DNA from: Roseibium sp.
GTDB lineage: Bacteria > Pseudomonadota > Alphaproteobacteria > Rhizobiales > Stappiaceae
NCBI RefSeq assembly: GCF_025698965.1
Contig: NZ_JAILWL010000005.1
Location: 1 to 37,108 of the forward strand
Direction of reading: 5' to 3'
Length of the DNA: 37,108 bases
The notes below the pieces were generated by a model, which was given only the letters and a program-made list of their open reading frames with translations, was not told the DNA's origin and ran no database searches. A program made the translations under genes and the position numbers. Of the stretch, positions 1 through 37,108 are shown piece after piece (positions within the stretch are counted from its first letter, which is position 1; each line of letters opens with the position of its first letter).

Positions 1-132
1 CCGCGTGATCATTGTCGGAAGATTGCAATGAACTATACCTGGGCGGCGAGCGCTCGGCAGTTCCTGGACAATTGCATCGAAGCCCGGGACCTCCACAACA
101 GCCAGTTCAGCCGTGCAAAGGCGGCGGAATAA
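1..132 (+). CDS. Glycosyltransferase-like protein, C-terminal end only (5' end outside window)
   Basis: The first reading frame is open from the window edge to a TAA at 130-132 and gives 43 residues. The short segment CRKIAMNYTWAASARQFLDN resembles the C-terminal helix of group 1 (GT4-type) glycosyltransferases, where an Arg/Ala-rich helix is followed by a Tyr-Ser/Thr-Trp motif and a Ser-Ala-Arg-Gln-Phe stretch. The catalytic domains lie outside the window, so substrate and linkage cannot be inferred. The assignment rests only on this short terminal motif. Other proteins ending in a similar amphipathic helix are possible. Confidence 0.5.
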   Translation, partial: PRDHCRKIAMNYTWAASARQFLDNCIEARDLHNSQFSRAKAAE

Positions 133-167
133 TCAGGCTGAGTGGGATACGTGTCCGACTAGGCTCA

Positions 168-198
168 GGAAACCAACTGGTCTCAGTGGTCGGTTTCC
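168..198 (+). terminator. Imperfect hairpin downstream of the glycosyltransferase-like gene
   Basis: GGAAACC (168-174) pairs with GGTTTCC (192-198), and ACTG (176-179) pairs with CAGT (184-187) around a GTCT loop, with an asymmetric internal bulge. There is no clear U tract after it. It lies 36 bp after the upstream stop codon, so it could end that transcript, but termination is only an inference. Confidence 0.3.
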
Positions 199-346
199 AC
201 CAATGCCGGAGTGGCTGCGTCCCTCTTTCCTCTTTCATCTTAGCCTTTGGAACCGGAACCCGATATTTGTTTCCAGGCACATTGAGTTCGAAACGAATTC
301 TGATAAGTCATTGGAACAAAAACAACGCTTCTTCAAAGGTGTACCG

Positions 347-1372
347 ATGACAAACGTCGACTCCCGACCGGACCAGAACAAGACGAAATCCTATTCGGGG
401 AAAGTGGTTTCCATCGAGGATGTTGAAGCTGCCGCAACACGCATCCGCGGAGAAGCTGTTCTGACGCCGCTCATCCGTCATCCGGTGCTTGACGAGCGAA
501 CGGGCGCACATGTCTTCATAAAGCCGGAGAGCTTGCAGCGCAGTGGCTCGTTCAAGTTTCGCGGCGCCTATAATTGCCTGAAGCAGATCCCGGAGGCAGA
601 ACGGGCCAACGGCGTTGTTGCCTGCTCTTCCGGCAACCATGCCCAGGGTGTTGCGGCCAGCGCGCAGCTGTTGGGAATGCCTGCGACCATCGTTATGCCT
701 GCCGATGCACCTGTCATTAAGCTGGAACGCACACGTGGCTATGGTGCGAGGGTCGTGACATATGACCGGGAAAACGAAGACCGGGAAGCAATTGCTGCCC
801 GGCTCTGCGCCGAAACAGACGCTACCTTTGTTCATCCCTTCAATGACCCTGCCGTGATTGCAGGGCAGGGAACTGTCGGGTTGGAGCTGGCTGACCAAGC
901 CGCTCAAAACGGCGTGGTGCTGGATGATGTGCTGGCCTGTACCGGTGGCGGCGGGCTGTCCAGTGGCATTGCTTTGGCGTTGGCGTTCAAGTCCCCGGAG
1001 ACCGTTTTTCACACGGTCGAACCGGCACTCTTCGACGATTACAAACGGTCGTTGGAAGCTGGAGCACTTCTCTCAAATTCAGCCAAATCTGGATCGATCT
1101 GCGATGCATTGCTGTCGGAGACCCCGGGAGAAATTGGCTTCTCCATTCTTCGTCAGCTTGCGGGTGAAGGTGTAACAGTGAGCGATGAAGAGGTTTTGGA
1201 TGCCGTCGCGTTTGCGTTCACGGAGTTAAAACTTGTTGTCGAGCCGGGTGGAGCTGCTGCGCTTGCGGCTGTTCTTTGCGGCAAATTGCCTCTAAAGGGA
1301 AAAAACGTGGGCCTGGTTCTGACGGGTGGCAACATCGATCCGAAGATGTTGTTAAAGGCCCTGTCGCGTTAA
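347..1372 (+). CDS. Threonine/serine dehydratase-family PLP enzyme
   Basis: The 341-residue product is a fold-type II PLP enzyme of the threonine ammonia-lyase/serine racemase group. The PLP lysine is K70 in SGSFKFRG (66-73). The substrate loop SSGNHAQG is at 94-101, the phosphate-binding glycine run TGGGGL at 199-204, and a VVEPGGAAA segment at about 297-305. It is a single catalytic domain of typical length without a C-terminal ACT domain, so allosteric control by isoleucine as in IlvA is not expected. The family makes 2-oxobutanoate and ammonia from threonine, or acts on serine or related hydroxyamino acids; the exact substrate cannot be read from sequence. The ATG at 347 has an AAAGG Shine-Dalgarno about 7 bp upstream. 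The frame stays open upstream, but that extension is not protein-like. Confidence 0.9.
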   Translation: MTNVDSRPDQNKTKSYSGKVVSIEDVEAAATRIRGEAVLTPLIRHPVLDERTGAHVFIKPESLQRSGSFKFRGAYNCLKQIPEAERANGVVACSSGNHAQGVAASAQLLGMPATIVMPADAPVIKLERTRGYGARVVTYDRENEDREAIAARLCAETDATFVHPFNDPAVIAGQGTVGLELADQAAQNGVVLDDVLACTGGGGLSSGIALALAFKSPETVFHTVEPALFDDYKRSLEAGALLSNSAKSGSICDALLSETPGEIGFSILRQLAGEGVTVSDEEVLDAVAFAFTELKLVVEPGGAAALAAVLCGKLPLKGKNVGLVLTGGNIDPKMLLKALSR

Positions 1373-1694
1373 CTTGGCTTTAGGGGCGTTACCTCTACTG
1401 CAAAAACCAGGGAACGAAACTTAGATCTTGAACACTGTCTTGAGTGTTCAGGTGAGTAGTGGCGTCTTGATACTTGGCGGACGAGTGAAACTTCTTCTTC
1501 AAGCAAGCAAAATTAAGATACTCCAATTGGATAGGTGTTCCATTGGGAGTTGTTCCGTTACTTCGCTCGCAGACGGGAAGTATCGTTTGTTTGCTTGGTA
1601 GAATTACGAAGTGCGGAATTAACGAGTTGTTGATTCCGGTTGTATATCTGCCGCCTTTCAATTGTGGTGCATTTCATTGGAGTATTGGGCTGGA
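1373..1694. other. Gene-free region between dehydratase and globin-coupled receptor
   Basis: No convincing gene was found in these 322 bases. The short ORFs here have no recognisable domain and no good ribosome-binding site. The stretch is more AT-rich than its neighbours and contains the inverted repeat at 1427-1452. It presumably holds the receptor promoter, but no confident -35/-10 pair could be picked. Confidence 0.5.
1427..1452. repeat. Perfect inverted repeat, possible operator or hairpin
   Basis: TGAACACT (1429-1436) and AGTGTTCA (1443-1450) are an exact 8-bp inverted repeat with a 6-base spacer. One wobble and one G-C pair extend it to 10 bp. It starts 54 bp after the dehydratase stop and lies about 245 bp before the chemoreceptor start. 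With no U tract it is not a standard terminator; it could be a transcription-factor site or a 3' stabilising hairpin. Confidence 0.4.
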
Positions 1695-3029
1695 ATGCAA
1701 AAGAGCAACATCAAAGAGCGACTGGAGTTTTTCCGGTTTTCCGAGGACGACAGGGCTTTGGCTCGGGCGGTGTGGTCGCTGATCGAGCCGGACATGCCGG
1801 AAGTTATCCAGGCATTTTATGCGCATGTGAAAACCGTTCCACGCCTGTCGGCACTCATTGGAGACAGTCAGCCGCGACTCGTTGCGGCTCAGCTGGATCA
1901 CTGGAAAAGCCTTTACAAGGATGGTCCCAGCGAGGCCTATCTGGAACGTTCGGTGCGGATTGGTCTGGCGCACGTGAAAATCGGACTGGAGCCGAGCTGG
2001 TATATCGGCGGCTATTCCTTCATCCTGACGCAGTTGACGAACATCTTGCTGAAAAAGCGTTTCATGACGTCGAGCAGGCGGGTGGACGCAATCAACGTCA
2101 TTACCAAGCTTGTGATGCTGGATATGGACCTTGCGATCTCGACCTACCATGAGAAAATGGTCGCTGACGCCGTCTCTCGAGAAGAAGAGATGAAAGAGGC
2201 GATATCTTCTTTCGAAGATGCGCTCGGCAGCGCTGTTGGAGCGCTCGGAACGGCCTCTGAAGAGCTTGAAACGTCTTCTCACAGCATGAGCCAGGAAACC
2301 GGTGCCATCGGCGAGCGGATGCTTAACATGGATGCGTCGTCTGCAGAAACCGCGAGCGGTGTCCAGTCGAGTGCTACAGCGACGGAAGAGATGTCTGCGT
2401 CTATCACGGAAATAGGCCGTCAAGCCGGACAATCGCGTGAAATGGCAAGACGAGCGGTTGCCGGTGCTCAGAGCACCAATGCATCGGTTACGAAACTCGC
2501 CGGATTTGCCGAGCAGGTCGGTTCGGTGATCGGTTTGATTTCCGATATTGCCGGTCAGACAAACCTGCTTGCGCTCAACGCCACAATCGAGGCGGCCCGG
2601 GCGGGGGAAATGGGCAAGGGTTTCGCGGTAGTTGCAGCCGAGGTGAAGGAACTGGCAAGTCAGACCACCAAGGCAACTGAAGACATTACCGAACAGATCG
2701 CCAGCATTCAGCAGGCAACGCAGGAATCCGTCCAGGATATCGAAGAGATCACCGCGACCATTGGCGACCTCTCCAAAATTGCAACAAGCATTGCTGCTGC
2801 TGTGGAGCAGCAGGCGGCTGCTACGGCTGAGATTTCTTCCAATGTCCAGGTTGCAGCCCAAGGGACACAGGCTTTCACCGATGAAATTTCAGCGGTGCGG
2901 GTTTCTGTCAAGAGCGTCGAAGGTACCGTCAGCGCGATTGAAAACATGTCCAGTGCACTCAAGGATCAGGCGGCCAGTTTGGGTGAAGAAGCGGATCAGT
3001 TTTTCCGCAAGATCGGCGCGAACGCATAA
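1695..3029 (+). CDS. Globin-coupled methyl-accepting chemotaxis protein (HemAT-type aerotaxis receptor)
   Basis: The 444-residue product has an N-terminal protoglobin-type sensor (about 1-155) and a C-terminal MCP signalling domain (about 175-435). The proximal haem ligand is probably H93 in [16 protein letters not shown], a hallmark of globin-coupled sensors. The conserved cytoplasmic hairpin tip is at about 284-312 ([20 protein letters not shown]). No transmembrane segment is present, so this is a soluble receptor that senses oxygen or another haem ligand and signals to CheA. The ATG at 1695 begins [13 protein letters not shown], as in related globins. A TTG 33 bp upstream would add 11 unlikely residues. 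The gene stands alone: no cheA or cheW is in the window, although a CheZ-like gene lies 1.4 kb downstream on the other strand. Confidence 0.93.
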
Positions 3030-3049
3030 GCCCGGTTCTGTGTAGCAGC

Positions 3050-3086
3050 AGCGTGGCAGACCGCTCATGAAGTTGTCTGCCATGCT
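3050..3086 (+). terminator. Probable terminator hairpin after the globin-coupled receptor
   Basis: A 12-bp stem with one G-U pair joins 3050-3061 (AGCGTGGCAGAC) to 3075-3086 (GTCTGCCATGCT) around a 13-base loop. It starts 20 bp after the receptor stop codon. The T-rich tail is weak (TGTTTCG). The position and stem length fit a transcript end. Confidence 0.55.
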
Positions 3087-3256
3087 TGTTTCGACCTCGA
3101 GCAGATGTCTCTGCTCGATGCAACTGGAGAGGTTCGCAGGGATGCAGGCCGTTACGACCTGTTGGAGTATCAGCGAACTGGTTTCTGAGGGATCAAGACG
3201 GATCACCAGTGAGAGACAGCGCTACCCGAGAGATCACCTAAATTTCTGACGAGTTA

Positions 3257-4138
3257 TCAAAGCGCTGGAGCTTCCAGTCCCGAGCGCCGATGCGCCGCCA
3301 ATAGCGTATTGTGCATCAGCACTGCGATCGTCATTGGCCCCACCCCTCCGGGGACGGGGGTAATCGCCCCTGCAATTTCCCTGACGGCTTGATAGTCCAC
3401 ATCGCCGAGAAGCCGCTTTCGACCGTCAATCACGACTTTTGTTGTGCCGACGTCAATTATTGTCGCCCCGGGCTTGATCCAGTCTTCCTTGACAAATCCG
3501 GCCTTGCCAACAGCCGAGACTACGATATCGGCCTGCCGCGCTTTTTGTGCCAGTTGTTCTGTTCTGGAATGTGCGCATGTGACAGTGCAGTTTTCGTTCA
3601 ACAGAAGCTGAGCCATAGGCTTGCCAACGAGAATTGAACGCCCGATCACGATGGCGTCCATTCCAGCCAACTTGCCGAGGTGATCGCGCAACAGCATCAG
3701 ACACCCAAGCGGGGTGCAGGACACAAAACCCGGACATCCTGCCAGGAGGCGTCCGGAATTTACCGGGTGCAATCCGTCGACATCTTTGTCAGGATCGATC
3801 GCATTGATCACTTCCATTTCATCGAGATGGGCGGGCAGCGGAAGTTGCACCAAAATACCATCAACCCGGTCATCGGCATTCAGAGCCTCAATATGCGTCA
3901 GAAGGTCTGATTGGCTTGTGGTTTCGGCAAGCGTGTATACGAAACTCTCCATTCCCAGGTTCTGTGCTTTGCGGTTTTTGCTACGCACATAGATTTCGCT
4001 TGCTGGATCAGAGCCGACCAGAACGACGGCCAGTCCGGGCATTCTACCAGTTCGATTTTCAAAAGAGGGGAGAATGGAGGAAATACGGTTGGATAGGTTG
4101 TCGGCGTAAGCTTTGCCGTCAATGTCAGTCGCTTGCAT
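3257..4138 (-). CDS. folD: Bifunctional methylenetetrahydrofolate dehydrogenase/cyclohydrolase
   Basis: FolD interconverts 5,10-methylene-THF, 5,10-methenyl-THF and 10-formyl-THF in cytosolic one-carbon metabolism, using NADP(H). The product is 293 residues, normal for the family. Visible motifs are the catalytic Tyr50 and Lys54 in YVRSK (50-54), the loop QLPLP (98-102), [13 protein letters not shown] (119-131), the nucleotide-binding GRSILVGKP (167-175, usually GRSxxVGxP) and [10 protein letters not shown] (261-270). The ATG at 4138 has GGGAG 7 bp upstream on the coding strand. The frame continues upstream for 58 codons, but that stretch is not FolD-like. The gene is separated by a terminator from the CheZ-like gene upstream, so it probably has its own promoter between 4139 and 4340. 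Confidence 0.96.
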
Positions 4139-4345
4139 CTGGGCGCTCCCTGGGGAAGTTGATTGGATATCTCCAATGGCCCAGGCGAACGGCTCAATCC
4201 ATGTACGCTTCCCGATGGTGCTCCATCTCAATCGCCAGTCGCGTGCGGAACTATCTGGCGGTTTCTGTACCTGGCGGTCAAGACCCGAACTGCCTGTTAT
4301 GCGCCAATTCAAAAAGTAAGATGGTTGTGCCTGATCCCCGATAAC

Positions 4346-4376
4346 AAAAAGGCGCTGCCATCGGCAACGCCTTTTG
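4346..4376 (-). terminator. Rho-independent terminator of the CheZ-like gene
   Basis: AAAAGGCG (4347-4354) and CGCCTTTT (4368-4375) with inner TGCC/GGCA form a 13-position stem with one mismatch and a 3-base loop (ATC). Read on the minus strand it ends in a run of five T. It begins about 20 bp after the stop of the CheZ-like gene and separates it from folD. Confidence 0.75.
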
Positions 4377-4394
4377 TGCTTTCGATCGGTTCGA

Positions 4395-5546
4395 TCAGTT
4401 GAAGAGTGCCTGACGTTCTGCTTCCGAAAGTTGCTGCAGTGGGTCGCTACCTTCTTCTTCCGAAGCTTCTTCGGTCATTTCCCACTCAGCATCCGCATCG
4501 GCTTCTTCAGCGACCGTTTCGGCTTCGCTGTCGAACAGTTTTTCGATTGCGGCTTCGTCGAGCGTGGCGTCAAGGTTGGCAGCCGCAATTTGGTCATCGT
4601 CGTCAGAGGTGGCATGGACCTCTTCTTCAAGCGGGGATGCTGCGAACATATCGTCGATTGCAGCGGCGTCCATAGGTTCGTCGCCACCAGCCATGATCGC
4701 ATCTATGTCGGCGTCGCTCGCCATGATGGCGTCAACGTCCGCGTCATTGTCGACCTCTGCGACTGTCACCGGTGGTTCGACCGCAGCGTCAGCGTTGGTT
4801 TCTTCCATTGCTGCATTGAACACGTCGTCACTGACAGACATCAGCTCATCGACACTGTTCTGGCATACACCTCCGCCTTCGAGCTGCGGGCCGTTCAGGA
4901 GGTGGGCATCCGGTCGGCTGTCGACGGGACCTGCCTCATCATCAGCATCCAGCTCCTCAATGCCCCAGATGTTGATCATCAGGTTGATGCGGCTTTCGAG
5001 ATAGCGCAGGACCTGGACAACCTTGTTGGTGCGCTGGCCCGTCAGATCCTGGAAGGAGCAGGCCATGAAGATTTCCGTCGCCTTGGCATCGATGTCATCA
5101 CAGGCGGCATCATCGGCACCGTTTTCCCGCAAAACCCAGGCTTTTTCCTGGATCTGCTCGGCCGCTTCAAGAATGGACTGGGTCGCCCCTTCGGTCTGCG
5201 TCACGATGGCGTCAAGCTCATGCGAGGCATCCATAAAGCGATTGCTTTCGTCTTCCTCGGCCTTGATGTTGGCGATTTCGGCTTTTGTCCGTTCGATCGC
5301 CTCGTGCATATCGGCAATGTCGAGACGGATCTTGTCGAGGTCCGGGACTTTGCGCTGCCGTGTCACGACTTTTTCCAGCCGCTGGATCGCGGTCAGGATT
5401 TCCGTTGTTTCCGGAGTGTGGTGACGATTGAGGAATTCCTTCAGGAACCGACGCCCGCGGTCGGATTCCATCAGGGTTTGTTCAAGAGTCTGATATTCGG
5501 CTTCGCCGATCAGCCCTGGCTCTTCCTGTAATGCTTCCGCTTTCAT
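4395..5546 (-). CDS. CheZ-like protein phosphatase with long acidic tail
   Basis: The 383-residue product has an N-terminal helical part (1-195) with the CheZ active-site motif CSFQDLTGQ (163-171). D167 and Q171 correspond to E. coli CheZ D143 and Q147, which drive CheY-P dephosphorylation. The residues before it (about 80-160) look like the long CheZ helical hairpin. From about 196 the chain is acidic and low in complexity and carries five short segments of the type A-x-I/V-D/E-x-I/L/M-M/F (about 268-382), resembling the CheY-binding N-terminal motif of FliM and the CheZ C-terminal peptide. E. coli CheZ is 214 residues, so this is much longer. The ATG at 5546 is chosen because upstream residues are not protein-like; its Shine-Dalgarno is weak. 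Partner response regulators are not in the window. Confidence 0.82.
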
Positions 5547-5666
5547 ATGGCCGCGAATCTCAACTTGCCTAAGGGTCGTTTGTTGCCGTAACACGGACAA
5601 CTTCGCCTCAAAGGTAAGGTGAAAATCGTTAACATTCCTTGAGGCCCAAACCTTGACAATATTTCC

Positions 5667-6836
5667 ATGATCAAAACCACCTCCAGCATCGGAACTCGGG
5701 TGTCCGCATTGTTTGCGGTTCACTTTTTTGGTTTTGGCCTCTTTCTGCCGTTTTTTCCGGTGGTTCTGGAGGGACGGGGACTGAGTGCAGCGGAAATCGG
5801 CTTTATTCTGGGTGCGGGCACGATTGCCCGAATTGCGGCAAGCCCGATTCTTTCCAATGTTGCGGACCGGACAGGCCAGAGGCGATTGCTGATCCTCGTC
5901 TATTCGCTGATCGGCGCAGCGTTCATTGCATTCTTTTCTGTTCCAGGTGGTCTCGCAGTCGTGTCGGTGTCCGTCATTGGCTACATGATCATCAAGGCTC
6001 CAGTCTTGCCGCTCAGCGATGCCTATGCATTGGATGTCGCGCGCAATGAAGGTGCTGACTATGCCCGCATGCGATTATGGGGGTCAGCCGGATTTGTTGC
6101 GGCCAATCTGGTCGGAGGAGCCTTTGCCGCGGCCACTTCGTCCTGGCTGATCCTGGTTCTGATTGCCTTGGCGGCTGTCTTGACGGGCGTGGTTGCGATG
6201 TCCTTGCCACGACAGCAACGAGATGACCGGCACACCGATACTTCAGCAGCCGAATCGGAAGCGCCGTTCAAACATGTCTGGTTCTGGCCTGTTCTTGGCG
6301 TGCTGGGACTGTTTCAGGCAACGCATGCGGCGTTTTACGGCTTTGGCACGATCTACTGGCAGGCGATGGATGTGCCGGACTTTGCTATCGGTGTCCTCTG
6401 GGCAACGGGGGTCGTAGCAGAAATCGCCCTTTTCACAATCGCCGGTAAGTTGGCCCTGCGGTTTGATCCGCCGGTATTTCTGGTCGTTGCCGGTCTGGCC
6501 GCGATAGTGCGTTGGGGGCTGTTTCCCTTTGCCGACACATTGGGCTCGATGGCCGCGCTTCAGCTTCTGCATGGTCTGACTTTCGGCGCGTCGCATCTTG
6601 GCGCAGTTGCTATTCTGGCCAAGGTCGTTCCGAGCCGTTGGGCCGGGACAGGTCAGGGCCTTCTGGCAACCTCCATCGGCATCCAGATGGCAATCGGCCT
6701 CAGCGTTTCCGGCGAACTTTTCGATGCCAATCCCGACGCGCCGTTCTATGTCATGGCAGCTGCATCGGTAGTCGGCGTTGTTGCAATGCTTGTGCTGACG
6801 CCACTTGTGCGCCGGCGCATGGCAGAGGCAGTTTGA
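5667..6836 (+). CDS. MFS transporter, 3-phenylpropionate permease-like (MFS_1_like)
   Basis: The 389-residue product is a 12-helix major facilitator, with the conserved loop between helices 2 and 3 visible as SNVADRTGQRRLL (about 66-78). The start GRGLSAAEIGFILGAGTIAR (about 36-55) resembles the MFS_1_like/HcaT group, whose best-known member is assigned to 3-phenylpropionate uptake. Substrate cannot be inferred here. The ATG at 5667 has no clear Shine-Dalgarno. A GTG at 5700, preceded by GGAACTCGG, is an alternative start that keeps the first helix. The gene is divergent from the CheZ-like gene (120-bp spacer) and convergent with dgcA, so it does not share an operon with either. Confidence 0.85.
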   Translation: MIKTTSSIGTRVSALFAVHFFGFGLFLPFFPVVLEGRGLSAAEIGFILGAGTIARIAASPILSNVADRTGQRRLLILVYSLIGAAFIAFFSVPGGLAVVSVSVIGYMIIKAPVLPLSDAYALDVARNEGADYARMRLWGSAGFVAANLVGGAFAAATSSWLILVLIALAAVLTGVVAMSLPRQQRDDRHTDTSAAESEAPFKHVWFWPVLGVLGLFQATHAAFYGFGTIYWQAMDVPDFAIGVLWATGVVAEIALFTIAGKLALRFDPPVFLVVAGLAAIVRWGLFPFADTLGSMAALQLLHGLTFGASHLGAVAILAKVVPSRWAGTGQGLLATSIGIQMAIGLSVSGELFDANPDAPFYVMAAASVVGVVAMLVLTPLVRRRMAEAV

Positions 6837-6842
6837 GAAAAC

Positions 6843-6865
6843 ACCGCCTCTAACGCATAAGCGGT
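6843..6865 (-). terminator. Weak hairpin between convergent MFS gene and dgcA
   Basis: ACCGC (6843-6847) pairs with GCGGT (6861-6865) around a 13-base loop. On the minus strand it is followed by GTTTTCT, so it could end the dgcN-dgcA transcript 2 bp after its stop. The stem is short. Confidence 0.3.
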
Positions 6866-6866
6866 C

Positions 6867-7850
6867 TTAGCCCCAGAGCGCAGGGACCGGCGGATAAAGC
6901 ACACTGCCTTCAAATATCAATCCCGGTGACCGATCTTCAGAAAGCAGCAACGGCCCGTCGAGATCCACGAAATCCGCGTGCTGTGCCACCAGGACAGCAG
7001 GGGCCATCGCGAGGGAGGTTCCGAGCATGCAACCGATCATGATCTTGAAGTCGGCAGCCCTGGCTTCCTCGAAGAGTTTCAAGGCTTCGGTCAGACCACC
7101 GGCCTTGTCGAGCTTGATATTGACGGCGTCGTACTTCTCCCGCAGCCCATCGAGGCTTTTGCCCGGGTGAAGACTTTCGTCGGCGCAAATCGTGACGGAT
7201 CGTTCGATTTCGGCAAGAAGACCATCTGCCTTTGAAGGCAGGGGTTGTTCAATCAGGGCAACGCCTGCCGCCTGACACGCAGCCATGTTTTTTTCAAAGC
7301 AGCTGTCATCCCAGGCTTCATTTGCATCAACCACAAGTGTGCTGTCAGGGGCGGCATGGCGAACCGCTGAAATCCGCTCGTCATCGCCTGGACCCGCCAG
7401 TTTGACCTTCAGAAGCGGCCGATGTGCCGCCGCACGGGTCTTTTCGGCCATCGTTTCCGGGGTGCCGACACTTATGGTGAAGGCAGTGGTTACCGGCTTC
7501 AATTCACCGATGCCGGCAAGTTCAGATGCGCTTTTTCCTGTTTGTTTGGCTTCCAGATCCCAGAGAGCGCAGTCAACCGCGTTGCGGGCAGCACCTGCCG
7601 GCATTGCCTCAAGCAATGCCACCCGGGACAGTCCTTCTTTCAAAAGCGGTGTGATTTCCTCGATCTGGGTCTGCACGCTTTCGAGCGATTCACCGTAGCG
7701 TGGATAAGGAACGCACTCGCCGCGCCCGAAATGCATTCCATCGTTTAGGGAAACCACAACGACTTGCGCATGCGTGCGTGAACCACGGGAGATCGTGAAG
7801 CCGCCAGCGATCTCGAATCGTTCAGCGGTAATTTCGACGGCAAGACTCAT
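6867..7850 (-). CDS. dgcA: N-acetyl-D-glutamate racemase / dipeptide epimerase-family enolase-superfamily protein
   Basis: The 327-residue product belongs to the muconate-lactonizing subgroup of the enolase superfamily. The catalytic KxK is K148/K150 in LLKVKLAG, metal ligands are D175 (VVDANEAW), E201 (IEQPL) and D224 (ICADES), and the second base is K246 (NIKLDKAGG). The barrel ends with DLDGPLLL (296-303). Such proteins were long called L-Ala-D/L-Glu epimerases. The gene overlaps by 4 bp (ATGA) with a DUF1611 gene, the arrangement described for the DgcN-DgcA D-glutamate pathway, where DgcA racemises N-acetyl-D-glutamate to the L form. The name relies on that pairing; a muropeptide dipeptide epimerase role remains possible. 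Confidence 0.87.
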   Translation of the reverse strand: MSLAVEITAERFEIAGGFTISRGSRTHAQVVVVSLNDGMHFGRGECVPYPRYGESLESVQTQIEEITPLLKEGLSRVALLEAMPAGAARNAVDCALWDLEAKQTGKSASELAGIGELKPVTTAFTISVGTPETMAEKTRAAAHRPLLKVKLAGPGDDERISAVRHAAPDSTLVVDANEAWDDSCFEKNMAACQAAGVALIEQPLPSKADGLLAEIERSVTICADESLHPGKSLDGLREKYDAVNIKLDKAGGLTEALKLFEEARAADFKIMIGCMLGTSLAMAPAVLVAQHADFVDLDGPLLLSEDRSPGLIFEGSVLYPPVPALWG

Positions 7851-8860
7851 GGTGTTCCAAACTCCGCGGATACCTTGTCCACAATCGCTTCCATTCCGTA
7901 TCGTACCGGATCGGTTGCCGGCAGGCCGTGCTTTTCACCAACCTTTGCCAGATAAGCGAGTGCTTCGTCGTCATCGAGTGCGGTCGTGTTAACAGCGATA
8001 CCGACACAGCGGATGTCCGGATTGGTCAATTGGCCACACTGAATGGTCATGTCGATAACTTGTTGGATCGTCGGCAGCGGTGTTTCCACTCCGCGCATCG
8101 TCGTTCGGGTCGGTTCATGACAGACAATGAAGCCGTCCGGCTGGGAGCCGTGCAGCAGTCCAAGCGTCACACCGGCAAACGAGGGGTGGAACAGGGAACC
8201 CTGACCTTCGACAATTTGCCAGTGATCTTCGTCAGTTGCCGGAGACAGCCATTCGGCGGCACCTGAAATGAAGTCGGCAACAACCGCGTCAAGCGCAACC
8301 CCACGACCGGAAATGAAAACGCCGGTCTGGCCGGTTGCGCAGAAGGAACTCTTGTAACCGCGCTCATTCATGGCCTTGTCCATGGCAAGGGCTGTATATT
8401 TCTTGCCGACCGAACAATCGGTTCCTACGGCGAGAATACGTTTTCCCGGACGTTTGGTGCCTTTGCCGGTGGCAAAACTCATGGAGTTGTGGCGAACGTC
8501 ATGCAGCTGACAGCCGTGTTTTTCGGCTGCTTGCCTGATTTCGGGAAAATCGCTCAATCTGACATGGAGACCTGAGGCAACGTCGAGACCTGCTTCCAGC
8601 GCTTCGACGATCGAGGCGATCCAGTGGTCGGGAAGCCGGCCGCCGGCATTCACCGCGCCTATGATCAGCGTTCTTGCCCCGGCCGATGCTCCTTCAGGGA
8701 TGGTCATATCGGAAAGCCCGGTATCGGCGACACAACCGGGAAGGCGAACCTGACCGATACACCAGTCTCTGCGCCAGTCCACGATGCCGATTGCGGTTTT
8801 TGCCGCCAGGGTATCGGGGACATCACCAAGGAACAAAAGATAGGGACGCGCAATTTCCAT
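7847..8860 (-). CDS. dgcN: D-glutamate N-acetyltransferase, DUF1611 family
   Basis: The 337-residue product has the DUF1611 architecture: an N-terminal Rossmann-like part and a C-terminal P-loop domain with GTDCSVGKKYT at 146-156. Conserved segments such as ATGQTGVFISGRG (about 175-187) and VEGQGSLFHPSFAGVTLGLLHGSQPD (from about 217) follow. DgcN proteins acetylate D-glutamate so that DgcA can racemise it, feeding N-acetyl-L-glutamate into arginine or glutamate metabolism. The ATG at 8860 is preferred; a TTG five codons upstream is possible. The Shine-Dalgarno is weak. It is first in a two-gene operon with dgcA and diverges from the mla operon across 91 bp, which must hold both promoters. Confidence 0.87.
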   Translation of the reverse strand: MEIARPYLLFLGDVPDTLAAKTAIGIVDWRRDWCIGQVRLPGCVADTGLSDMTIPEGASAGARTLIIGAVNAGGRLPDHWIASIVEALEAGLDVASGLHVRLSDFPEIRQAAEKHGCQLHDVRHNSMSFATGKGTKRPGKRILAVGTDCSVGKKYTALAMDKAMNERGYKSSFCATGQTGVFISGRGVALDAVVADFISGAAEWLSPATDEDHWQIVEGQGSLFHPSFAGVTLGLLHGSQPDGFIVCHEPTRTTMRGVETPLPTIQQVIDMTIQCGQLTNPDIRCVGIAVNTTALDDDEALAYLAKVGEKHGLPATDPVRYGMEAIVDKVSAEFGTP

Positions 8861-8951
8861 GGACAAAGCTTTCAAGTGGCTGCTGGACGTTAAACTTGTC
8901 CATCAGGTATACGAGGGTTGTAGAACAAGCGGCAAGAGGCAACTCTCCTGA

Positions 8952-10100
8952 ATGGCATTCTTGGAAAAAAACATTGCGCCAGAGATGCAACTGGAGGCGG
9001 ATGGGTCCGATCATCAGTTCCTTGCGCTCTCGGGAGACTGGACCGTCAGCACCATCGGGGATGCGGAAACCGAGCTCGGCAAACTGGATCTTGCCAAGGA
9101 CAGGCTGACCTGCATCGACGTTTCAAAGATCGAACATCTGGACACAAGTGGCGCGTGGCTCATCCACCGCACACGAGGTCGCCTTGAGTTTTCAGGTCGA
9201 AAGGTCGGTCTGACTGGTGTATCGCCCGTGCGCCAGATGCTGTTCGACGAGATCGAACAGCACCATCCGCCAAGCTACAAGCCGGAACGAAACGGATTTT
9301 CGATCGCCGGTTTCCTGGAGGCGACCGGCCGGCAGATGGTGGACGTTTACAAAGACGGCCTGGCGATGCTGCATATTCTCGGCTCGCTGGGGCTTGTCAT
9401 GTCCACGGTGCTGCTGCAACCAAAGCGTCTGCGCAGTATTTCGATCGCCGTGCAGTTCGACAAGAGTTGCATCGGAGCTGTGCCGATCGTCGCTCTGATG
9501 AGTTTCCTGATCGGCGCAATCATTTCCCAGCAAGGCGGCTTTTATCTCAAGCAGTTTGGCGCCGACATCTTTGTTGTCGACCTTGCCGGTATTCTGGTCC
9601 TGCGGGAAATCGGGGTGATTCTGACGGCGATCATGGTCGCCGGTCGATCCGGGTCGGCCTTCACGGCGGAACTCGGATCCATGCGCATGCAGGAAGAGAT
9701 AGACGCATTGCATGTGATCGGTCTGAGCGTGACGGAAGTCCTTGTGCTTCCGCGTATTTTAGCGCTCATGATCGCGTTGCCGATCCTCACGTTTATCGCG
9801 GATATTGCGGCTCTTTTCGGGTCTGGTCTGATTACCTGGGCATATCTGGATATTCCACCGGCTGCCTTTCTGACACAGCTTCAGGCTGCCATTACGATGG
9901 AAACGCTGGTTGTCGGGCTTGTAAAGGCACCATTCATGGCCCTGATCGTGGGATTGATCGCCTGCGTGGAAGGGTTGAAAGTGGAAGGGTCGTCCGAATC
10001 TCTCGGCCGTCACACCACCATGTCCGTCGTGAAGGCGATCTTCCTGGTGATTGTCGTGGACGGTATTTTCGCGGTGTTTTTTGCCGCCATCGGAGTGTGA
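8952..10100 (+). CDS. mlaE: STAS-MlaE fusion, permease of Mla-type phospholipid ABC transporter
   Basis: The 382-residue product has an N-terminal STAS domain (about 15-105) with LDTSGAW at 63-69, comparable to MlaB, fused to an MlaE permease (about 120-382). The permease hallmark LREIGVILTAIMVAGRSGSA is at 217-236, followed by AELGSMRMQEEIDAL. Five or six membrane helices are visible. In E. coli MlaB and MlaE are separate proteins; here the regulatory STAS part is covalently attached and no separate mlaB is nearby. The protein should sit in the inner membrane and pass lipid between the membrane and the MCE protein encoded two genes downstream. It is the first gene of a four-gene operon (8-bp gap to mlaF). 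Confidence 0.93.
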   Translation: MAFLEKNIAPEMQLEADGSDHQFLALSGDWTVSTIGDAETELGKLDLAKDRLTCIDVSKIEHLDTSGAWLIHRTRGRLEFSGRKVGLTGVSPVRQMLFDEIEQHHPPSYKPERNGFSIAGFLEATGRQMVDVYKDGLAMLHILGSLGLVMSTVLLQPKRLRSISIAVQFDKSCIGAVPIVALMSFLIGAIISQQGGFYLKQFGADIFVVDLAGILVLREIGVILTAIMVAGRSGSAFTAELGSMRMQEEIDALHVIGLSVTEVLVLPRILALMIALPILTFIADIAALFGSGLITWAYLDIPPAAFLTQLQAAITMETLVVGLVKAPFMALIVGLIACVEGLKVEGSSESLGRHTTMSVVKAIFLVIVVDGIFAVFFAAIGV

Positions 10101-10108
10101 TCTTCTTT

Positions 10109-10918
10109 ATGGCATTGACCGAAACCCAAGACATTGCAGATCACGCCGCTTCAACGGCCGACGGTTCGGAAAACGTGCTTTCGGTGCGCGATGTCACGGT
10201 CGGGTTCGGCAGCAAAATCATCCTTCAGGATCTCAGCCTGGATGTGCGCCGTGGAGAAGTTCTCGGGTTTGTCGGTGGGTCCGGTACCGGTAAATCGGTG
10301 TTGATGCGCACGATTCTCGGGCTGACACCCAAACGATCCGGGTCGATTTCGGTTTTCGGACATGATTTGTCGACCGCCAACGCCCAGGAGCGCAAGGCGA
10401 TCGAACGCCGTTGGGGTGTCCTGTTTCAGCAAGGTGCCTTGTTTTCTTCGCTGACGGTCAAGCAGAATATTCAGGTGCCGATGCGCGAGTACCTGAATCT
10501 GTCGCCCGAGCTGATGGATGAGCTGGCGACATTGAAGCTTGAACTGGTGGGCCTACCTCAGGATGCTGCGGACAAACTGCCTGCGGAACTCTCCGGCGGC
10601 ATGGTCAAGCGAGCGAGCCTGGCGCGCGCACTTGCACTGGACCCGGATTTGGTGTTTCTGGACGAGCCGACCTCAGGGCTCGACCCGATCGGGGCGGCAG
10701 CCTTTGATTCGCTGATTGCAAATCTCAGTTCGACCCTTGGATTGACCGTCTATATGGTCACACATGATCTCGATAGCCTGCATTCTATCTGCGATCGCAT
10801 TGCAGTTCTTGGGAATAAGCGTGTTCTGGCCATCGGAACACTGGATGAAATGATGAAAAACGACGATCCCTGGATTAAATCTTATTTCAGGGGTGAACGG
10901 GCAATGCGCCGAGTATAG
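10109..10918 (+). CDS. mlaF: ATPase of Mla-type phospholipid ABC transporter
   Basis: The 269-residue product is a complete ABC ATPase: Walker A GGSGTGKS at 56-63, Q-loop around FQQGALFS (106-113), signature LSGGM at 161-165, Walker B LVFLDEP at 181-187 and switch H219 in VTHD. LSGGMVKRASLARAL and the Q-loop sequence are typical of MlaF/TtgA-type ATPases rather than nutrient importers. The ATG at 10109 starts 8 bp after the mlaE stop, with GGAG inside the end of mlaE. The 20-residue N-terminal extension before the ABC core is somewhat long but not unusual. It powers the transporter from the cytoplasm. Confidence 0.95.
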   Translation: MALTETQDIADHAASTADGSENVLSVRDVTVGFGSKIILQDLSLDVRRGEVLGFVGGSGTGKSVLMRTILGLTPKRSGSISVFGHDLSTANAQERKAIERRWGVLFQQGALFSSLTVKQNIQVPMREYLNLSPELMDELATLKLELVGLPQDAADKLPAELSGGMVKRASLARALALDPDLVFLDEPTSGLDPIGAAAFDSLIANLSSTLGLTVYMVTHDLDSLHSICDRIAVLGNKRVLAIGTLDEMMKNDDPWIKSYFRGERAMRRV

Positions 10919-10928
10919 GTTGGACTGA

Positions 10929-12929
10929 ATGGAAACCCGCGCGAATTACATTCTGATCGGTGCTTTCATGGTAGCCATCCTGATCGGCGCTTTCGGCTTC
11001 GTGTACTGGCTCGCCGTGACAGCTGAATCCCGTCAGAATGTGCCGCTCAAGATCGTCTATCCCGGACCGGTGACAGGACTTCCCGTCGGTGGCCAGGTGC
11101 TGTTCAACGGTATCAAGGTCGGCGATGTCAAATCGCTGGATTTTGCGCCGGACGACCCGACCAAGGTTGTGGCAACGGTCGGCATCAAGCCAAGCACTCC
11201 CTTGCGCAAAGATACCAAGGCCACTTTGAATTTCACTGGTCTGACGGGCGTTGCCTATGTTGATCTGAGCGGAGGCACCTCTTCGTCGCCGTTGCTGCTT
11301 AGCGCAGATAGCGAAAATGGCGCAGTTCCTGTCATTTATGCGGAGCGGTCGTTTTTCGACGACATTGTCGACGGGGCGCGAGATGTATTGAAACGTGCGG
11401 ATTCGACGATGAAAACCATTGATGATCTGCTCAAGGACAATGGGCCGGTCATTACCAAGACACTTGGCAACGTCGAGACATTTTCCGCTGCTCTGGCGGC
11501 GAACTCCGATGGGGTGAAGGACTTCATGGCCAGCATCGGCAAGGCATCGGAGGCTTTTTCCAGCCTGTCCGGTCGTCTTGAAAAGCTGGTTGATCAAGGG
11601 GAACGGCTTCTGGCCGCAGTCCCGTCAGACAAGGTCACTGCAATCGTCGATGACCTGCAGAAATTTTCCGCCAGCCTGGGAGATGCGAGCAACGACATCG
11701 ATCTTCTGATGTCGGATGCCCAGAATGCAGCGAAGGAACTCGAAGACTTCACCAAACGGCTGAATGACGGTCTCGGACATGTTCAGAACATTGTCAAAGC
11801 TGTGAAGCCAGAAGACGTTGAAGAAGTCATGAAGGGAGCGTCGGCTCTGGGTGAGGTTCTTCAGAAACGTTCGGGCGACATTGAAAAACTGATTACCGCA
11901 ACCAGCGAAACCATGCAGAACGTCAATGACATTGTCGAAACGGTTCAGCAGCGCGAAGGTGCAATCTCCGACATTCTGGATGGCAGTCGGGAAGTGGTGT
12001 TAAAAGTCGATGCCATCATGAGCCGTGGTGTCGAAATTGCCGCGGCCATTGATCCGTTGCAGATCGAACAGGTTGTTGCCTCCGTCGACAGTTTCACAGC
12101 CGGTCTTAACGTGTCTCTTCTGCGCGTCGATGAATTCCTGGCAAGCGTTGATCCGCAGCGTGTCGGCAGTGCGGTAGACGGTGTCGCCGATATCATCGAC
12201 AATCTGAACAATCAGCAGGGCGAGATCAACGAGATCATCGCCTCAACCAAATCGACGGTTCAGAATTTCGAAGCGGTGTCGGCGACCGTTCGTGGACAGG
12301 ATGACCGGATTGCGGCCCTGATCACGGATGTTCAGGCCGCAGCAGAGCGCTTTGCTGAAACGCTGCAGACGGCGGATGATCTGTTGAAGGCCGTCGATCC
12401 TGAAAAAGTCGCCAACATTGTCGGATCTGTCGAAACCGCGGCATCCGGTCTTGCCGATCAGCAGGACGGTATTCCGGCGATCCTTCAGAGTGCGCGCCAG
12501 GCTGCCGACAATGTTCAGGAGATGACGGACAATCTTTCCAAACGGACACCGGATGTTGACCAGATCATAACCGATGCCAAGCAGATGACGGCAACGTTGA
12601 ACGCAACCTCTGTACGTGTCGAAAGCCTGGTCGAAAAAGTGTCGACCATGGTGGATGGCGACGGCGAAGGCCTGATCAAGGAAGCAACGCTTGCCGCACA
12701 GGCGATCCGGAAGGTGGCGGTGGCCTTCGAGAGCCGTGCAGATTCCATTGCCGGAGGGCTGTCCAAATTCGCAACGCAAGGATCGGCCGACCTGACGGCG
12801 AGCCTGGCCCAGTTCAACCGGACGCTTATCTCGATCCAGCGCGCGGTCGAAAGCTTTGAACGCAGCCCGAATCGGGTGATCTTCGGCGGTGAAGATGTAC
12901 CGACTTATTCCGGCGGACGGCGGCGGTGA
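10929..12929 (+). CDS. mlaD: Very long MlaD/MCE-domain protein with helical repeat tail
   Basis: The 666-residue product has an N-terminal membrane anchor (about 8-30) and one MCE domain (about 37-115, with NFTGLTGVAYVDLSGG at 101-116). A roughly 530-residue helical region follows. E. coli MlaD is only 183 residues. The tail contains five spaced segments of the form A/S-V/I-x-P/S-x-x-V/I (about 230, 291, 373, 406, 488) set in predicted coiled coil. A long helical tail recalls PqiB/LetB or Mce-type tunnels, but those have several MCE domains or a needle, so the tail could form an extended periplasmic tube; that is inference. It ends in GGRRR. It follows mlaF by 10 bp and should bind lipid in the periplasm. 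Confidence 0.9.
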   Translation: METRANYILIGAFMVAILIGAFGFVYWLAVTAESRQNVPLKIVYPGPVTGLPVGGQVLFNGIKVGDVKSLDFAPDDPTKVVATVGIKPSTPLRKDTKATLNFTGLTGVAYVDLSGGTSSSPLLLSADSENGAVPVIYAERSFFDDIVDGARDVLKRADSTMKTIDDLLKDNGPVITKTLGNVETFSAALAANSDGVKDFMASIGKASEAFSSLSGRLEKLVDQGERLLAAVPSDKVTAIVDDLQKFSASLGDASNDIDLLMSDAQNAAKELEDFTKRLNDGLGHVQNIVKAVKPEDVEEVMKGASALGEVLQKRSGDIEKLITATSETMQNVNDIVETVQQREGAISDILDGSREVVLKVDAIMSRGVEIAAAIDPLQIEQVVASVDSFTAGLNVSLLRVDEFLASVDPQRVGSAVDGVADIIDNLNNQQGEINEIIASTKSTVQNFEAVSATVRGQDDRIAALITDVQAAAERFAETLQTADDLLKAVDPEKVANIVGSVETAASGLADQQDGIPAILQSARQAADNVQEMTDNLSKRTPDVDQIITDAKQMTATLNATSVRVESLVEKVSTMVDGDGEGLIKEATLAAQAIRKVAVAFESRADSIAGGLSKFATQGSADLTASLAQFNRTLISIQRAVESFERSPNRVIFGGEDVPTYSGGRRR

Positions 12930-12958
12930 TTGAAATGAGTTGTTGGGGGTAGGGGCGA

Positions 12959-13564
12959 ATGACGAAGGCAACCACAGGCATGACCCGCAGGGGCGTCTTG
13001 AGCGCTCTCGGGCTTGGCGTGATGGTCTCCGCTTGCACCAGTGCGACACCCTCGGCCTATTACAGCCTGGGGGCTGCGGATGTCGGTGGCCTGCAGGGTC
13101 GATCCAGCCGGGTTCAGGTCCTTGTTGCACCACCGCGCGCTCTCAAGGCACTCGACACAAGCTATATTGCGGTCGTCGACCGTGGACCGGTCTACAGCTA
13201 CTTCCCCAAATCGGCCTGGGCCGACACACTTCCGAATGTTGTTCAGGCGAAACTTCAGGAAACGTTGCAGAACACAGGACGCTTGCGTGGTGTCGGTTTG
13301 CCGGGTGATGGGCTTTTGATCGACTACCAGCTTCAGACCGAAATCCGCGCGTTTGAACTTCAGGTCGGGGGTGCCAGTCGCGGTGTCGTCGAGATTTCCG
13401 CAAGGGTTGTCAACGACCGCAATGGCCGCACCGTCGCGACCAAGGTGTTCCGGGCCGAAACACCTGCGGGCAGCACATCTGTCGAGAAGGCTGTTGAGGC
13501 GATGAACGCTTCAGCCGACCGTGTTTTTGCGGAAATGGCCGCGTGGACGATCCAGAACGTTTGA
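12959..13564 (+). CDS. ABC-type transport auxiliary lipoprotein (PqiC-like)
   Basis: The 201-residue product starts with a twin-arginine-like RRGVLSALGLG (10-20) and a lipobox VSAC ending at C26, so it is probably a lipoprotein, perhaps Tat exported. The mature part has YYSLGAAD and the VLVAPPRALKALDTSYIAV stretch that resembles the family of ABC-transport auxiliary lipoproteins (PqiC/YmbA). It is the last gene of the mla operon, 29 bp after mlaD, with G-rich ribosome-binding sequence before ATG 12959; the ATG at 12980 is an alternative. It likely anchors the outer-membrane side of the lipid pathway. It is convergent with the TRAP operon (28-bp gap). Confidence 0.85.
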   Translation: MTKATTGMTRRGVLSALGLGVMVSACTSATPSAYYSLGAADVGGLQGRSSRVQVLVAPPRALKALDTSYIAVVDRGPVYSYFPKSAWADTLPNVVQAKLQETLQNTGRLRGVGLPGDGLLIDYQLQTEIRAFELQVGGASRGVVEISARVVNDRNGRTVATKVFRAETPAGSTSVEKAVEAMNASADRVFAEMAAWTIQNV

Positions 13565-13592
13565 GGCGTTCCGGACCTATCCTGGCATTTAA

Positions 13593-14900
13593 TCAGATCA
13601 ACATCAGTGACAGCGCCGGAACTGCGATCAGCAGGGCCAGCCTGAGGATGTCTGCCACCCAGAAGGGGACAATGCCGGCGAACATGGTTCTGAGAGGCAC
13701 GTCGGTCAGAACCGAGCGCAGAACGAAGACATTCAGGCCGATCGGTGGGGAGATCAGGCTGATCTCGGTCACCACCACCACCACGATCCCGAACCAGATC
13801 AGAACCATTTCCGGATCGCTCAGGATGCCGGTGCCGAAATCAAGAGACGTCACAAGCGGAAAGAACACCGGAACGGTGAGTAGGATCATGGAGAGGCTTT
13901 CAAGCACTGCACCCAGCAGCACGTAAATCAGCACCAGAACCAGCATCACCACATACGCATTTACATCCAGCGACTGAACAAAGTTCAGAAGAGCATCAGG
14001 CACCCCGGCATAGCTGATGAAGTTGGAAAAGACTTCAGCGCCGATGATGATGGCAAAGATCATCGCTGTCGTGCGGGCGCAGTTGAGCCCGGCTGTAAAC
14101 AGTTTCTTGAAAGTCAGACCGCCGGATGCGAATGCGATTACAAGGGCGGTCGCCGCGCCGATCCCGGCTGCCTCGGTCGGCGTGAAGAAGCCGCCATAGA
14201 TACCGACCATGATCACGGCGAAAAGACCGACAACCGACAGAACGCCCCACAGGTCCTTTCTTTCCAAAGGAATGTCTTCATGATCCGTAGGGGCAAGGGA
14301 TGGTTTGAAAAGGACCGTAACGTAAACGGCTGCAAGATAGAACAGGACCCCGAGCAGACCGGGAATGATGCCGGCAATGAACAGTTTGCCGATATCTGCT
14401 TCGGTCAGAAGGCCATAGATGATCAATATGACGCTCGGCGGGATCAGAATGCCCAGGGTACCGCCGGCGGCGATCGAACCGGTTGCCAGACTGTCCGCGT
14501 AACCGGCCTTGCGCATCGACGGCATGGCCACCTTGGACATGGTTGCGGCTGTTGCCAGCGACGAGCCGCAGACCGCGGAAAACCCGCCACAGGCGACGAT
14601 TGAAGCCATGGCAAGACCGCCCGGCAGGCGATGCAGCATGCGATGCGCAGTGCTGAAAAGCGACTGACTGACACCAGAGATTGTCAGGAGATTACCCATC
14701 AGGATGAATAGCGGAATAACCGACAGGGTGAAGGACAAGCCGGTGTCGAATGCAGCATTGCCAAGCAGGTTCAACGCGGCGTTCCAGTTGCGCAAAGCCG
14801 CAAAGCCGGCAGTTCCGACTATAATCATTGCGACAGCGATGGGGACGCGCAGCAACACCAGGGCGAACAGCGCAACAAAACCAATCAGAGCTTCCAGCAC
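13593..14900 (-). CDS. TRAP transporter large permease (DctM family)
   Basis: The 435-residue product is a very hydrophobic protein with about 12 membrane helices and the DctM signatures GGTLGILIPPSVILIIYG (about 146-163), GFFTPTEAAGIGAA (about 237-250) and LISPPIGLNVFV (about 385-396). TRAP large subunits use the sodium gradient in an elevator mechanism to import organic acids delivered by the periplasmic DctP. It starts with GTG at 14900, with AAGG 8 bp upstream, 3 bp after the small subunit stop. It is the last gene of the operon. Substrate is not evident from sequence. Confidence 0.95.
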   Translation of the reverse strand: MLEALIGFVALFALVLLRVPIAVAMIIVGTAGFAALRNWNAALNLLGNAAFDTGLSFTLSVIPLFILMGNLLTISGVSQSLFSTAHRMLHRLPGGLAMASIVACGGFSAVCGSSLATAATMSKVAMPSMRKAGYADSLATGSIAAGGTLGILIPPSVILIIYGLLTEADIGKLFIAGIIPGLLGVLFYLAAVYVTVLFKPSLAPTDHEDIPLERKDLWGVLSVVGLFAVIMVGIYGGFFTPTEAAGIGAATALVIAFASGGLTFKKLFTAGLNCARTTAMIFAIIIGAEVFSNFISYAGVPDALLNFVQSLDVNAYVVMLVLVLIYVLLGAVLESLSMILLTVPVFFPLVTSLDFGTGILSDPEMVLIWFGIVVVVVTEISLISPPIGLNVFVLRSVLTDVPLRTMFAGIVPFWVADILRLALLIAVPALSLMLI

Positions 14901-14903
14901 GCG

Positions 14904-15413
14904 TCAGGCCTTATTTTGGAAACGTTTAAGGGACCAGAAAATGGCCGTGATGGCCGAGATCGAAAAAGAGGCGGCTCCGAGCCATCCGATCAGATAAAGC
15001 GGAATTTCGAGTGAGTCCGTTACCTGCTCGCGCCGCTGCAGCTTGTCGGCATGCTCCAGCAGTTCAATCGCAATGATCGCAAAGACCGCAACGGTGGTGA
15101 TCCCGGCAAGTGCTGTTCCGATCCGCTTCAGAAAATGGCTTTTAAGACCATCCAGAAGCTCAACTTCGATATGTTCGCCTGCCGCCGTGGTCAGCGGGAG
15201 CGCCAGGAAAATAAGAGATGCCAGCAACAGCTGCGTGAGTTCATAGGCACCGCTGACCGGGCTGTTGAAGACATATCTGGCAATAACATCCACACATGTC
15301 AGGCCGATCATCGCAGACATTACCAGGAGACAGGCAAGACCCAGTAGAAAAGTGGCTCCGCGCCGGATCTTTGCGATCCGGCCCGAAGCTGGTTTTGAGG
15401 GGACAGGTGTCAT
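14904..15413 (-). CDS. TRAP transporter small permease (DctQ family)
   Basis: The 169-residue product has four predicted membrane helices and the family pattern CVDVIARYVFNSPVSGAYELTQ near residues 40-61, then LPLTTAAGEHIEVELLDG (about 73-90). It forms the scaffold for the DctM-type subunit. Its ATG at 15413 comes 2 bp after the DctP stop, and its own stop is 3 bp before the DctM start, so the three genes are tightly coupled. Confidence 0.93.
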   Translation of the reverse strand: MTPVPSKPASGRIAKIRRGATFLLGLACLLVMSAMIGLTCVDVIARYVFNSPVSGAYELTQLLLASLIFLALPLTTAAGEHIEVELLDGLKSHFLKRIGTALAGITTVAVFAIIAIELLEHADKLQRREQVTDSLEIPLYLIGWLGAASFSISAITAIFWSLKRFQNKA

Positions 15414-15415
15414 GA

Positions 15416-16444
15416 TCAGTTTGAAACGCCGGTCTGGGTCCGCATTTCGCTCAGCGCCGCTGCACCGTCGAACCCTGTCTCCTTGACCGCATCGGCCCAG
15501 GTGCCTTCGTGTTTGGCTGCAAGTTCCTTGATTTTCGCAAGGACGGGCTCGGGAGCGTCATAAACCTCGACTTCCTTGTCGGCGATGTAATCTGCGCCGC
15601 GCGTATCGGCCGCGTCCCAGACACCGCCTGCCAGTTCTGCCAGGGCTGCGCCGGAGACTTTTTCAATGGCCGCCTGATCTTCCGCGGACAGGCCATCCCA
15701 GATGTCTTCGTTCATGACCATGAACCAGGACGTGTTGTAGATGCCGCCGGGGACTTTCATGGAGTATTTGACATAGTCCGTGAGCTTGAACGCCTGCAGG
15801 GCTTCCATCGGGAAGGTGACCCCGTCAATAACGCCGCGGGACAGCTTTTCGTAGACTTCGCCCGGTCCCATGAACTGGGTGGTGATGCCAAGATCTTGTG
15901 ACAGGTCGGCGATGTAGCCGCCAGGCGTCCGGATTTTCAGGCCCGAGACATCTTCCGGGTTTTCGATCTTGCGCTGGTTGTTGTGGAACATGCCCGGTCC
16001 ATGGATCCAGAGGCCGAGAAGCTTGGTCCCTTCGTGTTCGCCTTGAGCATCCAGTTTACCACCGTAGACGTCCCAGTAGGCTTTGGATCCGTCGGTTGCG
16101 TTGTCTGCAATGAAAGAGAACTGGCCGATGCGCGAACGCAGGAAACGGTCATCCTTGGTAAAGGAATGCAGTCCGTAGGTGATGTCTGCAACACCGTCTG
16201 CTGCCAAATCATAGTGAGCCGGCGGCGGGCCGAGCGGTTTTGGCAGTATGCGCACGGTCACGCGGCCTTCGGTGGCTTCCTCAACCTGATCTGCCCAGGG
16301 CTGCATGACGCCGGTCACGATCGGGTGTTTCGGCGGAAGCCAGGATGACAACACCAGCTCTTCTGATGAAGCACCGGCGATCATGGTGGTCAAGGCGGTG
16401 GCAGTCAGCCCTGCCAGAATAGAAATAGACTTGATCGGTTTCAC
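15416..16444 (-). CDS. TRAP transporter substrate-binding protein (DctP family)
   Basis: The 342-residue product has a signal peptide, with cleavage likely near AGASS (about residue 27), and a DctP fold. The conserved Arg that binds the substrate carboxylate is probably R172 in GLKIRTPGG. WIHGPGMFHNN (146-156) and FMGPGEVYEKLSRGVIDG (from about 191) are family-like segments. The start is GTG at 16444, with a strong GGGAGGAG Shine-Dalgarno at 16451-16458. It is first in the TRAP operon and divergent from marR. The shared spacer holds a palindrome, so ligand import is probably controlled by that regulator. A carboxylate, perhaps aromatic, is a guess. Confidence 0.93.
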   Translation of the reverse strand: MKPIKSISILAGLTATALTTMIAGASSEELVLSSWLPPKHPIVTGVMQPWADQVEEATEGRVTVRILPKPLGPPPAHYDLAADGVADITYGLHSFTKDDRFLRSRIGQFSFIADNATDGSKAYWDVYGGKLDAQGEHEGTKLLGLWIHGPGMFHNNQRKIENPEDVSGLKIRTPGGYIADLSQDLGITTQFMGPGEVYEKLSRGVIDGVTFPMEALQAFKLTDYVKYSMKVPGGIYNTSWFMVMNEDIWDGLSAEDQAAIEKVSGAALAELAGGVWDAADTRGADYIADKEVEVYDAPEPVLAKIKELAAKHEGTWADAVKETGFDGAAALSEMRTQTGVSN

Positions 16445-16522
16445 AGTTTTCTCCTCCCATATGCCGTCTGAAAGCGGAGCATTGACTGCACAATCACGAT
16501 TTCAGAACATATTTCACGAAAA

Positions 16523-16540
16523 TAGTTGCAAATGAAACTA
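16523..16540. promoter_or_regulatory. Candidate MarR-type operator between TRAP operon and marR
   Basis: TAGTTGCA (16523-16530), AA, then TGAAACTA (16533-16540) form an 18-bp palindrome with one mismatched pair (TGCAACTA would be perfect). Length, dyad symmetry and position between divergent transporter and marR genes fit a MarR binding site. The 9-mer AATCACGAT also occurs twice in the same spacer, at 16492-16500 and 16553-16561. Confidence 0.6.
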
Positions 16541-16590
16541 AGTCAATCTTAAAATCACGATGTAACCCAAAAGAAGCAAGCTGAGATTCC

Positions 16591-17124
16591 ATGAGCAAGC
16601 CGAACCGAACGGACAACGACGTCGCTGCCAAGGGGGACCTGCCACCGAAGATCGAAGGTCACCAAGGGTCTGAATTTGTGCTTGAGAAGTTCTTTCCGTA
16701 TCTGGTGCGCGTCTTTGCAACTGATGTTTCAAATGCACTGTCAGTCGTCTATCAGCGCGATTACGGAATGATGCCCGCCGAGTGGCGGACCATGGCCATT
16801 CTTGGGGCAGCCTCCGGTGGGCTGCAGGCAACGGAGATCGTTGCCCGCTCGAGCATGGACAAGGTGGTGGTCAGCCGTGCGGTCAAGCGGATGGAAGAAA
16901 GGGGCTTTCTGAGGCGCGAGGCGAACAACGCCGATGGTCGCAGTTTTCTGTTGCAGCTCTCTGACGAGGGCAGGGCGGTCTATCAGGATCTTGCGCCAAA
17001 GCTGCTCGCGGTAGAGTGTAAAATGCTTGAGGGCCTGGGGAAGACCGAGATCTCGGAATTTCTGGCCGTGGCGCAAAGGATCAGGGACAATCTGACTGGC
17101 TCTGCCGATGACGCTGGAGTCTGA
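16591..17124 (+). CDS. MarR-family transcriptional regulator
   Basis: The 177-residue product has a central winged helix-turn-helix: TEIVARSSMDKVVVSRAVKR (81-100) is the recognition region, and a wing with the DGR motif (115-117) is followed by LQLSDEGR (121-128). Flanking helices would form the dimer. MarR proteins usually repress neighbouring genes and release DNA on binding a small, often phenolic, ligand. It diverges from the TRAP operon with a good palindrome between them, so local control and autoregulation are likely. The Shine-Dalgarno is weak (GAG about 7 bp upstream of ATG 16591). Confidence 0.92.
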   Translation: MSKPNRTDNDVAAKGDLPPKIEGHQGSEFVLEKFFPYLVRVFATDVSNALSVVYQRDYGMMPAEWRTMAILGAASGGLQATEIVARSSMDKVVVSRAVKRMEERGFLRREANNADGRSFLLQLSDEGRAVYQDLAPKLLAVECKMLEGLGKTEISEFLAVAQRIRDNLTGSADDAGV

Positions 17125-17227
17125 CCTGTGGGCCTTTCAAAGGAACGTGTTCAAGATTCCAATGTCGTGGCTCGCTCCTTGCCTGAAATTATTGTCCGTC
17201 CAGGGGACGAAGGATGCCCGAAGCAGT

Positions 17228-17279
17228 TTGCCATCCCGGACACAACGCAGCGGAGATCCGGGATCTAGAAATCCCGGCA
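17228..17279. repeat. REP-like extragenic palindromic element
   Basis: ATCCCGG (17233-17239), CCGGGAT (17258-17264) and ATCCCGG (17271-17277) give two mutually exclusive perfect 7-bp stems that share the middle arm. The sequence CGGAGATCCGGGATCTAG is of the kind found in dispersed palindromic repeats of Rhizobiales genomes. Its copy number here cannot be counted from one window. Confidence 0.5.
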
Positions 17280-17291
17280 TTGAGTTGAATT

Positions 17292-17311
17292 CGGTGTTCA
17301 CTGGAACACCG
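17292..17311. repeat. Perfect 8-bp hairpin
   Basis: CGGTGTTC (17292-17299) and GAACACCG (17304-17311) pair perfectly around an ACTG loop. It lies 168 bp after the marR stop and has no U tract, so it is either part of the neighbouring repeat or a weak end for the marR transcript. Confidence 0.5.
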
Positions 17312-17419
17312 CCTTCGCACGGGTGGCCAGATTGCAAAGAGGGCATTTCGACCACTTAAATAAAGTTCACCTGCGTTCCGGGATGGATTTCAGCCTGATC
17401 CGTGAACCGGTAGAAACAA

Positions 17420-17445
17420 AAAAGGCGGCCTCGAGGCCGCCTTTT
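17420..17445 (-). terminator. Strong rho-independent terminator of the giant gene
   Basis: AAAAGGCGGCC (17420-17430) and GGCCGCCTTTT (17435-17445) pair perfectly around a TCGA loop. On the minus strand the hairpin runs into at least six T. It begins about 20 bp after the stop at 17465. Confidence 0.85.
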
Positions 17446-17464
17446 GTCGTTCATTGCTTGCCCG

Positions 17465-20400
17465 TTAGTCGAGACGGCCGCTTGCGTGGGCGAGCATGGT
17501 GTAGACCTTGCCTGTGTCAGAGGTCAGGTAGGTCTGGCCCAGCATATTGTCCCGGTCGTTGCGCGATACCTGGGCCAGGAGCTGCTCGAAGTCTGCCACA
17601 TACCGCTCGACGGCCGTGCGGAACTCGGGGTCACGGGCATATTTCTGACGGATCTCGTCAAAGGTCTGCTGCCCCTGGAGGGTGTAGAGACGGCGGGTGA
17701 ACACATGGCGCTCGCCGTTTCGGTACCGGTTCCAAAGATCAATGAAGGTCTCATGATCGATGGCACGGGCGATGTCGACCGACAGCGAGTTCAGGCTTTC
17801 GACCGTTTGGAGCGGTGTTCTGGCCTGTTCGGTATCGCTGCTGGCATCGTCGTCACTGGATGCGCGGCGCAACAGGTCTGCCACCCAGCCCTTGCCCTTG
17901 GATCCGCCATTGTCAGCCTGTGAAGGCTGTTGGCGGCGGGGCTCGGCCGGACGATTGGCTGCCGGACGCGGTTCGGTTGCCGGTGCCTGTTGGCGGGCAG
18001 GGGCAACGGGCGCGAAACTGGCGGCCGGTGACGGTTGCGGCTGCGGAGCCGGGGCAACACTTGCCGCTGCCGCCTGAGCTTGCGGCCGGGAAATGTCCAG
18101 GGTGTTGGACTGCTTGGCAACGATCTCGGACAGTTCGGTCAAAGCGCGGATCTGTTCATTGACGACCTTGCGCAGTGCCGCAGAGGATTCCTCAGCTTCA
18201 TCCGGCAGGTTGAGAACGCCCTGTTTCAGTTCGTTGCGGGTTGCTTCCAATTCACGATGGACGTCGCGGGCAACGTCACGCATGCGGGTTGCCGCATCGT
18301 TGAAACGTTCCGAAGCATCGGTCACCGTGCGGGACATTTCCGCAATGATGTCGTCCTGTGCCGAACGGATCGCATCGCGTGCCTTCTGACCTTCCATACC
18401 GGCGGTCAGGCGCATGGATTCAAACTGTTCGGACACCTGCTTGGACGCAGCCTCGGCGGCCGCGCTCAGCATGGTCGCCGCATCGCGGGCCTTGTCGTCT
18501 GCCGTTTCAAGAGTTTCGGACAACGTCTGCGTGAAGGACCGCATCAGCGTGTCGACAGCTTCGGTTTTTGCAAGAAGCGTATCGGCAACGTCTTCGATGG
18601 CCGTACGGCGCTCGGTGACGCGTCCTTCGACCGTGCGATTGGTTTCTTCCAGATGACGGGCCGCTCTGGTCAGCTCTTCGGACTGATCGCTGAAGCGGCT
18701 GGTCAGATTCTGGACATCTGCAAGGGTCGTTGTGGTGACATCACGCAGATTGCCGACCTGTTCGGTGATCAATGTGGTCGTTGCATTGGTTTCCGTGACG
18801 GCCCGGTCCACAGCGGAACGGAACTCACCGGCACGGCGCGCCAGATTGCCTTCGACCTCGTTGAGGTTTTCACCCGCGGACGAGACGATGTTCTGCAGGT
18901 TGACGTTGGACTCCTCGATTTTATTGAGGATCTCGGTAACGTCTGCCTCCAGGCGACGTTTGGTGTCGCTGAGCAGTGTTGTCGCCTGATCGCTGCGCTC
19001 GTTGATGCTTGCGACGATCCGGTCGCCTGCTTCCACAAGCGAGCGGGTGGCATCGAGACCGGTGTGAGCGAAGGTCTCTGTAACGTCGCGGCCCTTGACG
19101 GTGATTGCGTCCAGGATGGCGCCGTGGACTTCCGACAGGCGGCCAGTCAGGTCATTGGCGCGCATTTCGATGGCGCTGATCAGCTCGTTGCCGTCGGTCC
19201 CGACAATCTTGGCCAGCTCGCCGGAACGGGCACCGAAGGCCTCGTTAAGCGTTGTCGCCTTGTCAAGCAGTTCGGACGCGACTTCGTTGCCGCGACCGAC
19301 CAGAAGTTCGGCGGCTTCCGTAACCGCGCTGTTGACGCGGGAGCGGACCATGCCGGCTTCGTTTGACATCTGGCCCCGGATTTCTTCCAGGGTTTTGGCG
19401 AGCGTCATGCGAGCCTGTTCGCTTTCTGCCGACAGGTTGCCGGAGATCTCTGCAATCAGGCCTGAAAGCTCATTGCGAACCTTGTCGCTTTCTCCCGTCA
19501 GCGAGCCCGTGAACTCGGCAAGGGTTCCGGCATAAAGGGTGCGAGCGTTTTCGCTCTCTGCAGCCATTGCACGGGCTGCCTCGCCAACAGCAGACAGAAC
19601 CAGTTCGCGGATACGGCTGCTTTCGCCGGACATAGTGCCGGTAGCCTGTTCCATAGCGGAGTTGATTGCATCAGCCGCTTTCTGGCTTTCGCCAACCAGA
19701 ACGCCGCGGGCTTCACCAACGGAGCCCAGAACGATCTGGCGCATGCGATCGCCTTCGCCGGATAGTTTTTCCGTAGCCTGGCTGAGAGCGCCGTCAACGA
19801 TTTCAACTGTTCTGGTGCGTTCTTCGGACAAGGTTTGAACCGCGCCCGTGATGGCTTCCTGCACAACGTCACGCAGACGCGTGCTTTCCGTGGACAGGGT
19901 GGCACCGGCTTCCGAGATCACGGCCGTTAGAATGTCACGGGCGCGTTCGCTTTCACCGGTGAGGGTGCCGGAAATGCTCTCCAGGCGCTCATTAAGCAGA
20001 GTTTCAAGCTGCGTTGCCCGGCTGTCGAGGGTTTCAGCGACCTCGAAGACCTTTGCACCAAGCGACACGTTGATCTCAGCAATGCGCTCCGAAAGGGAAT
20101 CCGTCAGCTGTTCGCTCTGTTTACCCAGAACATTGCCGGCTTCCTCCAGTCGGTTGTCGAGGGCAGAGGTCATTTCGTCCTGACCTTCAACAAAGGCCTT
20201 GGCGATTTCCTTGGTTCTGGTGATCAGGGTCTCGGAGATCTGACGCGCCCTAGCGTCGAGCGTTTCGTCGATCCGATCTGTACCGCTGGTCATGGAAGCT
20301 GATAGCAGTTCCGCCTTTTCCGCCATCGATGTTGCAGCGCCGTCGACGCGTGTCGACAGGGTCTGGCCGATTTCTTCAGCGCGGTCCGCAAGTGTATTGC

Positions 20401-23311
20401 CTGCTGCCTCGATCCGCTGTCCGAGTTGCAGTGTGATTGCGTCGGACCGATCTGCCAGAACGTCGGTGATGTTGCGGGTCTTTTCTTCCAACGCGTCGCT
20501 GATGCCCGTCGTGCGGTGCTCGATTGCCTCTGCGAGGATCTGCGTCCGCGTCTCCAGCGTGGCCTCGAACGCCGCAGTTCGCTGGTCAAGCGTCAGGTCC
20601 AGCGTGTTGATGTGGCTACCAAGGGCCGCATCCATTGTCGCGATACGTTCGCCCAGGGAAGCATCAATCGTGGTGACGCGACCATCGAGTGTTGCATCCA
20701 TTGCAGCGAAGCGGCTTTCAAGCGTGGTGTCCAGTGTTGAGACACGCTCTGTCAGCGTTGTGTCGACCGAAGCCAGCCGGCTCTCAAGCGTGGTATCCAT
20801 GGTTGCAATACGCTCGGTCAATGTCGCATCCACCGAGGAGAAGCGGGTTTCAAGCGAGTTGTCCATGGTCGCGATGCGCTCGATCAGGGTGGAATCCATC
20901 ATGGAGAACCGGTTTTCGAGGGAGGAATCCATCGATGTCAGGCGGCTTTCCAGAGATGTATCCATGGTCGCGATGCGCTCGCTCATGGTTGCGTCGATCG
21001 CCGTGAAGCGTTGTTCCAGCGATGTATCCATCGTGCTGATCCGCTCGTTGAGCGTCGCGTCGATGGCCGCGTATTTCTGATCCAGGGACGTGTCCATGGT
21101 TGTGATGCGATCGCCGAGCGAAGCGTCCATCGCGTCGATCCTGGCGGCAAACGTCGTATCGAGCGTCGACAGCCGGGAATCCAGTGCTTCGGAAAGCAGG
21201 AGTGTCTTGGTGTCGAAGGCATCAATCAGCTGGCCACCGCGATCGGTGACGATGGTTTCAAGCTCGCTGAGGCGGGTAGAAAGTCCGTCCTGCAGGGCCT
21301 GACCGCGAACTTCAAGCGTTTCTGCGATCTTGCCGCTGATTTCGTTGATGTCGCCCGTAACCCGGTCGCCGCGGCTGCCAATCAGTTCGGCAAGCTGGGT
21401 TCCGGTTTCAGCCAGCTTGAGGGTGAGGGTACCCGTCTGTTCGCCGAGGCCGGCCGCAAACTGGCTGGAAACGCCTTCCAGTGTGTCGCGGAAACCGACG
21501 GTCTGCTGTTCCAGAATGGTCGCCATCTCGTTGCTGCGGGCTGCCAGACGCTCGTCCAGCTCGGCGCCATTGATGGAAATGGCGTTGTAGATGCGCTCGG
21601 AAATGGTGTCGAATTTCTCGGCAAGTTCACCGCCGCGAACGGAGATGGTCTCCGTGAGCGTGCCGGCAGTTTCGTCGAGTTTGGATGCGATCTCACCACC
21701 ACGCAGAGACAGATCGACCACAATACTCTCGCCCGTACCGCGCAGAATCTCCGCAACTTCAGTGGAGCGGCTGGAAAGGGTTTCGACGATCTCGGCGCCA
21801 CGGATGGAAATGGTGTCGGTAACGGTCTGGCCGCGCTCGGAGATGCTCTCAACAACCCGGTTTCCTGTTTCGGCAAGCGACTCGTCGAGGCTGGTGACCC
21901 TGCTGTCGACGGTCGAGACCAGTTCTTCGGTCCGGGCCGTGATCGTGTCGATCAGACGGCCGGAGGACAGGGACATGTTGGCGTTGATCTCTTCACCGCG
22001 CTGGGTGATTGTTTCGCCGACATTTGCTCCTGTTGTCTCCAGCGTCAGGCGGAATTCGTCAGCCTTGTTACTGAGTGTCTCAACGACAGACGTGCTGGAG
22101 GTAATCAGGGTTTCGTTGATTTCCGTGCTGCGGGCAGCCAGGGTTTCCACGAAGCTGTTGGCAGTGTCGGCAAATCGCTCATTCACCTCATTGCCCCGTG
22201 TGGAAAGTGTCTCCCACATGGAGGTGCCGGTTTCAGCAAGATCATCGACCAGCTTGTTGCCGGTTGACGACAGACGGGTCACATAGTCTTCGGCGCGGAC
22301 GGTCAGGGAATCCACCAGCTCGTTGCCGGACGCGTTCAGCGTTGCACCAAGCGATTCAATGCGAGAGTCGACGGTTGACGTGAGTTCTTCAACACGGTTG
22401 TTGACCGCATCGATCATGCGCTGGGTCGCCTGATCCACGGTGGTCCCAAGTTCGCCGGACGTGTCGGACAGCTGCGAGGAGTATTTTTCATGTGCACCGG
22501 CGATGGTCTCGCGGACCCGCTCTGCATTCATGACAATGGACTCGCGCTGACTGACGAGTTCGTCAATCAGGGCGCGGATCTTGAGTTCGTTATCGTTGTA
22601 AGAGCGTTCGAGCGAGGAGACTTCGTTGTGAACGAGAACTTCCAGTTCGCTTGCGCGCGCAATTGCTCTCTCGATACCGTCTCCCATGGCGGCTACTTCG
22701 CGGCGGATGGCCTGACCGACACTGAGAATGGATTCCTTCGCCATGTCCTCCGGTTCCGCCAGGCGCAGGGCGACTTCGGTCATTCCCCTGGCGACGATGC
22801 GCATTTCCTGAGCGCGCCAGATCATCATGGCCATGATGAAGAAGAAGATGATCGGCACGACGATGCCGACGGCTGCCAGGATCATCTCCGGCGACCCGAG
22901 CAGGGCCTGGGTATCAAGCGAGGAGACCTTGTCGGAAAATGCCGTCATGAACAGACTGGTGCCGAGCGCGGCCCATACTGCGCTCAACGCGAGGGCTCCC
23001 CAGAACGGGGCGGAAGAAGGACGGCGCTGCAAGGCATAGATCAGATTACCGATATTCCGGCGGTCGTCATTGGCCGCAGGCGGGCGACCGCCACGTCCGC
23101 GACGGCGCGACTGGCGCTGCTCTTCGCGCTGTGGCCCTTCCTGCTTGTCAGCCTTGGGTTTGCGAGCCGGTTCCGTTTCCGCCGCTGCACTCGCTTCCGG
23201 AGCAGACAGTGTCTCTGCAGTTTCAGGCCCGCCGAAATCAAGTTTCAGGGCTTCTTCAACCGCGGACAGAGCCGCTTCAGCCGGATCTTTCGCCTTTGTC
23301 GGGTTTGCCAT
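17465..23311 (-). CDS. gpr: Giant membrane-anchored apolipoprotein-like protein, probable Growth Pole Ring homologue
   Basis: The 1948-residue product begins with a basic, disordered stretch (about 1-100, RRRGRGG at 69-75). Two membrane helices follow (about 103-124 and 143-164). From about 262 to 1471 there are about 110 consecutive 11-residue repeats without any insertion, with hydrophobic residues at positions 5 and 9 and often Arg at position 1. Residues 713-932 are 20 near-identical units, and 1120-1339 are ten 22-residue units. A heptad-like region (to about 1735), a Pro/Ala/Gln-rich linker (about 1741-1800) and a conserved-looking C-terminal domain (about 1838-1948) follow. Architecture and size match the Agrobacterium Growth Pole Ring protein (about 2100 residues), which organises polar growth and is related to Caulobacter TipN. 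Function is by analogy. The ATG at 23311 has GAGG about 10 bp upstream. Confidence 0.85.
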   Translation of the reverse strand: MANPTKAKDPAEAALSAVEEALKLDFGGPETAETLSAPEASAAAETEPARKPKADKQEGPQREEQRQSRRRGRGGRPPAANDDRRNIGNLIYALQRRPSSAPFWGALALSAVWAALGTSLFMTAFSDKVSSLDTQALLGSPEMILAAVGIVVPIIFFFIMAMMIWRAQEMRIVARGMTEVALRLAEPEDMAKESILSVGQAIRREVAAMGDGIERAIARASELEVLVHNEVSSLERSYNDNELKIRALIDELVSQRESIVMNAERVRETIAGAHEKYSSQLSDTSGELGTTVDQATQRMIDAVNNRVEELTSTVDSRIESLGATLNASGNELVDSLTVRAEDYVTRLSSTGNKLVDDLAETGTSMWETLSTRGNEVNERFADTANSFVETLAARSTEINETLITSSTSVVETLSNKADEFRLTLETTGANVGETITQRGEEINANMSLSSGRLIDTITARTEELVSTVDSRVTSLDESLAETGNRVVESISERGQTVTDTISIRGAEIVETLSSRSTEVAEILRGTGESIVVDLSLRGGEIASKLDETAGTLTETISVRGGELAEKFDTISERIYNAISINGAELDERLAARSNEMATILEQQTVGFRDTLEGVSSQFAAGLGEQTGTLTLKLAETGTQLAELIGSRGDRVTGDINEISGKIAETLEVRGQALQDGLSTRLSELETIVTDRGGQLIDAFDTKTLLLSEALDSRLSTLDTTFAARIDAMDASLGDRITTMDTSLDQKYAAIDATLNERISTMDTSLEQRFTAIDATMSERIATMDTSLESRLTSMDSSLENRFSMMDSTLIERIATMDNSLETRFSSVDATLTERIATMDTTLESRLASVDTTLTERVSTLDTTLESRFAAMDATLDGRVTTIDASLGERIATMDAALGSHINTLDLTLDQRTAAFEATLETRTQILAEAIEHRTTGISDALEEKTRNITDVLADRSDAITLQLGQRIEAAGNTLADRAEEIGQTLSTRVDGAATSMAEKAELLSASMTSGTDRIDETLDARARQISETLITRTKEIAKAFVEGQDEMTSALDNRLEEAGNVLGKQSEQLTDSLSERIAEINVSLGAKVFEVAETLDSRATQLETLLNERLESISGTLTGESERARDILTAVISEAGATLSTESTRLRDVVQEAITGAVQTLSEERTRTVEIVDGALSQATEKLSGEGDRMRQIVLGSVGEARGVLVGESQKAADAINSAMEQATGTMSGESSRIRELVLSAVGEAARAMAAESENARTLYAGTLAEFTGSLTGESDKVRNELSGLIAEISGNLSAESEQARMTLAKTLEEIRGQMSNEAGMVRSRVNSAVTEAAELLVGRGNEVASELLDKATTLNEAFGARSGELAKIVGTDGNELISAIEMRANDLTGRLSEVHGAILDAITVKGRDVTETFAHTGLDATRSLVEAGDRIVASINERSDQATTLLSDTKRRLEADVTEILNKIEESNVNLQNIVSSAGENLNEVEGNLARRAGEFRSAVDRAVTETNATTTLITEQVGNLRDVTTTTLADVQNLTSRFSDQSEELTRAARHLEETNRTVEGRVTERRTAIEDVADTLLAKTEAVDTLMRSFTQTLSETLETADDKARDAATMLSAAAEAASKQVSEQFESMRLTAGMEGQKARDAIRSAQDDIIAEMSRTVTDASERFNDAATRMRDVARDVHRELEATRNELKQGVLNLPDEAEESSAALRKVVNEQIRALTELSEIVAKQSNTLDISRPQAQAAAASVAPAPQPQPSPAASFAPVAPARQQAPATEPRPAANRPAEPRRQQPSQADNGGSKGKGWVADLLRRASSDDDASSDTEQARTPLQTVESLNSLSVDIARAIDHETFIDLWNRYRNGERHVFTRRLYTLQGQQTFDEIRQKYARDPEFRTAVERYVADFEQLLAQVSRNDRDNMLGQTYLTSDTGKVYTMLAHASGRLD
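19295..19954 (-). repeat. Ten 66-bp (22-residue) tandem repeats inside the gpr-like gene
   Basis: Residues 1120-1339 split into ten 22-residue units, most starting near Gly/Ala-Glu-Ser and each made of two hendecads, for example ESERARDILTA then VISEAGATLST. Register is exact across all ten. Confidence 0.8.
20516..21175 (-). repeat. Twenty 33-bp (11-residue) tandem repeats inside the gpr-like gene
   Basis: Residues 713-932 form 20 units of consensus R-I/F/L/V-x-x-M/I/V/L-D-T/A/S-T/S-L-x-E/S. Examples are RIATMDTSLES, RFSSVDATLTE and RVSTLDTTLES. Position 1 is Arg in all but two units (Lys746, His900). The units are far more alike than those on either side, which suggests recent expansion or gene conversion. 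Confidence 0.85.
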
Positions 23312-23593
23312 TTAGGGTCGCCTCACATCCGTACTCATTACACACCGGTATTCCCAGCCAGCCGCATTCAGCAGCTTTACCACAGTCACTACCGGATGCG
23401 TCGTTTTTGCTGGTGCCGGTTACTCAAAAATCACCGCAAAACCTTTGTTTGGAGGAGGGTCGCCGCTGACCGACCGTCGACATTTCGTCAGACGGTTCAC
23501 TCCCCATCTTGCCGCATCACTAACTGTAATGGCACAATCTCTCCTAACGAACAAGAAACGGCAATGGCCTGAATCACTTAGGGGGCGGCTTAG

Positions 23594-23908
23594 ATGCCAG
23601 AATCGAAGGAAAACGACGCAGCGGAAAGTGGGCGAAGCGATGCTGAAAATAGTGCGCTCAAAGCGGGAAAATTATCGGCACCGCAAAAGCGTTGGTTGAA
23701 AAAGGGCCTTGAACAACCAGGTGGAAAATTGCCTCTGTTTGACGACAACGGGCGCGAAATACCCGCACGTACCATTCGGGCCTGCATTGACGGGGGATGG
23801 GCAGAGCCTTGGTTTTCCAATCCAATCAAGCCTGACTGGTTGGTGTGCAAGCTGACCCCTGCAGCAATCGAAGCTCTTTCCGCAAGTCAAAAAAACAAAA
23901 AAAGTTAA
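23594..23908 (+). CDS. Small protein of unknown function, divergent from the gpr-like gene
   Basis: I do not recognise a named family. The 104-residue product has a charged N terminus, then a compact region: LSAPQKRWLKKGLEQPGGKL (about 28-47), LFDDNGREIPARTI and CIDGGWAEPWFSNP (about 64-77), ending in LTPAAIEALSAS and a Lys-rich tail. The segment order (helix, helix, Gly-Trp turn, LTPAG-like end) recalls small winged-helix-like proteins of alphaproteobacteria, but this is only an impression. The ATG at 23594 has a GGGGG tract 8 bp upstream. It diverges from the gpr-like gene with a 282-bp spacer. Confidence 0.7.
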   Translation: MPESKENDAAESGRSDAENSALKAGKLSAPQKRWLKKGLEQPGGKLPLFDDNGREIPARTIRACIDGGWAEPWFSNPIKPDWLVCKLTPAAIEALSASQKNKKS

Positions 23909-24007
23909 CAGCGAATCAGTTTGTCAGTTTTTTGGGTGTTTCGAAAAATGGCAGAAAAGCAAGGAATTTTTGAAAGCTGTTGTTAAGTCCGGCTTAAAGC
24001 GCGTTAA

Positions 24008-24027
24008 CCAAAAATTCAATTTTTTGG
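24008..24027. repeat. AT-rich palindrome upstream of the Hpt gene
   Basis: CCAAAAA (24008-24014) and TTTTTGG (24021-24027) pair around TTCAAT. It lies in the 253-bp spacer between the small ORF and the Hpt gene and could be a terminator for the former or a promoter-region element. Confidence 0.3.
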
Positions 24028-24161
24028 GGACAGCGAAGCAATCGAAGCGATTTGCCGGTCTGCTTAACCAGGTGTTTGGGGCTTTGAGGGCACAGTTTCC
24101 AGTACGACAAGCTTACGGCGGGGTGCCGTCGGGCAAGTAATGAGTAGTTTGGAGCACCCAC

Positions 24162-24524
24162 ATGGCCCCTTCATCCATGGCCCGCGTTACCGGTCGGGCC
24201 GGCCCTGAGGCCCCGATCGATTTGGTGCAGCTGGCCACCAATACGCTGGGAAACCGGGACCTGGAAGTCCAGGTTCTTCATCTTTTCAAATCACAATCGT
24301 CCTCTACGCTTCAGCGGCTTGCGAGCGAAACGGACGCTTCGATCAGGCTGGATCTGGTTCACACGCTCAAAGGATCTGCGCGCGCGATCGGTGCTGAAAG
24401 GGTCGCCGCGGTTTGCGAAAACCTAGAAGGCAAGATGAAATCAGTGCCTGATGCTGCAACTGCCGGTTTGATTTCGGCGGTCGATGAAGCCAACAGTTAC
24501 ATCCGCGACTTGCTTGAGGGCTGA
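24162..24524 (+). CDS. Hpt domain (histidine phosphotransfer) protein
   Basis: The 120-residue product is a single Hpt four-helix bundle. The phosphorylatable histidine is H67 in HTLKGSARAIGA (67-78), matching the Hpt consensus His-x-Leu-Lys-Gly-Ser. Stand-alone Hpt proteins shuttle phosphate between hybrid kinases and response regulators. In alphaproteobacteria similar proteins feed the CtrA pathway (ChpT is a different fold), so the partner is unknown. GGAG lies 8 bp before the ATG at 24162. No kinase or receiver gene is next to it. Confidence 0.9.
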   Translation: MAPSSMARVTGRAGPEAPIDLVQLATNTLGNRDLEVQVLHLFKSQSSSTLQRLASETDASIRLDLVHTLKGSARAIGAERVAAVCENLEGKMKSVPDAATAGLISAVDEANSYIRDLLEG

Positions 24525-24642
24525 TTTGAGTGTCCTAAAGGACGCAGTTGGCGTTCAGGAAACGGCACGGTCCTTGACCTTTGCGGTGGAAGCTTTATGT
24601 CGGTTCAGCTGAAACCCGCAATTCAAGGCTTGGACGCGACTA

Positions 24643-24919
<277 letters not shown>

Positions 24920-24951
24920 AACTTCAGTTTCATTGCCAATTTTGAATTCAG

Positions 24952-24981
24952 AACCCGCCGGAGTGATCCGGCGGGTTTTTT
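24952..24981 (+). terminator. Rho-independent terminator after the ferredoxin
   Basis: AACCCGCCGG (24952-24961) and CCGGCGGGTT (24968-24977) form a perfect 10-bp stem around AGTGAT, followed directly by four more T. It lies 32 bp after the ferredoxin stop and 32 bp before the stop of the convergent MFS gene, which it may also serve. Confidence 0.88.
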
Positions 24982-25013
24982 GCTTTTCCGATTTTTGAAG
25001 TGGTCAATTGCCG

Positions 25014-26240
25014 CTACTCGGCTGGCTGGGCGACCGATTTGCGATACCAGAAATCAACTTCTCGGCCGCTGTCCGGGCTGCTTGGGATCAAGGTGGCCAG
25101 GAAGAGGCTGATCAAGGCCATCCCGGCCCCTGCCAGAAACACTGCGGCGGGGGAGACCAGCCAGATGAACCCGAACAGGACCGGAATGAACACTGCTGCG
25201 ATATGGTTGATCGTGAAGGCAACACCTGCCGTCGGAGCTATGTCGGCCGGATCGGCAATTTTCTGGAAATAGGTCTTGATCGCGATGGCGATTGCAAAAA
25301 ACGCATGGTCGATGACGTAAAGGCTGGCGGCCAGCGTGGCGTTGGTAACAAACGCATAACAGACAAAAACGCCAAACAGGCCGACATATTCCAGGACCAG
25401 TGCCTTGCGTTCACCGAAACGGACGATCAGGCTGCCGATTTTGGGTGCCAGAACCATGTTGAATGCACCGTTGAGCAAAAAGAGCGCAGCAACTTCGTGC
25501 ACATCGTAGCCAAAGCGCTCCACCATAAGGAAGCCGGCGAAAACGGTGAAAATCTGACGGCGTGCACCGGCCATGAAGGTCAGGGCATAGTAGAGCCAAT
25601 AGCGTTTTCTGAGGATCAGCTTCTTGTGCTGGGGCACTCCTTCCTTGAAATGCGGATAGGCCATGATCAGGAACACCAGGACCACGAGGGTCAGACCGCC
25701 GGCAATCGCAAAGACCACAGTGAACGACAAATCGAACATCTTCCAGGCGACGAAAATCAGGCCATAGGCAATCAGCTGCGCGAAGGCGCCGACCGAAATA
25801 ATCTTGCCAAGGCTGGCAGCGGCCGTAGCTTTCGGCAACCACTGCAGGGACAGCGATTGCGCCATGGTTTCGTAGTAGTGAAAGCCGATCGACATGATCA
25901 GTGTGGTGACATAAAAGCCAATGGCCGTCGGGAAGTAGCCGGTAACGGCCACACCGATGCCAAGCAGTAGCAGAGACAGATAGGCAAGGGTCTGCTCGCG
26001 CATGACCAGCAGCAGGTAAACCGCCAGAAAACTCAGGAAACCTGGAATTTCGCGGATAGACTGCTGGATCCCGATTTCACGACCGGTAAAGTCGAGTTCC
26101 TGAACTGCAAAGTTGTTCATCAGGTTCCACCATGCAGCAAAGGACAGCTGCATGGCGCCTGCCATGATCATCAGAAGAACAACGGGCGACCGCCATCCAG
26201 TCATTTCATTCGGGTGTTCGTTCTTGGTGAAATACGTCAT
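25014..26240 (-). CDS. MFS transporter of unknown substrate
   Basis: The 408-residue product has about 12 membrane helices, with the break between halves near LIMAYPHFKEGVPQHKKLI. The first half has an unusual REIPGFLSFLAVYLLL element instead of the classic helix 2-3 loop, and the second half contains IGSLIVRFGERKAL, which resembles that loop. I do not recognise a named subfamily. The ATG at 26240 is chosen; ATG 26270 or GTG 26306 would add 10 or 22 residues, and no start has a strong Shine-Dalgarno. It diverges from an AraC-type regulator across a 282-bp spacer, which suggests that the regulator controls it. No enzyme gene is linked to suggest a substrate. Confidence 0.82.
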   Translation of the reverse strand: MTYFTKNEHPNEMTGWRSPVVLLMIMAGAMQLSFAAWWNLMNNFAVQELDFTGREIGIQQSIREIPGFLSFLAVYLLLVMREQTLAYLSLLLLGIGVAVTGYFPTAIGFYVTTLIMSIGFHYYETMAQSLSLQWLPKATAAASLGKIISVGAFAQLIAYGLIFVAWKMFDLSFTVVFAIAGGLTLVVLVFLIMAYPHFKEGVPQHKKLILRKRYWLYYALTFMAGARRQIFTVFAGFLMVERFGYDVHEVAALFLLNGAFNMVLAPKIGSLIVRFGERKALVLEYVGLFGVFVCYAFVTNATLAASLYVIDHAFFAIAIAIKTYFQKIADPADIAPTAGVAFTINHIAAVFIPVLFGFIWLVSPAAVFLAGAGMALISLFLATLIPSSPDSGREVDFWYRKSVAQPAE

Positions 26241-26522
26241 TCCGTAGCCGTAGAAAAAGGTCACATCCATACAGCGCTGCAAGACGCTTCTATGCTGATT
26301 TTGCACTTGCGTGTTAGCGGTGTTTTGTCATGATATGTCTCTGAGGCGCCAAAAAGGTTCGCCATTGGGCGGCGATCCGTTTGTCGTGAGGGACTTGATA
26401 CCCCAGCGTTAATTGCCATTATCTGATGGTTTTGGCGTGTTCGCGAGGATTTTCAATCCAAATTTTCCGGTTTCAGTCAAAGGAGGCGTGATCCGGCAAT
26501 CTTGTCGGTGACCGGCGGGCAC

Positions 26523-27311
26523 ATGGCCATCCATCCAGAACTCTCCGAATTTCCAACGGTTGCGATTGCCGCGCCGATTATCGGTTATGCAAAGAACCAG
26601 TCCCGCGGCATGGTGAACGACTGGCATGCGCACGATGCCGCACAGCTCTTTCATGTTGTGAAGGGGTCGTTGGCGATCGATACCGAATTCGGAACCTTCT
26701 TCGCACCTCCCGAACGTGCGGTCTGGCTGCCACCGCGCGTTGCGCATCAGACACGTTATCTGACCGATACCGAACTACGCTATGTCTATGTGCAATATGA
26801 ACATGCCCAGGATCTACCCCAGACACCTCAGGTCATTCAGGTGACAACACTGCTCAGGGCGTTGATCCTGGAATTCATGTCGTATCCACGCGCCGAAACG
26901 GAAGAGGGGCCCGCCGCGCGCATTTCGGCCGTTATTCTGGATCAGCTGAAAATGCTGCCAGCTGCCCCGTTGCAATTGCCGATGCCTCAGGAAAAGAAAC
27001 TGAGAGACCTGTGCGAGCGCGTTGTGCGATGTCCGGCGCACATTCCGTCGCTCACTGAGGCGGCAGATCACTGTGCGACGTCCGTGCGGTCATTCGAACG
27101 GCGAATGAAAGCGGAGACTGGCCTCAGTTACCGAACCTGGTGTCGGCAGGTGAAATTGTTCCGGGCTCTGGAGTTGCTAGCAGCAGGGCGCAGCGTCTCC
27201 GACGTTTCTCATAAACTTGGTTATGAGGGGCCGAGCGCATTTGTGGCGACTTTCAGGAAGGCTTTTGGCGTGACGCCCGGACGGTACTTCAGCGGGAACG
27301 GGCTGGATTGA
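26523..27311 (+). CDS. AraC-family transcriptional regulator
   Basis: The 262-residue product has an N-terminal cupin-like ligand domain (about 10-100) with WHAHDAAQL at 34-42, and a C-terminal double helix-turn-helix (about 165-258). The second helix-turn-helix shows the AraC signature SVSDVSHKLGYEGPSAFVAT (224-243) followed by FRKAFGVTPGRY (244-255). The ATG at 26523 follows GGCGGG. An in-frame TTG at 26502 would add seven residues. AraC proteins usually activate a neighbouring gene on ligand binding; the divergent MFS gene is the natural target. The ligand is unknown. Confidence 0.92.
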   Translation: MAIHPELSEFPTVAIAAPIIGYAKNQSRGMVNDWHAHDAAQLFHVVKGSLAIDTEFGTFFAPPERAVWLPPRVAHQTRYLTDTELRYVYVQYEHAQDLPQTPQVIQVTTLLRALILEFMSYPRAETEEGPAARISAVILDQLKMLPAAPLQLPMPQEKKLRDLCERVVRCPAHIPSLTEAADHCATSVRSFERRMKAETGLSYRTWCRQVKLFRALELLAAGRSVSDVSHKLGYEGPSAFVATFRKAFGVTPGRYFSGNGLD

Positions 27312-27381
27312 TCTGGCTCATGGCGGCAATCTCGATTTGAGCGCCAAGTGTTGGGTAAAACCACCTCTTGGAGAAAGAGCC

Positions 27382-27810
27382 ATGTTCAAGAAAATACTTG
27401 TGCCCGTTGACCCGGCCGAACCGGGTTTTGCGGAGGACGCGCTTCAAAAAGCTGCAACATTTGCGCGGGATTACGGTGCCAGGATTCATCTGATGGCGGT
27501 CTGCCCGGAAGTGCAGAGCTTTGTCGCCAGCCAGCTGCCCGAAGGGTGGCAGCAACGGGAAATCGATGAAACCACCGTTATCCTCAACAAGATCGGTGCT
27601 GAACTGGATGTTCCCGACGGGACAGTCGATTGTCACGTCAGAATGGGAGCGGTCTATCACGAAGTGATTGAAGAAGCGGAAAAAGCCGGTTGCGATCTGG
27701 TATTGATGACATCTCACAAGCCGGGTCTTTCAACCTACTTCATCGGTTCCAATGCGGCGCATATCGTGCGCCATGCACCATGTTCAGTGATGGTTCTGCG
27801 TAGCGAATAA
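27382..27810 (+). CDS. Universal stress protein, UspA family
   Basis: The 142-residue product has the UspA fold: MFKKILVPVD (1-10), the central HLMAVCPE strand (about 36-43) and the C-terminal IVRHAPCSVMVLR (about 128-140). The usual G-x2-G-x9-G-S/T nucleotide loop is only partly kept: the first glycines are replaced in MTSHKPGL, while FIGSN retains the last part. ATP binding may therefore be weak or lost. GGAGA is 7 bp before the ATG at 27382. It follows the AraC gene in the same direction, with 70 bp between. Confidence 0.92.
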   Translation: MFKKILVPVDPAEPGFAEDALQKAATFARDYGARIHLMAVCPEVQSFVASQLPEGWQQREIDETTVILNKIGAELDVPDGTVDCHVRMGAVYHEVIEEAEKAGCDLVLMTSHKPGLSTYFIGSNAAHIVRHAPCSVMVLRSE

Positions 27811-27903
27811 TTGCTCGTGCTGCTGCTCGGTGATCCATAACCGCCGGTCCTCGGTTGCAAACGGACGCTGATCTGTACTGCACCGTTCATCGCAGCCAGC
27901 TGA

Positions 27904-27935
27904 ACGGGCCTGGAAAACAGATTTTCCAGGCCCGT
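27904..27935. terminator. Perfect 14-bp hairpin downstream of uspA
   Basis: ACGGGCCTGGAAAA (27904-27917) and TTTTCCAGGCCCGT (27922-27935) pair exactly around a CAGA loop. There is no U tract on either strand. It could end or stabilise the uspA transcript; termination is inferred only from strength and position. Confidence 0.5.
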
Positions 27936-28044
27936 CGGTCAACGCGGGCGCCGGATCACGAGAGTGCCTCAACGGTAGCTTTTACACGTTTTCCGGGTGT
28001 GTTCAGTCATAGAAGTCAATTGCCTGTATTTGGTCTTTTTCAAT

Positions 28045-28069
28045 AAATAGTTATTTTTCAAATAGTTAT
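28045..28069 (+). promoter_or_regulatory. Direct repeat in AT-rich region upstream of the diguanylate cyclase
   Basis: AAATAGTTAT occurs at 28045-28054 and again at 28060-28069, 15 bp apart start to start. It lies about 90-110 bp before the cyclase start. A regulator site or an AT-rich promoter UP-like region are both possible. Confidence 0.3.
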
Positions 28070-28157
28070 GATAAATTAGTCTGCATTCAGGACTTCGCAA
28101 TAATGCAATTTTAACGCATTGATTTGAAACTCGACCATACGTTGTATGGAGTGTTCA

Positions 28158-30179
28158 ATGCGTATGCGTCCTGTGTTTCGATATACAATCACCGGAAAGC
28201 TTCTGACCATTGTGGCGATCTGCGTAGCATTTGTTGTCGCTGCGTCTGGTGTGGGCATTTACCAGATCCGGAAAATTGGACAGGAAATCGAATTCATCGC
28301 GGAAGCCGAAGTGCCGCTGACCGAAGCCATTGGCCACGTGACCGCGCATCGTCTTGAACAAACGGCTCTGATCGAACGCCTGATGCGCCTAAGCCTCTCC
28401 AGGACGCTCGGATATTCCCTGCAGGAAGAGGGCGGTGCTGCAAAGCTTGAAGGACGCTTTCTATACCTGGGTGGCAAGATTACAGACGAATTTGCTGAAG
28501 CTTCGGAAATCGCGGAGCAGGGGATCGAAATGGCCCGGTCGCAGGCTCAGATTGACGAATTTGAAGCCGTTTTGAAAACCATAACTGCAATTGGCGAGGA
28601 ACACCTGGAATACACCGAAAGGGCAAACCAGGTTCTCGTCCAGGCAAAGCTTGGTAACCCGCGGGAAGCCGAACAACTGCTGCAGGATGTGAGCAAGAAG
28701 CACACGGCCTTCAACATGGAACTGGAGGCGCTTCTCTTCAGGGTTCAGGCGCTGGCGGAAACCGCAGCAAAGTCTGCGGCAGTTCACGAAAAAAATGCCA
28801 TTCGCTTCACGGTGATGATCTCGCTGGGTGCGGCTGCGTTGTCGGTTCTGTTGGCAATGTGGCTCGGTCGCCGCGCGATTGCCTTTCCGTTGCTGGACGT
28901 CGTCAACGCATTACGCCGACTGTCCAGAAACGACTTCGACGCAGAACTCCCGGTAAACCGGCACGATGAAATCGGGGATATTGGCCGGGCCTTCAAGGCG
29001 TTCAAGCAACACCTGATCAATGTTCAGGAGCAGGAGCAGGTGGAAAAAAGGCGGCAGGCAGCGCTTACCCGCGAAATCCGTCTGCTGTCTGAATTGAATG
29101 AATGGTTGCAGTCCAGCAGTTCACTTGAGGAGCTTTTCAATATGGTCAGCCGTTTCATGACCAAGTTGCTGCCGCGCAGTGCAGGGGCCGTCTATGTCTA
29201 TTCCAATTCAAGGGATGTTCTGGATGGAGCGTGCTCCTGGAATGGCGGAAATTTGGAAGCCCATATCAGGCCGACATCATGTTGGGGGCTGCGGCGTGGT
29301 CGCCCCTATGTGTTCGGCGATAGTGAAGTCAGTTTTGCCTGTGAACATGTTTCGCCAGGCAAGGAAGACGGGGTGTATCTGTGCCTACCAATTCTGGCCC
29401 ATGGCGAAACAGTCGGCCTGATGCATCTGACCCCGGCTGAAGACGTTGGCGAAGAGGAATTCCTCAAGGATCGTAAACTGGCGCAGATGGCCGCTGAACA
29501 GGTCAGCCTTGCCATTGCCAACACGAGGATGCGGGATGAATTGCACAATCAATCCATTCGGGATCCGCTGACAGGTCTATTCAATCGTCGCCATTTCATC
29601 GAATTGCTCAGAAACAACCTTGAGCGTGCCCGGTACAACGGGCAGTCGGTGTCGCTTGTGTCCATCGATGTCGATCACTTCAAGAAGTTCAACGACAATC
29701 ATGGGCACGACGCGGGCGATATGGTTCTGCGGGCTGTCGGTGCCGTCATGGAACAGGTCTGCGAAGGCGATCAAGTGCCATGCCGACTGGGTGGTGAGGA
29801 ATTCATGGTTCTGCTGCCGGCAGAGAAAACCGATGAGGCTGCAGAAGTTGCTGAAAAACTGCGTGATGCGGTCGCAAAGGTCGTTGTGCGCTATGGTGAG
29901 AAGAACCTGCCGAAGATTACCGTTTCCTGCGGGGTTGCCGGATATCCGGACCATGGCCGTATGCCATTGGACCTTATGAAGTCGGCGGATGACGCGCTTT
30001 ACAAATCGAAAGATGGCGGGCGCAACCTGGTGACCGTTGCATCATGTCACGATGACGAAGAGCCGGCATCCGACCTGAAAGCCATGCTGGAAGACGCCAA
30101 GAGCGAGACGGTATCCAAAGCGGATGAAACAAAGTCAGACGAATTGGAGCCGGGAAGCAAGTCCGTGAATGCGGCTTAA
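28158..30179 (+). CDS. Membrane diguanylate cyclase with HAMP, GAF and GGDEF domains
   Basis: The 673-residue product has a membrane helix at about 13-35, a periplasmic helical sensor (about 36-215), a second helix (about 217-237), a HAMP linker (about 238-291), a GAF-like domain (about 320-455) and a GGDEF domain (about 460-630). The active motif is GGEEF (545-549) with DPLTGLFNRR at 469-478. The RxxD inhibitory site is absent: at the corresponding positions there is EGDQ. An acidic 40-residue tail follows. It should make cyclic di-GMP in response to a periplasmic and perhaps a cytosolic signal. ATG 28158 has GGAG 6 bp upstream and is preferred over ATG 28146. Its stop overlaps the stop of the convergent methyltransferase gene by 4 bases. 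Confidence 0.93.
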   Translation: MRMRPVFRYTITGKLLTIVAICVAFVVAASGVGIYQIRKIGQEIEFIAEAEVPLTEAIGHVTAHRLEQTALIERLMRLSLSRTLGYSLQEEGGAAKLEGRFLYLGGKITDEFAEASEIAEQGIEMARSQAQIDEFEAVLKTITAIGEEHLEYTERANQVLVQAKLGNPREAEQLLQDVSKKHTAFNMELEALLFRVQALAETAAKSAAVHEKNAIRFTVMISLGAAALSVLLAMWLGRRAIAFPLLDVVNALRRLSRNDFDAELPVNRHDEIGDIGRAFKAFKQHLINVQEQEQVEKRRQAALTREIRLLSELNEWLQSSSSLEELFNMVSRFMTKLLPRSAGAVYVYSNSRDVLDGACSWNGGNLEAHIRPTSCWGLRRGRPYVFGDSEVSFACEHVSPGKEDGVYLCLPILAHGETVGLMHLTPAEDVGEEEFLKDRKLAQMAAEQVSLAIANTRMRDELHNQSIRDPLTGLFNRRHFIELLRNNLERARYNGQSVSLVSIDVDHFKKFNDNHGHDAGDMVLRAVGAVMEQVCEGDQVPCRLGGEEFMVLLPAEKTDEAAEVAEKLRDAVAKVVVRYGEKNLPKITVSCGVAGYPDHGRMPLDLMKSADDALYKSKDGGRNLVTVASCHDDEEPASDLKAMLEDAKSETVSKADETKSDELEPGSKSVNAA

Positions 30180-31291
30180 TCCTTACGCGTCAGCAGCATG
30201 GCAATCGCCATGTATCGAAACGGATAAGACTTGGGGTTTGCCTTCAAAATGACTTCTGCCTGACGGTAGATCCGATCCACCAGATCGGCTCGCTCCGGTG
30301 TTTCAGGCAAGGCGCTGCTCAGGACCGCTTCCGTGAAAGCGCGGAAAAAATTCACATAATCCTTTGCAAAACGATCGAGATCGCCATCGCTCGCATATTG
30401 CTGATTGAACGGCACGGCGATCTCGTAGGACCTGGTGCTGTCGAGTGAGTAAAGCGACGAAACCGTGCTTTGCGGATCACGTAGCGGTGCAGTCAGTTCA
30501 TCCAGATGGCGCATATAGACGGGTTGATAATAACGGTCGTAACTTTCCCGGGAGATTTCGTCCTTGTCGACAAAGCTCAAGACAGCATCGTTCAGAAGAT
30601 CGTAGATACCATCGCAGGTTCTGGCTTGGTCCGTAGATCCAAAAACCTGCACCAGCAATTTGCCGCCCGGCACCAATTCCCTGGCTCTGACTTCCAGGTA
30701 GCATTCAACGTCCCGTCTGGCCTGGAGGGCAAATGCCGACCGGTCATCATCCGATACATAGCCATTTGCCCGCACGGTGCTCGGGCCGTTCGGGAAGATA
30801 TATCCCGGCAACCTGTTGACCGGCCGGCGAGACAAGAAGCCGATAGCATTAAACGTTGTTGCCAGATGAAGGCTTCGTTCCGGCAACAGCTGGTCATACA
30901 TGGAACCGCCGACCACCGAGGAATAGACCCGGTTGCTGTCGTAAACCGACTGTCCATCCGGGCGAAGATTGGCGATCAGTTTGGAAAAGTCGTTGGTTGG
31001 CAGATCGGAGTGGATCGTTTGCACCGAAAGGTCAGTTTTCGGCAGAAGGCTTCTTAATGCGCGGGACATGACCGCAATCGAATTCCGACCTTCAGAGCAA
31101 CCGAAGTCTGCAAGGCGCACGCAATCTGGGTCGCGAAGCTGAAGCGATGTGATCGCATCATCGAGTATGGGGAGAACAGCTTCAATAGCATTCCACTGCG
31201 TTGCCGAGTTTGCGTCATAAAAGCCGCCACCGGTCATGCCTGTTGTCGTTGCATGGGAGGAAGGCGTGTCCGAAGCTTCGATATCAGCCAT
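30176..31291 (-). CDS. SABATH-like SAM-dependent carboxyl methyltransferase
   Basis: The 371-residue product has a SAM-binding motif I ADFGCSEGRNSI (61-72) and segments that align in order with the plant salicylate/jasmonate carboxyl methyltransferase (SABATH) family: GMTGGGFYDANSATQ (18-32), LPERSLHLATTFNAIGFLSR (136-155) and SFVDKDEISRESYDRYYQPV (239-258). Plant SABATH enzymes are about 350-380 residues and methylate small-molecule carboxylates. Bacterial members are less common and their substrates mostly unknown. It follows the VWA gene by 51 bp in the same direction and may be co-transcribed. Its last codons overlap the diguanylate cyclase stop. A general class I methyltransferase of another subfamily is the alternative. 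Confidence 0.75.
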   Translation of the reverse strand: MADIEASDTPSSHATTTGMTGGGFYDANSATQWNAIEAVLPILDDAITSLQLRDPDCVRLADFGCSEGRNSIAVMSRALRSLLPKTDLSVQTIHSDLPTNDFSKLIANLRPDGQSVYDSNRVYSSVVGGSMYDQLLPERSLHLATTFNAIGFLSRRPVNRLPGYIFPNGPSTVRANGYVSDDDRSAFALQARRDVECYLEVRARELVPGGKLLVQVFGSTDQARTCDGIYDLLNDAVLSFVDKDEISRESYDRYYQPVYMRHLDELTAPLRDPQSTVSSLYSLDSTRSYEIAVPFNQQYASDGDLDRFAKDYVNFFRAFTEAVLSSALPETPERADLVDRIYRQAEVILKANPKSYPFRYMAIAMLLTRKD

Positions 31292-31342
31292 ATGCGTTGT
31301 CTCCGGTTTCGGTCTTCGGTTTTATTGAGGAGATCGGCCGGA

Positions 31343-32518
31343 CTATCGCGCCAGTTCCTTCATTGCATCCGTCAGGCCTTCAACGGTCATCGGAAACATG
31401 CGCCCCTCCATCAACTCGTTGAGCATCTGAATGGATTGCGTGTAGCGCCAGTGTTCCTGACGAACCGGATTGAGCCAGACGGCGCTTTTGTAAAGGCCTG
31501 TGATGCGTTGCATCCACGCCGACCCTGCTTCTTCGTTCCAGTGTTCAACCGAACCGCCCGCATAGGCGATTTCATAAGGGCTCATGGAAGCGTCGCCTAC
31601 AAATATGATTTTGTAATCGGCCGGGTATTTGTGCAGCACATCCATGGTATCAATGCGCTCGGTGTGGCGCCGACGATTTTCCTTCCAGACATACTCGTAA
31701 AGGCAATTGTGAAAGTAGAAATGCTCCATCACCTTGAATTCGGAGCGAGCTGCGGAAAACAATTCTTCACAGACCCGGATATGGTCGTCCATCGAACCGC
31801 CAATATCGAAAAAGAGCAGCACCTTGACCGCGTTATGCCGCTCGGCGCGCATTTTGATATCGAGCAGACCCTTATGCGCGGTTGATCTGATGGTCTGATC
31901 CAGATCCAATTCCTCGGCGGCTCCGGTTCGGGCAAAATTGCGCAGGCGTTTCAAGGCAACCTGAATGTTGCGGGTCCCAAGAAGCTGCGTGTCGTCAAGA
32001 TCCTTGAATTCGCGCTTGTCCCAGACCTTGACGGCACGTCGGTGTCGGCTTTCGTGCTGCCCGATGCGTACGCCTTCCGGATTGTAGCCGTAAGCGCCGA
32101 AAGGCGAGGTGCCTGCCGTGCCGATCCACTTGTTGCCGCCCTGATGCCGTTTTTCCTGTTCCTTCAGGCGTTCACGCAGGGTTTCCATTAATTTCTCGAA
32201 GCCGCCAAGAGCTTCAATCTGAGCCTTTTCTTCCTCGCTCAGGTGCTTTTCGGCGAGTTTGCGCAACCAGTCTTCGGGAATGTCGGTTGCCGGAACCTCA
32301 TTCATCAGATCCAGTCCCTTGAAGACATGCCCGAACACCCTGTCGAACTTGTCCAGGTTGCTTTCATCCTTCACCAGGGACAACCGTGCAAGGTAATAGA
32401 AATCCTCAACGCTCCGCTCGGCGAGATCCTTCTCCAAGGCCTCCATTAGCGTCAGGTATTCTCGTAAGGAGACCGGAATTCCGGCCGATTTCAGCTCGGT
32501 GAAAAACGTAATGAACAT
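31343..32518 (-). CDS. VWA domain protein (CoxE-like), probable partner of MoxR ATPase
   Basis: The 391-residue product has a helical N-terminal part (1-225), starting MFITFFTELKSAGIPVSLREY as in the CoxE/YehP-type family, and a C-terminal VWA domain. The metal-ion-dependent adhesion site is DIGGSMDD (238-245), a D-x-G-x-S variant of DxSxS, with FVGDASMSP (306-314) later. Such proteins act with MoxR AAA ATPases as chaperones that help assemble or load metal cofactors. The MoxR gene is at the far end of the same minus-strand cluster rather than adjacent. The Shine-Dalgarno is weak. A 115-bp spacer separates it from ycjF. Confidence 0.9.
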   Translation of the reverse strand: MFITFFTELKSAGIPVSLREYLTLMEALEKDLAERSVEDFYYLARLSLVKDESNLDKFDRVFGHVFKGLDLMNEVPATDIPEDWLRKLAEKHLSEEEKAQIEALGGFEKLMETLRERLKEQEKRHQGGNKWIGTAGTSPFGAYGYNPEGVRIGQHESRHRRAVKVWDKREFKDLDDTQLLGTRNIQVALKRLRNFARTGAAEELDLDQTIRSTAHKGLLDIKMRAERHNAVKVLLFFDIGGSMDDHIRVCEELFSAARSEFKVMEHFYFHNCLYEYVWKENRRRHTERIDTMDVLHKYPADYKIIFVGDASMSPYEIAYAGGSVEHWNEEAGSAWMQRITGLYKSAVWLNPVRQEHWRYTQSIQMLNELMEGRMFPMTVEGLTDAMKELAR

Positions 32519-32633
32519 GGCCAGAAACTAACGCGGCGAAGCTGAGCTGTCGAGGCAGGACTAGGAGCCTGGTCAAGGGGGAATTCTGCTGATCGTTAAA
32601 GTACCCGCAGCGGTGCCATTTTAGGGAGTATGG

Positions 32634-33686
32634 TCATTTCGAGTTTGGCTCGATCTTGTCGGCCTTCTCCGAAGATGCAACCAGTTCTCCCATGAAGTCA
32701 GAGATGGTCGGGCCGTTTCCGGAGACGAAGGGGGCCGGTCTGCAAACGGAGATTGCGGCGATGCCGATGCGGGCGGTGAGGAGGCCGTTGACGACACCTT
32801 CGCCAAGGCGGGCGGACAGGCGGGCGGCCAGACCGTGACCAAGCACCTGGGAGGCAAGACTGTCACCGGCGGCCATACCACCCGTAACCGCGAGATGGGT
32901 CAGCACGTGTCTTGCCAGGCGCAGGAAACCAAGCGTACCCGGGCGTCCACCGTAAAGCGCCGAAAGGCGTCTGATGGTCCTGAGGTTTTCGAACAGGACG
33001 GCCAGCAGGTCGACCAGCGCACGCGGGCTGACCGCCGTCACGATGGAAACGCGCTTGGCGCTGTTCATGACGATACGACGAGCCTCAAGATCAAGGGGCG
33101 CGAGCAGGTCGCGTTCAGCCAGTTTGACCAGGTCGCTGCCGTCGATTACCTCCCGCATGTGCCCTGCCAGAACCTTGCGTCCCTGGGCGGTCTCGGGTCG
33201 GTCACGGTAGAGTGTCAGCAGTTCCTTCAATCCGGCCGTTGCGGCCTTGGAATCGTCTTCATCCGCTGCCGTCTGCAAACGGTCTCTGAGATGGTCGATC
33301 CGGTTGAGACGCATGAGCCCCGCGATTTCCCTGATCACCAGTCCGAGCAGGCCCAGCGCTGCCAGGGCGGCCAAGGCCACGCCGAACCAACCCAGCCAGT
33401 CGGTGCGGGCAAAAAGATCCCGGATCAGACTGTCAACGGCAAGGCCAATCGCCAGGGACACCAGTCCCGAAAGGCCGATCATCAGCCATTTGCCAAAGCT
33501 AAAGCCGGCTTTCGGCGTGCTTGCCGCGCGGGGCAGGCGGGGTTCGTCCTCATCGTAAAAGGCTTGTGTTACCAAAGCTTCGTCAGCGACGGGAATCCGG
33601 GTTTCGTCGTCCGTCATCCGGACCTTGGTGTCGTCCAGACGAAAGGCCGTCGGCTTGCGGCCTGAAGGTTTGTTGGGGCCGGTCAT
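32634..33686 (-). CDS. ycjF: YcjF/TIGR01620 family membrane protein
   Basis: The 350-residue product has a polar N terminus (1-60), two membrane helices (about 65-86 and 97-118), then a long helical cytosolic part and a C-terminal DUF697-like region with GGMAAGDSLASQVLGHGLAARLSARLGEG. It starts with ATG at 33686, overlapping the ycjX stop by 4 bp (ATGA), a very typical pairing. In E. coli ycjX and ycjF belong to the phage-shock regulon; whether that holds here is unknown. Its molecular job is not established. Confidence 0.9.
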   Translation of the reverse strand: MTGPNKPSGRKPTAFRLDDTKVRMTDDETRIPVADEALVTQAFYDEDEPRLPRAASTPKAGFSFGKWLMIGLSGLVSLAIGLAVDSLIRDLFARTDWLGWFGVALAALAALGLLGLVIREIAGLMRLNRIDHLRDRLQTAADEDDSKAATAGLKELLTLYRDRPETAQGRKVLAGHMREVIDGSDLVKLAERDLLAPLDLEARRIVMNSAKRVSIVTAVSPRALVDLLAVLFENLRTIRRLSALYGGRPGTLGFLRLARHVLTHLAVTGGMAAGDSLASQVLGHGLAARLSARLGEGVVNGLLTARIGIAAISVCRPAPFVSGNGPTISDFMGELVASSEKADKIEPNSK

Positions 33687-35197
33687 GCCAGGCGGTCTCC
33701 AATCAGAAATTCAAGGGCGCGGTCCAGGCGGATATGTGGCAGGGACAAGGTAAGGCCTTCAGCCGTCCTGTCGAGTTCGGGAGGACGAAAGCGCAGGAAC
33801 TGGAGATCAGCCTGGGCGGACTGAAAGCTTGGGCGGGTCTCTTCACAAACTGATTCAACACTTGCAAATATTGATTCAGGATTTGCCGGTAAGTCGCCGG
33901 GAAACATGGCGATTTCAGAATTGCCGTCATAGGCGTCACCATTGAGCCGTTCACCCGGCAACGGTGTTCCGAGAATGGCGGGCAGTTCCTCTCCGCGATG
34001 TTTAACGGTTGCTTCCCGGGTTGCGCGAACCGCTGCCATCGCCAGCACGTCCACTTCTGCTCCTCTGAAACGGGCGCGTTCCTCAGCTCTTGCAACAAGC
34101 CGTTTCAAAATGGCTTCCAGGCGATCGTGATCCGTTCGGTGAAGGTGATCGGCCTTTGTTGCGGCAAACAGAATGCGATCAATGCGCCGGGTCAGGATCG
34201 AGGATAGCCAACTGCGTTTTCCTGGACGGAAAGCGCCGAGAACTTCACTGAGGGCAATTTCCAGATCGGCAATCGCGTCCGAGCCCGCATTCAGCGCATG
34301 GAGCACATCTACCAGAACGATCTGCCGGTCAAGCCGGGCAAAGTGATTGCGAAAGAAGGGGCGAACCACATGGGTCTTGTAGGCTTCATAGCGGCGTTCC
34401 ATCATCGCCCGCAATGTTCCGGTCCTGGCTGGCGCGGCATCGGCTGGTATGTCGAGGGGGGCGAATGTCAGGGCAGGGGAGCCGTCAAGGTCTCCCGGCA
34501 TCAAAAAACGTCCCGGAGGCAGCATCGAGAGTGCGTGTGTGTCCGCGCGGCACGCTGCCAGATAGATCTTGAATCTGGTTGCGAGCTCCTGCGCGGCAGG
34601 TTCGCTTTCTTCTCCATCCGGATTCGTTCGGGATATGGCCTCCATGAAAGGAGCTGCGATCTGCGAACGGTTCTTTGCTCGCGCTCGTGACAGGGCATCA
34701 GCGGAAAAAGTTGCATAGTCCTTGTTAAGCAGCGGTAGATCCAGCAGCCACTCGCCTGGATAGTCGATCAGGTCGACATGGAGACGACCGGGCCCAAGTT
34801 TCCGATAGAAATAGGACGCGCTTTCGTAATCGATCGTGAGGCGCAATTCTGAAACCTGACGTGTGGAAGCTGGCCAAACGCGGTCATTGACCAAAGCCCG
34901 GACATGCGCCTCGTAGTCGAAGCGAGGAACGGCGTCGTCAGGCTGTGGCTGCAGGCGCGCACCCGTCATGCGATGTCCAGCGGCCGCGCTGAAAACGGGA
35001 AGTCGTCCACCATGCACCAGATTATGCACCATTGCCGTGAGGAATACGGTTTTGCCTGCCCGCGCCAATCCGGTTACGCCAAGGCGGAGACTGGGAACGG
35101 TCAGGTCACTGGCTGCGTCGGCAAGGTTTGCCAAAGTGAGCCGGGTTTCTTCTTTTAGTGTCGTCAATGGGTTCACGAGCGCCTCCAGGGCGTTCAT
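33683..35197 (-). CDS. ycjX: YcjX-family P-loop protein (DUF463)
   Basis: The 504-residue product has a P-loop GLARAGKT at 43-50 and the family motif LIDYPGEWLLD at about 142-152 as Walker B-like region. The rest is conserved in length with E. coli YcjX. The ATG at 35197 is chosen because MNALEALVNPL matches the usual start; the frame extends 23 codons upstream with unlikely residues. It overlaps ycjF by 4 bp. These two proteins are thought to act together at the membrane, possibly in envelope stress; this is known only by association. Confidence 0.92.
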   Translation of the reverse strand: MNALEALVNPLTTLKEETRLTLANLADAASDLTVPSLRLGVTGLARAGKTVFLTAMVHNLVHGGRLPVFSAAAGHRMTGARLQPQPDDAVPRFDYEAHVRALVNDRVWPASTRQVSELRLTIDYESASYFYRKLGPGRLHVDLIDYPGEWLLDLPLLNKDYATFSADALSRARAKNRSQIAAPFMEAISRTNPDGEESEPAAQELATRFKIYLAACRADTHALSMLPPGRFLMPGDLDGSPALTFAPLDIPADAAPARTGTLRAMMERRYEAYKTHVVRPFFRNHFARLDRQIVLVDVLHALNAGSDAIADLEIALSEVLGAFRPGKRSWLSSILTRRIDRILFAATKADHLHRTDHDRLEAILKRLVARAEERARFRGAEVDVLAMAAVRATREATVKHRGEELPAILGTPLPGERLNGDAYDGNSEIAMFPGDLPANPESIFASVESVCEETRPSFQSAQADLQFLRFRPPELDRTAEGLTLSLPHIRLDRALEFLIGDRLA

Positions 35198-35262
35198 GTA
35201 AGCGTGGAATCGACAATGTGCAATCACGGTGAGGGGGAGGTGAAGAGCGCCGTTGACACTGT

Positions 35263-35772
35263 TCAAAGGTCTCGGGGTTTCACGAACCTTTCAAGATGTC
35301 CGGTTCCGGCCTTCAGTTCCGACCAGTCCGCAATGTCAAAGTCAATCACTGCGAGTGCGGCTGTGGGGTACTTTTCTTCAATATCGGCCATGGCAGTCGG
35401 TGACCCGGTTCCTGCCAGAGATAATGCAGTTTCTTCCATTGCGGGATTGTGCCCGATGACCATCAGATTTTGAGCTCTGCCACCGAACTTGCGGATCAGG
35501 CCGCTGTAGTCATCCTCGCTTTGGTTATAAAGATCTAAGAGGAGTTGTATTCGCGCTTCCTGAGAATGGTAGGGCAGTAGCCTAGCCAAAGTCTCCCGGG
35601 TCCGTTGGGACGTGGAACACAAGATCTGATTGGAGATCAACCCCGCTTCAGTCATGTAACGGGCCATGGAAACGGCAGCCGCTTTTCCACGCGGGTTCAA
35701 GGGCCGGTCGATATCTGCTAGCCCGGGGTCCCCCCAATCCGACTTGGCATGTCTCAAAAGTAAAAGCCGCAT
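35263..35772 (-). CDS. SixA-like phosphohistidine phosphatase
   Basis: The 169-residue product belongs to the histidine phosphatase superfamily: the RHG-type motif is RHAKSDW (7-13), where H8 forms the phosphoenzyme, with R57 in TSQRTRET and H108 in VIGHNPAMEE (106-115). Length and the RHAKSDW variant match SixA. E. coli SixA removes phosphate from histidine on phosphotransfer proteins of the nitrogen PTS. The ATG at 35772 has GGA about 7 bp upstream and is preferred over an upstream start that would add 27 atypical residues. It is 65 bp upstream of ycjX in the same direction. Confidence 0.9.
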   Translation of the reverse strand: MRLLLLRHAKSDWGDPGLADIDRPLNPRGKAAAVSMARYMTEAGLISNQILCSTSQRTRETLARLLPYHSQEARIQLLLDLYNQSEDDYSGLIRKFGGRAQNLMVIGHNPAMEETALSLAGTGSPTAMADIEEKYPTAALAVIDFDIADWSELKAGTGHLERFVKPRDL

Positions 35773-35836
35773 GACGGGTTCCAGGTTGTGTTTCCAGTTG
35801 ATTGGATCGACAAAGCTGCCTTGTTTGTCGTTCACA

Positions 35837-36379
35837 TCAGTTCTGTTGTGCAAGGATTGCGGTGAAAGCGGCTAAGGCCGGACCCACGTCGATTTCCTGC
35901 GTTGGCAAAGTATAGGCCAGCCACAGCGTGTAGTCCGCTTCCTTGGCTGAAAAATACCAGAGGGTTTCACACAGGCTGTTTGGCGTCCAGTTGCGTGTTC
36001 TGAAAGAGACGCCGGATGCGGCGGCACCTGTCAGTTTGATCGGTTCGAAGCCGGCGGCCTTGTAATTGCGCGAGAACTTGAGAGCCTGACGGCGCCCGGT
36101 TGCCTGGAGGTGCTTGCGAAGAACAGCCGTAATGCCGTCCCTGCCGGTATAGATGCAGCCGGCCTGACTGTCGGCATCTCCTTCCATGACCTTGATCCGG
36201 AAGAATGGTCCAACGACATCCGGACACCGAAGACCGGTAAAATGACGAAGACCTTTTACGTCGCTTTGCCAACCTGCTTCTTTTTCCGGAGGAACCTGAG
36301 CCGATGCAGGGATTGTTGCCAAGCCCGGTTGCAGCAGGCTCAATCCCACGAGAATCAAAAGCAATGCGGCAGCTCTCAC
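35837..36379 (-). CDS. Secreted protein of unknown function
   Basis: I do not recognise a family. The 180-residue product has a clear signal peptide, with cleavage likely after ASA at about residue 27 of the GTG-started form, and a periplasmic domain of about 150 residues. That domain contains three cysteines and segments such as FRIKVMEGDADSQAGCIYTG and FRTRNWTPNSLCETLWYFSA. The start is GTG at 36379, or a TTG one codon earlier; AGGA precedes it closely. It lies 20 bp downstream of the MoxR gene and 64 bp upstream of sixA, so it is probably part of this cluster. Confidence 0.72.
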   Translation of the reverse strand: MRAAALLLILVGLSLLQPGLATIPASAQVPPEKEAGWQSDVKGLRHFTGLRCPDVVGPFFRIKVMEGDADSQAGCIYTGRDGITAVLRKHLQATGRRQALKFSRNYKAAGFEPIKLTGAAASGVSFRTRNWTPNSLCETLWYFSAKEADYTLWLAYTLPTQEIDVGPALAAFTAILAQQN

Positions 36380-36399
36380 CAAATCCTGTCTCCTGTCGG

Positions 36400-37108
36400 T
36401 TAAGTCCGCTCCCGGCGTGCCATGAAGGCGAGCCGTTCGAAAAGATGGACATCCTGTTCGTTCTTCAGCAAAGCACCATGCAAAGGCGGGATAAGTTTGG
36501 AGCCATCTTGTTGACGAAGCGTTTCCGGATCGACGTCTTCATTGAGCAATAGCTTGATCCAGTCGATCAATTCGGAAGTCGACGGTTTCTTTTTCAGTCC
36601 CGGAACATCGCGAACGTCAAAGAAGAGACGCAGTGCTTCGGTCAAAAGACGTTTTTTTATACCGGGGAAATGAACTTCGACGATTTCAGTCATTGTGTTC
36701 GCGTCCGGAAACTTGATGAAGTGAAAGAAGCATCGACGCAAAAAGGCATCCGGCAAATCTTTTTCATTGTTCGAGGTGATGATCACCACAGGCCGCTGTC
36801 TTGCCTGGACTGTTTCGCCGGTTTCGTAGACGTGAAATTCCATCCGGTCGAGTTCAAGCAGCAGATCATTGGGAAACTCGATATCCGCCTTGTCGATTTC
36901 ATCGATCAGAAGAACTGGCCTTTCGGCTGCGTCAAAGGCTTCCCAGAGTTTGCCTTTGCGGATGTAGTTGTTGATATCCTTGACCCGTTCGTCGCCAAGC
37001 TGGCTGTCGCGCAGCCGTGACACCGCGTCATATTCGTAAAGTCCCTGTTGCGCCTTGGTCGTCGACTTTACGTGCCACTCGATCAGAGGTGCCTTCAAGG
37101 CCACTGCA
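36400..37108 (-). CDS. MoxR-family AAA ATPase, partial (N terminus outside window)
   Basis: The frame is open to the window edge, so only about 236 residues are visible. PLIEWHVKSTTKAQQGLYEY near the start is the typical MoxR sequence just after the Walker A helix. Walker B is VLLIDEIDKAD, with sensor 1 at IITSNNEKDLPDAFLRRC. The end, HGALLKNEQDVHLFERLAFM, is a conserved tail of this subfamily. MoxR ATPases pair with VWA proteins to remodel or activate metalloproteins; a CoxE-like VWA gene lies 4 kb downstream on the same strand. The Walker A motif is not in the window. Confidence 0.92.
   Translation of the reverse strand, partial: AVALKAPLIEWHVKSTTKAQQGLYEYDAVSRLRDSQLGDERVKDINNYIRKGKLWEAFDAAERPVLLIDEIDKADIEFPNDLLLELDRMEFHVYETGETVQARQRPVVIITSNNEKDLPDAFLRRCFFHFIKFPDANTMTEIVEVHFPGIKKRLLTEALRLFFDVRDVPGLKKKPSTSELIDWIKLLLNEDVDPETLRQQDGSKLIPPLHGALLKNEQDVHLFERLAFMARRERT

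Follow-up and report, generated by a model that had tools for sequence, protein, structure and literature searches.

Two long proteins of polar-growing bacteria, GPR of Agrobacterium (2115 aa) and RgsE of Sinorhizobium meliloti, have been reported to localise to the growing pole and to be needed for rod shape (PMC8262873, PMC7327166). RgsE, which is described as 42% identical to GPR, has been termed repeat-containing, and the rgsE mutant of S. meliloti Rm2011 is reported to grow slowly (PMC7327166); deletions in GPR are reported to show that the apolipoprotein-like rod pieces and the C terminus both matter (PMC8262873). In the GPR study the rod is regarded as a set of domains resembling apolipoprotein A-IV, with a possible part in lipid sorting, and folding is held to be required since an extended helical domain of 1700 residues would, on the strength of a 2019 paper cited there, measure 600 nm (PMC8262873). 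By simple arithmetic, a 1700-residue helix at 1.5 angstrom per residue comes to 255 nm, whereas a length of 600 nm is nearly that of a fully unfolded chain. The words repeat, hendecad and periodicity are absent from the main text of that paper (PMC8262873), and we found no report of hendecads or of a register rule for GPR or RgsE in the open-licence literature searched.

The apolipoprotein A1/A4/E family (PF01442) is characterised by Pro-punctuated helices of 22 residues. Exchangeable apolipoproteins and perilipin 4 (Plin4) have amphipathic helices with an 11-residue periodicity, and Plin4 is described as carrying 29 repeats of 33 residues (PMC8064757). Among coiled coils, hendecads are described as the most frequent repeat after heptads, with hydrophobic residues at positions a, d and h (PMC9858780). 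Scy and FilP of Streptomyces, long hendecad rods implicated in cell division and polarity, are described as dimers with a DivIVA-like N-terminal motif and Ala-rich cores; Scy has more than 1000 residues, nearly all in hendecads, and is reported to interact with DivIVA (PMC9858780).

Here we describe a gene of this kind in a window of 37,108 nucleotides (the whole stretch of DNA that was analysed) from Roseibium sp., contig NZ_JAILWL010000005.1. Its 1948-aa product belongs, by sequence and synteny, to the already known RgsE/GPR family; the part for which we found no report in the open-licence literature is a register rule among close relatives, by which the rod changes length in whole hendecads. 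We favour a straight coiled-coil rod over the published picture of apolipoprotein bundles, with a lipid-adsorbed 11/3 helix as the main rival. The rule offers a sharper alternative to lipid-sorting domains, and a natural series of rod lengths within one group can be compared with pole geometry.

Results

An RgsE/GPR-family gene

The rod gene is the single match in its own genome. A tblastn search of plasmid records with its N-terminal region led to a 3.7-Mb S. meliloti record labelled pSymB, where the matching gene, SMc00190, is annotated as a kinesin and encodes 2089 aa, the published length of RgsE. The two proteins are 28% identical over 2141 columns, and RgsE is matched by the profiles of both conserved ends, the N-terminal profile A3 (1e-70) and the C-terminal profile A1, which follows the Pro-rich linker (1.2e-63). 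A divergent Hpt-domain gene and a 2Fe-2S gene lie beside the rod gene in both the window and S. meliloti. The end-domain matches, the overall identity and the shared neighbours together identify the window gene as an RgsE/GPR-family orthologue, the link to GPR running via RgsE, and bear out an earlier note on this DNA that had called the protein gpr-like from its architecture.

Within the very long helical rod, which includes an in-register run of 1212 aa, Pfam PF01442 matches 12 stretches (4e-74). It is by far the strongest Pfam match: the entire protein scores 248.9 bits, above the gathering cut-off of 90, the baculovirus PEP_C model barely passes its own cut-off, and the remaining models fall below theirs. 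In a search of the protein's own genome the rod gene alone scores with PF01442, every single genomic stretch staying below the cut-off; as 7 of the 14 control genomes likewise give matches below the cut-off, PF01442 by itself carries little weight. NCBIfam matches to ZorA, far below cut-off, were taken as coiled-coil cross-talk and this identity was rejected.

The layout of the protein is given in Table 1. Its two hydrophobic segments are likely to be transmembrane, judging by hydropathy. A PDB search with A3 gave a best E no lower than 0.26, and comparison of the C-terminal domain with PDB folds gave nothing at E<=0.001; AlphaFold predicts the latter to be helical almost throughout (pLDDT 76, pTM 0.69). 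The C-terminal domain is kept across the order and part of the class. In part of the post-array segment the 2/7 signal exceeds the 3/11 signal. For redundancy, 15 of the 20 Roseibium-group relatives were left out of A1 and 5 of the 20 out of a further set, A2; also left out were L044 and L066 (A1) and L044 and L050 (A3).

Table 1. Features of the rod gene and its conserved neighbours, in window coordinates.
Feature	Position	Strand	Basis
Gene for 1948-aa RgsE/GPR-family protein	17465-23311	minus	ORF
Conserved C-terminal helical domain, ~residues 1831-1948	17468-17821	minus	profile A1, 38 sequences
Pro-rich variable linker, ~residues 1736-1830	17822-18106	minus	sequence
Post-array helical segment of fixed length, residues 1472-1735	18107-18898	minus	264 aa in 20/20 Roseibium-group homologues
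Uninterrupted hendecad array, residues 257-1468	18908-22543	minus	Fourier analysis and register tracking
66-bp tandem DNA repeats within array, ~residues 726-866	20712-21133	minus	TRF, 72-74% matches
Conserved N-terminal domain, residues 75-262	22526-23089	minus	profile A3, 33 sequences
Two hydrophobic segments, residues 106-125 and 136-168	22808-22996	minus	Kyte-Doolittle 19-aa windows >1.6
Hpt-domain gene, divergent from rod gene	24162-24524	plus	PF01627, 1.2e-9
2Fe-2S ferredoxin gene	24671-24919	plus	PF00111, 2.4e-8

One unbroken hendecad register

When residues 262-1471 are laid out in rows of 11, 108 of the 110 rows have a hydrophobic residue or Ala at position 5 and a hydrophobic residue at position 9, a pattern that the earlier note had described together with frequent Arg or Thr at position 1 (R in 51 rows, T in 13). 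V, I, L, M or F occupies position 9 in 98% of rows (Leu in 68 rows) and position 5 in 83%, where a further 15% have A. Most rows carry a small (G, S, A, T) or aliphatic residue at position 2; in hendecad notation, positions 2, 5 and 9 correspond to a, d and h. The two misfit rows begin at residues 1164 and 1461; the second of these is the final row, which places the end of the array near residue 1468.

That about 110 hendecads follow one another in a single register was confirmed by Fourier analysis, Viterbi tracking and held-out rows, and the coordinates first proposed (18899-22528) were at most a few residues off. The Fourier power reaches 177 at 3/11, compared with a mean of 1.1 and a maximum of 6.4 in 500 shuffles, and is 0.08 at the heptad frequency (2/7). 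In overlapping 66-residue windows that start at residues 265-1420, the local 3/11 phase never leaves the range from -100 to -142 degrees; outside this region it drifts. A Viterbi register tracker returned a single long run of 1212 aa (residues 257-1468), to be compared with runs that never exceeded 31 aa when each of 34 order-level homologues was shuffled five times. Because the register profile had been trained on the array itself, half of the rows were held out as a control; 47 of these 55 picked the common register, so that the profile is not self-fulfilling.

The array contains no Cys, and its net charge is -97. Pro is absent from the array of the 1948-aa protein and of all 20 relatives, unlike the Pro-punctuated apolipoproteins, and across the order 32 of 34 rods hold 0-2 Pro, the remaining two having 5 and 6. 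RgsE resembles the window protein in its long, Pro-poor hendecad rod between the same N- and C-terminal domains, but it changes register several times, by +4 (one heptad) in 8 of 9 adjacent steps, whereas the window protein shows no break in 1212 aa. The longest RgsE run is 546 aa; hendecad purity is thus not needed for function.

Array length changes in whole hendecads among close relatives

Twenty relatives were compared, comprising 19 full-length proteins from one search and L021, with the other loci of the series L021-L039 left out as partial pieces; these close relatives come mostly from records labelled Roseibium, Labrenzia or Stappia. In 20 of 20 full-length Roseibium-group homologues the array-equivalent segment (residues 239-1471) differs in length from that of the 1948-aa protein by a multiple of 11 residues, the differences ranging from -253 to +77. 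The 264 residues that follow the array are constant in length in all 20, with no gap at all, and length differences at the N terminus and in the tail are small. Since several of the homologues are near-duplicates, distinct gap classes were counted over the 21 sequences: 15 of 15 classes within the array are multiples of 11, versus 2 of 50 outside it, where 40 of the 50 fall in the linker region (residues 1744-1826). Odd multiples of 11 occur, which makes the unit 11 rather than 22. Eleven of the 15 array classes start in or beside the 66-bp DNA repeat region, and 22- and 88-aa gaps are also present outside it, at residues 1123, 1162, 1217 and 1432; one remote insert of 22 aa resembles its neighbour (11 of 22 identical), and two others match theirs at just 8 of 22.

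The expectation that array indels among close relatives would be multiples of 33 bp also held in a same-genus pair from another family, f28, L054/L093 (76% identity), with array gaps of 66, 22, 44, 11 and 110 aa; in another f28 pair, L099/L100 (55% identity), gaps split by the aligner were summed by hand to 253, or 23 x 11. Between distant members it did not hold: gap sizes in cross-genus f28 pairs include 4, 7 and 15 aa, and the rods of RgsE and a Shinella homologue are separated by gaps of 33, 51, 55, 15, 15, 7 and 11 aa, of which several are sums of 11s and 7s, although such sums fit many numbers. In these sequences the strict rule of 11 is limited to pure arrays and close relatives, and it fails at greater distance, where heptads interrupt the register.

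Array length itself varies widely. In the Roseibium group the array segment spans 980-1310 aa, with in-register runs of 957-1290 aa, and runs reach 1617 aa in family f28, which rules out an exact-length ruler and with it the earlier suggestion of selection on exact length. The tie to the 200-nm Growth Pole Ring is lost as well: with rod length varying so widely, the match between 182 nm and 200 nm is a coincidence.

Distribution and register breaks across the order

Of 41 genomes of the order, the source genome among them, 40 contain a match to the N-terminal 238 aa. In a sample of the phylum, A3 matched 13 of 13 other members of the order (3 of them shared with the 41-genome set), 2 of 12 genomes from other orders of the class and 0 of 74 from other classes; in a class sample, made up partly of the same genomes as the phylum sample, the N-terminal profile matched 16 of 57 other genomes. 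On re-search 15 of these 16 class-level loci gave an N-terminal match (L091 gave none), and 14 of the 15 proteins also match the C-terminal profile. No class-level locus has an in-register run longer than 72 aa, and the giant hendecad rod therefore looks, from these sequences, like an expansion inside the order. The class-level proteins L076-L090, from other orders, share the N-terminal domain and are mostly 626-1341 aa long, with one of 2000 aa; they are possibly TipN-like, and an NCBIfam search with six shorter relatives returned no TipN-like name.

For register analysis we used 34 of the 39 order-level loci besides the window, omitting G023, G028, G029, G034 and G046 (contig ends, short frames), and 11 of 13 further f28 loci. 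In the 34 homologues the longest in-register run measures 89 aa at the least and 1203 aa at the most. Counting register segments of 14 aa or more, we found 134 steps from one segment to the next, distributed as +4 (72), +8 (43), +7 (11), +1 (5) and +3 (3). Because a shift of +4 leaves as much overlap with the hydrophobic pattern as one of +7, and +8 as much as +3, the excess of +4 and +8 (115 of 134, compared with 14 for +7 and +3 together) is informative. By this count, register breaks across the order are mostly heptad-sized, one inserted heptad giving +4 and two giving +8.

A conserved face and a proposed rod

The number of distinct residues per column, counted over 16 sequences in the gap-free part of the array, is 1.4-1.7 at positions 1, 5, 9, 2 and 6 and 2.7-3.4 at positions 3, 4, 7 and 11. 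The five most conserved positions adjoin one another round the helix. In 7 of 8 pairs drawn from several lineages, identity at each of the five is above that at every other position; in the eighth pair, L054/L093, position 6 alone falls slightly under 8 and 10, and the contrast is weakest in the RgsE/Shinella pair. The conserved face takes in Arg/Thr and small residues as well, which is suggestive of a specific protein interface. A salt bridge between positions 1 and 6 was considered and rejected: R/K at 1 and D/E at 6 co-occur equally at four row offsets (22, 21, 23 and 23; ~14 expected), which marks the enrichment as compositional.

The array, we think, probably forms a straight, self-associating coiled-coil scaffold rod, in which phase is selected and exact length is free. 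In this picture the chains would pack against one another through the 1-5-9-2-6 face, giving a straight rod with hardly any supercoil that, with a rise of 1.5 angstrom per residue, would be some 180 nm long and would hang from the inner membrane at the growing pole. The rod would serve both to space the C-terminal domain from the membrane end and as a multivalent scaffold between the two. Each hendecad would bring the interface back to the same side of the helix, so that whole-repeat changes would be tolerated and other indels purged. The missing Pro and the charge of -97 appear more readily reconciled with a long soluble rod than with a lipid belt. Bulky residues facing the axis of a hendecad bundle are described as favouring more than two strands (PMC9858780); position 9 appears from the helical wheel to be the axis-facing residue, and its bulky Leu in mid-seam suggests more than two strands here. 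The AlphaFold model of residues 239-735 has helices of 43, 227 and 212 residues, although it is a weak one (pTM 0.28, pLDDT 71) and its helices are interrupted around residues 510-529. Also to be set against the proposal are the impure register of RgsE, the failure of the strict rule of 11 between genera and the lack of a preferred pairing offset between positions 1 and 6.

By this comparison Scy would be the nearest analogue in kind, a likeness that we assume to be analogy and not descent. Compared by description, the window protein differs from Scy and FilP in the bulky Leu of its seam and in its N-terminal hydrophobic segments. A wider proposal, which we put forward tentatively as one possible picture, is that phase-locked, length-free hendecad/heptad rods form a multi-strand cable, purely hendecad in the Roseibium group, that evolves by whole repeats across an order of polar-growing bacteria and may be under Hpt control.

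The main rival to the coiled-coil rod, unlikely in our judgement but with several observations on its side, is an amphipathic 11/3 helix of giant size that rests on the inner membrane, in the manner of apolipoproteins, synuclein and perilipin 4, in which constant phase keeps one face towards the lipid. The PF01442 matches, the N-terminal hydrophobic segments and a detectable similarity of the array to human apolipoprotein A-IV (E about 1e-4) agree with it; a lipid role is favoured by the GPR authors (PMC8262873), and Arg flanking the seam on one side would also fit, as in the description of Plin4 (PMC8064757). Against it, the hydrophobic seam is narrow, comprising positions 5 and 9 and partly 2, positions 1 and 2 keep their residues as strictly as the hydrophobic positions do, and the heptad-sized register steps of relatives are unexpected for an 11/3 helix on lipid. 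The net charge of -97 also counts against it, as a negative net charge is unfavourable on an anionic membrane. The Plin4 helix is described as lacking bulky residues, unlike an array with so much Leu at position 9, and its 33-mer logo is shown with three K and two D (PMC8064757), in contrast to the strongly negative array.

The published alternative, in which the array would be a succession of apolipoprotein A-IV-like three-helix bundles, has in its favour the SWISS-MODEL homology models reported for two GPR domains (PMC8262873), but we consider it improbable, given zero Pro across ~1210 array residues, gaps of single and odd numbers of hendecads that would upset fixed helix lengths, and predicted helices of more than 200 residues, the low pTM of that model leaving room for fold-back at the break. 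Very improbable, finally, is that the in-register indels reflect mere slippage or unequal exchange between 33/66-bp DNA repeats without selection on phase: the clustering of gap classes at the 66-bp repeat does provide a mutational route, and one remote insert resembles its neighbour, but no array gap class of any other length occurs in the 21 sequences, the 264-aa segment is gap-free, the register persists where TRF detects no DNA repeat, two other inserts match their neighbours at only 8 of 22 residues, and the conserved helix face is a protein-level constraint.

Conserved neighbouring genes

Comparison of rod-gene loci flagged the Hpt-domain gene as a conserved neighbour. Of 34 order-level loci, 30 have it upstream of the rod gene, on the opposite strand in 29 and on the same strand in one (L045), and it holds this upstream place in 20 of 20 Roseibium-group, 9 of 11 f28, 3 of 3 Rhizobiaceae and 2 of 16 class-level loci. 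Among 65 Hpt matches, 8 are without a recognisable phosphorylation-site motif by a simple pattern. The conserved gene position raises the possibility that the Hpt protein controls the rod protein; no open-licence paper was found that brings together the Hpt domain, polar growth and the Rhizobiales. The 2Fe-2S ferredoxin gene adjoins the Hpt gene, in the same place as in S. meliloti. It was seen in all 7 of the 7 loci with longer flanks; of the order-level loci, whose flanks are short, 8 of 34 show it, and of the class-level loci 0 of 16.

Other genes of the window deserve brief mention. A conserved ORF of 104 aa without a Pfam match (23594-23908, plus strand) is found beside the rod gene in 5 of 34 order-level loci. 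A gene at 30176-31291 on the minus strand matches the SAM-dependent carboxyl methyltransferases (PF03492, 2.5e-40), a family known mainly from plants. TRAP transporter genes (DctM, DctP) adjoin a MarR-family regulator at 13593-17124.
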